This document shows positions 1 to 64,000 of a stretch of 64,000 nucleotides of DNA, in pieces. Within the stretch, counting starts at the first letter, position 1, and every line of letters starts with the position of its first letter. The DNA comes from Roseibium sp. TrichSKD4. GTDB taxonomy: Bacteria > Pseudomonadota > Alphaproteobacteria > Rhizobiales > Stappiaceae. The notes below the pieces were generated by a model. That model was not told where the DNA came from. It did no database searches and saw only the letters and a program-made list of their open reading frames with translations. The DNA lies in the NCBI RefSeq assembly GCF_000148725.1, contig NZ_GL476320.1, positions 227,698-291,697 on the forward strand. Direction: 5' to 3'. A program made the translations under genes and the position numbers.

Positions 1-381
1 GATGATCCAGCGGTGGTGCGGTTTGAGCACAGCTCGAAGCGGCATGGTGCGCGGCCTTTGGCGCCAGTGCATCTCAACGCAATCCGGACGCCTGAGGGAA
101 TTCAGGTCTCATGGGTTCGGCGCGCTCGATATGGCGGCGACAGCTGGGAGCAGATTGAGGTGCCTCTGGCCGAAGACCGTGAGGCCTATGAGGTCGATAT
201 TCTGACGAACGACGGTCAAGTGCTGCGAACGCTCTCAAGCGACCAGCCCACGGTTGTCTACCCCGAAACAGAAGAACTGGCGGATTTCGGCGGGCCTGTG
301 TCTTCGCTCTGCCTGTCCGTCGCCCAGCTGTCTGCCACCTATGGGCGCGGCGCATCTACAAAGAGGTGTCTTCATGTCTGA
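1..381 (+). CDS. GTA host-specificity (tail tip) protein, C-terminal end, partial
   Basis: The reading frame is open from the first base, so only the last ~126 residues of a longer protein are present. The remaining sequence contains the segments RPLAPVHL, SWVRRARYGGDSW and VAQLSATYGRG. I recognise these as typical of the extreme C-terminus of the large TIM-barrel/host-specificity protein (orfg15) of Rhodobacter-type gene transfer agents. That protein sits at the tail tip and contacts the recipient cell. The stop codon overlaps the start of the next gene by 8 bp, as in a compact GTA operon. The assignment rests on remembered family resemblance; a plain phage tail-tip homologue is the alternative. 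Confidence 0.75.
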   Translation, partial: DDPAVVRFEHSSKRHGARPLAPVHLNAIRTPEGIQVSWVRRARYGGDSWEQIEVPLAEDREAYEVDILTNDGQVLRTLSSDQPTVVYPETEELADFGGPVSSLCLSVAQLSATYGRGASTKRCLHV

Positions 382-1095
382 AACCCAGCGCTTCAATCTT
401 CCGCTTATCGCCGCCGCGCAGGCGCAAAAGCACATCACTCACAATGAGGCACTTATCCGTCTCGACCGATTGATGCATCTGGCGCTGGTCAGCAGAAGTC
501 TTATAACGCCGCCAACAGCGCAAGAAGGCGAGGCCTATCTCGTTCCAAATGGAGCCAGTGGCGTATGGGCTGGTGCGGACGGGCAGTTGGCATTTTATGA
601 GCAAGGAAGTTGGATTTTCACAAGCCCGGTCATCGGTCAGACGGCCTTTGTTCAAGATGAAGGCTGCCACTTGATCTTTGATGGTACAAGTTGGCTTCTG
701 CCTGAAACGCCGACCACGTCAGAAACTGTTCTGGCTCAAGGAGCGCTTGGTGCGCGCAGCTGGCACAAGGTGATCGAGGCAGACTTGTCCAATTTGTCCG
801 GTGGGTCCGTCACCGCGCCGGGTCTCATCCCTAACCGAGCCATTGTCATGTGTGTCTCCACCCGCACCAGCGAAATGGTGCAAGGGGCAAGTTCTTATGA
901 CTGCGGCATTTTGGGGAAACAAACAAATTTGGTGGCAATCTGGGTGTTGCTGCTGGCAGCAGCAATCTCGGAGTGATCGGTCCAACCGCGTTTTACAGCC
1001 CAACGGATGTGGTTCTGACGGCACGGGACGGAGCCTTTACGGGCGGTCGGGTGAAACTGGCCGTCCATTGTTTTGTGCCCGAAGCAACGATTTGA
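374..1095 (+). pseudogene. DUF2793 GTA-linked protein, frameshifted (or -1 recoded)
   Basis: Starts at an ATG preceded by AGAGG and overlaps the upstream gene. The N-terminus (LPLIAAAQAQKHITHNEALIRLD) matches the DUF2793 family commonly found after the GTA host-specificity gene. The initial frame stops at 976 after a hydrophobic tail that looks out of frame. Moving back one base near 913-916 restores a frame reading ETNKFGGNLGVAAGSS and ending IVH-like CFVPEATI with a stop at 1093-1095, three bases before the convergent neighbour. So the full protein would be about 240 residues. Either the gene has lost one base in the T4G4 run at 909-916, or the sequence T TTG GGG (910-916), which fits a -1 slippery heptamer, is used for recoding. 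A sequencing error is also possible. Confidence 0.7.
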
Positions 1096-1098
1096 CGG

Positions 1099-1611
1099 CT
1101 ATTTCTCGTATCGGCTTCCTGTCCAGCGATACCGGATTTCACCCACCCAGACATCGCGCATGCCGCGCTGGCTTTCAGGGCCGAGTGTCAGTGGTTGAAG
1201 GGCAATGCCTTGCAGAACTTTCCGATAAACACCCTTGTCGATGGCCTCGGGCGCATCCCAATACCAAACGTCCAATTGGCAGGCGTTGGCAGTGCAAAAG
1301 CGCGTGTCGGTCCAGCTCACAAAAATGGCGGCGTTTCCCGGTTTTCCGTCCAGGTCGCGGATCGCGGTTTGAAACGGCGGCGATGACCAATTGATCGGCT
1401 CAAGCGTTTCAGCCTCGAAGGCCTCGGCATAAAGCTCGTTGAGCCAACTGACCTCCCATTGCGAGGTTGGCGTGCGGAAGGAAACCTCCTCCACATCGTC
1501 AGCGCGTGATCCCGTCGCAAAGCCGACCCCGGCAACACATACGCAAAACAAGAAAAACAGCCGAAAAACCTGATCAATGCCATGCAAGGCGGGATGATGG
1601 TTCGCGTTCAT
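1099..1611 (-). CDS. Exported protein of unknown function
   Basis: A 170-residue protein with a hydrophobic stretch at residues 16-32 followed by GSRA (34-37), consistent with a Sec signal peptide cleaved near residue 37. The mature part is acidic and rich in W and Y, with four or so spaced cysteines (TRFCTANACQ), suggesting a disulphide in the periplasm. A clear AGGGGGA ribosome binding site lies 7 bases before the ATG. I do not recognise the family. It is on the opposite strand to the GTA genes on either side and ends 3 bp from the end of the DUF2793 gene, so it appears to have been inserted into, or retained within, the GTA cluster. Confidence 0.7.
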   Translation of the reverse strand: MNANHHPALHGIDQVFRLFFLFCVCVAGVGFATGSRADDVEEVSFRTPTSQWEVSWLNELYAEAFEAETLEPINWSSPPFQTAIRDLDGKPGNAAIFVSWTDTRFCTANACQLDVWYWDAPEAIDKGVYRKVLQGIALQPLTLGPESQRGMRDVWVGEIRYRWTGSRYEK

Positions 1612-1788
1612 GCGAAATCCCCCTTGGTCTGTCCGACCGCCTGCGCACCCAATGGGCAGGCAATGCGGTGCAAGACATCATTAACCATAATTTTCCTTAG
1701 GACTTCGTAAAGGCGCGGCGGATTTCTCACGCGCCTTTGCTCGAAACGTCCTTTTTCCCGACACCCTGGAACACACAGGAGAGCGCCC

Positions 1789-2694
1789 ATGAAAGTGAGT
1801 GAGCGCGGACTGGCCTTTATTGCCAAGCACGAGGGCTTTGTCTCCCGCGGCTATCTTGATCCCGCTGGCATTATCACCATCGGTTACGGCTTCACAATGC
1901 GAAGTCGTGTTTTCTCAAGCTGGTGGCGAGCCACCCATAATGGGAGAGCCTTGAAGGTCGGGGATCATTTATCACGCAGCGAAGCCAATCAACTTTTGTT
2001 GCGTTTGCTGGATGAGGAATACGCACCGCCAGTCTCAGACGCTTTGCCGAATTTGAAGCCCTACCAGTTCGATGCCTGTGTGTCGGTTGTCTACAATCTT
2101 GGCTGCCGGGCGCTGCGCTGGAAATGGTCAAAAGCTCTAAAAAATGGTGAGATCGCGCGAAGTGCTCAGCTTCTGGAGAGAACCGGAACCACCGCAAACG
2201 GGATTTCATTGCCCGGTTTGATCAAGCGGCGCTTGGGCGAAGCTCGCTTGCTGCGCACTGGGCATTATGGTCTTGCGCAAAGCCGGATCGCTCCAACGAA
2301 AGACGACATCGCAACCTTACAAACCTCGCTCAAGCAGGTGGGGTTCGATTCAGGAAGCATCGATGGTGTGTTGGGAGATCGAACGCGGGACGCCATTCGT
2401 GCCTTTCAGCGCAGCCATCCGCCGTTGGTGGTTGACGGGATTGCTGGTCCCGCCACCCGCACCCGTCTGCAAAGGCAACTTGCAAAGCGAAAAGGAACGG
2501 CATTGGCGATGCTTTCGGCCCTCCTTGCCCTTTTGGGTAGAGCCATGGGGCAGGTGCCAGTGGATCTCACCCTGATGGTGGCCGTGAGCGCGCTTTGTCT
2601 TCGGGGGCTGGCCAGCCTGGTCTGGCGCTACCGCGGTCGGGTTTCTTCTCACATCGCAAAGATCGGAGATTGGGTTCATGACCAACAAATCTAA
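1789..2694 (+). CDS. GTA endolysin: GH24 muramidase with peptidoglycan-binding and C-terminal membrane domains
   Basis: 301 residues. Residues 1-150 have the GH24 (T4-lysozyme-like) layout: Glu15 in KHEGF, Asp24 in LDPAG and Thr30 in TIGYG form the expected E-x8-D-x5-T catalytic pattern. Residues ~165-225 form a PG_binding_1-like domain (DIATLQTSLKQVGFDSGSIDGVLG ... GPATRTRLQ). Residues ~240-280 are hydrophobic, probably two membrane segments. It would cut peptidoglycan when GTA particles are released. It overlaps the next gene by 17 bp and so is the first gene of a three-gene lysis cassette (endolysin, small membrane protein, 3-TM holin). Confidence 0.85.
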   Translation: MKVSERGLAFIAKHEGFVSRGYLDPAGIITIGYGFTMRSRVFSSWWRATHNGRALKVGDHLSRSEANQLLLRLLDEEYAPPVSDALPNLKPYQFDACVSVVYNLGCRALRWKWSKALKNGEIARSAQLLERTGTTANGISLPGLIKRRLGEARLLRTGHYGLAQSRIAPTKDDIATLQTSLKQVGFDSGSIDGVLGDRTRDAIRAFQRSHPPLVVDGIAGPATRTRLQRQLAKRKGTALAMLSALLALLGRAMGQVPVDLTLMVAVSALCLRGLASLVWRYRGRVSSHIAKIGDWVHDQQI

Positions 2695-2944
2695 CGCGGA
2701 GCTCAGTAAGCCTTCGGGAAAAACACATGTCTTGGCCGGGTGGAAGACGTTCATCTTCAACGGCTTGGTTGCATTGGCCGTTATCGCGGTTCAAGTGCTT
2801 CAGTATCTGGGTCAATTCCCCTGGCCGGAGGTTCTGCCCACCGAGGAAGCTGGTTGGGTGGCGCTGACATTGGGGGTGATCAATATCATCCTTCGTCACA
2901 TCACAATCGGGCCAGCTGGCTGGGTCTCAGGGGAGAATAAATGA
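2678..2944 (+). CDS. Small membrane protein of the GTA lysis cassette, holin-like
   Basis: 88 residues with two hydrophobic segments (about 26-45 and 58-75) separated by a short polar loop, and a charged N-terminus. It is translationally coupled on both sides: the start lies inside the endolysin gene and the stop shares ATGA with the next gene. Size, topology and position suggest a holin or antiholin partner, but I recognise no family motif. Confidence 0.65.
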   Translation: MTNKSNAELSKPSGKTHVLAGWKTFIFNGLVALAVIAVQVLQYLGQFPWPEVLPTEEAGWVALTLGVINIILRHITIGPAGWVSGENK

Positions 2945-3345
2945 TCAGTCTCTTGTTGAATTGGCTCTCATCCGGTGTTCTCAGACAGGTTTTGCAAGTG
3001 CTGGAAAAACAGATGACCCACCGCGCTGCACACACAGTGGGCCGTATGGATCGTGCCAGAGAGGAAATTCGTGCAGAACTGCAAGCTCGGTCTGAGGCAC
3101 GAAAGGTGTTGCTTGCGGAAAACGGGTTTTTCTGGAGCGCTGGGCGCCTGGGGCGACTGGTATTCGTTTTGCCGCTTGGCTTTTGGTGGGCAGCTGTCTG
3201 TCTCGACAGTGTGTTTCGCTTTGGCTGGAATGTTGCTGAAGTTCCCGTGCTGCGAGACTGGGGCGGAGTGATCGTCGCCAGCCTCTTTTTGGTCGATGGC
3301 GCAAGGGCTATCAGTCGCGGTTTTGTCGCAGGGCGGAAAGCATGA
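2941..3345 (+). CDS. Three-TM holin for gene-transfer release (GTA_holin_3TM-like)
   Basis: 134 residues. An amphipathic, arginine- and glutamate-rich segment (residues 20-60) is followed by three hydrophobic segments (about 70-86, 100-115, 112-130) containing GFWWAAVCLDS and RDWGGVIVASLFLVDG. The composition and the WW motif match the family named 'holin of 3TMs, for gene-transfer release' (PF11351). It would permeabilise the inner membrane so that the endolysin reaches the wall. ATGA overlap with the preceding gene; last gene of the GTA cluster here. Confidence 0.75.
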   Translation: MISLLLNWLSSGVLRQVLQVLEKQMTHRAAHTVGRMDRAREEIRAELQARSEARKVLLAENGFFWSAGRLGRLVFVLPLGFWWAAVCLDSVFRFGWNVAEVPVLRDWGGVIVASLFLVDGARAISRGFVAGRKA

Positions 3346-3360
3346 GGAGCCAACGTCGCA

Positions 3361-4413
3361 TTAGTGAGATCTGACGGTTTCCTCCAGCCAGTCTGCGATC
3401 GTCTGCATAGCTTGTGTTTCCATGGTCGTGCTTATGGTCAGATACTCTTCCAACGCTCCTGTGGCAGACCACTGAAACAGGTGATTATGATGTGGTAAGG
3501 TCACAACACGTGATGACTGGTGGCGCAAATAAGAAGCCATGATTGGAGCATTCTCTGCGGCGGACACCTGAATGTCACTGCCTCCATAAAGCGCAAATAC
3601 CGGGATTTTCAAGTTTTTGAGAGCCGGAGCTGGGCCATGGTTGGCGTAAAAACGCGCCCATTCTGTGGCCCATACCTCCATATTTTCATCTCGCTCGGCT
3701 TTCGTTGCATTCGCTTCTTTCAAAAGTCGTGAAATGCGGTCTTTAACTTCATCCAGAGTCTCCGCAGATTTTAGTATGGCGGCAAGGGTCTTCACTTGCC
3801 GCCGGTTAGAGGCAATTTCCGCGTCGGTTGCGCCAGATGTTTTGGCGACATCCGCGACTTGAGACAGCATAACATCCGGCAACAGCGGGAGTGCGGGTCC
3901 CGCCAAATAGACATGGAAATCGGCAGGTTCCAGCTGTTGTGCCATTGGTGCTATATATCCGCCTTCTGAATGCCCGAGATATCCTGTTGCTTGAGGGTCA
4001 ACCTTTGGGTGACTTCGTAAGAATGAGAGGGCTGCTGCGGCATCTTCAGCAAACTCTTTTGGGGTTGCGCTGGCGAAGTCTCCTGTGCTCTGGCCGACAC
4101 CACGATCATCAAATCTCAAGACTATGTATCCCTTGCGAGTCAGATAGTCTGACAGGACAAGAAACGGCTTGTGGCCGAGCAGCTCCTCATCCTTGTTGTG
4201 CGGGCCTGATCCCGTAATGAACACAATTGCCGGGGCCTTGTGAGCGTTTGTTGGGATGGTGATTTCAGCATCAAGTGTGATATGGCTCTCTCCCCCTTCA
4301 ATTTTGACATTGTGAATTGCATAGGGCCTGACCTTTGGTGTCTGGGGGCGGTCAATTAGCCCAAAGGCAGACGCATAACCTGCAACAAGGGCTAGAAATC
4401 CTTCAAAAATCAT
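3361..4413 (-). CDS. Alpha/beta-hydrolase, S9/dienelactone-hydrolase-like esterase
   Basis: 350 residues with an N-terminal hydrophobic stretch (residues 4-20) that may be a signal or anchor. The core has FITGSGPHNKDEE (oxyanion-hole region, ~66-77), FDDRGVGQS (101-109) and the nucleophile elbow GHSEGG with Ser149. The likely acid and His are in YGGSDIQV and LPHHNHLFQ near the C-terminus. The family cleaves esters or short peptides; the substrate cannot be told. It stands alone, convergent with the GTA holin gene 15 bp away. Confidence 0.85.
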   Translation of the reverse strand: MIFEGFLALVAGYASAFGLIDRPQTPKVRPYAIHNVKIEGGESHITLDAEITIPTNAHKAPAIVFITGSGPHNKDEELLGHKPFLVLSDYLTRKGYIVLRFDDRGVGQSTGDFASATPKEFAEDAAAALSFLRSHPKVDPQATGYLGHSEGGYIAPMAQQLEPADFHVYLAGPALPLLPDVMLSQVADVAKTSGATDAEIASNRRQVKTLAAILKSAETLDEVKDRISRLLKEANATKAERDENMEVWATEWARFYANHGPAPALKNLKIPVFALYGGSDIQVSAAENAPIMASYLRHQSSRVVTLPHHNHLFQWSATGALEEYLTISTTMETQAMQTIADWLEETVRSH

Positions 4414-4549
4414 CTGTTTAAGTGTCCCTGGTGGAATTAGTGGTTCAAAATAGCTCTGATTCCATATGGGAAAAAATTATCGTAATACAATAATTAATTA
4501 TATAAATGGACGAATCTATTTGCTCCAATTTTTGGTATCCCGTCCCACT

Positions 4550-4573
4550 CTCCTGACAGAATGTTGTCAGGAG
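4550..4573. promoter_or_regulatory. Perfect 9-bp inverted repeat upstream of the VOC/WYL pair
   Basis: CTCCTGACA and TGTCAGGAG are exact reverse complements separated by 6 bp, 49 bp upstream of the VOC-protein gene. YafY/WYL regulators are commonly encoded beside a VOC protein, so this is most likely the operator of the regulator encoded two genes downstream. No other function is visible. Confidence 0.6.
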
Positions 4574-4621
4574 GGGGGTGCTAGTCCTTGCCTCGTTGAA
4601 AAACACAATGAGGACGTTTCA

Positions 4622-5005
4622 ATGACTTTTAAACCCGCCGATTTCGCAGTCTGGTTCGAGCTTCCGGTGTCTGATCTGGAAAAAGCCACCCGGTTTTACA
4701 ACACGGTGTTTATGACAGAACTGAACCGGATTGATGATATGGGCCCGAACCCGATCGCCATGTTCCCATATGAAAGCGACAATGGTGTTGCTGGACATCT
4801 TTATCCGGGCAAGCCACCTGCAAGGGGAACCGGGCCAACGATCCACCTTGCGTGTCCTGACAGCCTTGAGGCAACTGTCGAACGCTTTGGGGCAGAAGGC
4901 GGAGAAATTGTCTTCGAGCCGGTCGCCATTCCCTCTGGACGGTTTGTTTATGGTCTTGATCCAGATGGCAATTCCGTCGGAATGTTCTTTTCCAATCCCA
5001 AATGA
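4622..5005 (+). CDS. VOC-superfamily (glyoxalase/bleomycin-resistance-like) protein
   Basis: 127 residues with the paired beta-alpha-beta-beta-beta layout of the vicinal oxygen chelate fold: FAVWFELPVSDLEKATRFYNTVF at the N-terminus and a second half ending GRFVYGLDPDGNSVGMFF. Start chosen at the ATG preceded by GAGGA rather than an upstream in-frame start without a ribosome binding site. Function within the superfamily (lyase, dioxygenase or binding protein) cannot be told. It lies 18 bp upstream of a WYL-type regulator and downstream of a perfect inverted repeat, so the two form one probably self-regulated operon. Confidence 0.85.
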   Translation: MTFKPADFAVWFELPVSDLEKATRFYNTVFMTELNRIDDMGPNPIAMFPYESDNGVAGHLYPGKPPARGTGPTIHLACPDSLEATVERFGAEGGEIVFEPVAIPSGRFVYGLDPDGNSVGMFFSNPK

Positions 5006-5023
5006 TTTGATCGAGCTTTATTG

Positions 5024-5710
5024 ATGAGACGCGCAGACCGCCTGTTCCAGATCGTGCAATACCTTCGGGGCGGGCGGCTTGTGCGGGCACGGCAGCTGGC
5101 CGACAGGCTGGAAGTGTCTGAACGTACAATCTATCGCGATATTGCAGACCTTCAGGCGACCGGGGTGCTGATAGATGGGGCTGCCGGGGTTGGTTATATC
5201 CTGCGCGATGGCTATGACCTCCCGCCGCTGATGTTCACGCGTGAGGAAATTGTCTCGCTGGTCGCTGGGGCACGTCTGATCAAGGCATGGGGCGGTGCAG
5301 GTATGGCACGGGCCGCGGAAGAGGCCTTGGTCAAGATAAACTCGGTTTTGCCGAAAAATCTCAACACACGTGCGGACTCAGTTGAAATTCATGCGCTTGC
5401 CTTTGAGATGACGCCAGAGGTTCGCAATCTTATTGATCTACTGGAAACAGCAGCCAATGAACGAAAACGCTTGTCGATCAATTATCAGGACGCAGCCGGT
5501 AAGGAGACGCGGCGGGTTCTCAGGCCGCTGGGACTTTGGTTCTGGGGCAAGGTCTGGACACTGGTAGCCTGGTGCGAACTTCGGGATGATTTTCGCATGT
5601 TCCGGTTGGACCGCATTGCCGCTGTTTTGGACACCGGTGAGACCTTTCGGTCTGAATCTGGAAAGACGCTAAAAGACTTCTATCGGCTGATGGAAGAGGA
5701 AAACTGCTGA
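5024..5710 (+). CDS. YafY-type transcriptional regulator (HTH_11 + WYL domain)
   Basis: 228 residues. Residues ~18-45 form a DeoR-like helix-turn-helix (ARQLADRLEVSERTIYRDIADL). Residues ~140-225 form the WYL domain (INYQDAAGKETRRVLRPLGL followed by MFRLDRI), a ligand-sensing SH3-like module. The ATG at 5024 follows a TTG, and I prefer the ATG. These proteins generally regulate the adjacent VOC or small metabolic gene. The probable operator is the inverted repeat at 4550-4573. Confidence 0.85.
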   Translation: MRRADRLFQIVQYLRGGRLVRARQLADRLEVSERTIYRDIADLQATGVLIDGAAGVGYILRDGYDLPPLMFTREEIVSLVAGARLIKAWGGAGMARAAEEALVKINSVLPKNLNTRADSVEIHALAFEMTPEVRNLIDLLETAANERKRLSINYQDAAGKETRRVLRPLGLWFWGKVWTLVAWCELRDDFRMFRLDRIAAVLDTGETFRSESGKTLKDFYRLMEEENC

Positions 5711-5717
5711 GCTACAA

Positions 5718-6752
5718 TTACGGGCAATAGCGATCCGGAATAGTCAGCGGCGTGATGATTTGAATATCACTCAAGCTGTTGTCAGGCGGAGCATTCGGCA
5801 GAACGCGTCGATGAGCGAGAATATGTTGAATGGCCGTGCGCATATCCTGTTCAAGATCATGATAGAGGACCAGCGTCAGCGCTTCTGAGCGCAGGAGGTC
5901 GACATTGTCTTCGTCAAGGTCGTGGCCGATTATAGCGATTGGTTTTTGCCGGAACTGGGTCAGCGTTTTGATAACTCCATGATTGCCACCACCCATGGAA
6001 TACACGCCGATAATACGGGTGCCTTTTTCATAAGCCTTCTCAATGGCTTCGGCGGTGCGTCTGTTGAGGCCCGCACCGCTTCCAACCTCCAGAATGGGAA
6101 CGTCTGGCCGACTGCGGCTGAACTGCTGGCGAAACCCATCCAGTCTGTCTTCTTCCCCTTGAAATCCGCGATCACTCTGAGTCGCTAATACGGTGCCATC
6201 AGCGCCATTCAAAAGGCCGGACATCAGATAACCAGCCGTTTGCCCAGCCTTGTAATTGTCGAGCCCGGCATAAGCTGTTCGCTGCGAGGAAGGGCAATCG
6301 GTGAAGATGGTGACCACTGGAATGCCGCGCATTGTCAGATCAGAAATCGCATTTCGGATTTCCGGTACATCGCGTGCCTTCAGGCAAACACCATCGCTGC
6401 CTCTTTTCGCAATGCGGACAAGTTCCGCCACACAATCCGGTACTGACAGTGTTTCGTGAAACGTGAACCGGGCGCGGATTGAAAGCGGTCGAAACGTGCT
6501 AAGGGCCCGCTCTGTTGAGCTGCGAATTTCCCGCAAGAACCGGGAAGGGGCTTCTGCCACAACATCTATAACAAGCCGCCGTCCGCGTGCAGACAGTTGC
6601 TGTTCCTGGGCTTCAAGCTCACGGAGGGCGGTCTCCACCCGTCTTTTGGCCTGTGGGCTCACTCCGGCCCGCGCATTCAAAACACGGTCCACCGTCGCCG
6701 TACTGAGGCCGGATTGAAGGGCTATCTCTTTGGCTGGAAACCGGTGTGTCAT
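5718..6752 (-). CDS. LacI-family transcriptional regulator
   Basis: About 344 residues from the chosen start. The N-terminal helix-turn-helix with hinge (PAKEIALQSGLSTATVDRVLNAR) is typical of LacI, followed by a periplasmic-binding-protein-like sensor domain (VVTIFTDCP, GYLMSGLL, IIGVYSMGGGN, AIIGHDLDEDN). A longer version starting at a TTG at 6788 is possible. It is divergent from the PhyH-type dioxygenase gene with about 85 bp between them, so it probably controls that gene and itself. The effector is likely a sugar-like or polyol ligand, by family analogy only. Confidence 0.85.
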   Translation of the reverse strand: MTHRFPAKEIALQSGLSTATVDRVLNARAGVSPQAKRRVETALRELEAQEQQLSARGRRLVIDVVAEAPSRFLREIRSSTERALSTFRPLSIRARFTFHETLSVPDCVAELVRIAKRGSDGVCLKARDVPEIRNAISDLTMRGIPVVTIFTDCPSSQRTAYAGLDNYKAGQTAGYLMSGLLNGADGTVLATQSDRGFQGEEDRLDGFRQQFSRSRPDVPILEVGSGAGLNRRTAEAIEKAYEKGTRIIGVYSMGGGNHGVIKTLTQFRQKPIAIIGHDLDEDNVDLLRSEALTLVLYHDLEQDMRTAIQHILAHRRVLPNAPPDNSLSDIQIITPLTIPDRYCP

Positions 6753-6793
6753 TTGATGGATTTTTGATGGTTTTTTCCGCTCACGCAAGGGAA

Positions 6794-6806
6794 GGTGCTC
6801 AGTACC
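6794..6806. promoter_or_regulatory. Near-perfect palindrome, candidate LacI-family operator
   Basis: GGTGCTCAGTACC has dyad symmetry with one mismatched pair and a central C. LacI-type operators are short palindromes of this size. It lies in the divergent region between the LacI regulator and the dioxygenase gene, 30 bp before the latter's start codon, a position suited to repression. Confidence 0.5.
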
Positions 6807-6836
6807 ATTCTCTCATGACCAGACAGGGAGGGGATC

Positions 6837-8015
6837 ATGGACGCACAAACACCAATGAACGGGTATTTCGACGCGCAATCTTGCCGTCTTGAAGACTTCA
6901 AGGCGCTTTTGGATCAAAAGCTCTCGTCTTCAGATCTGAACTACACGGATACCATTGAGCAAAACATCCCGATCTATGACGTATCGAACTTGCGTGGCAT
7001 GCTGGGCGAAACGAGTGCCCGCCGGCAGATTATGGCTGAATGGGCGTCCGTGTTGAAAGACCGCTCTGGTGTGCTGGTTCTCAAAGGTGCGTATGACGAC
7101 ACGGCTCCGCTGGATGCCGCCACTGAAGTGTTCCTCTCGATCATCGAACGGGAGAAGACAAAAAGCGGCGGCGGTGCAGATCATTTCGCAAAAGCTGGAG
7201 CCAACGACCGAATCTGGAATTCACTGCAAAAACTCTGTCTGGAAGCCCCGGACGTGTTTGCACGTTGTTTCGGAAACGCGGCGATTGATGCTGTGTGCGA
7301 AGCTTGGCTCGGCCCGAATTATCAGATGACGGCACAGGTCAACCTTGTGCGGCCCGGCGGCGAAGCCCAGCAAGCGCACCGGGATTATCATCTCGGATTT
7401 CAAACGGCAGATATCAGTGCGTCCTATCCAGCTCACGTTCATGACCTGTCGCCCGTCATGACGCTTCAAGGCGGCATCGCGCACGCAGACATGCCGGTTG
7501 AGAGCGGCCCAACAAAACTGCTTCCGTTCTCTCAGCTTTACAGAGCAGGTTATGCGGCATGGCGGCTAGATGAGTTCCGGGCCTGTTTTGAAGAGCGATA
7601 TGTGCAGCTTCCCCTTCAAAAAGGTGATGCCATCTTCTTCAATCCTGCGCTCTTTCATGCAGCTGGGGCAAATCGCAGCGAAAACGTCCAGCGGATGGTC
7701 AATTTGCTGCAGGTCTCCAGCGCCTTCGGGCGAGCTATGGAAAGCATTGACCGGACAGGGATGTGTAAGGCGCTTTATCCGGCGATACAGTCGCTAAAGG
7801 CTGCTGGCACCCTTTCTGATACAGAAATCGAAGCAGCTGTGTCGTCTTGTGCGGAAGGGTACTCATTCCCAACAAATCTGGATCGGGATCCGCCGGTTGG
7901 CGGACTTGCTCCGGAAACGCAGAAGCAGCTGTTCCTGCGCGCCTTAACTGCAAACTGGACAGCTGATGAATTCGCTGAAGGCCTTGAGGCACAAAACCAA
8001 CGGCGGTTGGCCTGA
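6837..8015 (+). CDS. Phytanoyl-CoA dioxygenase (PhyH) family Fe(II)/2-oxoglutarate oxygenase
   Basis: 392 residues. The 2-His-1-carboxylate iron site is visible as HRD (His181, Asp183) and a distal His274 in NPALFHAAG, with Arg280 six residues later as the probable 2-oxoglutarate-binding arginine. Start follows GGGAGGGG. The family hydroxylates carbon centres of varied small molecules; the substrate here is unknown. Divergent from a LacI-family regulator, suggesting an inducible catabolic or biosynthetic step. Confidence 0.85.
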   Translation: MDAQTPMNGYFDAQSCRLEDFKALLDQKLSSSDLNYTDTIEQNIPIYDVSNLRGMLGETSARRQIMAEWASVLKDRSGVLVLKGAYDDTAPLDAATEVFLSIIEREKTKSGGGADHFAKAGANDRIWNSLQKLCLEAPDVFARCFGNAAIDAVCEAWLGPNYQMTAQVNLVRPGGEAQQAHRDYHLGFQTADISASYPAHVHDLSPVMTLQGGIAHADMPVESGPTKLLPFSQLYRAGYAAWRLDEFRACFEERYVQLPLQKGDAIFFNPALFHAAGANRSENVQRMVNLLQVSSAFGRAMESIDRTGMCKALYPAIQSLKAAGTLSDTEIEAAVSSCAEGYSFPTNLDRDPPVGGLAPETQKQLFLRALTANWTADEFAEGLEAQNQRRLA

Positions 8016-8040
8016 GACCAGGGCTGCTATTTCCGGCGGA

Positions 8041-9141
8041 TCAGTTCAAAGAAGCTGGGGTAACGCGGTCACTCCGGCTGCTCGCCAGAACTTCAACTTC
8101 CCGGTCACCGCCGGTTTGCACCTTGAATTTATCCTGAAACAGGCGGCCATTGTTTCGTGCAATCACCTCATAGTCGCCCGCAGCCAAAACGAAGCTTGGA
8201 AAAGCTCCTGTGGCTTCCACGACAACATCACCGCCAGGGCTGAGGACCGACCATGATGTATTGGCAATGGCTTCACCGCCTTCTTCATTGACCAGCTTGA
8301 GGGTGATTTCAGCGGCCTTATGGAAGAGCGTTGCTTCAGTCAGCTTGCCCGGAAGGACTTGGACATCGGCACGCACAACGGAGTTGCTGTCCCCATAACG
8401 GTTGACAATGTGATAGGTTTCGGCGTTCAGGCGCACAATGTCACCGGGTGACAGACCGTCAACGATCAGCTGTCGCTCACCGCGCTCATTGAACTCCATT
8501 CCGTAAACGTCAAATTGCACGTCTGTACTCAGTGGTGTGTCCTGATCAAGACCCGCATTGAGCTTCACACCTCCGGCATTGAGTGTCACCATTTTGGATT
8601 CGACCTTGCGGCCCATCACAATCCGATTAACCGCCGAGGCATACCCGTAGCCGGTGTGAATCAGATAAACGCCCGGATCGAGTTGAAACTCCGCATGCCC
8701 ACCTTCAGATTTCGCGATGAGTTCCAGACGGCCATCTGAATTGGTGGTCTCGCTGTAAATCCGCCAAGTCAAACCACTGGTAAGCGGTGCGGTGTCCCGG
8801 GTCAGCTTGGCCATCAGGTGAAGAACGCCGCCATTGAGTTCAGATGGAAAGCCGCTGCCGCTTGGGCTTGCTGGGGCATAGGGAAGCAAGGCATCTGAAA
8901 AGAGAGGTTCGGGAGGACGGTCCAGAAGGTTCTCAACCGGCTTTTGGGCCTCGATCACGACGGCATTCGGATCGGGTTTCAAGCGGGGCGGCATCGGCGG
9001 CCCATTTTCACGCTGTTCGGATGCGACAGTATTCTTCTCTGAGATGGCGTGTGCAGGTAGGGCAGGGCCAACTGCCACCAATGCTGCCAAACACAGCGCG
9101 GACCATTTATTTTTGAACGAACCGTTCAGCACCCTTACCAC
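8041..9141 (-). CDS. Exported protein with repeated beta-sandwich-like segments, unknown function
   Basis: 366 residues with a clear Sec signal peptide (hydrophobic residues 13-29, cleavage probably after AHA at ~32). The rest contains several similar segments of the type 'LTLKLVNEEGG-A-ANTSWSVL-PGGDVVVEATGAFPSFVLAAGDYEVIARN', resembling PEGA/carboxypeptidase-regulatory-like beta-sandwiches: TWRIYSETTNSDGRLELIAKSEGGHAEFQL and PGVYLIHTGYGYASAV near residue 130, and a similar unit near residue 290. I recognise this as a type seen in rhizobial genomes but know no function. Convergent with the dioxygenase gene, 25 bp apart. Confidence 0.75.
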   Translation of the reverse strand: MVRVLNGSFKNKWSALCLAALVAVGPALPAHAISEKNTVASEQRENGPPMPPRLKPDPNAVVIEAQKPVENLLDRPPEPLFSDALLPYAPASPSGSGFPSELNGGVLHLMAKLTRDTAPLTSGLTWRIYSETTNSDGRLELIAKSEGGHAEFQLDPGVYLIHTGYGYASAVNRIVMGRKVESKMVTLNAGGVKLNAGLDQDTPLSTDVQFDVYGMEFNERGERQLIVDGLSPGDIVRLNAETYHIVNRYGDSNSVVRADVQVLPGKLTEATLFHKAAEITLKLVNEEGGEAIANTSWSVLSPGGDVVVEATGAFPSFVLAAGDYEVIARNNGRLFQDKFKVQTGGDREVEVLASSRSDRVTPASLN

Positions 9142-9310
9142 TCCTGACCAGTCAATCGGGTTGCCAAGCTGCGTTTTAAAACGCGTCTAATGCTCTTCCT
9201 GCTATGAAAATCCAGACGATTTCAAGGCAGTTTCACCGAAGTTGACAATTGTGGTCAATAGATTACCTGAATAACCGCCTCATCACACTCGCATTTTGCA
9301 GGATTTTACA

Positions 9311-9904
9311 ATGTCATCCATTCTATCCCCAAGGCCAGAGGTGCTGGACTTCTTGCTCAGCCGCCGCTCTCATCCATCCAAGACGATGACATCTCCCGGC
9401 CCGGATGAGGTGATCCTTCAAAAGCTCCTGGCTGCTGCAGCCCGTGTTCCTGACCATGGAAAGCTGACCCCTTGGCGGTTCGTGATTTACCGCTCGGACA
9501 AGGCGGTCGAGATTGGCGAGAAACTGGCGGAAATGGCAGAAGTTCGCTGCGGGCCGCTTGACGAGGCTCGGAAGGAGCAGGAACTCACCCGGTTTTCCCG
9601 CGCGCCTATCGTTATTGGCGTGATCAGCACAGCCGGAATGCACCCCAAAATTCCGGTGTGGGAACAGGAATTGTCAACTGGCGCCGTTTGCATGAACCTT
9701 GTAAATGCAGCCGGTGGCGCGGGCTTTGCCGCTCAATGGCTGTCCGAATGGTATGCCTTTGATGAGGAAGCCAGCCAATATCTCGGGTGTCGTGAGGGCG
9801 AGCGTTTTGCTGGTTTCATCCATATTGGCACACCGACCCAGGCTCCGGTGGAGCGGGCGCGCCCGAACCTTGACGAGATTTGCACCAACTGGCCGGAAAG
9901 CTGA
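9311..9904 (+). CDS. Nitroreductase-family flavoprotein (YdjA-like)
   Basis: 197 residues. SRRSHPSKTM at the N-terminus and AAARVPDHGKLTPWRFVI are the FMN-binding RRS and P-D-H-x-x-x-P-W-R-F motifs of YdjA/NfsB-type nitroreductases; GAVCMNLVNAAGGAGFAAQWLS and YLGCREGERFAGFIHIG are the later conserved segments. These enzymes use NAD(P)H to reduce nitro compounds, quinones or similar. Followed after 6 bp by a flavin reductase-like gene, so the two probably form an operon sharing flavin chemistry. Confidence 0.9.
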   Translation: MSSILSPRPEVLDFLLSRRSHPSKTMTSPGPDEVILQKLLAAAARVPDHGKLTPWRFVIYRSDKAVEIGEKLAEMAEVRCGPLDEARKEQELTRFSRAPIVIGVISTAGMHPKIPVWEQELSTGAVCMNLVNAAGGAGFAAQWLSEWYAFDEEASQYLGCREGERFAGFIHIGTPTQAPVERARPNLDEICTNWPES

Positions 9905-9910
9905 GGTTTC

Positions 9911-10513
9911 ATGTTTTACGAAACGTCCAAAAATGATCACGGACTGCCCTTTAACCCGTTCAAGGCCATCGTATCACCGCGGCCAATTGGTTGGATTTCC
10001 AGCGTTGATCTGGAAGGGCGGGCCAACCTTGCGCCCTACAGCTTCTTCAACGCCATCGGGGATACGCCGCCTATCGTGATGTTCTCGTCCACCGGGTACA
10101 AGGACAGTGTTTCCAACATCGACGAGACTGGCGAATTTGTGTGCAACATGGTCAGTTGGGACCTAAAGGACGGCATGAACACATCATCCGCGCCTCTTCC
10201 GCACGGAGAATCCGAGTTTGAAGCGGCCAAGTTGGAAATGGCTGAGAGCAATCTGGTGAATGTTCCGCGCGTGGCCAGCGCCTATTCCGCGCTGGAATGC
10301 AAACACCTTAAAACCGAGAATATGCGTGACCTGGATGGCAACGAGACCGGCAGTTATGTGGTGTTTGGTCAAGTGGTGGCGGTGCACCTCGCTGATGACG
10401 TTTTGACCGATGGACGTTTCGATGTGACCAAGGTGCGTCCGCTGTCGCGGTTGGGTTACAAGGATTACGCGGTCGTAAATGAGGTCTTTGAAATGGGCCG
10501 CCCCGGCGCTTGA
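9911..10513 (+). CDS. Flavin reductase-like FMN-binding split-barrel protein
   Basis: 200 residues. FKAIVSPRPIGWISSVD and LAPYSFFNAIGDTPPIVMFSS are the hallmarks of the flavin reductase-like (DIM6/NTAB) domain, and FVCNMVSWDL is its second core segment. Such proteins bind FMN and either supply reduced flavin to partner oxygenases or act on their own. The partner is not evident. Co-transcribed with the nitroreductase (6-bp gap) and followed by a likely terminator. Confidence 0.88.
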   Translation: MFYETSKNDHGLPFNPFKAIVSPRPIGWISSVDLEGRANLAPYSFFNAIGDTPPIVMFSSTGYKDSVSNIDETGEFVCNMVSWDLKDGMNTSSAPLPHGESEFEAAKLEMAESNLVNVPRVASAYSALECKHLKTENMRDLDGNETGSYVVFGQVVAVHLADDVLTDGRFDVTKVRPLSRLGYKDYAVVNEVFEMGRPGA

Positions 10514-10818
10514 TCCTCTCAATTTAGCTCGATTAATGAATAAGCGGTCCTTTTTTGAAGAAGGCCGTTTTTGCATGTTCTACGTTTGAGAGTTCTGCCG
10601 GTCAGTGCGTCGAGTCATTCAATTGATTTGCATTTTGCAAAACCGCTTGCATGAAGAAGCACACTGAAGTATGAGAAAATTAATTACTTCTATCAATGCT
10701 TTCGATCTCCAAAGAAAAAATGATCGCGTTACCATAGCATGTGGATTGTTAACTATTTGTTAACCTTTGTGGCCCGAAATTAACTAATAGATAACGAAAC
10801 TCTCGAGGAGCGGGTATC
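10514..10818. other. AT-rich intergenic region upstream of the transglycosylase-like gene
   Basis: No gene seen. It holds a terminator for the preceding operon (10545-10572) and a strongly AT-rich stretch near 10670-10800 (TTAATTACTTC, GTTAACTATTTGTTAACC) that probably contains the promoter of the next gene. GAGGAG before the ATG at 10819 is its ribosome binding site. Confidence 0.5.
10545..10572 (+). terminator. Rho-independent terminator after the flavin reductase gene
   Basis: CGGTCCTT pairs with AAGGCCG (one bulged T) and is followed by TTTTT, 32 bp after the flavin-reductase stop codon. Confidence 0.6.
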
Positions 10819-11949
10819 ATGCGTGTAGCAGAGACCGCGTCGGTAGCGTCCCGGATCGAGCAGGCCTTTCAATCGGCAAGCAGTTCGACGGGAACATCCT
10901 TCGACTATCTCTTGAAGACGGCCCAACGAGAATCTTCGATGAACCCGACCGCCAAGGCGCGCACGTCGAGCGCGACCGGTCTGTTTCAGTTCATTGAGTC
11001 CACGTGGCTGGAAACATTGAAAGAGGCTGGCCCTAAACACGGGCTTGATAAGTTTGCGGATCAGATCAAGCGGACCAAAAGTGGTCGCTATTATGTCTCT
11101 AATCCGCGGGCGGAACAGGAAATCCTTGATCTGCGGAAGGATCCCAAGGTTGCCGCGTTGATGGCAGGCGCCTTGACCCAGAAAAATTCGGATCAGTTGA
11201 GCCGCAAGATTGGCCGTGAGCCATCAGACGGCGAGCTCTACATGGCCCACTTCCTTGGAGCCACTGGAGCCTCTCGCTTGATTAATGCCGTGGATAGCAA
11301 TCCGGACCTGCGGGCGGACGCTTTATTTGGCAAGCAAGCGCGCGCCAACAAGCCGATCTTTTACCATCGCAACGGATCACCACGCTCCATGACGGAGGTC
11401 TATGATGTCATCGTGTCCAAGCACGATGCGGTGAACATGATTGCGACCGTGACCGGGCAGGGAGGGCGTGCCCCAAAGGTCTCGGGCCTGACACAGGTGG
11501 CAACTCTGCCAACGGCCAAGCCGACGGATAATGTAGGTGTTCCGATTGCTCGCCCTGACCTGTCGCTGTTTGCAGATGTTCAAACCGGAGAGGCAGAGCA
11601 GACTCAGGTTGCCTTTGCGAACAAGGCCGCGCAGGCAAGTGAGGATGCGCCGGTTGTTGATCGTGCCACTCGCCGGATCGCATCCGCATTCAAGGCGACT
11701 GAGACCGTCAACCCGTTCGAGGCCCTGTTTCGAAATGACAACGGGTCGGAACAGGTGCAGGTCAATGCCCGCCTGACCTCAGCTTTTGCAGCTGTTGAAG
11801 AAAGCGCTTATTCACGCCTTTCCAACAACGGGTCCAAGTTGGCCATACAAGAACTGGCGATGGCTCAAGACGGCATTCCGCTTGATCTTACGCGCTTCTT
11901 GACACTTGATGATCGCTGGGAACAAAGAGACCTACTTCCCCCTGCGTAA
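10819..11949 (+). CDS. Lytic-transglycosylase-like protein (SLT fold), alphaproteobacterial type
   Basis: 376 residues. Residues ~25-120 carry the SLT signature: YLLKTAQRESSMNP with the likely catalytic Glu in QRES, then ATGLFQFIESTWLETL, and ELYMAHFLGATGASRLI further on. The C-terminal half is low complexity (TLPTAKPTDNVG, AFANKAAQASEDA) with no recognised domain. No signal peptide is seen, so it may be exported by another route, for example with the flagellar or another secretion apparatus. Its GC-rich coding sequence follows an AT-rich promoter region. Confidence 0.75.
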   Translation: MRVAETASVASRIEQAFQSASSSTGTSFDYLLKTAQRESSMNPTAKARTSSATGLFQFIESTWLETLKEAGPKHGLDKFADQIKRTKSGRYYVSNPRAEQEILDLRKDPKVAALMAGALTQKNSDQLSRKIGREPSDGELYMAHFLGATGASRLINAVDSNPDLRADALFGKQARANKPIFYHRNGSPRSMTEVYDVIVSKHDAVNMIATVTGQGGRAPKVSGLTQVATLPTAKPTDNVGVPIARPDLSLFADVQTGEAEQTQVAFANKAAQASEDAPVVDRATRRIASAFKATETVNPFEALFRNDNGSEQVQVNARLTSAFAAVEESAYSRLSNNGSKLAIQELAMAQDGIPLDLTRFLTLDDRWEQRDLLPPA

Positions 11950-12040
11950 GAAAAATCACCTGCGAAATTTATGGTGAACCGATCGTTAAGGCTTTGATGT
12001 CACTTTTAACTGGTGGAAACAGATCAGTAGTGCGTCAGAG

Positions 12041-13195
12041 ATGGTCATAAACGAGTTTCTAAAATGGGTTGAAACAGCCCCGGATGGGCCAAGAGCGGAA
12101 GCTGCGGGAGCACTTGCGCGGGCATGGTTGCATTCCGAATTGTCTTATGAGGAGCGGAAAGGGGCGACAGTTGCCCTAACCTTGCTGCTTGATGATCCTT
12201 GCGTGGATGTGCGCAAAGCGCTTGCCGAAAATCTGGCGCGCAGCACAGAAGCTCCAGCTCATGTTATTCGCGGGTTGGCAGGTGATATCGATGAAGTGGC
12301 CGAGCCCGTGCTTCGCCGGTCTCCCATTTTCTCCGATACCGAGCTGGTGGACTGGGTGGCTGAAGGGTCCGAGCGCGCTCAAGTCGCGATCGCCCAGCGG
12401 GCTTATCTCTCTGCAGCCGTCAGCGCTGCGCTTGCTGAGGTGGGGGAGGCATCTGCCTGCGCTGCACTTCTCGACAACACCAATGCTACGATTGTTCACT
12501 CAGCGATTTCGCGAATTGCAGAACGTTTTGAGGATCATGCAATTGTGCGTGAACGTCTCCTGCAAAGAGACGATCTGAACATTCGCCTGCGCCATGGCCT
12601 CTTGCTGCGGCTTGCAATCAGCCTTGAAGCCAATCCGCTTGTTCAACGGGGCATGTCGGAGCGCGCTAAGCAGAAATTTGCAGCTGAAAGCAGTGACAAG
12701 GTGATCCTGCGTCTGGCGTCCAAGGCAGACGAAACTCAGCTGGCAGATTTTATCCCCTATTTGCGCGATGAAGGGCATTTGAACACACGACTGCTCTTGC
12801 GGGCTGTATGTTGCGGGCAGCTGCGCCTGTTTGTGCATGCCCTGTCAATTCTGGGCAATGTCCCGGCACCGCGTCTGCGGGACACGCTTCAAACAGCTCG
12901 TCCGGCCGTGTTGCGCGCCTTGTTGCGTAAAGCAGGCCTTCCGGTTCGAGCCCATCAGGCCTTCTTGCTCACCATGGATCTGGCTCGTCAGGTTGAAGCA
13001 GATTTTACCCGGGATCTGCATATCGAGCAGGCCCGGTACCTGACCGAATATCTTCTGGAAGAGTTGCAGGATGAAGCCCTGGGCGGGGACGATGATATCG
13101 TCGCCTTCCTGCGCAACTTTGCAGTGGATGTGGCGCGTCAGGAAGCACGCGCCTTTGTGAAGGAAAACAACATTAAGTCGCTTGCAGCTGCATAG
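12041..13195 (+). CDS. DUF2336 domain-containing protein
   Basis: 384 residues, nearly all alpha-helical, with HEAT-like repeats (RAEAAGALARAWLHSELSYEERKGATVALTLLLDDPCVDVRKALAENLA). This pattern, with RRSPIFSDTELVDWVAEGS, is the DUF2336 family, found in alphaproteobacteria and often close to signalling or chemotaxis-like genes. The biochemical role is unknown. An Hpt-domain gene lies convergent just downstream, which fits a signalling context. Ends at a hairpin terminator. Confidence 0.82.
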   Translation: MVINEFLKWVETAPDGPRAEAAGALARAWLHSELSYEERKGATVALTLLLDDPCVDVRKALAENLARSTEAPAHVIRGLAGDIDEVAEPVLRRSPIFSDTELVDWVAEGSERAQVAIAQRAYLSAAVSAALAEVGEASACAALLDNTNATIVHSAISRIAERFEDHAIVRERLLQRDDLNIRLRHGLLLRLAISLEANPLVQRGMSERAKQKFAAESSDKVILRLASKADETQLADFIPYLRDEGHLNTRLLLRAVCCGQLRLFVHALSILGNVPAPRLRDTLQTARPAVLRALLRKAGLPVRAHQAFLLTMDLARQVEADFTRDLHIEQARYLTEYLLEELQDEALGGDDDIVAFLRNFAVDVARQEARAFVKENNIKSLAAA

Positions 13196-13231
13196 CGCCT
13201 TCTACATTGCTTCCCTGCTGAAATGAAACTT

Positions 13232-13267
13232 AATAACCTCCGCTAAAAGTGGAGGTTATTTCTTTTT
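13232..13267. terminator. Hairpin terminator shared by the convergent DUF2336 and Hpt genes
   Basis: AATAACCTCC and GGAGGTTATT are exact 10-bp arms around a 9-bp loop, followed on the plus strand by TCTTTTTT. The right arm and T-run fall inside the last codons of the minus-strand Hpt gene, so its terminal Lys-Lys-Lys-stop is encoded by terminator sequence. Confidence 0.8.
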
Positions 13268-13777
13268 TGATTGGGCTTTCAGGAGCGTGTCGGTGATCTC
13301 CGCCAGCCCCTGCACCAACTGTTGACCTGCGGGGCTGGTTTCATCGCGTGCGCCTTCCGCCACCATGGCTCTGATCGCTGCAACATATCTGCCGACAATT
13401 TCCGTCGGCAGTTGGGCGGCATCCTGCGCACAATCTACAAGGTGGCAGAATAGGGCAGCAGCTTGCCCGACAAGCGGATATCCAAGCGTCACGGCTTGAC
13501 CCTTGATGTTGTGAGCCGCCTGATACACCGGGTCGAGGGTCTCGGCAGTCAACCCATTCTCCTCAACGGCTTGCCAAGCGCTGCCAAGCTCATCAGCTTC
13601 CTTGCGCATCCAGCCGTCAAAGTTACCCGACAGGCGTTGCATCGCCGCTTCTGCGGCCTCAATCGGATTGAATTTGGCTGTTTCGCGCGGGCCGAGTTCG
13701 CGAACCTTGGACCTCAGGGTTTGCGGTGGTTTGATAACCTCATAGTCCTCATCGTCTCCCGGCGTGTCCGCAGCCAT
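13256..13777 (-). CDS. Histidine phosphotransfer (Hpt) domain protein
   Basis: 173 residues. Residues ~80-165 are a four-helix Hpt domain with the phosphoryl-accepting His89 in AAHNIKGQAVTLGYP. The N-terminal ~45 residues are charged and may be disordered. It would relay phosphate between a hybrid histidine kinase and a response regulator in the cytoplasm; a hybrid kinase without its own Hpt domain is encoded at 15,928-18,111 and is a possible partner (inference from proximity only). Confidence 0.85.
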   Translation of the reverse strand: MAADTPGDDEDYEVIKPPQTLRSKVRELGPRETAKFNPIEAAEAAMQRLSGNFDGWMRKEADELGSAWQAVEENGLTAETLDPVYQAAHNIKGQAVTLGYPLVGQAAALFCHLVDCAQDAAQLPTEIVGRYVAAIRAMVAEGARDETSPAGQQLVQGLAEITDTLLKAQSKKK

Positions 13778-13930
13778 GGCCTGCCTCTTGAGTGAGCGTT
13801 TCCGATTATTCTGTCACATGATACTTGAAACAACCTCAATTGGCGAAGTCATTCAACACCCTTGGGCAAAGCTGGAGGGTGTGTGCCGGGTTATGCAGCG
13901 ATCTTTGCTCACTTCGCTAGAAGAACGGCG

Positions 13931-14728
13931 TCAATATCGGAACATCTCTGTCAATATGCGCTCATCCCAGCCGTGGTCAGGATCAAACATGATCAGGCCA
14001 TCCAATGCCAGCTCCTCACGAATTGACACGCTGACTACATTTCTGATTTCCCGATGATCTGCCGATGCACTGACAGGTCGCTTCAATGGATCGAGGATTT
14101 CAATATCCACCTGAGCATGATCAGGCAAAAGAGCACCGCGCCAACGCCTAGGGCGAAACGCGCTGATCGGTGTGAGCGCCAGAAGCGGGGAGGAGATTGG
14201 CAAAATGGGGCCGTGCGCTGATAGATTATAAGCGGTGCTGCCTGCCGGCGTCGCCACAATGATCCCGTCACAAACGAGTTCATCGAGGCGAACACGCTGA
14301 TCGACCGACACTTTCAAACGTGCTGCTTGCGAGGACTGTCTGAGGAGAGACACTTCATTAATGGCGCGCGCCGTGTGGCGGGCGCCATCCTGGTCTGTCA
14401 CGTCCATGGTAAGTGGGTGAATCGTTGTGATATCTGCGACCTTCAGTCGAGCGCGCAGGTCCTCGGCCCGAAATTCGTTCATCAGGAAACCGACTGAACC
14501 CCGGTTCATCCCGTAGATCGGTTTTCCCGACCCCATGAATTTGTGCAGGGTTTGAAGCATGAGCCCGTCACCGCCAAGAGCGACGATGATATCTGCCTCG
14601 CCCGCAGGAGCGCTGCCATATGCAGCTTCCAGGCTTTGCCGTGCGGCAATGGCCTCTTCTGTGTCGCTGGACACAAAGGCGAGCTTATCCGTCTCGATAT
14701 CTGCAGGTGTGTCTACATGCTGGTTCAT
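13931..14728 (-). CDS. nadK: NAD kinase
   Basis: 265 residues, near the usual length. [13 protein letters not shown] carries the GGDG NAD/polyphosphate-binding motif, followed by [11 protein letters not shown] and the INEVSLLR motif, then [22 protein letters not shown], all diagnostic of NAD kinase. It phosphorylates NAD to NADP using ATP in the cytoplasm. The ATG of MNQHVDT is chosen; an upstream start would add an arginine-rich tail not seen in the family. Confidence 0.93.
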
Positions 14729-14868
14729 GGCGCGCTGCTGAAATCCCCTCAGGCGTCGTCGGCCTCGTATTTTGTCCATTGCCAGTAAATGCAGGAAAAT
14801 CCAATCACGCCAAGTGGATAATTAGGCGGAGGGGTACGGTTGCATCCCGTGGAGAGAGGAGCGCTTAG

Positions 14869-15621
14869 TTATTTGGCCGCGGACGACGGGCAGGCATCAA
14901 ACGGTAACATGTCACTCCACTTGGTAAAGGGAACGGCAATCGAGCGAGACTGTTTCAGTTTTGCCGAGAGAACCCCTGCGACGACAAGCTGGTTATCGAC
15001 GTTAATGAACACCGGGCCTCCAGATGCGCCTTTTTCAGTCGCACAAGTGGTAACCCAAACGCCGTCTTTCACGCCATCCAATCGGCAATTGGCGTCGAGC
15101 GTCGGCAGGAATTTTCTCGAACGGCGATAGCCAGCTGCTTGTAAGCGCGTTTCACGGGTGATTTGTTTGGTGTTGGAGGGCGAAAACACGGCCGCTGGGG
15201 TGACTTCAATTGGTCTTGAGAGACGAACAACAGCTACGTCGAGTTTGGTGTCTTTGAGTTTTGGTGTGCCGATGTAAGTGTGCCCCTTGGGATATCGCAC
15301 GCAGTCAACCGAAGAGACGCCACTGTTTTGATCGCGCCGAACCCCGGCCACAAAGCGCAGTTTGTCAAGCCGGTGCGCCTTTCCGGTCCTGCCATCAAAC
15401 AAACAATGCGCCGCCGTCAGGATCGTTTGTGGCCCTATGAGGGTGGCGGTGCACATGGCGATCCTGTCATAGCCAACCACATTCAATCTCCCAACTGCAG
15501 GCCAAGGGGCTCTATCGGTGTCTACGACTTGAAACCGATTGGTATCGGCAAATGCGGTTTTAGGGTTCCCAGACAACGCTGTTACCGCGATCCCTGCAAA
15601 AACCAAAAAAAAGCGGAGCAT
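14869..15621 (-). CDS. Secreted trypsin-like serine protease (S1 family)
   Basis: 250 residues with a signal peptide (hydrophobic 3-16, probable cleavage after AFA at ~25). The catalytic triad is visible: His72 in LTAAHC, Asp128 in KLDVAVV and Ser200 in GASGGPV. Cysteines flanking the His and Ser regions fit disulphides. It would be active in the periplasm or outside the cell. The substrate is unknown. Confidence 0.88.
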   Translation of the reverse strand: MLRFFLVFAGIAVTALSGNPKTAFADTNRFQVVDTDRAPWPAVGRLNVVGYDRIAMCTATLIGPQTILTAAHCLFDGRTGKAHRLDKLRFVAGVRRDQNSGVSSVDCVRYPKGHTYIGTPKLKDTKLDVAVVRLSRPIEVTPAAVFSPSNTKQITRETRLQAAGYRRSRKFLPTLDANCRLDGVKDGVWVTTCATEKGASGGPVFINVDNQLVVAGVLSAKLKQSRSIAVPFTKWSDMLPFDACPSSAAK

Positions 15622-15927
15622 CAGCGGCGATTACAGTTGTGAGGAGTGAGGACCTTGGGAGAGGAGAGTGGCTGCAATTTCTCGGACCGATCAGTTACAT
15701 GGCATTAGATTAAACCTAGCGCTTCATGCACAAATTGGAAGTTTTGAAGGTGATATTTGAGGGTGTTTTCACCTAAGGCGTTCAACTTAAAGTATTTAAT
15801 GCGCAGCGGATGATGAATTTATAAAAAATATTGCCCTTGCCTAAAATAACCAAAGGTATCGAAATATACGGCGATTTCTTCGGCAGAAATTGATATAGGT
15901 ATTACGTTTGTTGGTGGCTTCTATATT
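15622..15927. other. Intergenic region before the hybrid kinase gene
   Basis: 306 bp, AT-rich towards the right, divergent between the protease and kinase genes. It must hold promoters for both. I see no clear inverted repeat, RNA gene or small coding region. Confidence 0.4.
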
Positions 15928-18111
15928 TTGTCCGGGGGTGGGGTGGCAAATAAAAGCAACTTTTTATTGTGCTTGAGGCTGGGACTTGGATTGGATCGCC
16001 TTCCACGCGCCGAACAAACACTTGCTCTCAAACATTTCGACGGAACACGCTTAAGGACTGCTCGCGGAATCGCGGTTTATTTTGAATTCGCCCGATTGAG
16101 TGTGTTCTGTGTGTTTTTGCTGACCATTTCGGTATTTTGCTACGATTTGGCAAAACCCGAGTTTCAATACAGTTTCACCCCGTACTTACTCGCTTTTGCT
16201 CCATCCATTGCCGCCGTATTGGTGAGTGGCGCGCTGAAGTTGGCGTTTTTGCAAAAGTCCTTCAGTCTATCCAACTGGGTATTCTATCGAAAACTCCATG
16301 CGATTTTTGGCATAACTTGTTCACTTGCTGCCTGCGCATTGTTCGTTGTGGAAGCCGGAGAGAAAAACTTTGCAATCGTTTTTGCGGCCGCTTGCATCCA
16401 AATGCCAGTCAAACTTGGGTATGTCGCCTTTAGCAGAAGGTTCCTGTATTTAGCGTACTTTGTTGTTCCGGGTCTTTTTCTCGGCTTTCTCTCTATTGTT
16501 GCGGCGGAATTTGGAAACTTCCCGATTGAGCCAGGAATGGGTGATTTGTTTTGGTTGGTCATCCATGGGACGACAGCAGCAATTAGCGCCACTTTGGCAA
16601 TCAACTGGATATCGACACAAGCCAGTTTTGTAGAAAGCAAGGTTATCCTCGCAAATGCTGACTTGGAAGAAGAGAGAGAAGGTCTGAGAGCGGAGAAAGA
16701 ATTTTCCGAGAATATCAGAAACTCTTTGAGCGAAGGTGTCGTGATTGCAGATCATGCATTGTCGATCATTCAAATGAACCCGGCTTTCGAGGTGCTGTTC
16801 TCAGGTTTGAGCGTCGGAGACAAGCTTCCCTCCCATTTGGCGGAGTTTGCAGGCAGAACAAAGCTCGGCTCACGTAGCGAGCGTTCAGATCTGGAATTGG
16901 AAGACGGGCGTATTTTAAACGTCGGTTGCCAACCGTTTTGGATAAAGTCTGATGAAATTGGCTACATTTGCACTTTGCTCGATGTCACTGAACAAAGACG
17001 GATTGACGAAGAAATAGCGAAGAACGAGCATCTGAAAGCACTTGGTGTTCTGGCCAGCAGTGTAGCACACGACTTCAACAATTATCTCGCAATCATGCGG
17101 GCAAACACCGAACTCCTTTTGAAACTGGATACCGTTGGAACACAAAACCGACACTTGCAGAATATCCTGCACTCCTGCGAAAGCGCCTCTATCGTCACTC
17201 GGCAATTATTGTCCACCGTCAGGGATCTTCCAGAACAGATCGAAATCGTGGATGCGGCAGATGTCTTGAAGGCTGCTGCGCGCTTGTTGTCCCATTCAGA
17301 CCGATATCGAGTTCCAATATCCATGGATCTTGAGGATGGAGCATATATTCTGATAGATGCGCTTTTGCTGGAAACGATGATCCTGAACCTTGTGTCGAAT
17401 GCCTGCGATGCGGTGGGGAGTGACGGTCAGGTAGCATTATCCGTTCGACGGTATGACGGCGAAGTCAGTTTAAACGTCATCGACAATGGGGAAGGTATTT
17501 CCGCCGACATGATCGAAAAGGTCACTCAGCCGTTCTTCACCACCAAACGGGATGGCAGGGGAACCGGGTTGGGCCTGTCCACGGTCGCCTCATTCGCCAA
17601 GCGTCACAACGGTCGGCTGAAATTGCACAGCGAACTGGGCAAGGGAACAACCGCATCTCTTATCTTTCCAGCACAGGACGTGACTGCTGAAGGTGGTCAA
17701 ATGGTTGAAAGTGAAAGTGATCGAAGCGCATCGGATAGCTGTAAAGTTCTGGTGGTTGAAGATAACCCGGAATTGAGACTTACGCTGGAGGAGCTGCTTA
17801 GGGTCTTGGGCCATCAAGTCATTACTGCGAGCGGCACTAACGAGTTCAATAGAATTGCAGATTCGCAGCTGCAGGATGTTGATTTGGTATTCTGCGATAT
17901 TCTGTTGGATCAGGAATTCGGAAGCGAGGTGCTGAAGGCGTTTAGATCCAAGGGGCATACTGCGCCATTTGTGTTCATGAGCGGAAATCTACCCAAACAC
18001 GAAGAAGAAACGATCCTTGAAATTGAGCCTTGCCAGTTTCTCCAAAAACCTCTGACCCTTGCAGACCTTCAAAAGGTATTTTCAAAGCAAACTGTTCGAG
18101 AGTATGCCTGA
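15928..18111 (+). CDS. Membrane-bound hybrid sensor histidine kinase with receiver domain
   Basis: 727 residues from a TTG start (a GTG at 15943 is an alternative). Residues ~50-230 hold about six membrane segments; 260-355 look like a PAS domain; the dimerisation/phosphoacceptor helix has His381 in SSVAHDFNNYLA; the ATPase domain shows NLVSNACDAV, DNGEGI and GTGLGLS (N, G1, G2 boxes); residues ~605-725 are a receiver with Asp657 in FCDILLD. The HDFNN H-box is of the NtrB/HPK4-like type. The input signal is unknown. No dedicated response regulator lies next to it; an EAL protein is convergent 7 bp downstream. Confidence 0.88.
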   Translation: MSGGGVANKSNFLLCLRLGLGLDRLPRAEQTLALKHFDGTRLRTARGIAVYFEFARLSVFCVFLLTISVFCYDLAKPEFQYSFTPYLLAFAPSIAAVLVSGALKLAFLQKSFSLSNWVFYRKLHAIFGITCSLAACALFVVEAGEKNFAIVFAAACIQMPVKLGYVAFSRRFLYLAYFVVPGLFLGFLSIVAAEFGNFPIEPGMGDLFWLVIHGTTAAISATLAINWISTQASFVESKVILANADLEEEREGLRAEKEFSENIRNSLSEGVVIADHALSIIQMNPAFEVLFSGLSVGDKLPSHLAEFAGRTKLGSRSERSDLELEDGRILNVGCQPFWIKSDEIGYICTLLDVTEQRRIDEEIAKNEHLKALGVLASSVAHDFNNYLAIMRANTELLLKLDTVGTQNRHLQNILHSCESASIVTRQLLSTVRDLPEQIEIVDAADVLKAAARLLSHSDRYRVPISMDLEDGAYILIDALLLETMILNLVSNACDAVGSDGQVALSVRRYDGEVSLNVIDNGEGISADMIEKVTQPFFTTKRDGRGTGLGLSTVASFAKRHNGRLKLHSELGKGTTASLIFPAQDVTAEGGQMVESESDRSASDSCKVLVVEDNPELRLTLEELLRVLGHQVITASGTNEFNRIADSQLQDVDLVFCDILLDQEFGSEVLKAFRSKGHTAPFVFMSGNLPKHEEETILEIEPCQFLQKPLTLADLQKVFSKQTVREYA

Positions 18112-18118
18112 TACTAAT

Positions 18119-18886
18119 TCAGAAAACTCTGTCACGAGATGCAGGTGATCGAGGTTTCAGCCAGGTGAGTAAATCATCCGCAGTCATTGGCATGGCAAAA
18201 AGGAACCCCTGAAACCGGGTGACCCCTGCCGACTTCAGTTTTGAATACTGTGCCCCGGTTTCAACGCCTTCAACGATCAGTTCTGCGCCTAATTTCCGCG
18301 TCATGGAGACAAGTGCTGAAACCATTGCGCTGACACGGCTGTCCGTTTCGATATGGGTTATCAGCGAGCTGTCGAGCTTTAAGAGGGAAAATGGAAATTG
18401 GGTCAAGCGGGCGTAACTCGAATAGCCCTTGCCGAAATCATCGATCGCAATGCGTATTCCTGCCGCTGACAGGGCTGAGAGGTTTTCGCCAATTTGGCCG
18501 TAATTTTGCGCCATGTCATTTTCCGTAAATTCCAGAACAAGCCTTTGAGACTTGAGACCGTTTACGGAAATGGCTTGCAAACAGCTTTCAACGAAGTTCT
18601 GCCCAGATGCGTGCGAGGGCCGAATATTGATTGAAAGCTCAATGTCTGGGGCTGCATCGAAAATTGGTTTGGCGCTGCGGCAAGCCTGTTCGAGAACGTA
18701 ATTTCCAAGAGCCGGGCCAAGCCCGATTTCGTCTGCGATATCAAACATCTCTTCAGGACCAATTGTTCCGGTTACCGGGTGCAGCCAGCGCGAGAGCGCC
18801 TCAAAGGCCACAATCTTTTCATCGGGACCTTTCACGATCGGTTGGAAGACAATTTCGATTGCCTGATTTTGAATGGCGTTGGTCAA
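18119..18886 (-). CDS. EAL-domain c-di-GMP phosphodiesterase
   Basis: 255 residues, essentially a single EAL domain. Residues expected for activity are present: Glu29 in FEALSRW, Asn87 in INIRPS, Glu119/Glu122 in LEFTEND, Asp149-Asp150 in IDDFGKG, Lys in LLKLDSS, and the glutamates of VEGVET. It therefore probably hydrolyses c-di-GMP to pGpG in the cytoplasm. Its start lies 12 bp after the stop of the GGDEF gene, so a cyclase and phosphodiesterase are expressed from one operon as separate proteins rather than as the more common GGDEF-EAL fusion. Confidence 0.9.
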   Translation of the reverse strand: MTNAIQNQAIEIVFQPIVKGPDEKIVAFEALSRWLHPVTGTIGPEEMFDIADEIGLGPALGNYVLEQACRSAKPIFDAAPDIELSINIRPSHASGQNFVESCLQAISVNGLKSQRLVLEFTENDMAQNYGQIGENLSALSAAGIRIAIDDFGKGYSSYARLTQFPFSLLKLDSSLITHIETDSRVSAMVSALVSMTRKLGAELIVEGVETGAQYSKLKSAGVTRFQGFLFAMPMTADDLLTWLKPRSPASRDRVF

Positions 18887-18898
18887 TTCCTCTTCAAT

Positions 18899-20092
18899 TT
18901 ATACGCGTCGTCTGAGTTCGCTCGCCATGGAAGGGTGATAGAAACACGATTGACGGCGCCCGCGCCCTTTTGCCTCATAAAGGGCAAGGTCCGCCTCATG
19001 CATCAGGTCTGACATTGTCCGATACTGACCTCTGTCGGAGGTCGTAATGCCGATGCTGCCCGTTATGGAAACCGTGGCTCCTTCATAGTCGATACGTGCG
19101 GAAATCACCTCAATCACTTTTTCGGCCAATTCGGCAGCAATATCCTGGGGGCCGTCGACGACAAGGGCAAACTCGTCGCCGCCAAGACGCGCGATCAAAC
19201 TAGCGTCAGCCAATGATTTCAATCTTTTGCCGATTTCCTTCAAGACAAGATCGCCGGCAACATGGCCGAGGCGATCGTTAATCGGCTTGAAACCATCCAG
19301 ATCCAGAAGCAGGAGATTGAACTCACTGGTCTGATCATCTGCTTGCAGTTTCTCTAGGTGTTCGGAAAAGGCACGGCGATTGTATAGGCCAGTGAGAAAA
19401 TCGGTTTCAGCGACCTCTCGGACCTTTCGATTGGTTTCATGAAGTTTTCGCGCCAGTTTCATGCTGCGGAACAATTCAAACAGCAAATAGAGAAAGCCCA
19501 ATAGACCGCCGGCACCCAAAGCGATATTCAGGCTTTTCAGCATGTTGGTCGCCTCAAATTGGGCTTCAAGCGCAGATGCTGCCTTGTTGCGACGCTTGTG
19601 ATAGGCCGCCTGAGCCAAGTTTAAAACCTCTTGGCGATGCGCAAAATAGAGCTTTTCCAGATCGGCTGCTGTCTCGGGCTTACCTTCAACAATAGCATTC
19701 GCAGCCTTTTCGAAGTTCGGCAAGTCGTCCTTCAGGCGATTGACAATCAGCTGTGCTTTGTCCTGATCGTCGTAGGCTTCGATATAATCGGCTTGCGCCA
19801 ACGTGTGCGTTCGCGACCAGAAAATATCCAGCGCGCGGTTCATGTCCTTTCGTGTCGCCCAATCTTCACCTTTGGCAATCGCAATCGCCGTCTCGAAAAA
19901 AGTCCGATACTCCCACCCAAATTGACCGACTTCTTCCAGCCGAGCAGAATAAAACTCTCGCCGATCAAACTCGGTTACCGCCGTGTTGATGGTGATTTGA
20001 GTAAAGATCATGCCAACCACAAACAGAACAATGACAAGCGCGGAGCGCATGAGCGACCACTGTCCTGTCAGTGTTTTGGTATTAAGTTTCAT
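18899..20092 (-). CDS. Membrane diguanylate cyclase with periplasmic sensor domain (GGDEF)
   Basis: 397 residues. Membrane segments at ~17-37 and ~188-208 flank a mostly helical periplasmic domain of about 150 residues. The cytoplasmic C-terminus has DFLTGLYNRRAF and the intact active-site motif GGDEF at 304-308. The RxxD inhibitory site normally five residues before it is absent (LADA instead), so product inhibition is not expected. It makes c-di-GMP from GTP. Located between a periplasmic-protein gene upstream and the EAL gene downstream in one operon. Confidence 0.9.
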   Translation of the reverse strand: MKLNTKTLTGQWSLMRSALVIVLFVVGMIFTQITINTAVTEFDRREFYSARLEEVGQFGWEYRTFFETAIAIAKGEDWATRKDMNRALDIFWSRTHTLAQADYIEAYDDQDKAQLIVNRLKDDLPNFEKAANAIVEGKPETAADLEKLYFAHRQEVLNLAQAAYHKRRNKAASALEAQFEATNMLKSLNIALGAGGLLGFLYLLFELFRSMKLARKLHETNRKVREVAETDFLTGLYNRRAFSEHLEKLQADDQTSEFNLLLLDLDGFKPINDRLGHVAGDLVLKEIGKRLKSLADASLIARLGGDEFALVVDGPQDIAAELAEKVIEVISARIDYEGATVSITGSIGITTSDRGQYRTMSDLMHEADLALYEAKGRGRRQSCFYHPSMASELRRRV

Positions 20093-20143
20093 TCTGAAAC
20101 CCTGTTTGCTGGTGCAATGTAAGTTGTATGAAGCCGCTGGCCG

Positions 20144-20641
20144 TTACTGCAGAACCGAAATATCGGCTATCTGCCAAACGCTGCGCGCTTCACGCAATTG
20201 ATCGTGAATTTCCGGGTAGTCGGTGAACGGATAAACGACCCAAGACGGACCTTTGCTGCGCACGGAGAGACGGTCGCCGTTAATTTCGATGGCAATCAAG
20301 ACCGGATAATTTTGCAGCTCTTCAACCGGGATTTCGGCTGAATATCCATCAAGCCCTGTGACCAGCATCCGATCTGCACTTACGTTGAAATGGTCCAGCA
20401 GTTTTGAAAACAAAACCCCTCGCACAGTGGCAATGTCTTCAGATTCGCCAACAAGGTGCGTCTTGATCTCCGTACTGCCGATTTCGGTTAGGTCGCTATC
20501 TGTGACGCCGACACTGGTGCCCGAGTTTGGGGTCAAGGTGAACAAGGGTTCGGAGGCCTTGGCCGGTGTCGCCTGTGCAGTTTGCAGCACCAAAATAGCC
20601 AACGCCGCAAATAGTATGCCGGAAAGTGAGCTTGATCGCAT
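20144..20641 (-). CDS. Periplasmic protein, oxidoreductase molybdopterin-binding-like fold
   Basis: 165 residues with a Sec signal peptide (hydrophobic ~7-22, cleavage near AKA-SEP). The mature part has TEIGSTEIKTHLVGESEDIATVRGVLFSKLL, VTGLDGYSAEIPVEEL and GPSWVVYPFTDYPE, which resembles small proteins of the oxidoreductase molybdopterin-binding (SUOX-like) family often encoded beside GGDEF proteins; the cofactor cysteine is lacking. As first gene of the operon it may feed a periplasmic signal to the GGDEF protein (inference). Confidence 0.7.
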   Translation of the reverse strand: MRSSSLSGILFAALAILVLQTAQATPAKASEPLFTLTPNSGTSVGVTDSDLTEIGSTEIKTHLVGESEDIATVRGVLFSKLLDHFNVSADRMLVTGLDGYSAEIPVEELQNYPVLIAIEINGDRLSVRSKGPSWVVYPFTDYPEIHDQLREARSVWQIADISVLQ

Positions 20642-20671
20642 GACGTGCTCCCTACTTGGTTGTTCGCGCAA

Positions 20672-21220
20672 GTTTATTGCATAGTAAAGTAGAGCAGAAT
20701 GCTAGTTAAAATATGTTATGTGATCGCATGAAAACTTCGAAGAAAACACCGTAAGAGGCTGTAATTTAAAGAAAAGGTGCCTGAGATTGTGGTTTGGGTT
20801 AACAAAGCGCAATCGGCATCTGCGGAACTTTTGTGAAACTATAAAGGCTGTCTCAGCCCATGAAGATGGTGCGGAGAGAATTCAGGACTTGGGGAAGGGT
20901 GGTGGTGCCGGCAGCAGGATTCGAACCCGCGACCCCGAGATTACAAATGTTGGTGGAGTTAATATATTACAATTAGTTACGCTTTGTATATTTCTGAATT
21001 CAAGTATTTCTCACACGCAACCATAAAGAAGATGTTGTTATTGAAAGGTGCGTTGCGATCCACGGGATCAACAGGTTGCTGACAATTCGGTGATGATGGA
21101 CTTCATGCTGAAACTTCGACGGTGCAAGGTAGCGGTGTTTGGAAAAATCGATATAAGTGGGGTAACGATTCACTGAGCAGATGATGTATATGATGCCCTT
21201 TGCCGGCAACGGAGGCATGA
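20672..21220. other. Left prophage junction and flanks
   Basis: Holds the left attachment repeat (20903-20948) and about 270 bp of AT-rich phage DNA before the ParB-like gene. The ribosome binding site GGAGG sits at 21211-21215. A pair of ATGs at 21217 and 21221 overlap out of frame; only the second opens the long frame. I see no gene in this stretch. Confidence 0.6.
20903..20948. repeat. attL: 46-bp copy of the tRNA-Thr 3' end
   Basis: Identical base for base to 59068-59113 and differing on both flanks (G versus T before, G versus C after). It contains the T arm, variable loop, 3' acceptor strand and CCA of the tRNA but not the 5' half, so it is the leftover bacterial 3' end after integration. 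Confidence 0.92.
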
Positions 21221-22363
21221 ATGAATTGGGATGAACTCGTCGAGATTGGCGCTACAGGAACGGTTGATACCGAACTGCTCCATTTCGATACTAACAATCC
21301 ACGCTTCACGCCTGACAAACGTCCGAATGAAGATACTGATCAGGCCATCATCGCTGAATTGGCGAGGAGTGCTGATCTGTCCGAACTCGTTCAATCCATT
21401 GGAACTAGTGGTTACATTAATATTGAGCCGCTAGTTGTAGTTGTTCGTGGGGGAAGGCTTGTTGTACTCGAGGGGAATCGAAGGCTTGCTGCGCTTAAAG
21501 CCCTGCGGAACGAGCAATATGCACAGAATGCGAAACTCAGTATCCCGGAATTTGGACAAGAAGTCAGCGAAACTCTCAATAAAATCTTAGTCTACAGGGT
21601 CGAGCGCGAGGAAGACGCCCGTCAATTGATAGGGTTTAAACACATTAATGGCCCGCAAGCTTGGGATGCGTTCGCAAAGGCAACGTTCGCCGCCCGCTGG
21701 TTGGATTCGCAAGCAGTAGAAGAGACCCCCTTGTCGCTCATGGCTATAGCCAGCCGAATGGGCGATAAGCATGCGACTATCCATAGGATGGTGACTGCAT
21801 TTTATGTTCTTATGCAGGCTGAGGATGAAGAAATATTTAGTATGGAGGATCGTTACAAGCGCGCCTTTAGCTTCTCGCACCTGTATACTGGACTCTCATA
21901 CGCCGAATATACAGATTATTTGGGGATGCCACGGCCTCAAAGAACAGAGGATCCAAAAAGAAACCCTGTGGAGCCGGAGTATTATCCTAAACTTAGATAC
22001 TTGCTGACTTGGCTGTATGGCTCCAAAGAGCGGGAAATACAGCCAGTAGTACGGAGCCAGAATCCGGACCTTGGTCGTTTGCGGGAGGTTCTCAAATCAA
22101 AACCAGGGATAAAGGTGCTTGAGCAGACGAGCCATCTTGAAGATGCACTTATTACGTCCACGCCTAAAGATATTCGATTTTCGAAACATATAGTTGATGC
22201 AAATGCCGAATTGAGGCTTGCCCTTGAAACGCTCGATGGGTTTGATCCTGAAACACAGCCAGAGCTTCAAGAGATCGTAAATTCTGCTTATAAACGCGTT
22301 CAGCTCATTAAGACGAGTGTTGATGTGCAAATGACTGACTTCGAAAGAGAAATAGAAAAATAA
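21221..22363 (+). CDS. ParB/Srx-like domain protein of the attL-proximal cargo cassette
   Basis: 380 residues. The N-terminal ~110 residues have the ParB/sulfiredoxin fold pattern: DTNNPRF, then SELVQSIGTSGYINIEPLVVV, then VLEGNRRLAALKAL, the nucleotide-binding G-N-R-R box. The segment LIGFKHINGPQAWDAFAKA follows as in many ParB-like proteins, with a possible helix-turn-helix (PLSLMAIASRMGDKHATIHRMV) near 165-190. The rest is unrecognised. Not a partition protein: no ParA partner or centromere repeats are nearby. Ends 2 bp before the next gene, so co-transcribed with the nuclease-like gene. ParB-like folds occur in several defence and modification systems; here it may recognise DNA or use CTP/ATP (inference). 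Confidence 0.8.
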   Translation: MNWDELVEIGATGTVDTELLHFDTNNPRFTPDKRPNEDTDQAIIAELARSADLSELVQSIGTSGYINIEPLVVVVRGGRLVVLEGNRRLAALKALRNEQYAQNAKLSIPEFGQEVSETLNKILVYRVEREEDARQLIGFKHINGPQAWDAFAKATFAARWLDSQAVEETPLSLMAIASRMGDKHATIHRMVTAFYVLMQAEDEEIFSMEDRYKRAFSFSHLYTGLSYAEYTDYLGMPRPQRTEDPKRNPVEPEYYPKLRYLLTWLYGSKEREIQPVVRSQNPDLGRLREVLKSKPGIKVLEQTSHLEDALITSTPKDIRFSKHIVDANAELRLALETLDGFDPETQPELQEIVNSAYKRVQLIKTSVDVQMTDFEREIEK

Positions 22364-22365
22364 CG

Positions 22366-23391
22366 ATGGTTGGGGAACCCGTTGTTACTCCAGTGCCAGG
22401 AGAAAAAGACCACGTCATCGTTGATTGGCTGGAACTGGTAGCGTTTTTTAACGACTACCGCACAGCTCGTGTCGACGAACTCGTTGCAGCGCTCGAAGAG
22501 CAATTTGAAAGCGCTAACGATGATGCCGATGTCGATGAAGACGACCCTCTCGGATCCGATGACGTTGGAAATATAGGCAGAAAAGACGCTGAAAAAGAAC
22601 AGCTTCTCGAGCGAATTGAAAACGAAGTCGAATTCCGCATTAAAGATTGCGATGGTACTTACCCGTTCGAGCTTACAGATGATGCTGAAGAATTAATTCT
22701 AGTAGAGAATTGGCAAAGCGATCACTATACACCCTATCTTACTTGTCTAATTACTACGCATTTGACACGAAGTAGCCTATTCGATTTTGTTGTGCCTGAT
22801 AGAGTCATTCAAAGACTCCGGAATCGTGTATTTCAAGTACTCTCAACCTTTGCTATGGCTGGTTTAGTATCCGGAAGCGCTGCGAGTATTGGTTGGCCGC
22901 GTGAAGATCGAGCTTCGATACTTGATACGCTGCGGCGCGCAGAAGGGCGAAATGCGGGTTTTGCAACCAAGGGGCAGCCGGGAAGGTATACTTCACCAAA
23001 AGAAAAGGATGGTGGAGTAGATGTTATCGCGTGGAGGATCGAGAATCGTCCTCCGCCGATTTTGTTTTATTTTGCGCAAGTCGCTAGTGGTCACAATTGG
23101 CCCGGTAAACCGGTGAGCGTACACAAGGACTTGTTTGAAAGAAACTATATGGATGATCCGCATCGCGGGAATGTTAACTTTGCCACTCTCTTGCCGTTCC
23201 GTATTCATGACAAATTAGAATGGCAAAATGAGCATGTAATTCATGGTACGTTACTGGATAGAACGCGATTGCCGAATTACGCGGTTAAAGGGAAGTTGCT
23301 TGCCGATAGTGGAGTGGAAATGGATGAGTCCGAAAATATGCCTCAAGTATTAGATTGGATTACACAATTCCGAGGTGTCGCTGGCCTCTAA
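22366..23391 (+). CDS. Unknown protein, possible PD-(D/E)XK-like nuclease, partner of the ParB-like protein
   Basis: 341 residues. The N-terminal third is very acidic (ANDDADVDEDDPLG) and helical. Residues ~205-265 contain GRYTSPKEKDGGVDVIAWR followed by ILFYFAQVASGHNWPGK. The order G-x-D-(V/I)-x-A, a hydrophobic strand, then Q-x-A-S-G resembles the D...QxK core of Mrr-like restriction endonucleases with a variant last residue; this is an inference from pattern. A later segment GTLLDRTRLPNYA is probably conserved. I cannot name the family. It starts 2 bp after the ParB-like gene and overlaps the convergent methyltransferase gene tail-to-tail by 4 bp, so the three genes form one tight unit. 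Confidence 0.75.
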   Translation: MVGEPVVTPVPGEKDHVIVDWLELVAFFNDYRTARVDELVAALEEQFESANDDADVDEDDPLGSDDVGNIGRKDAEKEQLLERIENEVEFRIKDCDGTYPFELTDDAEELILVENWQSDHYTPYLTCLITTHLTRSSLFDFVVPDRVIQRLRNRVFQVLSTFAMAGLVSGSAASIGWPREDRASILDTLRRAEGRNAGFATKGQPGRYTSPKEKDGGVDVIAWRIENRPPPILFYFAQVASGHNWPGKPVSVHKDLFERNYMDDPHRGNVNFATLLPFRIHDKLEWQNEHVIHGTLLDRTRLPNYAVKGKLLADSGVEMDESENMPQVLDWITQFRGVAGL

Positions 23392-24296
23392 ACCAAATTT
23401 GGTTCTATTAGTATTTCGTTCTCTCTGCGCTTCGATTGCAGGCTATAGTTTACAGAAATCGAAGAACAGTTTTGTGTGTGGTATATTTCGCGGATCAATG
23501 GAGCGTCATCATATGTGAGAATCCAATTAGGAACGGATCCACTAGTCAGAATATCAGATAATGCAACGTGTTTTGCTTCGCTCATCCCATTTAAATAAAG
23601 CCTCCCTCCTACCTTAACATAAGGGGGGTCAATGAAATAAAAGATCTTAGAAGGGTCAGTTTTTCTTCGGCTCTGATCAATAAAAGACAATCCATCCTTA
23701 TTCGAGAGCGCAATCCTACGCCTGTTGTTTCCGAGCCATAGAATTCGTTTCTTCAAGTTATCTACATTGAAACGAGCGTTTATTTTCCACTTGCCTGATT
23801 GATCATAGCCACCAATTGGGCCAGCGTTGATTACAATGCCCGACCTCGTTGTGCGGTTCATGTAAAATGTTGAGAAGCCAAGTTCGAAGTCATACTCAGA
23901 GCCTTTGAAGTTAGTTACAGTTTCTCGGTGACGATACCATTCGTCCATATCAAGGTGAACTTGCTCCAATCTGGATATGAAAAGATCGGTCTCCTCAAGC
24001 ATTGCGTGCCACGCGGAGTAAATGCGTAGGTCGGCGTCGTTTAGCATGAGAGCATCCACATCTCCGCTTGCCAATAGTATCAGTGCAGCACCAGCGCCAC
24101 CGCAGAAGGGTTCCGCGAAAATACGGACGCCTTGTATTGAAGAAAGTCTCTGTCTGAGAAAGGCTGACATGAAACCTTTTCCGCCGGGATACCGAAAGGG
24201 TGATATCGCATTCTGACTAGATCGACCTTGGTCTTTAGGTATCTCGGTAGTGGGTAGCATCATAACAGGATTTTGTGGGTTGTCTCTGGGAGCCAA
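23388..24296 (-). CDS. D12-class (Dam-like) DNA N6-adenine methyltransferase
   Basis: About 302 residues from a TTG; internal ATGs near residue 12 are plausible starts. FRYPGGKG, AEPFCGGAGAAL (AdoMet-binding FxGxG-type motif) and FIDPPYVK (the catalytic DPPY motif) appear in the order typical of alpha-class Dam/DpnM enzymes. Later segments NWILTYDDAP and RRENEILI also fit. It transfers methyl from AdoMet to adenine in a short recognition site, possibly GATC-containing. It faces the nuclease-like gene, suggesting it protects self DNA from that system; an orphan phage methylase protecting against host restriction is the alternative. Confidence 0.88.
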   Translation of the reverse strand: MAPRDNPQNPVMMLPTTEIPKDQGRSSQNAISPFRYPGGKGFMSAFLRQRLSSIQGVRIFAEPFCGGAGAALILLASGDVDALMLNDADLRIYSAWHAMLEETDLFISRLEQVHLDMDEWYRHRETVTNFKGSEYDFELGFSTFYMNRTTRSGIVINAGPIGGYDQSGKWKINARFNVDNLKKRILWLGNNRRRIALSNKDGLSFIDQSRRKTDPSKIFYFIDPPYVKVGGRLYLNGMSEAKHVALSDILTSGSVPNWILTYDDAPLIREIYHTQNCSSISVNYSLQSKRRENEILIEPNLV

Positions 24297-24469
24297 TTTG
24301 GGATTCTAGAATTGACCAAGGCATGTTTGGTGGCTCGTCATATCAAGAATTATTGAATAAGTCTGATACTTTTTGGTTCATAAAGTGCTAAAATGAAGCA
24401 GTTTCAACGTTCTTAGAACGCAATGGTCTCGCGCAAAAAGTATTTCCGCTTATATCTACGGCGAATATG

Positions 24470-25825
24470 TCATCCCCGCGCCAAATCATACCAAGCGGTC
24501 AGTTTCCCGATTGCTCTCCGGGCAAGGTCCGGGTGCAGGCCGAGATAGTGTTTCATGATCTCGTTGACTGACTTCAGGCTGTGGCCGGTGATCGCCGCGA
24601 TCTCGGTCACCTCGCAGCCGGCCAGTGCCAGCCAGGTTACGGCCGTGTCGCGCAGATCTTGATCTCGAAAATCTTCCAGAGACGGTGTTGGTTGGATGAC
24701 CGGTTCGCCTTCGGGTTGATTTGAAACGACCGTCAAGGTGCTCACCAGCTTGAATTTGGTTATCCGGTAGCCCTTCGGTAGCGGAGAGGCGAGGGAGCCG
24801 TCCTGCAAGCGCCAGATGCCGAATGCGGCCGCGATGCAGATCTCGCGAAACAGGTGCTGGTAGTGCTTGGCCAGAAACGGCCGTCTCTGGCGCTCGTCTA
24901 GGTTCACATGTGGCCAGTTGACCCGCCAGTCTCTTCGACGCTCCTGTGCCGCTTTCTGCCGTCTGTCGACGATATCAGAAACCGGCAAAAGGAGAGGCTG
25001 GCCGTGTTTCTTGCCCTGGCGAAAGAGGACGCCGAGTTCGCTCATCTGTTCATAGGTCAAGTTGAGCCGATCGGCTTGCCGTTGTCCGAACCAGACGCCT
25101 TGTGTCACGATATCGCCAACCTCGGGTCGACCAACCACATCGCATGTTTCGACCAGGATCCGCATCTCGTCGATTTCGCCAAACCGGACGCGGGGAGGGG
25201 CCACGGGAAGGCTGTCTTCCATATGGCTTACTGGGTTGGAACGGGCCTTGTCGTTCTTGATGGCAAATTTGTAGACCTGACTGAGAAACGATCGCGCCCG
25301 GCGTGCCTGTGAAAGGCCATGCCTGATTTCAACCTGGTCCAGAAGCAGGGCCATGTTGCGCGGCGTGAAGGCTGCCGCCAGTTCTTCCCAGAAACGACCA
25401 TTCTCAAGTTGCTCGATCAGCCTGGCCGTTTCCCGGTAGCCTTGAGCCGTCTGCGGCTTCAATGGCCGTCGGACCTTTCGCCCCTCCCTGATTTCCTTGC
25501 CCAGCATGCGCGGGTTTTTCTCGCAAAAATCGGAAATGAGGTGGGCTAGGGTCGGAAGTCCTGCAGCGCGGGCATATTGTAGACCAGCGCGCCGACGTTT
25601 GGCCTGGCTGATTTCCCGCGTCTTTTGGCGAAGGGCGGCGAGTTCCTGTTGCTTGGCGGCTGACCAGGCGATGCATTCGTCGATCGAGAACCAGGTGCCG
25701 TCCGGATGCTGAAGGTTCTCACCTTTCAGGCCGAAATTCCTGCGTAGATCCGGTGCCGGGAAAAAACGCGGGCGACCATCGCGCCATGTCACGAGTGGGA
25801 TCTTGATGTCGGGTTTCTTGATCAT
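24470..25825 (-). CDS. int: Tyrosine-recombinase integrase
   Basis: 451 residues. The N-terminal half contains the arm/core-binding region (GLPTLAHLISDFCEKNPRM, RGYRETARLIEQLE-like). The catalytic end has LRDTAVTWLALAGCEVTEIAAITGHSLKSVNEIMKHYLG: the second Arg of the R-H-R-H-Y set, the GHS histidine and the Tyr nucleophile in KHYL. The usual His before the Arg is replaced (DQDLRD). It integrates the phage into tRNA-Thr. Unusually, about 3.5 kb of cargo separates it from attL. Confidence 0.92.
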   Translation of the reverse strand: MIKKPDIKIPLVTWRDGRPRFFPAPDLRRNFGLKGENLQHPDGTWFSIDECIAWSAAKQQELAALRQKTREISQAKRRRAGLQYARAAGLPTLAHLISDFCEKNPRMLGKEIREGRKVRRPLKPQTAQGYRETARLIEQLENGRFWEELAAAFTPRNMALLLDQVEIRHGLSQARRARSFLSQVYKFAIKNDKARSNPVSHMEDSLPVAPPRVRFGEIDEMRILVETCDVVGRPEVGDIVTQGVWFGQRQADRLNLTYEQMSELGVLFRQGKKHGQPLLLPVSDIVDRRQKAAQERRRDWRVNWPHVNLDERQRRPFLAKHYQHLFREICIAAAFGIWRLQDGSLASPLPKGYRITKFKLVSTLTVVSNQPEGEPVIQPTPSLEDFRDQDLRDTAVTWLALAGCEVTEIAAITGHSLKSVNEIMKHYLGLHPDLARRAIGKLTAWYDLARG

Positions 25826-25945
25826 GGGTCTACATCTTTGCTGACGATGTCATTTTAGCAAAAAGAAAGGCGGGGCAACCACCGCTTTGCCCCGCCAGTC
25901 GGGATTGGCGTCGTCTCATGCCAATCCGGGGAGGATATTTGACCG

Positions 25946-26119
25946 TCAGAACAGCCGACCGAGTGTCGGCTTTTCCTCGGGTGTCTCTTCGAGTGGCCTC
26001 ACGTAGACAAGAAGGTAAAAGATCAGGCCTGCGCTGATGGCCAGGGCGAGAAGCCCGGCTGCGCCGACGATGGTCCAGATCAGGGCTTGCGGGTTAAACG
26101 TGGTTATCTGGTCCATCAT
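25946..26119 (-). CDS. Small single-pass membrane protein
   Basis: 57 residues with one strongly hydrophobic segment (residues ~12-38, IWTIVGAAGLLALAISAGLIF) and an acidic, proline-rich tail. ATGA overlap with the gene before it makes it the last member of a chain of five coupled small genes running towards the integrase. Phage membrane peptides of this kind sometimes block superinfection; here that is only a possibility. Confidence 0.65.
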   Translation of the reverse strand: MMDQITTFNPQALIWTIVGAAGLLALAISAGLIFYLLVYVRPLEETPEEKPTLGRLF

Positions 26120-26394
26120 CTTGCCCGCCTCTGCTTCTTGATGTGAAGGGCTTCGGCTTCGCCTGAATGCGTCAGTTCCAGACGGGTCGTTCCCTTTCCG
26201 GCTACTTCCACAGCAAGCCCGCGAATTACGAGTTTGTCTGCCGTTTCCAGTCGGATGCGGCGGTTTGAGCCCTTCGGTCGCCATCCCCCGCCTACGCGCC
26301 ATGCGCACTTGCGACCGGAGATTTCGACCAGCAGATCTTCCTGCGCCTTTGTGAGGGGATCTGTCTCTGGGGTGCTTCGAAGAGGGCAGGTCAT
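26116..26394 (-). CDS. Small basic phage early protein, unknown
   Basis: 92 residues, basic. KAQEDLLVEISGRKCAWRVGGGWRPKG and LETADKLVIRGLAVEVAGKGTTRLELT suggest a small winged-helix-like fold, but I recognise no family. Coupled by ATGA overlaps to genes on both sides in the left early operon. Confidence 0.6.
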   Translation of the reverse strand: MTCPLRSTPETDPLTKAQEDLLVEISGRKCAWRVGGGWRPKGSNRRIRLETADKLVIRGLAVEVAGKGTTRLELTHSGEAEALHIKKQRRAR

Positions 26395-26768
26395 GCGTGG
26401 CCTCCCTGCACACTTGTGACTTCGGTCAAAGAGGTTGTCACCCGGTCCGGATTATCTTCGAAGACGTCATTCAGCTCTCTGAGGAACAAAGACATGAAAT
26501 TCGGGCCATCGTTCAAAACACCGACCTTCACCTCACTGGCCAGCAGTATGGCCAACGCCCTCATTACAAGCGCTTTTGGATGGCCAGCGTTGAGCAGTTC
26601 AAAGGTGGTTCGATCCACTTCGAAATAGCTGGTGCGAAGGTCCCTTTGCATTTCAACAAAGGCCCTGTCGTCATTTGAGCGACATTTGGAGAGCGACAGG
26701 GCCGCACTTGCCATGAGGTCCCGCCGAGCCTTTTCGATAGCCTTGTCGACGTCAAAATGAACGTTCAT
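26391..26768 (-). CDS. Phage early protein, unknown
   Basis: 125 residues, mixed alpha/beta, no signal peptide or membrane segment, no recognised motif. Coupled by ATGA overlap at both ends within the left minus-strand operon. Codon use is like the neighbours. Confidence 0.6.
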   Translation of the reverse strand: MNVHFDVDKAIEKARRDLMASAALSLSKCRSNDDRAFVEMQRDLRTSYFEVDRTTFELLNAGHPKALVMRALAILLASEVKVGVLNDGPNFMSLFLRELNDVFEDNPDRVTTSLTEVTSVQGGHA

Positions 26769-27061
26769 GCGGCGCTCCTTCCGAATTCGCTGGCCAGCCG
26801 GTCGGCGGCGTCTGAAATGATCTCAATGAAGTGTGGGTCGGTTCCCCCGGCAACGTCTTCCGGGGATCCGGGCAAATAGGTGTTGCCGTTGGTGGCGATC
26901 CAGCGTTCGACGGCTGGAAGTGACCAGCCGTTGCAGCCGGGGAGTTTCGGCGGAAAGCCGTGCTCCGCCTCCAGCTTTCGGCGCTTTGAACGAAACGTGG
27001 TTTCCGTGCATCCCAGTCGCTGCGCCACTTCATGGGCCTTGATTGTTCGGGCTGGCGTCAT
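26765..27061 (-). CDS. Excisionase/AlpA-like helix-turn-helix protein
   Basis: 98 residues. Residues ~8-55 fit a MerR-like winged helix (KAHEVAQRLGCTETTFRSKRRKLEAEHGFPPKL ... WSLPAVERWIA), the layout of phage excisionases and AlpA regulators, where a DNA-binding helix is followed by a short wing ending in a W. It may promote excision with the integrase encoded downstream in the same operon. Confidence 0.65.
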   Translation of the reverse strand: MTPARTIKAHEVAQRLGCTETTFRSKRRKLEAEHGFPPKLPGCNGWSLPAVERWIATNGNTYLPGSPEDVAGGTDPHFIEIISDAADRLASEFGRSAA

Positions 27062-27237
27062 GTTTCTGCTCCGAATTCAAAATCCACCAGACCGTTGTCC
27101 CGTGCCGTGTGCATGGCTTCAGACGGCCTGGAAACCCGCCACCAGGTTCCGGTCTTGATGCAAGTGAGAATGAGAGTTGGTTTCTCCGGTTTCCCGGTCG
27201 GTTGACCGATGCCGAGCAGCTTTAGAATTGGGTGCAT
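27058..27237 (-). CDS. Small phage protein, unknown, first gene of the left operon
   Basis: 59 residues from the ATG at 27237. Contains a cysteine, TWWRVSRPSEAM and an acidic C-terminus; no recognised motif. Start chosen by ATGA-coupling to the next gene and by the absence of sensible protein composition upstream. The operon promoter should lie just upstream, in the stretch shared with the divergent gene at 27343. Confidence 0.5.
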   Translation of the reverse strand: MHPILKLLGIGQPTGKPEKPTLILTCIKTGTWWRVSRPSEAMHTARDNGLVDFEFGAET

Positions 27238-27342
27238 CACCTCCCCACAAGGTGACGCACCCCACAACACCAACTCACGGAGTAAACATCGATGTTGTGT
27301 TTTCAGAAATTCGAAATTGTTATCAGTTTGGAGACTGTCGCC

Positions 27343-27552
27343 ATGTCCAAGGATGATGCCGGTCGGCCCTTTGGCGAATTTACATTTCAGCTGGAAGGCC
27401 CGGATTTTCGGGGCCAAATGACGGTAAAGGTCACTGATATTGACGCGCTTGGCGAGGGAACCTGTCCGGCAAAAGTCGCCAAGCGAAGCCTTCACCGAGC
27501 GCTGAAAGCTGCTGCAACTGCGGCGGGCGAAGATGGACCGGATGCCGAATAG
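27343..27552 (+). CDS. Small phage protein, unknown
   Basis: 69 residues from an ATG preceded by TGGAG; an in-frame ATG at 27292 behind GGAG could add 17 residues. The sequence GEFTFQLEGPDFRGQMTVKVTDID suggests a small beta-sheet protein, followed by a helical basic tail (AKRSLHRALKAAATAAG). No family recognised. Divergent from the left operon. Confidence 0.55.
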   Translation: MSKDDAGRPFGEFTFQLEGPDFRGQMTVKVTDIDALGEGTCPAKVAKRSLHRALKAAATAAGEDGPDAE

Positions 27553-27669
27553 AAAGCCTGCATCCCTCGTCGAATGACGGGGGAGCGTTTGAGTTCGCGT
27601 AGAATAGTCTCTGAACATGCAGAAGCGCATAAGCCTCACCTATTCAATCAATGAATGAAGTGAGATCAG

Positions 27670-27680
27670 ATTATGCAATA
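27670..27680. promoter_or_regulatory. Possible distal repressor site upstream of the GNAT gene
   Basis: ATTATGCAATA occurs here and again, identical, at 29727-29737 in the CI/Cro intergenic operator region. It lies 46 bp before the GNAT-like gene, with two more TGCA-containing words close by, so the phage repressor may also control that gene. Confidence 0.4.
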
Positions 27681-27726
27681 TGAATTAAAAGTCAATGCAA
27701 ATGTATAATGCTCAATTTTTGTACGA

Positions 27727-28488
27727 ATGAAAATTCGACGAGCCGAGTTTGATAAAATTATATATGCAATTATTACGGGAGAAATAGCAGTGCGCACCGC
27801 AGAAATGACAATGGATGTAGCATCGGCAATCGGCTTGATTTCAGCTGAGTTGCGTATGGTCGGCATGAAAATAGTTTCAGGGCATGATTTCGCCGAATAC
27901 GCAGATCTGGTTGCTGCATCGAACAGGGTGCTAACAGAGCACTTTGCCATTGACTATCACACGCTTTCGCCTGTGGAAGGCTTCTGGATAGTTCTAACCG
28001 ATGGTTCGGGAATGCCTGCAGCTACGGTAGCGGCGCGTTTGGATTGCCTCGGCCCAATGACGTTGGCGCAGCATTGGAAGATGTATCTGCCACGTATATA
28101 CAGCTCAAAAACTTCTGGCACCGTAACAATTAGTCAGCGACAGCATGGTTTTTGCCAAGAAGTAAGCGGCCGTGTTGCTTACCTTGGAGAGATGTGGGTC
28201 AAAGATAAATTCAGAAAGCAAGGATTAGCTAAGAAGCTCGCTATTCTGGTACAGCTCGTCGCACTACTTCAATTCGATCCGGACTTCATCTACTGCTGGA
28301 TGTGGGAGGATCGCGCTAAGAGTGGGTTTGCCCAGGCATGTGGATTTACCGAGGTGGTTGCGAGGGGAATTCGTTGGGAAAACCCGCCATCGAATAAGTC
28401 TGAGATTGCAAAGCTGTGGCTGGCTGGAAATCGAAAATCTCGTCTCTTTGATCTGGCTTTGAATGTACTAGAGTGCGCTCTAGAATGA
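27727..28488 (+). CDS. GNAT-family acetyltransferase-like protein in the immunity region
   Basis: Up to 253 residues; the start is uncertain because no ribosome binding site precedes the ATG at 27727, and ATGs at 27805 or later are possible. YLGEMWVKDKFRKQGLAKKLAILVQLVALL matches GNAT motif A, the acetyl-CoA pyrophosphate-binding loop (Q/R-x-x-G-x-A). GFAQACGFTEV near residue 200 is the usual C-terminal strand. The coding sequence is AT-richer than the phage structural genes. Its 3' end overlaps the convergent gene at 28346-28933 by over 140 bp. Targets could be small molecules, tRNA or protein; a toxin or host-modifying moron is possible. Confidence 0.65.
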   Translation: MKIRRAEFDKIIYAIITGEIAVRTAEMTMDVASAIGLISAELRMVGMKIVSGHDFAEYADLVAASNRVLTEHFAIDYHTLSPVEGFWIVLTDGSGMPAATVAARLDCLGPMTLAQHWKMYLPRIYSSKTSGTVTISQRQHGFCQEVSGRVAYLGEMWVKDKFRKQGLAKKLAILVQLVALLQFDPDFIYCWMWEDRAKSGFAQACGFTEVVARGIRWENPPSNKSEIAKLWLAGNRKSRLFDLALNVLECALE

Positions 28489-28933
28489 ATGAGTAGCAAA
28501 TAATATGAGGTATTCCCGTTTTAGTTCTATAAGGAAGAAGTAAGCGGTCGTATACTATCTTCTCCAAACCGTTTATTGTCGATATGAGCGTAGAAACAAT
28601 ATCGGAGATCGGAGTGTTACACTCAGAGGTTTCTTTGTAACTTGAAGCTACAAATTTTCTATATGCATTTCCTATGGCTTCGTCGATATTTATTCTTTGC
28701 GCGCTGCCAAGTTGGAGGACCTGTGCAGTAAGAGAATGTTCGCCGGCCATCAATACTGATGGTGCTAGATCCCCGATTGATACTCCCGACATGAGAGTGT
28801 AGTGCGGGGAAACTTTTGCTAACTCGGTTGTCTTAGTGCCGCCATGCGTGCGCCAGTGATCGAGAAGAAAGCGACCAATATCATTGTGTGACAGCATAGC
28901 TGAAGAAAGATTTTGCCTAATTATATAGTTCAT
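28346..28933 (-). CDS. PAS_5-like protein in the repressor operon
   Basis: 195 residues from the ATG at 28933. GRFLLDHWRTHGGTKTTELAKVSPHYTLMSGVSIGDLAPSVLMAG followed later by YDRLLLPYRTKTGIPHIICYS resembles the alphaproteobacterial PAS_5 domain pattern (YW.. near the start, a G-T- or G-like strand, and an R-LLLP motif near the end). This is a weak resemblance. It overlaps the preceding 94-residue gene by 17 bp and so belongs to the repressor operon, expressed in the lysogen. It overlaps the end of the convergent GNAT gene. Confidence 0.5.
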   Translation of the reverse strand: MNYIIRQNLSSAMLSHNDIGRFLLDHWRTHGGTKTTELAKVSPHYTLMSGVSIGDLAPSVLMAGEHSLTAQVLQLGSAQRINIDEAIGNAYRKFVASSYKETSECNTPISDIVSTLISTINGLEKIVYDRLLLPYRTKTGIPHIICYSFILERTLVHSKPDQRDEIFDFQPATALQSQTYSMAGFPNEFPSQPPR

Positions 28934-29201
28934 TTTCTTTGCTCGGGCGGTCGTATTTGTTAAGGAACCATTCGGCTTCGATGAGTACATCTCGACATTC
29001 GAGCATGATTAGCAGCCTTTGGTTGTCAGTGAGTGATGGTATATCCGTGGAACCTGTTACCAAAATGACAGCGGCGAGAAACTCTGTTTCAAGTCCGTAG
29101 AGAAACATCTTATGCAAAAATTGCTTGTAGGCGTCCTCAAACGGGATTGCATTGATGTTTGTTAATGAAAATTTCTGAAGATATTCACTTAGGTTTTCCA
29201 T
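28917..29201 (-). CDS. Small acidic protein in the repressor operon, unknown
   Basis: 94 residues, largely helical, acidic (LTDNQRLLIMLECRDVLIEAEWFLNKYDRP). No motif recognised. Starts 9 bp after the repressor stop codon and overlaps the next gene, so it is co-expressed with the repressor during lysogeny. AT-rich codons like its neighbours. Confidence 0.6.
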   Translation of the reverse strand: MENLSEYLQKFSLTNINAIPFEDAYKQFLHKMFLYGLETEFLAAVILVTGSTDIPSLTDNQRLLIMLECRDVLIEAEWFLNKYDRPSKENELYN

Positions 29202-29210
29202 GAAACATGC

Positions 29211-29690
29211 CTACTCTATATCTTCGGTTGCTTTGGCATTTACCTTTTCTCGCTCCAGCATGTCGAGGTAAGTTAAAGTTAACAGCTTTTTGTATGAGTC
29301 GTAGTCGGATACTCCGCCATTTGTTATTGTCAACTCAATCTCCCGCGCCACTCTTCTTGCTTTCTGAAATATCTCGAAATTTATTTCGTTAGGAAGGAGG
29401 CTGTAGTCCCTCTCGATTATTTCCGTGTTTGCCGTTGGTTTTGGTTCGCCTTTACCGTAGATCAGCCAAAGAACGTCTACACCAAACCGGCGCGCATATT
29501 TCCGAGCTTTGTCTTCTTTAAAGGAGCGTGATCCGTTCTCATGAGCTGAGTAGGTCGGGACACTTACTCCTAGTGCTCGTGCTGCATCTGAGGCGGTGGG
29601 AAAACCAGCCTGTTGCCTAGCGAATTGCAATCTCTCGTGCTTGTCCATCGGGTCCATTCGAAGTCTGGGGGGTGTAAAAGTTATCCCCAT
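29211..29690 (-). CDS. CI-like repressor with XRE helix-turn-helix
   Basis: 159 residues from the ATG at 29690, which has GGAG at a proper distance; a shorter form begins at 29657. The N-terminal domain KHERLQFARQQAGFPTASDAARALGVSVPTYSAHENGSRSFKEDKARKYARRFGVDVLWLIYG is a classic XRE helix-turn-helix. The C-terminal part (ERDYSLLPNEINFEIFQKARRVAREIEL) is not a LexA-type peptidase domain, so induction does not appear to use RecA-driven self-cleavage. Divergent from the Cro-like gene across an 83-bp operator region. Confidence 0.85.
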   Translation of the reverse strand: MGITFTPPRLRMDPMDKHERLQFARQQAGFPTASDAARALGVSVPTYSAHENGSRSFKEDKARKYARRFGVDVLWLIYGKGEPKPTANTEIIERDYSLLPNEINFEIFQKARRVAREIELTITNGGVSDYDSYKKLLTLTYLDMLEREKVNAKATEDIE

Positions 29691-29691
29691 G

Positions 29692-29771
29692 ATGCAGCTC
29701 CGCTGTATGCAATTGGCTTGATTGATATTATGCAATACGAATAAGATGCATAACACAAAATGGAAAATGCA
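29692..29771. promoter_or_regulatory. CI/Cro operator region with five ATGCA words
   Basis: ATGCA occurs at 29692, 29707, 29730, 29746 and 29767, i.e. five times in 80 bp between the divergent repressor and Cro-like genes. Spacings are 15, 23, 16 and 21 bp. Several extend to TATGCAAT or ATGCATAA, suggesting short palindromic half-sites for the two helix-turn-helix proteins. Confidence 0.6.
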
Positions 29772-29773
29772 TC

Positions 29774-29995
29774 ATGAATTTTTCAACTTTGCAGGAATTG
29801 AGACGTGCTCGGGGATTAACTCAGGCGCAACTCGGTGCGCGGGTCGGCTGTTCACAATCGACTGTGCATCGGATTGAAACAGGCGCCTATGACCCATCGG
29901 GCGCGCTTCGAATAACCCTGACAAACTGGATTGAGAGTTCAGCTGGTCCGATCGAAGGGTCACCTTGTGAAAACGAGGGAGGCGGGCATGAGTGA
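29774..29995 (+). CDS. Cro-like XRE helix-turn-helix protein
   Basis: 73 residues, mostly a helix-turn-helix: TLQELRRARGLTQAQLGARVGCSQSTVHRIETGAYDPSGALRITLTNWI. The Q-S-T-V-H-R-I-E recognition helix is typical of XRE proteins. It is divergent from the CI-like repressor and opens the rightward early operon, so it is the likely lytic-phase regulator. Overlaps the next gene by 8 bp. Confidence 0.85.
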   Translation: MNFSTLQELRRARGLTQAQLGARVGCSQSTVHRIETGAYDPSGALRITLTNWIESSAGPIEGSPCENEGGGHE

Positions 29996-30314
29996 TCAGG
30001 ACAAGCAGCCTTGCACCTCGATTGTCTCTGTGCAGCTGCTCTCCAACAAGAGCAAGACGCGGCATGTGGCCGAAACAGATGACCGGCGTCTGGTCGTGCT
30101 GGAGACAACGGCGGCGAGCAACGATCCGAATGTGATTTGTGGCCCGGTGACGTTGCCGCAGGTTCTGGAGCATTGCGAAATGATCCTGGCCGGATCGGCC
30201 CGTCATATCAGCCACAACTCCACACCATTGATGCTGGCGGCTGCCTTGCTCGCCATCGAGGGCGAATTGCGCCGGCTGAAGAATCTGGCTGAACCGCAGT
30301 CACCGGAAACCTGA
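29988..30314 (+). CDS. Phage early protein, unknown
   Basis: 108 residues from an ATG preceded by GGAGG. Mixed alpha/beta (TSIVSVQLLSNKS, RRLVVLETT, VTLPQVLEHCEMILAGSA), helical C-terminus. No family recognised. Coupled to the Cro-like gene. Confidence 0.6.
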   Translation: MSDQDKQPCTSIVSVQLLSNKSKTRHVAETDDRRLVVLETTAASNDPNVICGPVTLPQVLEHCEMILAGSARHISHNSTPLMLAAALLAIEGELRRLKNLAEPQSPET

Positions 30315-30394
30315 CCAACAGTCCCTCGCGTTCCGGCCGACAGGTTTCGCGTACGGCTGGCTGAGACTTCCAGATTTTCCATTTGGAGGCACAT

Positions 30395-30907
30395 GTGCCC
30401 AATATCAAAAGACCGGATGCCGCGCAAAAGCTGGCCCGCATAGAAGCACGGCGCAGACGCCTCGGCGTGACGCTGGATGAATTGGCAGCGCGATCAGGCA
30501 TTGATCGCCGGAAACTATCTCGAATGAAGGCGTCCGGTCGTGCCCGTACAGCCGATCTGCGAAAATTGAACACTACGCTTCGTACGATAACGCGGGAGAG
30601 GAAATCAGAAAGGTCTTGCTTCTGGATCTTGAAAAACACTCTGGATGCTGCGGCAAAGGTCGCATTTCAAGGGTTTCTTGCAGCAACTAGCTCCGTACTC
30701 TCGGAAAAGCATGTTCATCAAGTTGCTGTCTATTTCCTCGTTACCGGCGCAAATGTGCCAGCGGCTACGGCAGCGCGCGTAACAAATTGCACCCGTCAAA
30801 ACATCTTTAAGACAGTGCGTCGCGTTGAGGACCTTCGAGAAGATCCAGAGCTTGGCCCTGTGATCGACAAACTTGAACTGGCGCTCTTTCCCAATGGGGA
30901 GGGCTGA
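30395..30907 (+). CDS. Early regulator with two helix-turn-helix-like regions
   Basis: 170 residues from a GTG with GGAGG 6 bases upstream. Residues ~25-50 (GVTLDELAARSGIDRRKLSRMKASG) are a clear helix-turn-helix; residues ~120-145 (VPAATAARVTNCTRQNIFKTVRRVED) look like a second. The second half resembles transcriptional regulators of the KorB/TrfB type seen in plasmids (A-A-R-x-T-x-x-x-R-Q-x-I). Its stop touches the primase start. Could regulate replication genes. Confidence 0.65.
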   Translation: MPNIKRPDAAQKLARIEARRRRLGVTLDELAARSGIDRRKLSRMKASGRARTADLRKLNTTLRTITRERKSERSCFWILKNTLDAAAKVAFQGFLAATSSVLSEKHVHQVAVYFLVTGANVPAATAARVTNCTRQNIFKTVRRVEDLREDPELGPVIDKLELALFPNGEG

Positions 30908-32044
30908 ATGTCCCGGTTCGCGATCGCCAAGTCGAAGGTGCTGGACAATCTGGAAACCTTGATTCCGGAGCTTTTCGGGGAAAATGCCAATCCGCGCCAC
31001 CGCAAGCGCGGGAGCTGGAATATCACGTGGCCCTGGAGAAATGGTGCCAAGCCGAGCCAGACAATCATCTGGCTGAGCGGCGCGCGGCGAGGCGGCTGGT
31101 GCGATTTTCCATCCGGTGAACGTGGTGATGCGATCGATCTGGTTGCGGTTGGTTTGAAGGGGGCCGTGACAGATGAAAGTCGCCTGGAAGCCGTTGCCTG
31201 GATTGAGGATCGGTTCGGGCTGCGATCCATGAGCCCGGTGCAGAAAAAGAAAATCGCAGCCGAGGCGGCAGCCAAGCAAAAGGCCATGGAAGCCGAGGCT
31301 GAACGGCATCGCCGAGCTGCACGGGAACGGGTCCGCAAGTTCTTCTTTTCCTGTACCGATGCGATCTTCGACACACAGATTGAAACCTATTTTCGGGTCA
31401 AACGCGGTGTTGAGTTGCGGGATATTCCCAATCTCGCACCAGCCTTTCGATATCACCCGGCCTGCGAATACTGGCTGGGAGCGCCGAGGGACAGTGAGGG
31501 TAACAAGCTTGCGAAAGGTCCTCTCTTTCCCGCCTTGATATCTGCCATGGTCGACAAGGACGGACGACTGGGAGCCTGTCACTACACGTTTCTTGCCCAT
31601 GACGGCCGCGACAAGGCCGAGGCCATTCCTTTCGGGGAAGACGAACCCAAGGCGAAGATGATGTTTCCCGAGACAGCGGGGCTGATGATCCGTTGCACCT
31701 ACGGGCCGAGCGGATTGAACATGGAGCGCGCGGCCGCTGCGGGGATCTCCGGAATGGCGAGCCTGACCGAGGGCATCGAGGACGCATTTTCTGTTGCCTA
31801 TGCGGATCCGGATCTGCGGTCAAACGCTGCCGGAAGCCTGCCCAATCTTCTGACCGTCTACGACCACCCTTCGGTGAGTTCCTGGTTCGTCTTCAAGGAC
31901 AACGACTGGAACAAGCCCCAACCGCAAGCGCTGTTCGATCGGGCCGTGCGCCGAATGCGGGGATTTCGAAAGCCGATCGAGACCATCGCCATGCCTGCGA
32001 GCTGGGGCAAGGACGTAAACGACGCCCTGACGGGCAATTCGTAA
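30908..32044 (+). CDS. Phage DNA primase (zinc-less N-terminus plus Toprim-like domain)
   Basis: 378 residues. The N-terminal part (GSWNITWPWRNGAKPSQTIIWLSGARRGGWCDFPSGERGDAIDLVA) is the primase DNA-binding region of phage-plasmid primases. The C-terminal half has the Toprim-type pattern LTEGIEDAFSVAYADPD and LLTVYDHPSVSSWFVFKDND. It lays RNA or DNA primers at the phage replication fork. Placed between an early regulator and the helicase genes in the rightward operon. Confidence 0.8.
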   Translation: MSRFAIAKSKVLDNLETLIPELFGENANPRHRKRGSWNITWPWRNGAKPSQTIIWLSGARRGGWCDFPSGERGDAIDLVAVGLKGAVTDESRLEAVAWIEDRFGLRSMSPVQKKKIAAEAAAKQKAMEAEAERHRRAARERVRKFFFSCTDAIFDTQIETYFRVKRGVELRDIPNLAPAFRYHPACEYWLGAPRDSEGNKLAKGPLFPALISAMVDKDGRLGACHYTFLAHDGRDKAEAIPFGEDEPKAKMMFPETAGLMIRCTYGPSGLNMERAAAAGISGMASLTEGIEDAFSVAYADPDLRSNAAGSLPNLLTVYDHPSVSSWFVFKDNDWNKPQPQALFDRAVRRMRGFRKPIETIAMPASWGKDVNDALTGNS

Positions 32045-32055
32045 GGAGAAGAAAG

Positions 32056-32715
32056 ATGGATTTTCTGGAAATCGACTGTGAGAGCTATGCCACACGGATT
32101 GCCTATGCAGCCACCAATGAACTGTTTGGCCTGCTGCAGGCGGAAGAAAAACCGGATGTCGCCGCAACCAACTTCCTTGGCGTCTTCGAGGAGGAAGAAC
32201 TGGAGCGGCTCGTCCAGATGATGGGAGCCTATGTGTGCAACAAGGGCTGCGATAGCGGTGAACGCCTGTTTCGCTTCATCAATGAAAAGGAACGCATGCA
32301 GGAAAGCTGGCAAGACGCGCCAGCGCCCCTGAAACTTCTGCTTCAGACCTTTGTTGATGTGTGCGCCGGCATTCACACCAAACTGCGCTGTTATCAGATC
32401 CAGGCGGAACAGAAGGCGCAACGGCCCGCTGCCCCCGGAAAGGTCGCACTCGAGGATACCATCTTCGAGCCGGTCGGGTCCCTGAATGAATTGCATCCCC
32501 ACGCGGTAGAAGCCAGTCGCCAAAGTGCCCGGCTGGGCAAGGATCCGGTGTCGGCACCGGTCGCGGCAACCGCTGCCCCTCTTTCGGCTGGCGAGACCGT
32601 TCATTCTGGTGAAGGCAATGAGCCCGATACCTCATTGCCTTCGGTGCCGCAGACGCCATCGAAGCGTAAGGCATCGAGGAAGAAACCGAACAAGGCTTCG
32701 GACAAGGTTAACTGA
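32056..32715 (+). CDS. Phage replication-region protein, unknown
   Basis: 219 residues from an ATG with AAGGAG upstream. The N-terminal 120 residues are helical and acidic; the C-terminal ~60 residues are basic and low complexity (SKRKASRKKPNKASDKVN), suitable for nucleic-acid binding. No family recognised. Between primase and helicase in one operon. Confidence 0.65.
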   Translation: MDFLEIDCESYATRIAYAATNELFGLLQAEEKPDVAATNFLGVFEEEELERLVQMMGAYVCNKGCDSGERLFRFINEKERMQESWQDAPAPLKLLLQTFVDVCAGIHTKLRCYQIQAEQKAQRPAAPGKVALEDTIFEPVGSLNELHPHAVEASRQSARLGKDPVSAPVAATAAPLSAGETVHSGEGNEPDTSLPSVPQTPSKRKASRKKPNKASDKVN

Positions 32716-32741
32716 AAGCCTATTCCACATCCTTTGATACT

Positions 32742-32765
32742 TCCGGACAGCTGAAAATGTCCGGA
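32742..32765. promoter_or_regulatory. Perfect 8-bp inverted repeat before the helicase gene
   Basis: TCCGGACA and TGTCCGGA are exact reverse complements around an 8-bp loop, 24 bp before the helicase start codon. There is no long T-run after it, so a regulatory hairpin or operator is more likely than a terminator. Confidence 0.45.
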
Positions 32766-32789
32766 CATTTGTCAACCAAACGGCCCTAG

Positions 32790-34679
32790 ATGACCGGATC
32801 AGAAAAAGACACAAACGGTTTTCCACAGGAAAGAGGCAAGCGGCGCGTTGCGGCGGTGACGGGCGCTGCAAAGGCTCGCCTTGAAATCTCGTCGCAACGC
32901 TTCTCGCCAACGCAATGGCCGATCAAGGGCATGCCTTATCAGGGTGTGGATCCGGGCAAATGGCGAGAAGAAGGCGACGTGGATGATACTGGGTGCCTGC
33001 CGGAGGATTGCCCGGTTTATCCGCTCGGGTTCGATGGCGAGAATTACTACTACATCGACACGAAGGGCCAAGTGTTTTGCACTGGCGACAAGGCCATGGG
33101 GGTTGAGCGCCTTCAAAAGCTGTTTTCCAGGCATGAGGATTTTCTGTGCTGGGCATGGCCCGCCTTCAGCAAGAAAAAGGAAGTCGTGGGGTTCAAGGCC
33201 GAGGAGGTTCGCCGCGATCTCTTTGCTGCCGCCCACGAGAAGGGGGGGTGGCAACCCAATGAACTGGTGCGCGGCCGGGGAGCCTGGCGAACGGATGATG
33301 ATCGCCTTGTGCTGCATTGTGGCGAATATCTCTGGATGGATGGACGGCTGCGCGATACCGGCGAAGTCGGGGCCTATTTCTATATGCGACGACCAGGTGG
33401 AATGGTTCCCTGGGATCAGCCTGTTCCTCATGAAGACAATCCCGCCATGGAAATATTCCGCATGTTGCGCACCTGGAACATGGAGCGCGGCAATGTGGAT
33501 GCCATGCTCACGCTAGGCTGGTTGGGGGTCGCCATGCTCGGCGGAGCGCTGGAGTGGCGACCTTCGATATTCGTGGTTGGAGAAGCTGGATCGGGCAAGT
33601 CCGAGTTGATCCGTCTTTTGAAGATCATCCTCGGCCGGGGACTGGTTTCGACAACAAACGCAACGGAAGCCGGTCTTTATCAATATCTTGGCTATGACAG
33701 CCTCTCGATCTGGATTGATGAGATCGAGGATGAGGACGATCCGGCCCAATCCGCCAAGGTCTACAAGATGGCGCGTGATGCAGCGTCCGGTTCGGTCAGG
33801 ATCCGTGGTGGTGCCGATCACAAGGGCGTTGAGTTCATGGCGCGATCCGCTTTCGGGTTTTCCGGGATCAATCCGCCGCCCATCCCAGTCGCGAACCTGA
33901 CACGCCTTGCGATTATCCAGCTGGGACAACTGATTTCCAAAGATGGTATTGTTCCCAAACTGTCAGAACCGGAGACAACTGGGCCGCGCCTGTTGCGACG
34001 GCTCGCTGATCAGTGGACGGATTTCCCAAAGATCTATGAGCAATATCGCACGGTGCTCCGAGTGGCCGGACATGACAGTCGCGGTCAGAACACGTTCGGT
34101 ACCTTCCTCGCCTGTGCGCATCTTCTGCTGGGGGATGATGGGCTTGAGGATCTGGAATTGCCGTTTGAAAGGTTGGACTTCTGGGGCTCGGCGCTTGCGG
34201 CAGATATCGTTCCCGAGTTGCAGGACAAGGAAGCAACCTGGCTGGAATGTCTGAATGTCATCCGGACAACACCAATCGATAATTACAGCCATGGCCAGCG
34301 TCAGACAGTGGCGCAAATTATTGAAGAACTGAAGCTCGCCCAGATCGAGGAGGGCCCGGCTCGTTCGCGCCTGGCGAATGCTGATATCGGCTTGCTGGGG
34401 AAGGGGATGGTTGGCGAGGGCTACGGCCTGGCGATCCCTAACAAGAGCCCGGTTCTTGCCCGAATGCTGTCCAAATCGAAATTCGGAGGCGAAAGCGGAT
34501 CTGGATCCTGGGCATGGGCGCTAAGACGTGGCCCGCCAAACATCATTAAGAAGGGGCTTGCCACTGGCAAGCATAGGGCCGACGGGACGGATGTCCTCGA
34601 CAACAGGGTATCTGTTGCCGGGAGGCAGGTCCGCTGCATCTTCATTTCCCTGCACGATCTCATGAAATCCGGAGCCTGA
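32790..34679 (+). CDS. Replicative helicase (P4/superfamily-3-like) with N-terminal region
   Basis: 629 residues. FVVGEAGSGKSEL is a Walker A site (~residue 258); SLSIWIDEIEDED supplies the Walker B acidic residues; FGFSGINPPPI is the sensor-1 region. This arrangement resembles phage/P4 helicase domains of the DUF927/SF3 kind. The N-terminal ~240 residues may mediate DNA or primase contact. With the primase it forms the replication module and could act at the TGTCTA array directly downstream. No phage DNA polymerase is seen, so the host polymerase would be used. Confidence 0.82.
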   Translation: MTGSEKDTNGFPQERGKRRVAAVTGAAKARLEISSQRFSPTQWPIKGMPYQGVDPGKWREEGDVDDTGCLPEDCPVYPLGFDGENYYYIDTKGQVFCTGDKAMGVERLQKLFSRHEDFLCWAWPAFSKKKEVVGFKAEEVRRDLFAAAHEKGGWQPNELVRGRGAWRTDDDRLVLHCGEYLWMDGRLRDTGEVGAYFYMRRPGGMVPWDQPVPHEDNPAMEIFRMLRTWNMERGNVDAMLTLGWLGVAMLGGALEWRPSIFVVGEAGSGKSELIRLLKIILGRGLVSTTNATEAGLYQYLGYDSLSIWIDEIEDEDDPAQSAKVYKMARDAASGSVRIRGGADHKGVEFMARSAFGFSGINPPPIPVANLTRLAIIQLGQLISKDGIVPKLSEPETTGPRLLRRLADQWTDFPKIYEQYRTVLRVAGHDSRGQNTFGTFLACAHLLLGDDGLEDLELPFERLDFWGSALAADIVPELQDKEATWLECLNVIRTTPIDNYSHGQRQTVAQIIEELKLAQIEEGPARSRLANADIGLLGKGMVGEGYGLAIPNKSPVLARMLSKSKFGGESGSGSWAWALRRGPPNIIKKGLATGKHRADGTDVLDNRVSVAGRQVRCIFISLHDLMKSGA

Positions 34680-34682
34680 CCC

Positions 34683-34892
34683 GTGATCCCGATCCAGCTT
34701 GTTTTGGGCGGACCAGCGCCGCCAACGCCCCCAATTCCACCCCCAAATCGGGCGAAATCCGCAACCCCGACCCTTGTCCTTGCAGGAAACAGACCGGTTG
34801 ACCGGTCTGAAAGGGACTTATTGTGTCTGCGAGCGGCAATCGTAGACGTTTTGAACGACGCAAACTGTCTAAACTGTCTAGAGGCTGTCTAG
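34683..34892 (+). CDS. Doubtful small proline-rich protein
   Basis: 69 residues from a GTG with GGAG upstream, 3 bp after the helicase stop. Residues 10-25 are proline-rich; the C-terminal NCLNCLEAV is encoded by three TGTCTA hexamers and ends in the third. It may be real or may be a chance open frame running into the repeat array. Confidence 0.3.
   Translation: MIPIQLVLGGPAPPTPPIPPPNRAKSATPTLVLAGNRPVDRSERDLLCLRAAIVDVLNDANCLNCLEAV
34790..34809. promoter_or_regulatory. Perfect 9-bp-arm palindrome CAGACCGGT-TG-ACCGGTCTG
   Basis: Exact dyad symmetry with a 2-bp centre, 57 bp left of the TGTCTA array. No T-run follows. Its position suggests a regulator or replication-protein site. Confidence 0.5.
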
Positions 34893-35093
34893 TGAAATAT
34901 CATTACAAAACAACGCACTACGCAGGATTAGACACTTTAGACAGTTTAGACAGTAACTGTCCTTACATGTGCCTGTGCAGGCGTACATGTGAGATATATG
35001 TGTGTCTAATGTGTCTAAACTGTCTAAATATATATTATGTATATGAAATCATTATTCTTTTAATTAGACAATTCGTTAGACAGTCCCTAGACA
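34866..35093. repeat. Twelve TGTCTA hexamers in four triplets with overall dyad symmetry; candidate origin or master operator
   Basis: TGTCTA at 34866, 34875, 34886 (forward); TAGACA at 34929, 34938, 34947 (reverse); TGTCTA at 35003, 35012, 35021; TAGACA at 35065, 35077, 35088. The inner triplets have 9-bp spacing and mirror each other exactly about 34977.5; the outer ones mirror within about 2 bp. The centre is ACATGT-x-CCTG-TG-CAGG-x-ACATGT. A very AT-rich stretch (35027-35064) lies within. The array sits between the helicase and terminase genes. Iteron-type origin, or operator controlling late genes, are the two readings. Confidence 0.85.
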
Positions 35094-35138
35094 GTTTCCT
35101 CTGCCGCTTCCCAATAAAATATTCCAGGAGCGGTATCG

Positions 35139-35693
35139 ATGTCTGATGATGATCTGTTTGATGGCGATGGTTACGGGGGAGATCCTTACGCCGATGCGGG
35201 GGATGCGCTGGCGCGTCACCGGCCGGATGAGACGGAAATCAACGGCAAGAAGCGACCTGGGCGGCCAAAAGGCTCGCTGAACCGCAAAACCAAGGACTTT
35301 GAGAAGTTCTTCCATGCCAAGGGCTTCCGAGATCCACTTGTGGCGATGGCTCAGTTCCTGACAGCGGATCCAGTAGAGCTGCAGGCGTGGTTTGAGGACC
35401 ACGAGCGAGCGAAAACGTCGATCGGCAAGAAGGTTCAGACCACACTTCCGAGCCTGATGGAAATCATTAAGGAACAGCATACGGTGGCGAGCCAGCTGGC
35501 TCCCTATCTCCATGGCAAGAAGCCGGTTGAAATCGCAATCCTCGATGAACGACTGCCGACGCTGATCGTCGACCTGGGCACGAACCAGCTCGAAGAGGGT
35601 AAAACGATCGCTGGTCGCAGGGCATTGAGCCTTGGTCAGACAATCGACGCTACATCCAATGAAATCAATGACTTGGAGGATAGTGACGAATGA
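35139..35693 (+). CDS. Small terminase subunit-like protein
   Basis: 184 residues. An acidic N-terminus, then KKRPGRPKGSLNRKTKDF (AT-hook-like basic motif GRPKGS) and a helical middle. The position directly upstream of the large terminase and the AT-hook-like DNA-binding motif support a small terminase, which recognises the packaging site on phage DNA. Sequence similarity to a specific family is not certain. Confidence 0.65.
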   Translation: MSDDDLFDGDGYGGDPYADAGDALARHRPDETEINGKKRPGRPKGSLNRKTKDFEKFFHAKGFRDPLVAMAQFLTADPVELQAWFEDHERAKTSIGKKVQTTLPSLMEIIKEQHTVASQLAPYLHGKKPVEIAILDERLPTLIVDLGTNQLEEGKTIAGRRALSLGQTIDATSNEINDLEDSDE

Positions 35694-36032
35694 TCTCACA
35701 CGAACACTTATCACACGTCATAGTCAAGATATTGAAACTTATGGGCAAATTGCAGATTGCGCCCGTGATCAAAAATCATGGGGTTGCAAGGGGGGAATGC
35801 CCCATTTTGCAACCTCAATGCCCAAGGTACGGCAGAGCGCCATGGCACGGTCGATCGGGCAGGGGGCATGACCAGGCGGGGGCAGGCGGCAGGCTTCCCC
35901 GGAGCCGGGGGGTGGGCACACCTGTAGGGGAACGGTTCTCACACCGTTCCCATTTTTTGCATTCTGCGTCAGGGCTGGATCGTCAGGTTCACCGGGACGG
36001 TTCTTTCGGGCCCGAGGGTCGGGGGTGTGGGC
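35694..36032. other. Terminase intergenic region with two hairpins
   Basis: 339 bp with no convincing gene. It holds an inverted repeat GGTTGCAA ... TTGCAACC with inner GGGG/CCCC pairing (35782-35814) and, further on, a strong terminator (35928-35958). Packaging sites often lie near the small terminase gene, so the first repeat could be part of a cos or pac site (inference). Confidence 0.5.
35928..35958 (+). terminator. Rho-independent terminator between the terminase genes
   Basis: GGGAACGGT and ACCGTTCCC form a perfect 9-bp stem with a 6-bp loop followed by ATTTTTT. It separates the early/small-terminase transcript from the late genes, so the large terminase must have its own promoter or depend on antitermination. 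Confidence 0.8.
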
Positions 36033-37664
36033 ATGAGTAAACACGTTTCTGAAGTCGTCGGTCAGAAGGAGTTTCGCGTCTATTCGGAAGAGCAGATGCG
36101 GAAGAAGGCCCTTGAATACGAGATATCGGAAGACTTCGACCTGACCCGCTACGTGCCTCCCGGTCCCGTCGCCCAGGCCTTCATCCTTGAGCCGCTCAAG
36201 ACGGCCGTGATCATGGGACCCCTGGGTGGGGGGAAAACGACAACCTGCGCCTTCAAACGGATCTACGCGGCGACAATCGCGCCGATCTGCAGTCATCCCA
36301 GCGATCGTAAGCCGACGCGTATGTGCCGCTGGATTGTCTTGCGCGATACATTCCGCTCCGCTGAAAAAACCGTTCTTGAAAGTTGGAAACAGTGGTTTCC
36401 GAAGGGATATCCGGGATCGACCTGGACCGGGGGGAATGATCGTCCAGTAACGCATACATTACGGTTCGTTGGAAAAGACGGGATCCGGATCGAGGCGATC
36501 ACGGAGTTCGCAGGCCTCAATGAAAACGACATCGAAACCCTGATGAAGGGGCGAGAGTATTCTGGGGTGTGGCTCAATGAGCTGGACACCCATGCGGAAG
36601 GTGCGCTGGATGATGCCGAGCAACGTGTCGGCCGCTATCCTATGAAGACAATCATGTTGGATGCGGACGCGCCAAGGCGCGGCTTTGTTGTTGGAGATAT
36701 GAACGCGCCAACTCTGGACAACTGGACATATCCAGTCCTTGTCACAAATCGTGCTCCCGGCCGCGCGTTCCACGAGCAGCCTAGCGGCCGCTCTTCTGAA
36801 GCGGAAAACCGCTTCAATCTGGAGGCAGACTACTACAATCGAATTATCGAGAACCAGGACGAGCATTTTGTGCGCAGAATGGTCGACAACGAGTTCGGCT
36901 ATAGCCGAGCGGGGAAACCGGTCTACGAGAGTTTTGACCGCAAGATCCACGTTGCCCGGTCGGAAATCGGTTTCCGGCCGGAACTGGAGCTCGTTGTTGG
37001 CATCGATATTTCGATGAACACCCTCAATCCGGCTGCTGTGTTCAAGCAGGTTCACTCGCCTGGCCGGATCTGCAACATCGATGAGCTCTATTTGGGGCAT
37101 GGGGTAGGTGCGGCCCGTTTTGGCGAGGCGTTGAAGGCCCGTTTTTCCGAGCGATACGGAGAAGCCACTTCAATCCGCATGTTTGTCGATCCGGCTGCTG
37201 AACACGGTGCCGACAAGGAAGGCGGTCAGCTCACGGCCATGGAGGTAATCGCCATGATCACGGGCCTACCGGTTCTCATACCTGCCGGTGGGAGCAATGA
37301 GCTAGGATTGCGGCTCGATGCGGTCAAGGCTGAGCTGCGCGGCTATCTGGAACCCAACACGACCTTGCTCGTCTGCCCGGTTCGGTGCTCGCTCCTGCTT
37401 GCGGCCATGGAAGGGAAATATCGCTACAAGCGGCGTCCCGCGACGGCCTCGACCGAATACGAGGAAGCTCCGGAAAAGACCCATCCCTATTCGGATTTAT
37501 GCGACGCCGATCAGTACGGAACACTCGGGATCCGAGGGCGAACAGGGTCCTTGCGAGCTGCGGCCGGGCTGGACAGGACGCCAGGGAAGTCGGGTTCAAC
37601 TCCATGGGGCGGGCGTCAGCGTCAGTCTGGTGGAGGTTTCGACGTTCACAAGGTCGGGTGCTGA
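36033..37664 (+). CDS. Large terminase subunit
   Basis: About 543 residues; the ATG at 36033 is preferred to a GTG at 36027. MGPLGGGKTTT is the Walker A ATPase site and YSGVWLNELDTH the Walker B region; the nuclease domain contains VVGIDISMN and FVDPAAEHGADK with the expected acidic residues. It pumps phage DNA into the prohead and cuts it. Overlaps the next gene by TGATG. Confidence 0.88.
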   Translation: MSKHVSEVVGQKEFRVYSEEQMRKKALEYEISEDFDLTRYVPPGPVAQAFILEPLKTAVIMGPLGGGKTTTCAFKRIYAATIAPICSHPSDRKPTRMCRWIVLRDTFRSAEKTVLESWKQWFPKGYPGSTWTGGNDRPVTHTLRFVGKDGIRIEAITEFAGLNENDIETLMKGREYSGVWLNELDTHAEGALDDAEQRVGRYPMKTIMLDADAPRRGFVVGDMNAPTLDNWTYPVLVTNRAPGRAFHEQPSGRSSEAENRFNLEADYYNRIIENQDEHFVRRMVDNEFGYSRAGKPVYESFDRKIHVARSEIGFRPELELVVGIDISMNTLNPAAVFKQVHSPGRICNIDELYLGHGVGAARFGEALKARFSERYGEATSIRMFVDPAAEHGADKEGGQLTAMEVIAMITGLPVLIPAGGSNELGLRLDAVKAELRGYLEPNTTLLVCPVRCSLLLAAMEGKYRYKRRPATASTEYEEAPEKTHPYSDLCDADQYGTLGIRGRTGSLRAAAGLDRTPGKSGSTPWGGRQRQSGGGFDVHKVGC

Positions 37665-38122
37665 TGCTGGAGATCTCCACTCCCGCAACCTTGCTGGATA
37701 TGGCCGAACTTGGCGGCGGAAAAACGCGCGTTCATTGGGCCATTTTGAGGGAAATGCGTGACGGGGGCAAAACCTGGGCGTTTCGCAATGAAGGCGAATT
37801 GATCGGGATCGCGGGCCTCTATCCAATCACCGGCGATGCCTGGGAGGCCTGGTTCAATCTGAAACCGGAGATGGGCGGACATCTCGATCAGATGTTCCGC
37901 GCCATCCGGTTGACGCTCCAATCCGGAGACTATCCTGAAATCATCGTGATCTGCACCAGTCGGGCCGGGAAAATCATGGCCCGGCGCATGGGGTTTTCAT
38001 TCGCAGAAACCTGTGATGCGGGAGAAATCTGGAAATGGGTAAAATCTTCGGAGGCGGTGGCAGCAACAAGGCAACAGCCCTCGCAAAAAAGAACGCGGAA
38101 GAGCAACAGCGCCGCAGTCTAG
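37664..38122 (+). CDS. T7 gp13-like GNAT-fold virion/morphogenesis protein (DUF2833-like)
   Basis: 152 residues. KTWAFRNEGELIGIAGLYPITGDAWEAWFNL, then HLDQMFRAIRLTLQ and ARRMGFSFAE follow the GNAT-like pattern of the DUF2833/gp13 family found in T7-like phages just before the portal gene. The family's role is in particle assembly or as an internal protein. The last ~30 codons overlap the next small gene in another frame. Confidence 0.7.
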   Translation: MLEISTPATLLDMAELGGGKTRVHWAILREMRDGGKTWAFRNEGELIGIAGLYPITGDAWEAWFNLKPEMGGHLDQMFRAIRLTLQSGDYPEIIVICTSRAGKIMARRMGFSFAETCDAGEIWKWVKSSEAVAATRQQPSQKRTRKSNSAAV

Positions 38123-38259
38123 CCCAGCTCGCCAAAAGTCAGGCCGAGGCCGACCAGGCCGGATCCAATCCGGGGGGTGGCAAGAAGCGGGGCAACCGGA
38201 TGCTTACCTATCTGAACGGAACTTCCCTGTCGGGGGACGGGCAAGGAACACTCGGGTAA
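38035..38259 (+). CDS. Small structural-module protein, unknown
   Basis: 74 residues: a glycine-rich N-terminus (MGKIFGGGG), a helical KKNAEEQQRRSLAQLAKSQAEADQA and a C-terminal GNRMLTYLNG. Small proteins of this pattern precede the portal gene in many podoviruses. It overlaps the GNAT gene by 88 bp and its stop touches the portal start. Confidence 0.7.
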   Translation: MGKIFGGGGSNKATALAKKNAEEQQRRSLAQLAKSQAEADQAGSNPGGGKKRGNRMLTYLNGTSLSGDGQGTLG

Positions 38260-39819
38260 ATGGTCGACCTGTCCGCCCTCAAGAAACGGCGAAACGGCGC
38301 TCAAAGGGAGCGTGATGCGTTCCAGCCGTTGCTGGATGAAGCGTACCAATACGCCATTCCCTTTCGGAAATCGGCAGCCAAGACGGGCAAGGGTGACAAG
38401 CGCGTCAACGACGTGTTTGATCACACCGCGATCGACAGCGCTTTTCGTTTTGCAGGCAAGGTCCAGCAAGATCTCTGGCCGGCAGGACAGGATAATTTCG
38501 AGCTGGAACCGGGTCCGGTCGTTCTTGATGAGAACGAGCGCGACAAGATGTCCAAGCAGCTCGCTCCGATCAGCAAGATCGTCCAGGCATTTTTTGATGA
38601 CGGCGATTTTGACATGGCCTTTCATGAGATGGCCCTGGATCTAAGTGCTGGCAATGGGGCCATGTTGCTCAATCCCCCCGGACCGGATGAGCCGGAAAAA
38701 CTCTGGGAGCCGATATCCGTCCCGATCGAAGAGCTTTTGATCGAGAACGGCCCGAACAACCGAATTTCTGCGATTTTCTGGAAACGCAAAATGTCCGTGC
38801 GGGTGTTGCAGGACACGTGGCCGGAGGGGAAGTTCGGTGAAAACCTCAAAAAGCTCTTGAAGGAAAAGCCCGAGGGGGAAATCGACGTGAATGTCGATAC
38901 CGTCTGGGTTCCAAAAGAACGCCGTTGGCGAATGATCGTCTGGTGCAACAAGCAGGAAACGGCGGTTTTCCAGAATGAAAGCCGGACCTGCCCGTGGCTC
39001 TTTGCAAGATATTTCCGGGTTCCAGGCGAAGCTTATGGTCGGGGCCCTGTCATGCTGGCCATGCCTACGATCAAGACGCTGAATACAGCAGCAAGGCTCC
39101 AGCTGCAGGCGGCTGCGATCGCAATGCTGGGCATTTATACGACTGTCGACGATGGCGTGTTCAATCCGGATCTCGCTTCACTGGAACCGGGGGCGTTCTG
39201 GAAGGTTGCGCGGAATGGGGGGGCATTGGGGCCATCCATCAATCGGTTCCCGGATCCGCGCCTCGATCTGTCCAATCTGGTTCTGAACGATATGCGCATG
39301 GGGGTGAAAGCCACCATGATGGACCAAAGCCTTCCGGCAGATGGTGCGGCCGTTCGATCGGCAACGGAGATCCTTGAGCGGGTCAAGCGGCTCGCCTCCG
39401 ATCACCTTGGAGCCTATGGGCGTTTGGTCAAGGAGATCGTCATTCCGGCCGTCAAACGGGCCATGGAGATTGCCTATAACAAGGGGCTTATCTCCGACGA
39501 GATCCCGATCGATCAGCTGCTTGTGCGCGTTCGTGTCAAAAGCCCTTTGGCGTTGGCGCGAGAAGCGCAGCGGGTGGAGAAGGTTATCCAGTGGCTGCAA
39601 ATGGTGATTTCGATCGGCGCGGCCGTCGGTCAGCCGGGCTTCCTGCAGCAAATCGCAAAGGTCGAAACCGCTCTTACCCAGATCGGGCGTGATCTCGGCG
39701 TTCCGGAGATGTTTATCGTTTCTGAAAAAGAGCGGGAAGAAAAGAAAAAGCAGGATCAGGATGCTGCGATGGCAGCGGCTGCCCTGGCTGCTGCGGGTGA
39801 GGTTACGGGCGCGCAATGA
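38260..39819 (+). CDS. Portal (head-tail connector) protein, T7 gp8-like
   Basis: 519 residues. LKKRRNGAQRERDAFQPLLDEAYQYAIPF at the N-terminus, QDLWPAGQDNFELEPG and GAYGRLVKEIVIPAVKRAMEIA near the C-terminus fit T7-type portals; length is as expected. Twelve copies form the ring at the capsid vertex through which DNA passes. The start codon is ATG directly following the preceding stop. Confidence 0.85.
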   Translation: MVDLSALKKRRNGAQRERDAFQPLLDEAYQYAIPFRKSAAKTGKGDKRVNDVFDHTAIDSAFRFAGKVQQDLWPAGQDNFELEPGPVVLDENERDKMSKQLAPISKIVQAFFDDGDFDMAFHEMALDLSAGNGAMLLNPPGPDEPEKLWEPISVPIEELLIENGPNNRISAIFWKRKMSVRVLQDTWPEGKFGENLKKLLKEKPEGEIDVNVDTVWVPKERRWRMIVWCNKQETAVFQNESRTCPWLFARYFRVPGEAYGRGPVMLAMPTIKTLNTAARLQLQAAAIAMLGIYTTVDDGVFNPDLASLEPGAFWKVARNGGALGPSINRFPDPRLDLSNLVLNDMRMGVKATMMDQSLPADGAAVRSATEILERVKRLASDHLGAYGRLVKEIVIPAVKRAMEIAYNKGLISDEIPIDQLLVRVRVKSPLALAREAQRVEKVIQWLQMVISIGAAVGQPGFLQQIAKVETALTQIGRDLGVPEMFIVSEKEREEKKKQDQDAAMAAAALAAAGEVTGAQ

Positions 39820-40175
39820 TCGACATGGAAAATATCATTTCCGGTGCTGCAAAAGGTGGTTGGGACTGGTTTGATCAAGTGGACGACAAGGCTAAAGCTG
39901 CCCTGAAGCTTGATCAGGAAAAAGCGGCGGAAGACCGGAGTGCCATTGCGCGGGCATGGGCCGACTTTGCCGCAACACCGGGCGGAGAAAAGGCACTTGA
40001 AGCGCTTTTCGACAGCACATTGCGGCGAACAGTCTTTTTCGTATCGCTCGGCCTCGACATGCAGTCGATGGCTGCTTTTGGCGCATTCCGCGAGGGACAG
40101 AACTCCGTTGCACATTTAATTGCCAAGGCCATCGCGGAGGGCCGCGGCGAAAATACAAAACCGAGAGAAGTCTGA
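39816..40175 (+). CDS. Small structural-module protein (Bbp19-like)
   Basis: 119 residues. AWADFAATPGGEKALEALFDST and AFGAFREGQNSVAHLIAKAI match the pattern of the Bbp19-type phage proteins lying between portal and scaffold (F..T..G...L..L; EGQ..V..HI). Function unknown. Overlaps the portal gene by 4 bp and the scaffold gene by 1 bp. Confidence 0.65.
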   Translation: MIDMENIISGAAKGGWDWFDQVDDKAKAALKLDQEKAAEDRSAIARAWADFAATPGGEKALEALFDSTLRRTVFFVSLGLDMQSMAAFGAFREGQNSVAHLIAKAIAEGRGENTKPREV

Positions 40176-41008
40176 TGCATTTTTTGAATAGCATTCGACC
40201 AGTATTTGCACCGGAAGGCGGTGCAGGTGCAGGTAGTGGTGAAGGAAGTGGCGAGGGCACATGGACACCTCCAGAAGGAATACCTGCTGAATTTGTCGGA
40301 ACTTCTGCAGATGAGACACTCGCAAAACTGCTTCCGGCCTACACGGAAACACACAGCAGGGCAGAAGGCTTGCGGACCAAAGTCGCCCAAATGCCGACAC
40401 GGCCGGACACATCGGACGCCTATACGTTCGATCCGGGCGACAAGCTCAAGCCATGGTTCGGAGACCTCAACAGCGATCCGATCTGGGGACATACGCGCAA
40501 GGCGGCCCATGAAGCAGGACTGAGCCAGGACCAGCTGCAGAAATTCGTGTCGGGCGTTTATGGGCCCATGATCGATGAAGGGCTTTTAGCCACTCCCTAT
40601 GACCCGGCAACCGAACTCAAGACGTTCATGAGTGAGAGCGGGCTAGATCAGAAGGGGGTTGAACAGGCCCTCTTGAACAATGAGGCCTTTGCGAAGGGGC
40701 TTTCCAGCCAGCTCAAGGGCGTTTCGGAGAATATGAAGCCGGAAATCCAGGCTTTGCTGGTTTCCCTGTCTGACACTGCGGCGGGCAACGTCCTGCTTCG
40801 GGCTCTGTCCGGCCGCCTTGCAGAAAACGGGATCCGGATCAGCGGCGAAAGCGGTGGCAATGGCGTCTTGACCGCCGAAGACGTGAAAAAGCTGCATACA
40901 GATCCCCGTATAGATCCGCGAAACCGCAACCATTCCGATCCGGACAAGCGGTTCGATGAGGATTTGCGCAAACGGTATGATGAGGCCTGTAATCAAAGCA
41001 GGAACTAA
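40175..41008 (+). CDS. Scaffolding (capsid assembly) protein, T7 gp9-like
   Basis: 277 residues, acidic N-terminus with G-rich repeats, then helical coiled segments (GHTRKAAHEAGLSQDQLQKFVSGVYGPMIDEG), and a basic C-terminal end (NHSDPDKRFDEDLRKRYDEA). Position between portal and capsid and this composition fit a scaffold that is lost from the mature particle. Confidence 0.8.
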   Translation: MHFLNSIRPVFAPEGGAGAGSGEGSGEGTWTPPEGIPAEFVGTSADETLAKLLPAYTETHSRAEGLRTKVAQMPTRPDTSDAYTFDPGDKLKPWFGDLNSDPIWGHTRKAAHEAGLSQDQLQKFVSGVYGPMIDEGLLATPYDPATELKTFMSESGLDQKGVEQALLNNEAFAKGLSSQLKGVSENMKPEIQALLVSLSDTAAGNVLLRALSGRLAENGIRISGESGGNGVLTAEDVKKLHTDPRIDPRNRNHSDPDKRFDEDLRKRYDEACNQSRN

Positions 41009-41351
41009 ATTAATACCAAGTGCCTCATGCGTAAATTTTGCGAATATATTTTATGGCGTCATGGCGGCAGTCTGAGAAGTGCGCTAGATATCCAGTTCTT
41101 GTGTAGACACTCCACCGTAAACTATCCCGGAAGATCATATCTTCCGGGATTTTTTGTTTGTTTGGCAATAAGCACGATTTCCACTCTTTGGTCATCGCTA
41201 TTGCACGGTTGACGCTATCTGAGCCGTCCTAAACTTGCTCTCAGCCAAGGGCGGACCTGCAAGCCGTGCGGCCTCTCCGGACAACGGACCCGCGCGCGCA
41301 AGTGGCCTCTCCAGCCCCGGTGTTTTCGCTTTCAGCATCGAGGTAATCAAG
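41009..41351. other. Region between scaffold and capsid genes
   Basis: 343 bp without a convincing gene. It contains a strong terminator (41124-41155), after which a promoter for the capsid gene must lie; TTGACG at 41209-41214 is a candidate -35 box but no convincing -10 box follows. GAGGT at 41339-41343 is the capsid ribosome binding site. Confidence 0.5.
41124..41155 (+). terminator. Strong Rho-independent terminator before the capsid gene
   Basis: ATCCCGGAAGAT and ATCTTCCGGGAT form a perfect 12-bp stem with a CAT loop, followed by TTTTTT. It ends the scaffold transcript and isolates the capsid gene. Confidence 0.9.
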
Positions 41352-42227
41352 ATGACCGCGCAGGCTCCTGTCTGGTTCCAAACCCAGTATCCGCAACGTG
41401 CCATGCACATTTATCAAGAGAAGGGCAACCGTCTCCGTCCGACCGTCTCGCACCCCGTGCGTTTCGAAGGGTCGGAAAAGGCAATTTTCTATCTGGCCGG
41501 CACATCCAAGGCCGTCAAGAAAACCCGCAACCAGAAGAACACGCCCACCGGTGGTCAGCGCAAGAAGTTCGAGGTCCCGCTGGAAACCTGGACTGTCTTC
41601 GACACGGTTGAAGAATGGGATCTGGACCGCATGACGATCGACGAGCGCGAAATCGTCTACGAAAGCGGTGCGATGGCCCTCGGCCGGGCGACCGACGAGG
41701 AGATCTATGCCAAGATGGCAGGGGTGAAATCCAGTGTCGATGGCGGGCTCGACTTCTCCGCAAGTGCCTTTGACGCCGCGAATGCCATGGTACTTTGTGA
41801 AGCCCTTCAGGACATGAAAGTTCCTTGGGACGGCAATACCTGGTGCGGCCTGCCTGCCAAGCAGTGGAACCAGCTTCTTGCCAACAAGGTGGTGAACAAC
41901 TCCCAGCACGTTGGGTCCGATATGCCCTTCGTGAAGGCGACCGACACCCGCTTCTGGAATGGCGTCAACTGGTTCCTGTTTGTGGAGCAAGAGCCACAGG
42001 CGCTTTATCCGGTTCCAGGTGAAAACAAGCAGGATCTCTTCGCCTGGCACCAATCAGCCATTGGATGGGCCGCTCATACCGACATCAACATGCGGGAGCA
42101 GTGGCACAACGAATATGACTGGTGGTCCATCAACATGAAGGCGAAGGGTGCTGCCAAGGAGCTGCAGGAAGGCAATGGCATCGTTCGCTTCCGCACAGGC
42201 ACCGATACCGCGCTTGTAATCAAGTAA
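41352..42227 (+). CDS. Major capsid protein
   Basis: 291 residues from the ATG behind GAGGT. RNQKNTPTGGQRKKFEVPLETWTVFDTVEEWDLDRMTIDEREIVYESGAMALGRATDEEIYAKM and EEWDLDRM are in line with podoviral capsid proteins; GNGVNWFLFV-type and FAWHQSAIGWAAHTDINMREQWHNEYDWWSI are typical of the C-terminal domain. The position after the scaffold and the isolated transcription unit support the assignment. Confidence 0.85.
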   Translation: MTAQAPVWFQTQYPQRAMHIYQEKGNRLRPTVSHPVRFEGSEKAIFYLAGTSKAVKKTRNQKNTPTGGQRKKFEVPLETWTVFDTVEEWDLDRMTIDEREIVYESGAMALGRATDEEIYAKMAGVKSSVDGGLDFSASAFDAANAMVLCEALQDMKVPWDGNTWCGLPAKQWNQLLANKVVNNSQHVGSDMPFVKATDTRFWNGVNWFLFVEQEPQALYPVPGENKQDLFAWHQSAIGWAAHTDINMREQWHNEYDWWSINMKAKGAAKELQEGNGIVRFRTGTDTALVIK

Positions 42228-42237
42228 CGAAACAGCT

Positions 42238-42257
42238 GTCGGCGGTTAACCGCCGAC
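42238..42257. promoter_or_regulatory. Hairpin between capsid and decoration-like genes
   Basis: GTCGGCGG and CCGCCGAC form a perfect 8-bp stem with TTAA loop, 10 bp after the capsid stop codon. Without a T-run, it may stabilise the capsid mRNA or attenuate read-through. Confidence 0.55.
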
Positions 42258-42288
42258 TTCGTTCTCCGAAAATCCAGGGACTTGAACC

Positions 42289-42576
42289 ATGACTTTCAAA
42301 GTGGACGGTTTTCGAACCATTGACCATATCGGGACGACCGATGCATCCAAAGCCGGCTCCATCCGGAACATTCATGCCTACATCACCGAAGATGATGGTG
42401 CAGGCGTTGAAACGGGGAATTACTTCCTCGAAATCCATGATCGCTTGAAAACCGGCGACCAGATCTTCTGTTCGCTTGACGTTGCCGGTACACCGACCGG
42501 CCGGATCTACATCGTCACCGCGTCCAGCGCCTCCACCGTTTCGATTGCGCCGTTCCAGGCGGCTGCAATCGCCTAA
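42289..42576 (+). CDS. Small head protein, possible decoration protein
   Basis: 95 residues, beta-rich (GNYFLEIHDRLKTGDQIFCSLD, GRIYIVTASSASTVSIAPF). Directly after the capsid gene and followed by a second hairpin. The pattern resembles small stabilising head proteins but no family was recognised. Confidence 0.6.
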   Translation: MTFKVDGFRTIDHIGTTDASKAGSIRNIHAYITEDDGAGVETGNYFLEIHDRLKTGDQIFCSLDVAGTPTGRIYIVTASSASTVSIAPFQAAAIA

Positions 42577-42592
42577 CGGTTCGGGGCTGGCA

Positions 42593-42622
42593 GCCACGCG
42601 GGTTTTCGGGTCCCCGCGTGGC
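42593..42622 (+). terminator. Stem-loop after the decoration-like gene
   Basis: GCCACGCGGG and CCCGCGTGGC pair exactly over 10 bp around a 10-bp loop, followed by TTGTCTTC, a weak U-tract. Probably attenuates transcription into the tail genes. Confidence 0.6.
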
Positions 42623-42641
42623 TTGTCTTCAGGGGTTAGAA

Positions 42642-43265
42642 ATGCGCCTTCTCAGCACACTAGATATTGTCAATGCAGCTTGCGCTGAAATCGGCGCGGA
42701 TCCTTTGCAGGATCTGGACGAGGAAACAATCGGCGGGCAGTCGGTCACGTTGATCTATGAAAACCTTGTCGACTTCAATCTCAGCATCGAGCCTTTCGAG
42801 TTCAAGTTCGACCTGCGACAGTTGACCCGGATCGACGGTGAACCGCCCTTGTCCGGTTTTACCTATCTGTACGATGTGCCGGGGCCAAAGTCTGGACCGC
42901 CACGTTGGCTGACTGATGATCCGACTGATCCTGATTGCCATTATACCCGGTTCCGCCTGATCAAAGGTCAGGTTCATGCCATGGACATGCCGATTTTTGC
43001 GTCAGTGCCTTTTCGCCCTGATCCTCAGAACTGGGAACCTGCCTTTCGAAAGGCGACAGTCTCGGGGCTTGCTGCACATCTGGCCCTTTCCCTTGCTAGT
43101 GATGCCAATTTGCACGAACTCCTGAAAATGCGCGCCTATGGCACCCCGCAAGAAAACTACAGGGGCGGGGAAATGCGGACGGCGATCAACAACAATGCCC
43201 AAGCAACACCGCCACAGCGGATTGCCATGGATCGCAATCCGCTTACACGTTCCTGGAGATCCTGA
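42642..43265 (+). CDS. Tail tubular protein A-like (T7 gp11 type)
   Basis: 207 residues from an ATG behind AGGGG. LLSTLDIVNAACAEIGADPLQDLDEET, then FEFKFDLRQLTR and YLYDVPGPK, fit the gp11/TTPA family that forms the ring below the portal. The stop overlaps the next start (TGATGG). Confidence 0.82.
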   Translation: MRLLSTLDIVNAACAEIGADPLQDLDEETIGGQSVTLIYENLVDFNLSIEPFEFKFDLRQLTRIDGEPPLSGFTYLYDVPGPKSGPPRWLTDDPTDPDCHYTRFRLIKGQVHAMDMPIFASVPFRPDPQNWEPAFRKATVSGLAAHLALSLASDANLHELLKMRAYGTPQENYRGGEMRTAINNNAQATPPQRIAMDRNPLTRSWRS

Positions 43266-45310
43266 TGGTTGCTCGCCCTGGACGCCTGCAGTCTGCTTTC
43301 ACGGCCGGTGAGCTGGATCCGCTTTTGCACGAGCGGTCGCAGCTGAAGTATTTTTCCACTGGCGCGGATCACATGGAGAACGTCGTGTCGATCCCACAGG
43401 GCGGGTTTGGTCTACGTGGTGGCCTGCTTGACATTGGTGCAGTGGATCCAGCCGCATCGCGTTTATTCGACTTCAAGGCGTCAGACGGTTCTGCTTACGA
43501 TCTCGTCTTTGCTCCGGGAAAGATGGAAGCCTGGGGCAACTCAGGAAAGCTTCAGGACCTTGCCATTCCAGCGCTGTCCGAAACGATGTTGCCCGGTCTG
43601 AATGATGCCCAGCAACGGGACACAATGATCCTGCTTCATGCGGACTTGCAGCCGCAGCGCATCAAGCATGCCGGGCCGCAAGCCTGGTCTGCTGATGCCG
43701 TGCCGCTGACCGGTTTACCGAGCTATGACTATGGAGCGACTTATTCGAACGGGGTTGCTGCCGTCTGGCGACTGGAATTTGTGGGCCTCGATGCAAACAG
43801 CATTTTCACTCTGACGATCAGTCAGGAGGAGACGGTTTCCATAGGCTACACCACGGCCATGGGAACTTTGGCCTCACGAGTACGAACTGCGGTGCAGGAT
43901 TTGCCAAATGTCGCCCCCGGAATTTCGGTTGCATCTGCCGGTGGAAGCAAAATCGCTGTTACGTTTTCTGGCGAAAACAATGCGGGGGACGGGTGGGCTG
44001 TCTCGGGCAACGTGATCAACAAGGCCGATGCTGCCATTCTCGCCGCAAAAACCACGGTAGGGGTTGCTCCAGGCGAACCCGTGATTTCCAGCGTGCGCGG
44101 TTGGCCTCGATGTGGAGCATTCTACAACCAGCGCCTTTTGCTTGGTGGGTTCAAAGGCCTACCGAATGCATGGATGTTTTCCCTCCAAGGGGACTACTTC
44201 AATTTCGATGAGCGGTTTTCAGCTGCAAACGGTCCGGCGTTAATCCCAATGGATGTTGATGGCGGGGAGGTCGTTGAACAGATCGTCCCGTCCAGAAACC
44301 TAGCGATCTTCACAAATGGGGCGGAATACTGGATCGCTGAACGCGGACTGAGCCGAACGGAGCCGCCAAACCATGTCCAGGCGGGTGAGCGCGGCGTAAA
44401 GAACGGTGTTCCGATCGTTGCCAATGAAGGCGCGTTGAATTTCGTTTCCAGTACCGGGTCCGTAATCGGTGAATTCAGATACACGGACGTAGAGGGGAAC
44501 TTCGTCTCGCGCGATATTTCCCTGCTTGGGTCCCATCTCATCATCGATGTCAAAGACCAGGCCATGCGCCGGGCTGAAAAATCCACAAGTGGCAACTTGA
44601 ATGGAATTGTCCTTGAAGACGGTCAAGCGCGGCTGGCGACATTGCTGCGCGAACAGGACGTGACAGCCTTTTCGCGCATGACGTCTGATAGTGGGCATTT
44701 CAAGGCTGTTTCGGTCAATGGCCGAAATGAGATGAGCTGGATTGTCGATCGGCCAGCAGGGCGACGCCTTGAACGCCTTGTGACGGGGTACCTGCTGGAC
44801 GAGGCACAGGAGTTCACCTTTTCTGCGCCTCAGTCGCAAATCTTCGGTCTTGCCAGATTTGAAAACCGCGAGATATGGGTTGTTGGCGATAGTAATGTCA
44901 TGGGCCCTTATCTTGTCCAGTCGGGAGTGGTCACACTCGATTTTCCAGTTGTGGCCGGATATCTGGGAACGTGGGCTCCTCCAAAGGTCACCATGTTGCC
45001 GCCTCCGCGCGACATTGGTCCGGCTGGCGCAAATGTCGTCTTGAAAAGGCGATTGCGCATTCACTCCGCAAAAATCTCGGTTCTGGATACCACATCTTTG
45101 GCGATCGGTATCAATGACGGTCCTTTGAAGGATGTCGGCCTCCAGCGCTACGGGCTTCAGGCGGATACAGCGGAACTTCGCCAAGGTGTCACCGAGACAA
45201 TCACGGTGCGCGGTCTGACAGGCTTTCACGATGAGCCGAAACTGACCCTTTCACAGTTACGGCCGGGAAAACTCACTGTCCGGTCTGTCACCATCGAGGC
45301 GGCTCTTTAG
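43265..45310 (+). CDS. Tail tubular protein B-like (T7 gp12 type nozzle)
   Basis: 681 residues. LQSAFTAGELDPLLHERSQLKYFSTGADHMENVVSIPQGGFGLRGGL matches the conserved start of gp12-type nozzle proteins (F..GElsP...gR.D...Y..g...N......GG...R.G). FNLRGW-like TVGVAPGEPVISSVRGWPRCGAFYNQRLLLGGF and PNHVQAGERGV in the middle also fit. It forms the distal nozzle of the tail. Confidence 0.85.
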   Translation: MVARPGRLQSAFTAGELDPLLHERSQLKYFSTGADHMENVVSIPQGGFGLRGGLLDIGAVDPAASRLFDFKASDGSAYDLVFAPGKMEAWGNSGKLQDLAIPALSETMLPGLNDAQQRDTMILLHADLQPQRIKHAGPQAWSADAVPLTGLPSYDYGATYSNGVAAVWRLEFVGLDANSIFTLTISQEETVSIGYTTAMGTLASRVRTAVQDLPNVAPGISVASAGGSKIAVTFSGENNAGDGWAVSGNVINKADAAILAAKTTVGVAPGEPVISSVRGWPRCGAFYNQRLLLGGFKGLPNAWMFSLQGDYFNFDERFSAANGPALIPMDVDGGEVVEQIVPSRNLAIFTNGAEYWIAERGLSRTEPPNHVQAGERGVKNGVPIVANEGALNFVSSTGSVIGEFRYTDVEGNFVSRDISLLGSHLIIDVKDQAMRRAEKSTSGNLNGIVLEDGQARLATLLREQDVTAFSRMTSDSGHFKAVSVNGRNEMSWIVDRPAGRRLERLVTGYLLDEAQEFTFSAPQSQIFGLARFENREIWVVGDSNVMGPYLVQSGVVTLDFPVVAGYLGTWAPPKVTMLPPPRDIGPAGANVVLKRRLRIHSAKISVLDTTSLAIGINDGPLKDVGLQRYGLQADTAELRQGVTETITVRGLTGFHDEPKLTLSQLRPGKLTVRSVTIEAAL

Positions 45311-45319
45311 GAGGCAAAA

Positions 45320-45850
45320 ATGGAACTTGCTTTAGCGGCAGTCGGAAAAGTTGTCGGATCCGGACTTGCAGGCGCGGGAGCTGCCGGCGCAGGCGGTTTT
45401 GCCTCCACTGCGCTGACTGTCTTGCAGGGCGCGTCAGCGGTTCTCGGTGTTGTTGGGCAAATGGGGGCCGCAAATGCATCTGCACAGGCGGCGGAAGATG
45501 CGGCCGTTCAAGCCGATCTGCAGGCTGGGCAGGAAAAGGTCGAGGCGACAAATCAGCAGACGCAAATGAAGAAGGAGCTGATGAGGATCCTCGGAGAAAA
45601 CGAAGTCGCTGCAGCCAATGCCGGGATCGACATATCCGCAGGCGTTGCGCAGCAAGCCAATGCGACCGCCAAAAAAGATGCGCATACCAGCCTGACAGTC
45701 AGCCGGAACGATCAGGAGTTTCAGTCCGCACTGTATCGGCTGCGCTCCAAGGGTCTTCAACGAAAGGCAAAAAGCCAGAGACAGGCCGGTTTATTGAACG
45801 CCGTTGGTACTGGCGTGGATTTCGGTATCAGCTTGTTCAATCGGGGGTAA
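45320..45850 (+). CDS. Internal virion protein, gp14-like
   Basis: 176 residues. The N-terminus is Ala/Gly-rich and hydrophobic (AVGKVVGSGLAGAGAAGAGGF), which suits membrane insertion during DNA ejection, followed by a helical region (QADLQAGQEKVEATNQQTQMKKELMRILGENE). Located as in T7 between the nozzle and the SLT-containing protein. Confidence 0.75.
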   Translation: MELALAAVGKVVGSGLAGAGAAGAGGFASTALTVLQGASAVLGVVGQMGAANASAQAAEDAAVQADLQAGQEKVEATNQQTQMKKELMRILGENEVAAANAGIDISAGVAQQANATAKKDAHTSLTVSRNDQEFQSALYRLRSKGLQRKAKSQRQAGLLNAVGTGVDFGISLFNRG

Positions 45851-45851
45851 C

Positions 45852-48362
45852 ATGGCCAATCGCCAAAGCCGGGATCCGGGAACGTTTCGGAGTGTGCAGA
45901 GTGTGGCTCGCGTGGGCGGGGTTCCTGACTTTGCGGTTGATACCGGAGATGCTGCACGAGCCCTGGCAAATGTAGCCGGATCAATGTCGGGTCGCCTTCG
46001 TGCCCTTGCAGACAAGGCTGCCATTCGCGAAGCCGAACAAGCGGGACTGAGCGCAGCTCAACGCGGTTCTGTTTCCTACCTTCAGGCCAGATCGGTTGAA
46101 CAGGATGCGCCGACGGCCAAGAAAGGAAGGCCGTCGCGCGCGCAGGTCAACGCTCCATCTGAGATCAGAAATACGATTGTTCAGGCCGCGAAGAAATATG
46201 GCTTGGGTCCAAATGCGCTTTTGAAGGTTGCCCAGCTGGAAAGCTCGTTCAACCCCCAAGCAAAAAACCCCAATTCCAGCGCTGGCGGTCTTTTCCAGTT
46301 TATCGACGGTACCGCCAAGGACTACGGGCTTAAAAACCGCTACGACCCGGTTGAAGCGGCCGATGCCGGCGCACGCCTCATGCGGGACAATCGCAATCAT
46401 CTTGTGAAGGTGCTCGGACGCGAACCAACTGCTGGGGAACTCTATCTTGCGCACCAGCAAGGCAGAGGTGGGGCGGCAAAGCTTCTTGGCAATCCCAATG
46501 CCAAGGCATCCGATCTTGTCGGTTCTGATGCCGTTCGCCTGAATGGTGGGAAGGCCGGAATGCTGGCTAAGGATTTTGCCGCACTTTGGCTCCGCAAGGC
46601 CGGGGATGAGCCCGGTAGCGTTCGACATGGACTGCCAAGCCTGACAACAGAACCACTGGCTCTTCGCAGAGATGGAACCTTGCACGGTGATGCCTTCGAT
46701 GCTGCAGCCATCCGAGCCTATTCCTGGCGTGTGTCCGAGGGGCTTTCCACGGACCTTGCAAATGCCTATCAGGATTTTGGAGATGATCCTGGAGGATTTG
46801 CCAACAGGATGAGCGAGATCAGGGAGACTTATCTCAAGGATCCCAATCTGGCAGACCCCGAAGTTCGTGAAGCTTTTGAAAAGAGCTTTGCCCAACAATC
46901 CAGAGGATACCGCCTAAAGGTAGCAACCAATCAGGAGGGGCAGCTTCGACAGGAAGAACTTGCTGCAACCCAAGGGGCTATTTCCGCGCGTGAGCGGGAT
47001 ATCGAGCGCCAAGCCCATGCCCTTGGTGCAAATGATGACGGGGATGCAATTCTTCACCAGCAGCTGCAACAGTCGCATTCCATGGTTGATGCTGCGGTAG
47101 AAGCCGGAACACTGACGCCACTGCAAGGCCAAAGGAAGAAGGAGAGCCTTTCCCTTTCTGCCGTACGTGGCCGTGCGCAGGGTGTTTTTGATGCTCTGGA
47201 TACGCCAGCGAAAAAGGAACAGTTCGCCCTTTCCCTGCTGGAAGACTGGCAGTCTGGCGAAGGACCAATCGCCCAGCTGGATCATGGATCGGTCAAGGCG
47301 CTCTCCCAAAGTCTTTATCGGGATGCTCGGGCGCTTGCCAACAAACAGGATGCAGAAACCAAGCTTAAAAAGACCCGTATCAAGTCGCTGATAAATGACG
47401 ATATTGCGTCGATCGAGAAAACCGGAAAATCGGTGGATTTTGAGGCAGCGGGAATTCCTCCCGAAACTCTGGTTACGGCTCTGACGCCCGAAGAATACCA
47501 ATCATGGCAGGAAGGCAAAGACATTGCCGGCCGGATTTATGACGCGGTTGCGGATCTCGATACCTTGTCTGCAGAAGAGATCGAACAGCGTCTTGAAGCC
47601 CTGGAGCCGGAAGCCGGATCAGAAGGGTTTCGCGACCAGGAAGCAATATTGACCGCTGCTGAGCGTAAGGCGCGCAGTGTGCTCAAACTCAGATCCTTGG
47701 ATCCGGCGCGGGCGGTCGAGGAGAGCTTTGACGAGATTGGCGAACTGGCGGACATGACGGATCCGGAAGATCCACAAACCATAATTGATCTGGTCGGTGC
47801 CCGTCTTCGTGCCCAGGAAACGCTGGATATTCCGGAATTGGCCCGCCAGCCGCTGACAGTAGCGGAAGCCACAAATCTGGCGCGGGCGCTCAAGGCGGGT
47901 GATGACGCTTCGCAGGTGGCAGCGATGCAGGATCTCGTCGAACAGGCCCAGATGGCCTATGGCGATTATGCGGACGAGGTTCTTCGCCAGGTGTTGCAGG
48001 TGCATGGCGTGGATCGCGAACTAGCGAAGGCTGGGGCGCAGATGTTCAAGAAGATATCAAAGAATGAGCGACCCAATGAACAGGACTTCCGCAAAGCTGA
48101 CCTTGGACGGGAACTGGGTGCTTCGGATGCATCGTTCGGGGCAGCGCCGGATCCGGCAACAACACCAGTCCCTCCCTACCAGGCAATTCAGTTGCTTCTG
48201 GATCAACCCGATCTCGCGCCGTCCTTTGATAAAAAATACGGGCAGGGGGCGGCTGAACGTGTGTTGAGCGGCAGGCGAAATGATCCGTACAGGCGGCGGG
48301 TAGAGGGCGGAACAGAGTTTGTCGACGATACCGGTGAAGGGTTCATTCCCGATGGAAAGTAA
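45852..48362 (+). CDS. Internal virion protein with lytic transglycosylase domain (gp15/gp16-like)
   Basis: 836 residues. Residues ~95-200 hold an SLT domain: IRNTIVQAAKKYGLGPNALLKVAQLESSFNP with the likely catalytic Glu in QLES, then SAGGLFQFIDGTAKDYG and ELYLAHQQGRGGAAKLL. The rest is long helical sequence. It is ejected into the host and opens the peptidoglycan for DNA passage. In T7 the transglycosylase is on gp16; here it sits on the protein in the gp15 position, with a larger protein following. Confidence 0.85.
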   Translation: MANRQSRDPGTFRSVQSVARVGGVPDFAVDTGDAARALANVAGSMSGRLRALADKAAIREAEQAGLSAAQRGSVSYLQARSVEQDAPTAKKGRPSRAQVNAPSEIRNTIVQAAKKYGLGPNALLKVAQLESSFNPQAKNPNSSAGGLFQFIDGTAKDYGLKNRYDPVEAADAGARLMRDNRNHLVKVLGREPTAGELYLAHQQGRGGAAKLLGNPNAKASDLVGSDAVRLNGGKAGMLAKDFAALWLRKAGDEPGSVRHGLPSLTTEPLALRRDGTLHGDAFDAAAIRAYSWRVSEGLSTDLANAYQDFGDDPGGFANRMSEIRETYLKDPNLADPEVREAFEKSFAQQSRGYRLKVATNQEGQLRQEELAATQGAISARERDIERQAHALGANDDGDAILHQQLQQSHSMVDAAVEAGTLTPLQGQRKKESLSLSAVRGRAQGVFDALDTPAKKEQFALSLLEDWQSGEGPIAQLDHGSVKALSQSLYRDARALANKQDAETKLKKTRIKSLINDDIASIEKTGKSVDFEAAGIPPETLVTALTPEEYQSWQEGKDIAGRIYDAVADLDTLSAEEIEQRLEALEPEAGSEGFRDQEAILTAAERKARSVLKLRSLDPARAVEESFDEIGELADMTDPEDPQTIIDLVGARLRAQETLDIPELARQPLTVAEATNLARALKAGDDASQVAAMQDLVEQAQMAYGDYADEVLRQVLQVHGVDRELAKAGAQMFKKISKNERPNEQDFRKADLGRELGASDASFGAAPDPATTPVPPYQAIQLLLDQPDLAPSFDKKYGQGAAERVLSGRRNDPYRRRVEGGTEFVDDTGEGFIPDGK

Positions 48363-51300
48363 CATCTTCGATCAATTTGATGACGATCCGGAACTGCAGC
48401 CGGGTCCCACACCTGGCCTCGGTGAGCGGTTCATTCTGAACTTCGACGATGCTCAGCGCAAGAACACGATCGGCGGTGCCATTCACGATGCTTCCACCGA
48501 AAGCAGGCGGAAGGACCGACGTCGGCACGATGATCGCTATGAAGCCTTTCCCGAATGGCAGGGGTTTAGCGAAGGTGCTGCAGCTCTTGGCGGACAGATT
48601 GCTGGAACAGCCGCAAGCGTCGAGAATTTTGTGCCGGTCGGATTGGGCGCGCGGGTTGTTGCAGGAACAAAGGGCGCTGTATCCGGACTTTGGGCCCGCG
48701 TTTTTGCCGGATCCGTCGATAGTGCGGCGGTGAATGCCGTCTCTGATGCAGCTATCCAGGGCATTGAAATCGGCGCCGAGTTTCGGGACGAGTTTGATCC
48801 TGTCCAATATGGTGCAAGTGTCCTGCTTGGCGCTGGCATAGGCGGGGCTGGTGGCGCACTTGCCCACGGCGTTGACCTTGCCAAAGGAAAGTTCCGGGAG
48901 CGCGGAGGAAATCAGGGACCGAATAATGACCTGGCTGGAGAGCGGACTGCCCTCATCGATGCGCCGGCAGATCCGGCGAGGGGGATTGAGGCCGAACCGC
49001 TCCATGGACAGAAGGTTACCATTCTCGAAGACCAGTCGGGCGTCAGGGATGGAGCGGTCAAGGTGCGCCTTGAGGATGGTACAGAACACATCCTTGGGGA
49101 AAGACTGGTCCAGGAAGTCGAACCGGATGTGAAACCGGCGACCGTGCCGGAACCTGTTTCAGCCAGTGAACCGGTTGTTAGTCCGGATGCTGATCCCGTG
49201 CCGCAGACACTTGGCGAAAGCCTCTCGGATAGTGCCCTTGAAGCCCATGGTCTGAATGCTCAAAAGCGGCGCATTGCAGATGAACTGGCCGGATTGCCGG
49301 ACGACAAGCCGTCGCGACCACCTACCTTGTCGGAATTTCTGGCAGGAGAAGGTGGGCTCAAACTGGATGCTGGCGGCGAGTTGGCCGCGCGGGATCTCGA
49401 CAAGAAATTCGTCCCCGGTCGTGGCCATCTGGTCCGCTCGTCCGGCAAGGATCTGGACTATGCGCGGGAAGCCGCAGCCGAGGCCGGGTATTTTGATCAT
49501 CTCTATGGCACTTCGGATGAGGCCGTCGCCAAATCGACCGTCAATGATCTTTTGGAGCTGCTGGACCAGGACATTCGCAGCCGGGATGTCTTCGCACCCA
49601 AAGATGCAGAGCAGGCAAGCCAATGGCAGACCGTACGTGATGTGAAGCAGGCGCGGGCGGAACTCAGAGATACGATCGACCAGATTTATGAAGGTGGCAC
49701 GGACCTGTTGCCGGACAAGACAGTTATCCGCACAATAGAGCATATGCGCAATGAGGGCCTGTCGGCAGATGATGCGCTTGAGCGTGCGTTCATCGAGGAA
49801 TACAATGCCGGAGGTAGCAAGGAGCGGTTTGAGGGAATAGATGGCAAAGAAATCGACATTCCGTTTGACCGCCGAGCTGGCCGAACACAACGCGAAGAAA
49901 TTCAGAACCGCGGCGGAAGAATACGAGGGCGAGGAGAAGGAACACCTTCTGAACCTCGCCAGCCAGCTGGACGTTCTGGCCGTTCTGAGGCGGCACAATT
50001 CCTCAACAGCGAAAGACCCGGCACCCAAAACCGACTGACTGGGACGGAACGCAAGCGCCCTCAATCCGGCCGATCCGGAGACGGGACTGCGCAGCCGGTG
50101 GCGCGTGTGCGCGAGACGGCCGAAGCCCTCGCCAAGGTGTTGAACATTCCTTCCACACGGCAAGGGCGGATCCGGGGCAGTAAACAGGTCCTTGGGCAAT
50201 ACAATTCGAAATCAGGCGGGGTGCGTGTCCAGTCCCTCGATGACTTCGATACCTTGACCCATGAATACGGACATCATCTCGACAACAAGATTCCGGAAAT
50301 CAAGGACTTCATTTCGCGCAATTCGAAAGCGCTGGAACCGCTTGATTATGACGGATCCAAGCAGCGCGACTTTGAGGGATTTGCGGAGTTCTTTCGCCTT
50401 TGGCTGACCAATCGGCCTTATGTGCAAAAGCAGTTTCCCGAACTCTCTGCCGACTTTGCAAAGGTCCTGGACAACCATCCCGAACTTGTGAAGGGCATCG
50501 ATGCGGCCGCAGATGCCTGGGCGGCCTTCATGGATGCCTCCAGCCAGTCAGTTGTCGCCTCGACGATTGTTTCTTCAAAAAGGCAGGGGTGGGTGGCAAG
50601 TGCGCGCAAAGAGCTCCGCGATGCCGGTATTGGCGGCACGATTTCCGACGTGCTGCAGCGGGTGTATACCGCATTCATCGACGATCTGAACCCGATCCAG
50701 GCGACGGTCAGACACCTTAGCGATCTGCATCATGCAAACACCGGCAGGCATCTTGACCTGAAAGTGACAGAGGATCCCTACAAGCTGGCGCGCATGAGCC
50801 GGGGAGCGTTTTCAGCCGGTCAGATGGATATCAAGTATGGAGTGGTGCCCTATCGGGGGCTCAATCCGGAAAGTCCCTCCCTTCGCGATGCCATCATCGA
50901 GGCGACGGGCAAGCCGAATGACCTTTCCGCCTGGGACGAAAACCTTGTGCGCGATTTTGGCTCCTACCTGTGGAGCCGTCGCGCGATCGGCGAGTGGGAC
51001 AGGTTCCGTTCCGGGGATATTCCCAATCCTCCGGACAAGCTGACCAAAGGCGATCACATCCAGAATGTGAAGGATCTGGATGCGGCATATCCGCGTTTCG
51101 CGTCGGCTGCGCAAAAGGCCTATGAGTTCAATCGTGCCCTTTGGAAAAAGAAGCTCGATGCAGGCCTGATCGATCAGAAGACCTACAATGAAGGACTGGC
51201 GATCAAGGACTATGTTCCGGGCCTGCGCGATTTCTCGACGAGCAAGACAGACGAGAAGGTCAAGGGGAACAGGGGAAAGGCGTCCAGCCTCAAGAACAGC

Positions 51301-53667
51301 ATCGTCAAGCGGTTTCGCGGGTCGAAACGCGATGTCATCAATCCGCTGGAAAGCATGGCGGCCGATGCCTACGAGACCTCGTCCGCGATCGCTCGCAACG
51401 ATGTTCTGAAAGCTCTTCACCGATTGGCCAAGGTTGCGGGCGTGGGCGGCGCGCAGATCGCCGAGGAGATCCCGGTGAAGCACCTGCAGGCGTCGATGGT
51501 GGATCCGCTGGAAGCGGTCGAGAGCGCAGCGAGAAATGCCGGGCTTGGCAAGGCCGATACCATGGTTATCCGCGATGCCCTTGAAAGTGCAATCGGAGAC
51601 GAGAAGGCGGCCATCTTCCGGCCCGCAATGATCAGCGAGAACGGCGAGCCGATTGTCTTCTTCCGTGACGGGGGAGACCTGAAGGCCTTGCGCCTTGCTG
51701 ACGGGAAATTCGGTCAGGACATGTACGCGGCCCTGACGATGATGAGCCCCGCAGAAAAGAACTTCTGGATCGAACTGGTTGCAATGCCGGCGCGTGTTCT
51801 GCGCATGGGCATTACCACATCTCTCGATTTCATCGGCGCCAACTTCATTCGCGATCAGGCCATGGCCGCGATCTATTACGGCAAGCCGCTCCAGCGTGTT
51901 GGACGATCCCTGCAAGGGGCAGCCGATGACATTCTCGGCACGGAAACGGCAAGAACCTATTCCCGGGTCTTCGGGATATCCGGAGGGCAGGAAACAGCCA
52001 GCCTTTCCGATGTTCGAATTGAACGGGACCTGATGAAGCTAAAGCGCAAGGGATGGGCGGCACAGCGTCTTACCAGCTTCAGGGGATTGCTGCAGACGGC
52101 GGAAGTCGCGGAAACCGCGTCCCGCATGGGCCTGTTTAGAACGTTCAACCAGGAGGCCAAGGCGAGGGGGCTGGATGATTTTGAAGCCGCACTTGAAGCC
52201 TCCTATCGGGCTCGGGATTATATCGACTTCGATCGCCGGGGGGCGGTCATGGGCGCATTGGCGAAGATCACCCCGTTTCTGAATGCCTCCCTGCAAGGTC
52301 TGGACAAGACGAGTCGGCACATGTTGTTGCCGCTGGCTCGCAAGGCGCTTGGCAAATCGAAGGGGCCGGAAGATGCCCGCGCACTCAGTGAGGCCGTAAA
52401 GACTTGGGCCCGAATGGGAGTGGTGACGGCCGGGTCCGCGTCTCTATATGCTCTCATGTCCAGGCACGAGGATCACGACGAGATCTCGACCTACACCCGA
52501 TCCACACATTGGACAGTCAAGGTGGGGGACAAATGGTTTGCCATTCCCAAACCATTCGAGCTGGCAACCATCTTCAACCTGGCTGAAGCCACATTCGAAA
52601 CCATCAAACAAAAGGATCCGGTTGCCTATAATCGTTGGATGGACAGTCTGCATTATTCGCTGACGCCGCCATTCGTGATGGAGGGCAATCCCCTGATAAA
52701 GAGCTATTTCGAGGTGCGCACAAACACCAGCCTGTTTTCAGAAATGCCGATTGTGCCGGATCATCTTCAGGCGCTTGAACCGCATTTGCAGTACACGGCG
52801 CGGACATCTGCCTTTTCCAAGCAGATTGGAGAAGCCTTTGAATTGTCGCCTGTGATTGTCGATCATCTGATCATGAACCATCTGGCAAGCTGGGGGCGCT
52901 CGGCCTTGTCGCTCTATGATATGGCCCAACCGGATGCGCCTCGCCCTGGCTGGGATGATGCGCCGATTACCAGGCGCTTTATCAAAGATGCGGCAAAAGG
53001 CTCCCAATCCGTCACCCAGTTCTGGGATCTTATGGCCACAAGGTCAGGGGCGCTGGAGGGCAAGGCGCAAAGCTGGCAGGCGCTTGGTGAATTCGAGCGT
53101 GAGGATTTCTATGCCAGTCAGGACAAAATCGGGAAATCCTACATTACGCTATCCACCCACAAGGCAAAGGTGAAGCGACTGCACCCGCTGGTTCGGGCGC
53201 GCAATGCAGTCCAGGCGATCAACACCCTGCGCCGGGAAATGGCCAGCGGCACTTTGCGGAACCAGACGGGAGAAGCGCAATCGGTCGATACGGCCGCCCG
53301 CACGACCGCTGATGACATTTTGGGAAGCCTGTCCATGGCAATCACCCGCAATGCCCTGCGCATAGTAGGCGTTGAGGGGTGGGCCCAGCGAACCGACATC
53401 GACGAGGACGGCTTTTACCGGGAGCTGGAAGCCGTGGATCCGGCACTCTTGCAGACACTTGGATCCCTTTATGCGGAAAAGAAAGTCTGGTCGGCCGATG
53501 CCGTTGAAAGGATGTGGCCAGACCTTCAGGAACGGCTTCTGTCTGAAGGAACCAGCGCGCTGACCCTTGATCTGGTGGCAGGCGTGGAAGCTGACGGTTA
53601 TGCGATTTCCGGTGGGCTCAAGCGGCCCAAGCTGACAAAGCCGGAAGTCCGACCGTCTGGCGGTTGA
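48352..53667 (+). CDS. Giant internal virion protein (gp16-like) with zincin-like HExxH motif
   Basis: 1,771 residues from the ATG at 48352, overlapping the upstream gene. Residues ~85-180 are hydrophobic/Gly-rich. Near residue 637 TLTHEYGHHLDNKI gives HExxH and H; FEGFAEFFRLWL about 35 residues later can supply the third zinc ligand (Glu), as in zincin proteases encoded in virion proteins. The large C-terminal region (MARMSRGAFSAG; LGITTSLDFIGANFIRDQAMAAIYYG; LMSRHEDHDE) resembles the large polyvalent proteins of podoviruses. It would be ejected into the host cell. Residues ~497-562 are compositionally odd, where another reading frame is more gene-like. Confidence 0.8.
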   Translation: MESNIFDQFDDDPELQPGPTPGLGERFILNFDDAQRKNTIGGAIHDASTESRRKDRRRHDDRYEAFPEWQGFSEGAAALGGQIAGTAASVENFVPVGLGARVVAGTKGAVSGLWARVFAGSVDSAAVNAVSDAAIQGIEIGAEFRDEFDPVQYGASVLLGAGIGGAGGALAHGVDLAKGKFRERGGNQGPNNDLAGERTALIDAPADPARGIEAEPLHGQKVTILEDQSGVRDGAVKVRLEDGTEHILGERLVQEVEPDVKPATVPEPVSASEPVVSPDADPVPQTLGESLSDSALEAHGLNAQKRRIADELAGLPDDKPSRPPTLSEFLAGEGGLKLDAGGELAARDLDKKFVPGRGHLVRSSGKDLDYAREAAAEAGYFDHLYGTSDEAVAKSTVNDLLELLDQDIRSRDVFAPKDAEQASQWQTVRDVKQARAELRDTIDQIYEGGTDLLPDKTVIRTIEHMRNEGLSADDALERAFIEEYNAGGSKERFEGIDGKEIDIPFDRRAGRTQREEIQNRGGRIRGRGEGTPSEPRQPAGRSGRSEAAQFLNSERPGTQNRLTGTERKRPQSGRSGDGTAQPVARVRETAEALAKVLNIPSTRQGRIRGSKQVLGQYNSKSGGVRVQSLDDFDTLTHEYGHHLDNKIPEIKDFISRNSKALEPLDYDGSKQRDFEGFAEFFRLWLTNRPYVQKQFPELSADFAKVLDNHPELVKGIDAAADAWAAFMDASSQSVVASTIVSSKRQGWVASARKELRDAGIGGTISDVLQRVYTAFIDDLNPIQATVRHLSDLHHANTGRHLDLKVTEDPYKLARMSRGAFSAGQMDIKYGVVPYRGLNPESPSLRDAIIEATGKPNDLSAWDENLVRDFGSYLWSRRAIGEWDRFRSGDIPNPPDKLTKGDHIQNVKDLDAAYPRFASAAQKAYEFNRALWKKKLDAGLIDQKTYNEGLAIKDYVPGLRDFSTSKTDEKVKGNRGKASSLKNSIVKRFRGSKRDVINPLESMAADAYETSSAIARNDVLKALHRLAKVAGVGGAQIAEEIPVKHLQASMVDPLEAVESAARNAGLGKADTMVIRDALESAIGDEKAAIFRPAMISENGEPIVFFRDGGDLKALRLADGKFGQDMYAALTMMSPAEKNFWIELVAMPARVLRMGITTSLDFIGANFIRDQAMAAIYYGKPLQRVGRSLQGAADDILGTETARTYSRVFGISGGQETASLSDVRIERDLMKLKRKGWAAQRLTSFRGLLQTAEVAETASRMGLFRTFNQEAKARGLDDFEAALEASYRARDYIDFDRRGAVMGALAKITPFLNASLQGLDKTSRHMLLPLARKALGKSKGPEDARALSEAVKTWARMGVVTAGSASLYALMSRHEDHDEISTYTRSTHWTVKVGDKWFAIPKPFELATIFNLAEATFETIKQKDPVAYNRWMDSLHYSLTPPFVMEGNPLIKSYFEVRTNTSLFSEMPIVPDHLQALEPHLQYTARTSAFSKQIGEAFELSPVIVDHLIMNHLASWGRSALSLYDMAQPDAPRPGWDDAPITRRFIKDAAKGSQSVTQFWDLMATRSGALEGKAQSWQALGEFEREDFYASQDKIGKSYITLSTHKAKVKRLHPLVRARNAVQAINTLRREMASGTLRNQTGEAQSVDTAARTTADDILGSLSMAITRNALRIVGVEGWAQRTDIDEDGFYRELEAVDPALLQTLGSLYAEKKVWSADAVERMWPDLQERLLSEGTSALTLDLVAGVEADGYAISGGLKRPKLTKPEVRPSGG
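49841..50038 (+). CDS. Candidate overprinted small gene inside the giant virion protein gene
   Basis: 65 residues in the +1 frame relative to the host gene, from an ATG behind GAGGG. The sequence KKSTFRLTAELAEHNAKKFR and EEKEHLLNLASQLDVLAVLRRH is a credible two-helix protein. GC at third codon positions is 46/65 (71%) in this frame but 27/65 (42%) in the giant's frame, where the protein turns into R/G/Q-rich filler. This suggests that the small frame is, or was, the selected one. Either a true nested gene or a relic between two fused genes. Confidence 0.6.
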   Translation: MAKKSTFRLTAELAEHNAKKFRTAAEEYEGEEKEHLLNLASQLDVLAVLRRHNSSTAKDPAPKTD

Positions 53668-53702
53668 CGATATAAATCCCCGGTTAGTCTGAACCTGTCG
53701 AA

Positions 53703-54572
53703 ATGGCGAGGTTCAAAATGAGCGCGGTTTTCCCGATCGAAGACAAACCCAGATACGGCCGGTTTGTTGCAACGGCCGGTCAGACCATTTTCGCCATTCC
53801 GTTCGAGTTTCAGCAAAACCGGGATGTGAAGGTTCGAAGGACACCAGTCGCGAACGGTGTGCCGACGCTTCTGGCTGAAGGTGTGAATTACACCATGGCG
53901 GGCGCTGGCGTTTATAACGGCGGCAGTTTCGTTCTGATCGACCCTGCCAGCGAAGGGGATGTCTTCGAGGTTTGGGGGGATGCGGTCCTCGATCGGACCA
54001 GTTCTATTGTCCAGGCTGGCAAGTTCCGATCAAAGCCGAACGATGATGAACACGATCGCCACCGCATTATCCAGCAGGAACTGAAGCGTGAAGCAGAACG
54101 GGCCATTCGTGGGCCTATGGGGATGAAGGCTCCGGAGATCATAGGAGAGCCCACACCCGATCGAACGCTTATGTTTGATAATGATGGAAATATCATCGTT
54201 GGACCAAACGCTGGAGATGTAGCCGGCGCAAATCAAGCCGCGCAAACAGCGGTTACTGCTGCCGAAACTGTGCAGTTAGCCAAACAAAACGTCCTCGATC
54301 TTGAGGAGAAAGCTCGCCGTTGGGCGTCTGAGACACCGGGTACGGAAGTTTCTGACGGCGAGTACTCGGCCAAACACTATGCTGAAATAGCCCGACAGTT
54401 GGTCGAAAAACCGCTGATTTTTTACGGGTTAAGGCGCGGAGATAATCATCTGATTTTCGATGTCGGCGCAGGGAACTTCGTTTCGCAAAACTATCGCTGG
54501 TGGGATCTGAAATCCCCCGGGATCAACTTTTCCATAGATGCAAACGGGCATTTGATTGCCGAGATAATGTGA
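53703..54572 (+). CDS. Tail fibre protein with T7-type N-terminal domain
   Basis: 289 residues (an alternative ATG is at 53718). Residues ~18-120 (AGQTIFAIPFEFQQNRDVKV, PASEGDVFEVWGDAVLDRTS, DDEHDRHRIIQQELKREAERA) match the T7 tail-fibre N-terminal domain that binds the tail. The C-terminal part has a coiled-coil (ANQAAQTAVTAAETVQLAKQNVLDLEEKA) and a small tip. Shorter than T7 gp17, so receptor binding is probably shared with the next gene. Confidence 0.85.
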   Translation: MARFKMSAVFPIEDKPRYGRFVATAGQTIFAIPFEFQQNRDVKVRRTPVANGVPTLLAEGVNYTMAGAGVYNGGSFVLIDPASEGDVFEVWGDAVLDRTSSIVQAGKFRSKPNDDEHDRHRIIQQELKREAERAIRGPMGMKAPEIIGEPTPDRTLMFDNDGNIIVGPNAGDVAGANQAAQTAVTAAETVQLAKQNVLDLEEKARRWASETPGTEVSDGEYSAKHYAEIARQLVEKPLIFYGLRRGDNHLIFDVGAGNFVSQNYRWWDLKSPGINFSIDANGHLIAEIM

Positions 54573-54580
54573 GGATCAAC

Positions 54581-55213
54581 ATGCAAATTGATCTTGGGAA
54601 ACTGAAATTCACATGGCGCGGCGAATATGACGCCGCAACTGAATATGAGGCCGATGATACTGTTCGTCTCGGTGCGTCTGCCTACATCTGCGTTGCGTCT
54701 GACAAGGTGACGGGCATTGCCCCAACGCCGGGCGCAGACAATGCCACCTGGGAGCTGATGGCGCGTGGGACCGATGGCAAGGTCTTGGGTGTTCATATCA
54801 TCGAGAGTGGAACGAGGACCGCAGTTAGCACCGCTGCAACCATGAAGCTGTTTGGGGGAAACTTCGACAAGATCAGCCCGACGTCCAGAATCATCGCTAC
54901 ATGCACAGTTTTGGGAGCCGGTGCACATTCCGGGAACTCTGGGTCGGGGTTGGTTCTGGATGACCAATGGGATTACGGCTGTGCATACCAGTATGATGGG
55001 CAGTACCACTCATCTCAAACAACTATCCTCGTGGGGACGAGTGACTTTGGGGTACTTCCAGTTGGAAACAAACGGATCGACTTTGGTTGGAATACAGCAA
55101 ATGGCCAGGCGAATGATCGTCCCTTCAACTTTCTAAATCCGAATGCAGCTGATGACGCAAGAAACCAGCAAATGACCAGCCGGATTATCGTCTGGGAAGT
55201 GGAGGCGGAGTGA
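54581..55213 (+). CDS. Receptor-binding-like tail protein with carbohydrate-binding N-terminus
   Basis: 210 residues from the ATG at 54581. FTWRGEYDAATEYEADDTVRLGASAYICVAS resembles a CBM5/12-like small carbohydrate-binding module (W-x-Y-x(n)-Y...V...Y.C). The C-terminal ~130 residues are a beta-rich domain. Located right after the fibre gene, so a likely host-range determinant. Confidence 0.7.
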   Translation: MQIDLGKLKFTWRGEYDAATEYEADDTVRLGASAYICVASDKVTGIAPTPGADNATWELMARGTDGKVLGVHIIESGTRTAVSTAATMKLFGGNFDKISPTSRIIATCTVLGAGAHSGNSGSGLVLDDQWDYGCAYQYDGQYHSSQTTILVGTSDFGVLPVGNKRIDFGWNTANGQANDRPFNFLNPNAADDARNQQMTSRIIVWEVEAE

Positions 55214-55214
55214 T

Positions 55215-55640
55215 ATGAAATACATTGTTGAAGCCCTCGACGAACTGTGTGCAGGTGCGGTCTGGCAATATGCAGATGGCAAGCTGACCATTCTTGAAGG
55301 TGATATCGAACCACCCACAGACAAACAGATCCGCGCCAAAGAAGCTGAGATTGCGGCAGCAAAGGAACGTGAAGCCATCCTTGCCGGTATCCGGACTGAA
55401 GTCGGTCGCCGGATCAACGCCCATGCCAGCCTTCCCACGCAGATCAATCTTTCGGCTGCGGCAGGTGGAGGCATTTTGAATGAAGAACAGATGGCCGCTT
55501 ATAAAGCTGGGCTTGTCTGGATTGATCAGATCCGGCAAACGGGCAAGGCTCTTCTTGAAGCGGCTGACCCCAACTATGCCGATGATGACAAGTGGCCGAA
55601 GGTTCCAGAGGCAGCTGCCAAGCTGGCAGCGCTCTTTTAG
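55215..55640 (+). CDS. Tail-fibre-adjacent protein, unknown (chaperone-like position)
   Basis: 141 residues, helical (KQIRAKEAEIAAAKEREAILAGIRTEVGRRI and KAGLVWIDQIRQTGKALLEAADPNYADDDKWPK). The PNYADDDKWP segment resembles tail fibre assembly proteins. It follows the receptor-binding gene by 1 bp. Confidence 0.6.
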   Translation: MKYIVEALDELCAGAVWQYADGKLTILEGDIEPPTDKQIRAKEAEIAAAKEREAILAGIRTEVGRRINAHASLPTQINLSAAAGGGILNEEQMAAYKAGLVWIDQIRQTGKALLEAADPNYADDDKWPKVPEAAAKLAALF

Positions 55641-55644
55641 ACCG

Positions 55645-56148
55645 ATGCCGCGCAACTCCTACAGCGCCTTGCGACAGGATATCCGCTCCGGTGACCTGAT
55701 TGCCTTTCGAGGTAATGGGCCGGTGTCGCGGCTCATTCGCCACGTCACGGGCGGGCGGCATACCCATGTTGGTGTGGCGTTCTGGTGGCACGATGGTTTG
55801 TTTCTGTTCGAGGCTCGCGAAGGTGTGGGGGTGCAGATCCGTCCATGTTCAAACCTCCTCCCGTTCGACTGGATCGAAACGGGACTTGAATGGACCGAGC
55901 AGGCAGAACAGTTCGCATTCGCCCAACGAGGCAAGCCTTATTCCTACCTTGATGCCATCCGCGCCGGTCTTGGCTTCAAGCTCGGGGGTGGTGGCTATAT
56001 CTGCTCAGAATACGCCGCTGAAATCCAGTGGAAGTGCAATGGAGCTGATCCGCTCATTCCAAGGGCGACGCCTTCAGACCTCGTTGATTTTTGGCTGGAT
56101 CAGGGAGCGCCTATCCGGGCCTTGAGATTTGCCGAGTATCTTACTTAG
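55645..56148 (+). CDS. Permuted papain-like amidase (NlpC/P60, YiiX-like)
   Basis: 167 residues. GDLIAFRGNGPVSRLIRHVTGGRHTHVGVAFW provides the conserved His (HTHVGV) and GGYICSEYAAEI the catalytic Cys, in the permuted order (His before Cys) typical of YiiX/YebB-like and related P60 enzymes. It may cleave peptidoglycan or a lipid-linked substrate. Position between fibre genes and lysis genes suggests a tail-associated or host-wall function. Confidence 0.72.
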   Translation: MPRNSYSALRQDIRSGDLIAFRGNGPVSRLIRHVTGGRHTHVGVAFWWHDGLFLFEAREGVGVQIRPCSNLLPFDWIETGLEWTEQAEQFAFAQRGKPYSYLDAIRAGLGFKLGGGGYICSEYAAEIQWKCNGADPLIPRATPSDLVDFWLDQGAPIRALRFAEYLT

Positions 56149-56298
56149 GTAGTTCAGATGGGAGCACTACCAATTGACAAATTTAAAAACCATCGATCTA
56201 CGTAGAGGAGAAGCCGTTTGATGAGTATATTTCACAAATATATTCGAGAATTCATGTCAATACATAATGGAGAACGATGTTTATAAGGAGTTAGGATC

Positions 56299-56520
56299 AT
56301 GGATGTCGCAAACATTGGAGGTACGAAGCCTGAAATTGAAAGCAATAGTAGCTTGCAAGAGCTGCAGCAAAAATTAGAGACACTCAATAAATTGTTAGAA
56401 AATCAATTTACCAAGCCGGAAGACGAAGATAGAGACACGATTGTCAAGTATGAATACATAAATGGGGAAGCAGTGCCGTACTTGGCAGATGCCAAATCTG
56501 GTGCAAAATTGGATTTGTAA
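56299..56520 (+). CDS. Small protein, unknown
   Basis: 73 residues with a very good ribosome binding site (AAGGAG). LQELQQKLETLNKLLENQFTKPEDE is a probable coiled coil. AT-rich, unlike the adjacent tail genes. No family recognised. Confidence 0.6.
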   Translation: MDVANIGGTKPEIESNSSLQELQQKLETLNKLLENQFTKPEDEDRDTIVKYEYINGEAVPYLADAKSGAKLDL

Positions 56521-56559
56521 ATTAAGTCATGGGTACCCAGAGATAAATATATCGCACCG

Positions 56560-56844
56560 TTAGTGACGTACGACTGGTGCGACTTCGCTGTCTAGGGGAT
56601 CGTTTAAAAATGTGACCATCCCTTCCTCTTCAACTGTGAGCTTGAATTCAATAAAAGCTTCGCGGTCGGAGGAAAATGTGCCTTCCCACACAGTGGAGGT
56701 TCCTGTGTCGTCGACAACCTCCAAGGTCCATTCATTACTTGTTTCCAAGCGGTAGATACGTACCTCAACGGTGATCCCATCTTCTTCTATTGGTCCGCCA
56801 TATTTCGAATAGATCAGCTTTGGACCATTAGCGTCATCAAACAT
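56560..56844 (-). CDS. Small minus-strand protein, moron candidate
   Basis: 94 residues, acidic and beta-rich (VEVRIYRLETSNEWTLEVVDDTGTSTVWEGTF). GAGGAG lies upstream of the ATG. It is on the opposite strand to the late genes on both sides and has its own palindrome at 56874-56890 upstream, so it may be expressed in the lysogen. Function unknown. Confidence 0.65.
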   Translation of the reverse strand: MFDDANGPKLIYSKYGGPIEEDGITVEVRIYRLETSNEWTLEVVDDTGTSTVWEGTFSSDREAFIEFKLTVEEEGMVTFLNDPLDSEVAPVVRH

Positions 56845-56873
56845 GGAAAACTCCTCAAAAAATTGAGTATTCC

Positions 56874-56890
56874 TGCGAACTTAGTTCGCA
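56874..56890. promoter_or_regulatory. Perfect palindrome TGCGAAC-TTA-GTTCGCA
   Basis: Exact 7-bp arms with a 3-bp centre, 30 bp upstream of the minus-strand small gene. Not a match to the alphaproteobacterial LexA site (GTTC-N7-GTTC) but operator-like. Confidence 0.5.
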
Positions 56891-57077
56891 CAGAAACTAC
56901 AGCTGCAATCCTGATAGTCGCGACCATCTGTTGCGAGCATCGTACAGGAAACATCCGACTTTTGGACGAAAACGGGAATGAATCAAGGTTAGCCTATCCG
57001 GGCCTTGAGGTAATTGCTCTCAGTTAACACTGTCTGGGCGCACGTAAAATCGTGATCAAACAATTGGAGATCACGAG

Positions 57078-57893
57078 ATGCGTGCCAATTTCGAAAAATG
57101 CCTAGCATGGGTGCTGGTTCACGAGGGTGGTTATGTCAATCATCCCAAAGATCCGGGTGGAGCAACAAACCGGGGCGTGATCCAGCGCACCTACAATGCC
57201 TATCGGCGGCGCATGGGCTTTGCAAAACGCAGTGTCAGGCAAATCACTGATGCGGAAGTTCAAGCCATCTACCGCGAGCAATACTGGAAAGCGGTGGCTG
57301 GTGACGAACTGCCGTCCGGTGTTGACTATGCCGTCTTCGACTATGGCGTTAACTCCGGGCCCCGCCGTGCCATCAAGGATCTGCAACGGGTTGTTGGTGC
57401 CAAGCCGGACGGCTGGATCGGCGCGGAAACCCTTGCTGCAATTCAATCCATGTTCCCAAAGGAAATCGTTCAAAAACTCTGTGAGCGCCGCTATCAGTTT
57501 GTGCGCCGCTTGCGTCACTGGCCGACCTTCGGGCGCGGCTGGACGAAGCGGATCATGGGCAAGAAGATGGGTATCCAGACAAGCGATATCGGTGTGATTG
57601 ATCGCGCCAGTCTGCTTGCCGCGAGTAATACCAACGAAACCAAGCAGCCTGACATTCCAGCTCCACCCGAGAAGGCTCCGGGTAAGGCACTTGAAGCGGA
57701 TACTGGCGCTGTGGCCGTTGTTGCGGAAGCGGCGAAGGATCCAAAGTGGCTTGGCGTTTTTGGTGCGTTCGGCTCCACACTGGCAACCGTCGCCACAAGC
57801 TCCGGTCCCATTGCATGGGCGTTTGCCGGTGTCATGGTTGTTGGCGGCATTTATCTTGTCTACCGGCTAGAACGCAGTCGAGTTGTCGCATGA
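57078..57893 (+). CDS. Phage endolysin: GH108 muramidase with C-terminal membrane anchor
   Basis: 271 residues. VHEGGYVNHPKDPGGATNRG is the GH108 signature with catalytic Glu16. Residues ~90-150 (YGVNSGPRRAIKDLQRVVG, DGWIGAETLAAI) fit the family's peptidoglycan-binding C-terminal domain. The last ~40 residues hold a hydrophobic anchor (VATSSGPIAWAFAGVMVVGGIYLVY). It degrades the wall at lysis. Its stop overlaps the next gene. Confidence 0.88.
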   Translation: MRANFEKCLAWVLVHEGGYVNHPKDPGGATNRGVIQRTYNAYRRRMGFAKRSVRQITDAEVQAIYREQYWKAVAGDELPSGVDYAVFDYGVNSGPRRAIKDLQRVVGAKPDGWIGAETLAAIQSMFPKEIVQKLCERRYQFVRRLRHWPTFGRGWTKRIMGKKMGIQTSDIGVIDRASLLAASNTNETKQPDIPAPPEKAPGKALEADTGAVAVVAEAAKDPKWLGVFGAFGSTLATVATSSGPIAWAFAGVMVVGGIYLVYRLERSRVVA

Positions 57894-58141
57894 TATCCCG
57901 CCTTCTCTCACTTACTGCAGGCTGGAAGGCCAAACTGATTGCCGCTGGCGTTTTGCTGGCGGCATTCGGAGCTGCGCTCCTCCAAGCCTACCTGAAGGGC
58001 AAGCAGTCTGTTCGCAGCTCTATCGAGCGCAAGAACCTGAAAGCCATGCGCCAGCGCAAGGAGATTGAAGATGACGTTTCAGCCATGGATCACGCCGATA
58101 TTGATGAGCGCTTTTCTGAGTACATGCGCGACGACCGGTAA
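57890..58141 (+). CDS. Inner-membrane spanin-like protein (Rz-like)
   Basis: 83 residues. One N-terminal membrane segment (LIAAGVLLAAFGAALLQAYL) followed by a charged, helical periplasmic part (SIERKNLKAMRQRKEIEDDVSAMD). ATGA overlap with the endolysin gene and an overlapping lipoprotein-like gene at its 3' end match the layout of Rz/Rz1 spanin pairs. Confidence 0.7.
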   Translation: MISRLLSLTAGWKAKLIAAGVLLAAFGAALLQAYLKGKQSVRSSIERKNLKAMRQRKEIEDDVSAMDHADIDERFSEYMRDDR

Positions 58142-58262
58142 TTTCTGCGACACGGCCAAGCCTATCCGGCCATCTGTGCAGGATCAGGTCACAAGGGGAA
58201 CCAAGGTTCAAATCATCGAGCACAATGAATTTGGCCGCAAAGTCTGTGGGTGGGATTTTTAG
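58071..58262 (+). CDS. Outer-membrane spanin-like lipoprotein (Rz1-like)
   Basis: 63 residues starting inside the preceding gene in another frame. FLSTC at residues 15-19 is a near-lipobox (Thr at -1 is less usual), followed by a short mature part with two further cysteines (NFCDTAKPIRPS; KVCGWDF). The HNEFGRKVC-like ending is one I associate with small rhizobial-phage proteins in this position. Together with the upstream gene it should disrupt the outer membrane at lysis. Confidence 0.65.
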   Translation: MTFQPWITPILMSAFLSTCATTGNFCDTAKPIRPSVQDQVTRGTKVQIIEHNEFGRKVCGWDF

Positions 58263-58556
58263 ATGACTGCACCAAAATCACGCTGGATCCAACCGGGCGT
58301 TTCTGTCGGTAATCTGATTGTCCTCGGCTCCATGCTTATTGGTCTGGCTACAAGCTGGACCACTATGCAAAGCGCCCTTGGCGAGCATGAGCGGCGCATT
58401 ACCGAAAACGCAGATGAACTGAAAGAACTGCGCCGGGAACAGCACACATTCTCCATGGGGTTTGCAGAACTGCGAGCCGATATGCGGCACCTGCTGGAGG
58501 AGGTATCTCGAACACGAAAAGCACTTGAACAGCTGGAGAGAGAGCGGCGGGAATAG
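58263..58556 (+). CDS. Membrane protein with coiled coil, holin-like
   Basis: 97 residues. One membrane segment (SVGNLIVLGSMLIGLATSW) followed by a coiled coil (EHERRITENADELKELRREQHTFSMGF ... LEQLERERRE). Size and position in the lysis cassette suggest a holin or release accessory protein; topology with a single segment is like some class III holins. Confidence 0.6.
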   Translation: MTAPKSRWIQPGVSVGNLIVLGSMLIGLATSWTTMQSALGEHERRITENADELKELRREQHTFSMGFAELRADMRHLLEEVSRTRKALEQLERERRE

Positions 58557-58572
58557 CGCGGATCAGCCAGCA

Positions 58573-58887
58573 TTAGATCTGCAATAACAAAGCCAAGGCA
58601 GCGCCGGCAGCAGCTCCTATCAGCGATCCAACAATTCCCATCCAGCCTGCTAGTTTGGTTGTCGTGAAAGCAAGCTTCTCGGCGGCTCGCGCGGTGCGGC
58701 GCTCTCGTTCCAACTCAGCCAACGCAATGGCCTTTTGGATACATCTGGTTTTTGAATCGTAAACTTTCCAGAGAATCTGCCTATCTAAATCTTCGTCGGA
58801 AAAGTCGCGCATTCTAGACATTGCGTTCTCGACGCTCTTCGTATCCTGGAAATCCGTTTTTCTAGCCAATTCGTAAAATTCTGACAT
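58573..58887 (-). CDS. Minus-strand membrane protein next to attR, moron candidate
   Basis: 104 residues from an ATG behind GGAG. A helical soluble part (DTKSVENAMSRMRDFSDEDLDRQ) is followed by a C-terminal membrane segment (LAGWMGIVGSLIGAAAGAALALLL). Opposite orientation to the late genes and next to the right attachment site, the usual place for lysogen-expressed accessory genes. No family recognised. Confidence 0.65.
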   Translation of the reverse strand: MSEFYELARKTDFQDTKSVENAMSRMRDFSDEDLDRQILWKVYDSKTRCIQKAIALAELERERRTARAAEKLAFTTTKLAGWMGIVGSLIGAAAGAALALLLQI

Positions 58888-59067
58888 GTCGGCTCCTAAA
58901 ATCGGCAGGGGCTTCGATAACCCGACGCACGACTTATTTAGGTACTGAAAAACAAAAATGGAACAATTTCTCACACGTGTGAGATGTGAGAAATATTTAC
59001 AGCTCACATGTTCTCATTTTGTTTTAATTCAATTCAATGAATTAACTATCTATTTCAAATGGATAAT

Positions 59068-59113
59068 TGGTGCCGGCAGCAGGATTCGAACCCGCGACCC
59101 CGAGATTACAAAT
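59068..59113. repeat. attR: 46-bp 3' end of tRNA-Thr, phage-derived copy
   Basis: Exact copy of 20903-20948. Here it joins the bacterial 5' half of the tRNA gene, so the phage supplies the 3' end and the tRNA stays functional. Confidence 0.92.
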
Positions 59114-59143
59114 CACGTGCTCTACCAACTGAGCTATACCGGC
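59068..59143 (-). tRNA. tRNA-Thr (anticodon TGT)
   Basis: Read on the minus strand, the gene begins GCCGGTA (acceptor), D arm TAGCTCAGTTGGTAGAGC, anticodon loop TTTGTAA with anticodon TGT, T arm GGGTTCGAATCC, 3' acceptor TGCCGGC, discriminator A and encoded CCA. All stems pair. 76 nt with CCA. It is the phage integration site; its promoter and 5' half are bacterial. Confidence 0.95.
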
Positions 59144-59529
59144 TGAGGTCAAGCGCTTTCGGATATGTCCCGAAGCGAGGTGGACCGTGTACCCTCATTT
59201 GCTATTGATCGGCAAGAGGGAAAATTCAGTTTTTTGATGAAATTGATGCTGTCGACTCCGTTTGTGGAAAACTGGTTGCAGCCCAACCTGGATCCGCTGG
59301 GTAATGCGGAGCGGGGCGTAGCTGCATTTTCCCCAACTGATCCGGTGATACCGAAAGTCCGGGGCAGTCGACGGACGCATCAGTTCTGTTTTGCAAAAGG
59401 TCTGCTCAATCTCGGGACACCAATAATGTACCCTAAATTACACATGATCTGATCGTGAGTGAATTTAGATTGACGTATGCGACTAGCTGAATAGGGACGG
59501 CGGGAACCGCCGCCCCAGACATTTTAACT
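59144..59529. other. Region between tRNA-Thr and the DUF4198 gene
   Basis: 386 bp. A 95-codon plus-strand frame at 59165-59452 (starting MSRSEVDRV) has no ribosome binding site or recognised motif; I do not call it a gene. A GC-rich hairpin at 59494-59516 is probably the terminator of the DUF4198 gene. Confidence 0.4.
59494..59516 (-). terminator. GC-rich hairpin after the DUF4198 gene
   Basis: On the minus strand GGGGCGGCGG-TTC-CCGCCGTCCC forms a 10-bp stem (one G-T pair), followed by TATTC. The U-tract is weak. Confidence 0.5.
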
Positions 59530-60252
59530 TCAGTGGCTATGACCATAGGCAAAACTGAAGGTCGCAAAGTGACCGATTTTGTCGGCCTTTGGATTGTCGG
59601 TAAGTGTTTCGTCCAAAGTGGCAGCGATCACATTCAGCCCGTTGTTGCGAATGGTGATGATTGCTTCCCCGTTTTCATCCGTCTTGACGCTGTTTTCGCT
59701 GTCTGTGGTGTATTCGGCGATCAGCTTGGCGCTTGGCGCAGGTTCACCGTTCATCAGTACCTGAACAGGCAATTTTTCGCCCGCCTTCAGCGTCAGGGGA
59801 TTGGTCAACATGATGATTTCCAGAGGCTGGCCAACCGGCTTTAGTGTGTTGGCGTCTCCGTTGAAGATCGCCTTGGTGTATTTCAGATAGTGTCCTGCGC
59901 TTTCGGCTTCCTTTACTTCATTTTTCGGCAGGTTATGCCATTTGCCGGAAGTGTCTTTGGTCCAGTGGCCGTTATCGAGCACTGCTGTTACCAGCGCCAG
60001 TTTGGGGTCTTTGGCGAGCACCACGTGATCATCGAGATCAATTGGGGTTACGTCCACTGGTACACCCGCTTTGTCATAACCAGAGACGGTTTTCAGTTTG
60101 TCAGTGTTGTAAGCGTCGCTGGCCGCACCATGGCCATAAACAATGGAATTCTTGCCTGCATGTTCCGCAATCCAAATCCCATGCGAATGGGCGGCGTTTG
60201 AGCCGAAGCTGATGGCAAGTGCGGTTAAGGCAATCGAAAGACGGTTTTTCAT
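59530..60252 (-). CDS. DUF4198 periplasmic protein, metal-uptake-associated
   Basis: 240 residues with a signal peptide (hydrophobic 6-18, cleavage after AHS at ~23). The sequence SHGIWIAEHAGKNSIVYGHGA, KAGEKLPVQVLMNGEPAPSAKL and the C-terminal FAYGHSH fit DUF4198, the periplasmic protein often encoded with nickel/cobalt or TonB-linked metal transport genes. Histidines at both ends could bind metal. A perfect palindrome lies upstream (60286-60302), so a metal regulator probably controls it. Confidence 0.85.
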   Translation of the reverse strand: MKNRLSIALTALAISFGSNAAHSHGIWIAEHAGKNSIVYGHGAASDAYNTDKLKTVSGYDKAGVPVDVTPIDLDDHVVLAKDPKLALVTAVLDNGHWTKDTSGKWHNLPKNEVKEAESAGHYLKYTKAIFNGDANTLKPVGQPLEIIMLTNPLTLKAGEKLPVQVLMNGEPAPSAKLIAEYTTDSENSVKTDENGEAIITIRNNGLNVIAATLDETLTDNPKADKIGHFATFSFAYGHSH

Positions 60253-60285
60253 TTACAAATATCCCTAATAGTAACGAGAGGTGAA

Positions 60286-60302
60286 ATGTAATAACATTAC
60301 AT
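60286..60302. promoter_or_regulatory. Perfect palindrome ATGTAAT-AAC-ATTACAT, probable metalloregulator site
   Basis: 7-bp exact arms, 33 bp upstream of the DUF4198 start codon. The AT-rich dyad resembles Zur- or Fur-family sites in outline (not a canonical match), consistent with a metal-uptake-associated gene. Confidence 0.6.
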
Positions 60303-60488
60303 ATATGTCAATTCGAACCTTGTGGAAAAGGTGCTGTCCGGAGAATTGCTTAGGCGGTCTTCCGTAGGGCGAGGGGATGGTTTTTGGGTCACAACCCTCG
60401 TCGATTTCAACCTAGGGAATATTCCCGTATGGGAAAAGCAGCGCCATACTGTTACTTCGGAACCCTAATTAAATCGGTGGGATCCGTT

Positions 60489-61667
60489 ATGACCTACGCT
60501 CAACGCATTTGTTTTATCTTCTTTCTCCAGCCAATCGCTCTAGGGGCCTGGTTGCCACATATTCCGGGTGTTCAGACGAACCTTGGCCTTAGCAATAGCG
60601 AATTGGCCATTGCACTCATCGGTGCGCCCATCGGCACACTGAGCACGCTGCTTATTGCCGGCAAGGTGGCCAATTGGCTCGGTGCGCGCTTGATCACCAT
60701 GATTTTCTATCCGGCCTTCCTCATATGCATGATGTCACCGTTTGTCGCCGTGACCCAATGGACGCTCATGGCTGCGCTTGTGTTGGTCGGCTGTACTCTG
60801 TCACTTGTGGAGCTCGGCCTGAACGTTCTGGCGGATGAATATGAAAAACAGACCGGTAAAAAGGTTATGAGCAAGGCGCATGGCTTTTGGAGTTTCGGGT
60901 TGCTCGCCGGAACATTGATCGGATCAGCTGTCGCTTGGGCGGGTTTAAGTCCACTCTATGCAGGGTTGGCTATCGCAGTTGTGGTGGAGGTGATCGCCTA
61001 CCCGATTATCCAGGGACTGCCGATCGTCGAGAAAACTGCAGAAGCTGAGGAAGCTATAAAAGGCGGGTTCCGTCTACCGCACCCGATACTGCTCGGTGTT
61101 TGCCTGTTCACGTTTGGAACGACATTGATTGAAGGCGCGATGGTGGACTGGGCCGCAGTTTACCTGCGCGATACATTTGCGGCCAATCCGGGACTGGCCG
61201 GTTTGGGCGTGTCGGTCTTTGCCTTGTGTGTCGCCTCAACGCGTTTGATCGGAGATAAGCTTCGGCAGTTGGCTACTCCTGGTCAATTGGGGCAGGGGCT
61301 GGCGTTGATCGGACTTGGCGGCGTTGCCCTGATCTGGTTTGCACCGAATGCGATGGTCGCGCTGCTTGGTCTTGGCACGCTGGGCATTGGTGTCGCGCTT
61401 GCCTCCCCCCTTGGGGTCACAGCCGCCTCGGCAGCACCGGGCAAAAGTCCTGCCTCCAATGTGGCTGTGTTGTCGTTCCTCGCCCTGCTGGGTTTCCTCG
61501 TTGGTCCGCTGACCATTGGGCCTGTTGCGGACCTTTATGACATTCGTACCGGCTTGATGGTGACGGGACCCATGCTGGTTATCAGCTTTATAATGGCAAC
61601 ATTCCTGACGCGCGCTGAACGTTCGGACGCAGAAATGCCGCAGACCGGAACTGAGACGCCCGCCTGA
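60489..61667 (+). CDS. MFS transporter (FucP/YbjJ-like group)
   Basis: 392 residues from the ATG at 60489. About twelve membrane segments are visible. IPGVQTNLGLSNSELAIALIGAPIGTL and SKAHGFWSFGLLAGTLIGSAVAW correspond to the first and fifth segments of the FucP/YbjJ-like MFS group. It exports or imports a small molecule that cannot be identified. Upstream start codons give an implausible hydrophilic extension. Confidence 0.85.
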   Translation: MTYAQRICFIFFLQPIALGAWLPHIPGVQTNLGLSNSELAIALIGAPIGTLSTLLIAGKVANWLGARLITMIFYPAFLICMMSPFVAVTQWTLMAALVLVGCTLSLVELGLNVLADEYEKQTGKKVMSKAHGFWSFGLLAGTLIGSAVAWAGLSPLYAGLAIAVVVEVIAYPIIQGLPIVEKTAEAEEAIKGGFRLPHPILLGVCLFTFGTTLIEGAMVDWAAVYLRDTFAANPGLAGLGVSVFALCVASTRLIGDKLRQLATPGQLGQGLALIGLGGVALIWFAPNAMVALLGLGTLGIGVALASPLGVTAASAAPGKSPASNVAVLSFLALLGFLVGPLTIGPVADLYDIRTGLMVTGPMLVISFIMATFLTRAERSDAEMPQTGTETPA

Positions 61668-61687
61668 CCGAGCTTCTGCCAAAAAGA

Positions 61688-61713
61688 AAGGGCAGCGATG
61701 GAGTGCTGCCCTT
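61688..61713 (-). terminator. Terminator after rlmB (probably bidirectional)
   Basis: AAGGGCAGC and GCTGCCCTT form a perfect 9-bp stem. On the minus strand it is followed by TCTTTTTGG, suited to terminate rlmB; the MFS gene ends on the other side. Confidence 0.75.
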
Positions 61714-61742
61714 GAAATCGCGGTCATGAGACGCCCGGAGGC

Positions 61743-62576
61743 TCATAGCCCCATCTTTTGCCTTGCTACATAAAGAGCCAGCACAGCAGCATTGGAAACA
61801 TTGAGCGAGCGTATCTCTCCGGGCATATCCAATCTCGCAAGCGTTGAGCAGGCCTCACGCACGCCTTGTCGAACCCCTTTGCCTTCAGAGCCCAGCACAA
61901 GCACTGTCTTTGGTGCTAACTCGGTTTCTTCCAGTGACGCAGGACCATCGCTGTCCAGCGCGACCGCTGTAAATGCTTGCTCCTGCATCTCGCTGACAAA
62001 GCGTGCCATGTTCTTCACCCGCACGTGCTTGATCATGTCGAGAGCGCCAGATGCGGATTTGGCCAGAACCGGCCCTTCTTCTGGGGCGTGGCGTTCCGTC
62101 GTGACCACTGCGTCTGCATCAAGGGCGACAGCTGAGCGCAAAATCGCTCCAACATTATGTGGATCGGTGACCTGATCCAGCGCCAGCACAAGCCGCGCAC
62201 CTTTCAAGTGCTCCGGGCCATAAGCGGGTAGGGGATCGGCTTCCAGAATAACACCTTGATGCACCGCATCACGCGTCACCATCTTATCAAGCGCGCGTGG
62301 AGCCAGTGTTTCTATGGGCACGTCGACTACAACGTCGCGCTCGGCTAGTCGGCGTTGTGCGTTCTCCGTTGCATAAAGCTTCATCCGCTTTCGTTCGGTA
62401 TTTGCGAAGGCTGCTTCCACCGTATGAAGACCATATAGAAGGATAGGGCCTTCCGGTGGCAGTCCGGGGCATCGTGGTGCGGGTTTCTTTGTCCATTTTC
62501 CGGCACGCTTATTGTCGCGCGACGGACGATGGGGGCCTGATCGCTTGGAGCCGGCACTTTTCGTATTCTCGGTCAT
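61743..62576 (-). CDS. rlmB: 23S rRNA (guanosine-2251-2'-O)-methyltransferase-like SpoU protein
   Basis: 277 residues. A basic N-terminal tail, a substrate-binding domain beginning LLYGLHTVEAAFAN, then SpoU motifs 1-3: LDQVTDPHNVGAILRSA, LVLGSEGKGVR and IRSLNVSNAAVLALY, which form the trefoil-knot AdoMet site. It methylates the ribose of G2251 in 23S rRNA. Name assigned by motif order and domain layout; TrmH-type paralogues lack the N-terminal domain seen here. Confidence 0.87.
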   Translation of the reverse strand: MTENTKSAGSKRSGPHRPSRDNKRAGKWTKKPAPRCPGLPPEGPILLYGLHTVEAAFANTERKRMKLYATENAQRRLAERDVVVDVPIETLAPRALDKMVTRDAVHQGVILEADPLPAYGPEHLKGARLVLALDQVTDPHNVGAILRSAVALDADAVVTTERHAPEEGPVLAKSASGALDMIKHVRVKNMARFVSEMQEQAFTAVALDSDGPASLEETELAPKTVLVLGSEGKGVRQGVREACSTLARLDMPGEIRSLNVSNAAVLALYVARQKMGL

Positions 62577-63004
62577 AGCGATCTCCTACTCCCAAATCCA
62601 AAAGCTGGAAAGGTGACAGATGGCGATCCAGCCACCCAATACGGACGCCTTTGCCGGTTATCGAATTGATCAGCCGGTTTGAAGCCAGCAGAATCGGGCG
62701 TTTTCGTCCGGTTTCACTTTTCCACATCGTGCTGCCCAAGGGGGAACCGAAACGGAATGTGTTGTGAAGAAACGTGACAATATGCGTCCAAAATGGCAGG
62801 ATACCGGGACAAATAACAGTGTCTATCGGGCCGGTCGCGCAGTCTCGCGCCAGACCGCTGCATATTTTATGAACTTCTTCGCAAAAACGGCGTTGACACC
62901 CAAGGTCCCTATCTGCATAACACGCGCCACGGGATTGCTCGCCCCACCAAGGCGGGCTCTTCGGTAAGCCATCCTGACCGCTTCGGCGTGAAGTAGGAAA
63001 AGAT
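62577..63004. other. Region between rlmB and the tRNA-tuf operon
   Basis: 428 bp with no convincing gene. It contains the operon promoter (62893-62921). The stretch 62600-62760 encodes short frames on both strands that lack ribosome binding sites. Confidence 0.5.
62893..62921 (+). promoter_or_regulatory. Sigma-70-type promoter of the tRNA-Tyr / tRNA-Gly / tuf operon
   Basis: TTGACA (62893-62898), a 17-bp spacer and CATAAC (62916-62921), with a GC-rich discriminator (ACGCGCC) following, as in stringently controlled stable-RNA promoters. The first tRNA begins 83 bp later. Confidence 0.7.
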
Positions 63005-63089
63005 GGAGGAGTGCCCGAGTGGCTAAAGGGGGCGGACTGTAAATCCGCTGGCTATGCCTACGTTGGTTCGAATCCAACCTCCTCCACCA
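63005..63089 (+). tRNA. tRNA-Tyr (anticodon GTA)
   Basis: 85 nt with encoded CCA. Acceptor GGAGGAG pairs with CTCCTCC; the anticodon loop CTGTAAA carries GTA; a long variable arm (GCTATGCCTAC region) is typical of bacterial tRNA-Tyr; T arm GTTGGTTCGAATCCAAC. Confidence 0.95.
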
Positions 63090-63111
63090 TCTTCCTTTTC
63101 AGGTCCGGTGC

Positions 63112-63185
63112 GCGGGTGTAGCTCAATGGTAGAGCAGCAGCCTTCCAAGCTGACGACGAGGGTTCGATTCCCTTCACCCGCTCCA
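63112..63185 (+). tRNA. tRNA-Gly (anticodon TCC)
   Basis: 74 nt with encoded CCA. Acceptor GCGGGTG pairs with CACCCGC, discriminator T; anticodon loop CTTCCAA with TCC; T arm AGGGTTCGATTCCCT. It lies 22 bp after tRNA-Tyr and upstream of tuf, the same order as the classical tyrU-glyT-tufB arrangement. Confidence 0.95.
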
Positions 63186-63350
63186 TCATGGGTGCTGATC
63201 GGAGTATCTGGACGGAAGGCTCTTTCGCTCGGAAAATCCTGACATAAATAATGGGAGACAATTCGCCGTTTGGGGAAACTCATGGGCCGATGCGTGTCCC
63301 GCCGCGAGCCACTATCGATATAACCTCGTATTGGACAGAGAGCGACGCCG

Positions 63351-64000
63351 ATGGCGAAGGAAAAATTTGAGCGCAATAAGCCTCACGTCAACATTGGCAC
63401 GATCGGCCACGTTGACCACGGTAAGACTACGCTGACTGCAGCAATCACGATGACACTTGCTGAGGCAGGTGGTGCAGAAGCTAAGGCTTACGACGAAATT
63501 GACGGTGCTCCTGAAGAGCGTGCACGCGGCATTACGATTTCCACGGCACACGTTGAGTATGAGACGGAAAACCGTCACTACGCTCACGTTGACTGCCCGG
63601 GCCACGCCGACTACGTGAAGAACATGATCACCGGTGCAGCGCAGATGGATGGCGCTATCCTGGTATGTTCTGCAGCAGATGGCCCAATGCCGCAGACCCG
63701 TGAGCACATCCTGCTTGCGCGTCAGGTTGGTGTACCGGCACTTGTCGTGTTCATGAACAAGGTTGACCAGGTCGACGACGAAGAGCTTCTCGAGCTCGTC
63801 GAAATGGAAATCCGTGAGCTTCTGTCTTCTTACGAGTTCCCGGGCGACGACATTCCGATCGTCAAGGGTTCTGCACTTGCAGCAGTTGAGAACCGCGACG
63901 AAGCAATCGGCCGTGGTGCGATCCGTGAGCTGATGTCTCAGGTTGACGAATACATCCCGACCCCTGAGCGTCCGAAGGATCAGCCGTTCCTGATGCCGAT
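63351..64000 (+). CDS. tuf: Elongation factor Tu, N-terminal part (runs off the window)
   Basis: 216 complete codons are present before the window ends. The protein starts [30 protein letters not shown], giving the P-loop GHVDHGKT, then [15 protein letters not shown] (G2), [15 protein letters not shown] (G3) and FMNKVDQ (G4). It is the GTPase that brings aminoacyl-tRNA to the ribosome. Downstream of tRNA-Tyr and tRNA-Gly and very likely transcribed from the same promoter. Confidence 0.97.

What the first reader, a model, noticed from the sequence alone, without database searches (positions are those of the whole stretch)
20949..24440. Attachment-site cargo cassette: ParB-like protein, unknown nuclease-like protein, convergent Dam-like methyltransferase
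Seen: three genes tightly packed between attL and the integrase, AT-richer than the phage structural genes. Genes 1 and 2 are 2 bp apart; gene 2 and the methyltransferase overlap tail-to-tail by 4 bp. Gene 1 has ParB/Srx motifs but no ParA partner. Gene 2 carries a G-G-V-D-V-I-A ... Q-V-A-S-G-x-N-W pattern resembling a variant PD-(D/E)XK core. Gene 3 has DPPY and FxGxG-type motifs of D12 methyltransferases. Known: phage edges beside attachment sites often hold defence cargo, and ParB-like folds occur in modification-linked systems. Inferred: a restriction-like defence in which the ParB-like protein senses or binds DNA, gene 2 cuts and gene 3 protects. I cannot match the trio to a described system.
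Basis: partly seen in the sequence, partly recalled or inferred. Interest (0 to 1): 0.85.

Follow-up and report, generated by a model that had tools for sequence, protein, structure and literature searches.

The report
ParB–nuclease–methylase defence cassette in prophage
A prophage carries three neighbouring genes (a ParB-like DNA-binding protein, a nuclease-like protein from an unnamed family, and a DNA methylase) that recur together in many bacteria and phages and probably cut foreign DNA while the methylase protects the host.

Summary
In detail: three genes lie between a 46-bp attL (3' end of tRNA-Thr) and the integrase of a podovirus-like prophage, with a 2-bp gap and a 4-bp tail-to-tail overlap. 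Gene 1 (380 aa) is a ParB-type protein with an EGNRRL box and a helix-turn-helix. Gene 2 (341 aa) matches no Pfam, NCBIfam or PADLOC family. Its confident model (pLDDT 90) ranks closest to PD-(D/E)XK endonucleases (MspJI, FokI), though at modest Z; D215, D219, Q238 and K248 never vary in 41 relatives, but the lysine is not at the usual E-x-K spacing. Gene 3 is a D12 adenine methyltransferase.
The trio is widespread: ParB stands beside gene 2 in 48 of 50 loci, and a methyltransferase follows in 46 of 48 with room. The methyltransferase comes from three different classes (D12, N6/N4, C5), mostly following the ParB tree. In the two E. coli records read, a close trio sits in a published P2 defence hotspot.
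Closest known system: PD-λ-5, which shares the ParB domain and methyltransferase but lacks gene 2. Best reading: a restriction–modification-like system with a ParB-type reader and a separate nuclease. No activity was tested. New variant of a known kind.

The parts
20903..20948 (.). attL, 46-bp exact repeat of the tRNA-Thr 3' end
   Evidence: blastn self-comparison; ARAGORN
21221..22363 (+). gene 1, ParB-type protein (ParB N domain + helix-turn-helix + helical tail), 380 aa
21470..21487 (+). EGNRRL box of gene 1 (ParB box II, GERR-like), residues 84-89, invariant in 36 of 36
   Evidence: aligned to GERRL of solved ParB 4umk
21734..21811 (+). helix-turn-helix region of gene 1, about residues 172-197 (read by eye within the structural match)
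22366..23391 (+). gene 2, nuclease-like protein, 341 aa, no Pfam/NCBIfam/PADLOC family (PHROG 14650, unknown function)
23008..23109 (+). putative catalytic stretch of gene 2, D215...D219...Q238...K248, invariant in 41 of 41
23388..24296 (-). gene 3, D12-class N6-adenine DNA methyltransferase, 302 aa; FCGGAG and DPPY motifs
   Evidence: Pfam PF02086 1.6e-13; PADLOC PD-Lambda-5_B 3.6e-85
24470..25825 (-). phage integrase next to the cassette (context)
   Evidence: PHROG 1 integrase 6.9e-18
59068..59113 (.). attR, other copy of the 46-bp repeat inside tRNA-Thr 59068-59143 (context)

Best explanation
A three-gene restriction-modification-like defence system. Shown: the genes, their order, the homology and the co-inheritance. 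Inferred: the ParB-type protein (gene 1) binds DNA through its helix-turn-helix, perhaps gated by a nucleotide in its ParB fold, and works with the gene 2 protein, a PD-(D/E)XK-type nuclease with a displaced catalytic lysine. The methyltransferase (gene 3) marks host and prophage DNA at the sites that the ParB-nuclease pair reads. Unmarked incoming DNA (other phages, plasmids) is cut; marked DNA is spared. The methyltransferase is an exchangeable module (D12 m6A, N6/N4 type, or C5 cytosine), while ParB and gene 2 form the fixed core.
Confidence: 0.6

Rival explanations
1. A three-gene branch of PD-λ-5 working as 'RM plus abortive infection': the ParB protein senses non-self or methylation state and gene 2, as a nuclease, kills or stops the infected cell rather than cutting only the invader.
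For: Gene 3 matches PD-λ-5_B over its length and gene 1 shares the ParB domain with PD-λ-5_A; the PD-λ-5 authors call that system a compacted RM+Abi (passage); a HEPN gene in operon with ParB nuclease and DNA methylase genes is listed in PMC3710099 (passage).
Against: Gene 2 shows no relation to the PD-λ-5_A proteins (hhalign probability 0.1%) and no HEPN match; its highest fold rows are mostly DNA endonucleases.
Confidence: 0.21
2. Gene 2 is a catalytically dead PD-(D/E)XK-like adaptor; the ParB-gene 2 pair regulates or targets the methyltransferase, and the cassette protects the prophage's own DNA against other restriction systems (phage self-modification).
For: Missing E-x-K lysine; low fold scores; a separate restriction endonuclease in L093-L095; whole core beside a broken methyltransferase in L006; many phages carry lone methyltransferases (general knowledge).
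Against: D215, D219, Q238 and K248 never vary in 41 sequences, unusual for a dead domain; the pair also occurs on plasmid and chromosomal records with methyltransferases of three classes.
Confidence: 0.13
3. Gene 1 is a plasmid- or phage-type partition or repressor protein (KorB-like) and the neighbourhood is accidental.
Against: No ParA among the three genes; 9 of 9 strong ParB places carry gene 2; the methyltransferase class follows the ParB tree.
Confidence: 0.04

Closest known systems
PD-λ-5 (PADLOC PD-Lambda-5_A/B; PMC9519451)
   Same: N-terminal ParB domain of protein A (hhalign 99.4% over 192 columns) and the same D12 methyltransferase profile (3.6e-85; two real PD-λ-5 pairs score 2e-106 and 1.5e-120); its authors call PD-λ-5 a prophage version of an RM+Abi system.
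   Different: PD-λ-5_A profiles are 428-613 aa (one of 169) with another C-terminal part; no gene 2 was found beside the examples fetched. There the methyltransferase follows A on the same strand (L099, L100) or diverges (L098, weak match). Ours has a separate nuclease-like gene, and its relatives use three methyltransferase classes.
HEPN MAE_28990 in operon with ParB nuclease and DNA methylase (PMC3710099, one table line seen)
   Same: ParB-type gene with a DNA methylase gene.
   Different: HEPN partner there; a PD-(D/E)XK-like partner here.
Wphi gp98-gp96-mth and Pseudomonas phage D14A genes (NC_005056, BK061475)
   Same: Same order ParB, gene 2 relative, convergent methyltransferase with 4-bp overlap.
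   Different: Methyltransferase is C5 cytosine type; gene 2 is far diverged (profile E 3.9e-18 and 1.6e-13). The annotations shown name no defence system.
GmrSD type IV restriction (ParB/Srx-fold GmrS + HNH GmrD; PMC4619093, passages)
   Same: ParB/Srx-fold subunit paired with a nuclease.
   Different: No DUF262 or DUF1524 match; a methyltransferase is linked here.
PADLOC candidate PDC-M38A
   Same: Matches the ParB part: window gene 1 3e-16 over positions 57-193, Wphi gp98 9e-25 over 58-342.
   Different: The profile runs to 715; none of the 31 gene 2 relatives scanned matched it at E up to 0.1.

Membership tests
PD-λ-5 | Protein B: D12-type methyltransferase of the PD-Lambda-5_B profile | tested here: met
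   3.6e-85, residues 30-298 to profile 4-269/291
PD-λ-5 | Protein A full-length (ParB domain plus its own C-terminal part) | tested here: not met
   Best 8e-18, residues 15-177 to profile 7-178/466 only; real A proteins match end to end, e.g. L012 28-477 to 1-464/466, L099 3-479 to 4-424/428
PD-λ-5 | Two-gene make-up without a separate nuclease gene | tested here: not met
   Gene 2 between the two, unrelated to the A proteins. That PD-λ-5 has two genes is inferred from PADLOC's A/B model names
PD-λ-5 | Anti-phage activity | not testable with these tools
   needs phage challenge
PD-(D/E)XK nucleases | alpha-beta-beta-beta-alpha-beta core | tested here: inconclusive
PD-(D/E)XK nucleases | D...(E/Q)-x-K with lysine two residues after the acid or glutamine | tested here: not met
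   D219...Q238-V-A240; the invariant lysine is K248. Displaced lysines are known in the superfamily (recalled)
ParB/Noc/KorB | Box II G-E-R-R nucleotide-binding motif | tested here: met
   EGNRRL invariant in 36 of 36, aligned to GERRL of 4umk; N stands for E
ParB/Noc/KorB | Box III E-N-x-Q-R | tested here: not met
   Replaced by (F/Y/V)(K/R)H in 36 of 36, read by eye; motif recalled
ParB/Noc/KorB | DNA-binding domain after the N domain | tested here: met
Type II-like restriction-modification | Linked DNA methyltransferase | tested here: met
   Pfam D12 1.6e-13, 51.4 bits, cut-off 22
Type II-like restriction-modification | Endonuclease activity blocked by the cognate methyl mark | not testable with these tools
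   needs enzyme assay and methylome
GmrSD | DUF262 and DUF1524/HNH domains | tested here: not met
   No such Pfam match to E 1 in genes 1 and 2

The most novel reading that the evidence does not exclude
Restriction driven by a ParB-type DNA clamp: gene 1 loads at an unmethylated recognition site, closes around DNA in a nucleotide-gated way like ParB or KorB, slides, and delivers the gene 2 nuclease. Methylation by the swappable methyltransferase blocks loading. That would be a restriction mechanism without a helicase motor or a self-contained recognition enzyme, distinct from types I-IV.
Probability: 0.2. Interest if true: 0.87.

Novelty: new variant of a known kind. Interest (0 to 1): 0.57.

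Why it matters
Gene 2 is a conserved protein family with no named model found in Pfam, NCBIfam or PADLOC, yet it is tied to a ParB-type partner across mainly Pseudomonadota and phages and occurs in E. coli's P2 defence hotspot. If it cuts DNA, PD-λ-5 is one branch of a larger ParB-methylase group whose effector and mark are exchangeable, and defence annotation tools would miss or misname this branch. It gives a direct test of how a ParB fold can read methylation and license cutting.

Tried and rejected
Gene 2 by sequence: no Pfam, PADLOC or NCBIfam family for the window protein; for 31 relatives only scattered weak hits to one or two members each; PDB by sequence gave nothing better than E 0.13. 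Viral structure library: nothing at E 0.001; top row is a bunya-like virus polymerase at 0.016, and a few rows are named restriction or Mrr-like endonucleases. First viral-contig scan with the single protein found nothing; the three-sequence alignment found 21 loci. Phage records by gene 2 protein: none; by ParB: 6. GmrSD rejected (no DUF262/DUF1524). Partition thought unlikely (no ParA among the three genes, constant gene 2 partner). The ParB-gene 2 'fusion' in L015 (707 aa) is not used as evidence: it holds ambiguous residues and may be an assembly artefact.

Not-in-print: searches of a PMC open-licence library (no preprints, few subscription papers) listed no paper that I recognised as describing this trio; the Wphi/orf98 search listed nothing that looked relevant (20 of 854 listed). 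Papers seen: PMC9519451 (section 7 whole, other passages); passages only of PMC3710099, PMC9122126 (84, no 'ParB' or 'methyltransferase' in its main text), PMC13092281 (85, no 'ParB'), PMC12839542, PMC10853773, PMC4619093. PMC3424549 is not held.
Full report
Observation. The attachment site is an exact 46-bp repeat, 20903-20948 and 59068-59113, the latter being the 3' part of tRNA-Thr, so the prophage spans about 38 kb. Ten of its proteins were scanned; they include primase, terminase, head-tail adaptor, major head, tail, transglycosylase/internal-virion and endolysin families, podovirus-like by my reading. The trio is AT-richer than the rest of the prophage (46% against 55% G+C).

Protein families. 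Gene 1 is ParB-like: PHROG 3694 at 1.3e-72 (unknown function) and PADLOC PD-Lambda-5_A at 8e-18, the latter only over residues 15-177. Gene 2 has no Pfam, NCBIfam or PADLOC family and only PHROGs of unknown function (2.4e-27 and 9.2e-12). Gene 3 is a D12 methyltransferase (Pfam 1.6e-13) and PADLOC PD-Lambda-5_B (3.6e-85).

Relatives. Three plasmid loci, 19 bacterial loci and 21 viral contigs carry gene 2 relatives; L003 and L019 are the same locus. Of 52 loci examined together, 50 hold a gene 2 frame of at least 80 aa; L023 and L043 do not, their match running to the end of the fetched DNA. ParB lies directly upstream on the same strand in 48 of these 50; the misses are L015 (one fused frame with ambiguous residues) and L040 (contig edge). 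In L011 and L045 the ParB frame is split in two. Of 48 loci with at least 1.2 kb downstream, 46 have a methyltransferase: D12 convergent 28, D12 same strand 4, N6/N4 same strand 8, C5 convergent 6 (L018 added by eye, because its long frame overlaps gene 2 beyond the script's limit; in L093-L095 the C5 gene is about 1 kb away behind another frame). The two without are L006 (remnant with 6 stops) and L097. L014 and L096 were left out of this count for lack of room. Near-duplicates are included (L027/L028, L030/L032/L038, L041/L042, and the look-alikes L094/L095), and most loci were found through gene 2, so the counts are not independent.

The cleaner test is anchored. With a ParB profile, 18 of 394 genomes of one family had a match. 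The 9 strong places (E up to 1.1e-32, covering at least 293 of 375 profile positions; 8 genomes, one of them the search centre) all have a gene 2 relative next door, some as far as 5e-11. The 12 weaker places show no gene 2 in the roughly 3-kb loci; of five scanned from these (L078, L079, L084, L085, L088), four are full PD-λ-5_A proteins. With a gene 2 profile, 9 of 394 genomes matched: 8 with whole frames, all beside ParB, and G129, where only gene 2 fragments and an N6/N4 methyltransferase remnant remain.

Setting. In Paracoccus L010 the order tRNA-Pro, trio, integrase-like frame repeats the window's layout; L008 has tRNA-Lys and a weak integrase-like frame upstream. These were the only two integrase matches among 45 loci searched with this integrase, so the attachment-site setting is not general. 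In E. coli a close trio occurs in 20 of 5,426 complete genomes at DNA level (a lower bound); in both records read it lies between the replication endonuclease and portal genes of a P2-like prophage. PMC9519451 names that position a defence hotspot (passages). Phage Wphi and Pseudomonas phage D14A have the same order with a C5 methyltransferase.

Known systems. PD-λ-5 shares the ParB domain (hhalign 99.4%, 192 columns) and the methyltransferase, but its A protein has a different C-terminal part, unrelated to gene 2 (0.1%; the A alignment has 7 rows, two of them identical). L099 and L100 were confirmed as A+B pairs (the L100 A protein was scanned as L079). So the window's cassette is a sister branch, not a member, on two tested features. 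The PD-λ-5 authors describe theirs as a compacted RM+Abi system, and PMC3710099 lists a HEPN gene in operon with ParB nuclease and DNA methylase genes.

Coupling. On a ParB tree of 36 rows the methyltransferase class changes 5 times (minimum 3; shuffled mean 14.8; 0 of 200 shuffles as low). L024 (D12) sits beside L022 (N6/N4) on a starred branch, a fairly recent swap ('quick' tree, long branches present). The class thus follows the core but can be exchanged, as expected if the core reads the mark or its site; shared descent alone could also give much of this clustering.

Noticed in passing
window 23388-58887: An IMG/VR virus record (G001, 35,500 bp) is identical to this stretch: the public prophage call leaves out gene 1, almost all of gene 2 and both attachment sites, so that record misses its own cassette.
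   Followed up: partly
L093 7099-8136, L094 7048-8169, L095 7058-8005: Restriction-endonuclease frames (NotI family PF12183 in L093, borderline, and L094; PADLOC REase_II 1.2e-35 in L095) between gene 2 and a C5 methyltransferase: possibly a complete type II system joined to the core.
   Followed up: partly
L015 4855-6978: One 707-aa frame covers ParB and gene 2 in a Brevundimonas MAG; ambiguous residues make an assembly artefact possible.
   Followed up: partly
L001 5608-7779: Microvirga plasmid copy: ParB cut short and gene 2 in two frames, beside a whole methyltransferase frame and transposase-like frames (the last by eye), so apparently decaying.
   Followed up: no
L006 7032-7742 (-): Methyltransferase remnant with 6 stops beside whole ParB and gene 2 frames.
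   Followed up: partly
L018 8145-10154 (-) and L012 2339-3775 (+): Full-length PD-λ-5_A proteins (1e-209 and 5.8e-122) close to the trio: two related systems side by side.
   Followed up: partly
window 15928-20092: Host flank left of attL has sensor-type genes by eye (a histidine kinase/response regulator hybrid, an EAL protein and a GGDEF protein); not checked with a profile search.
   Followed up: no
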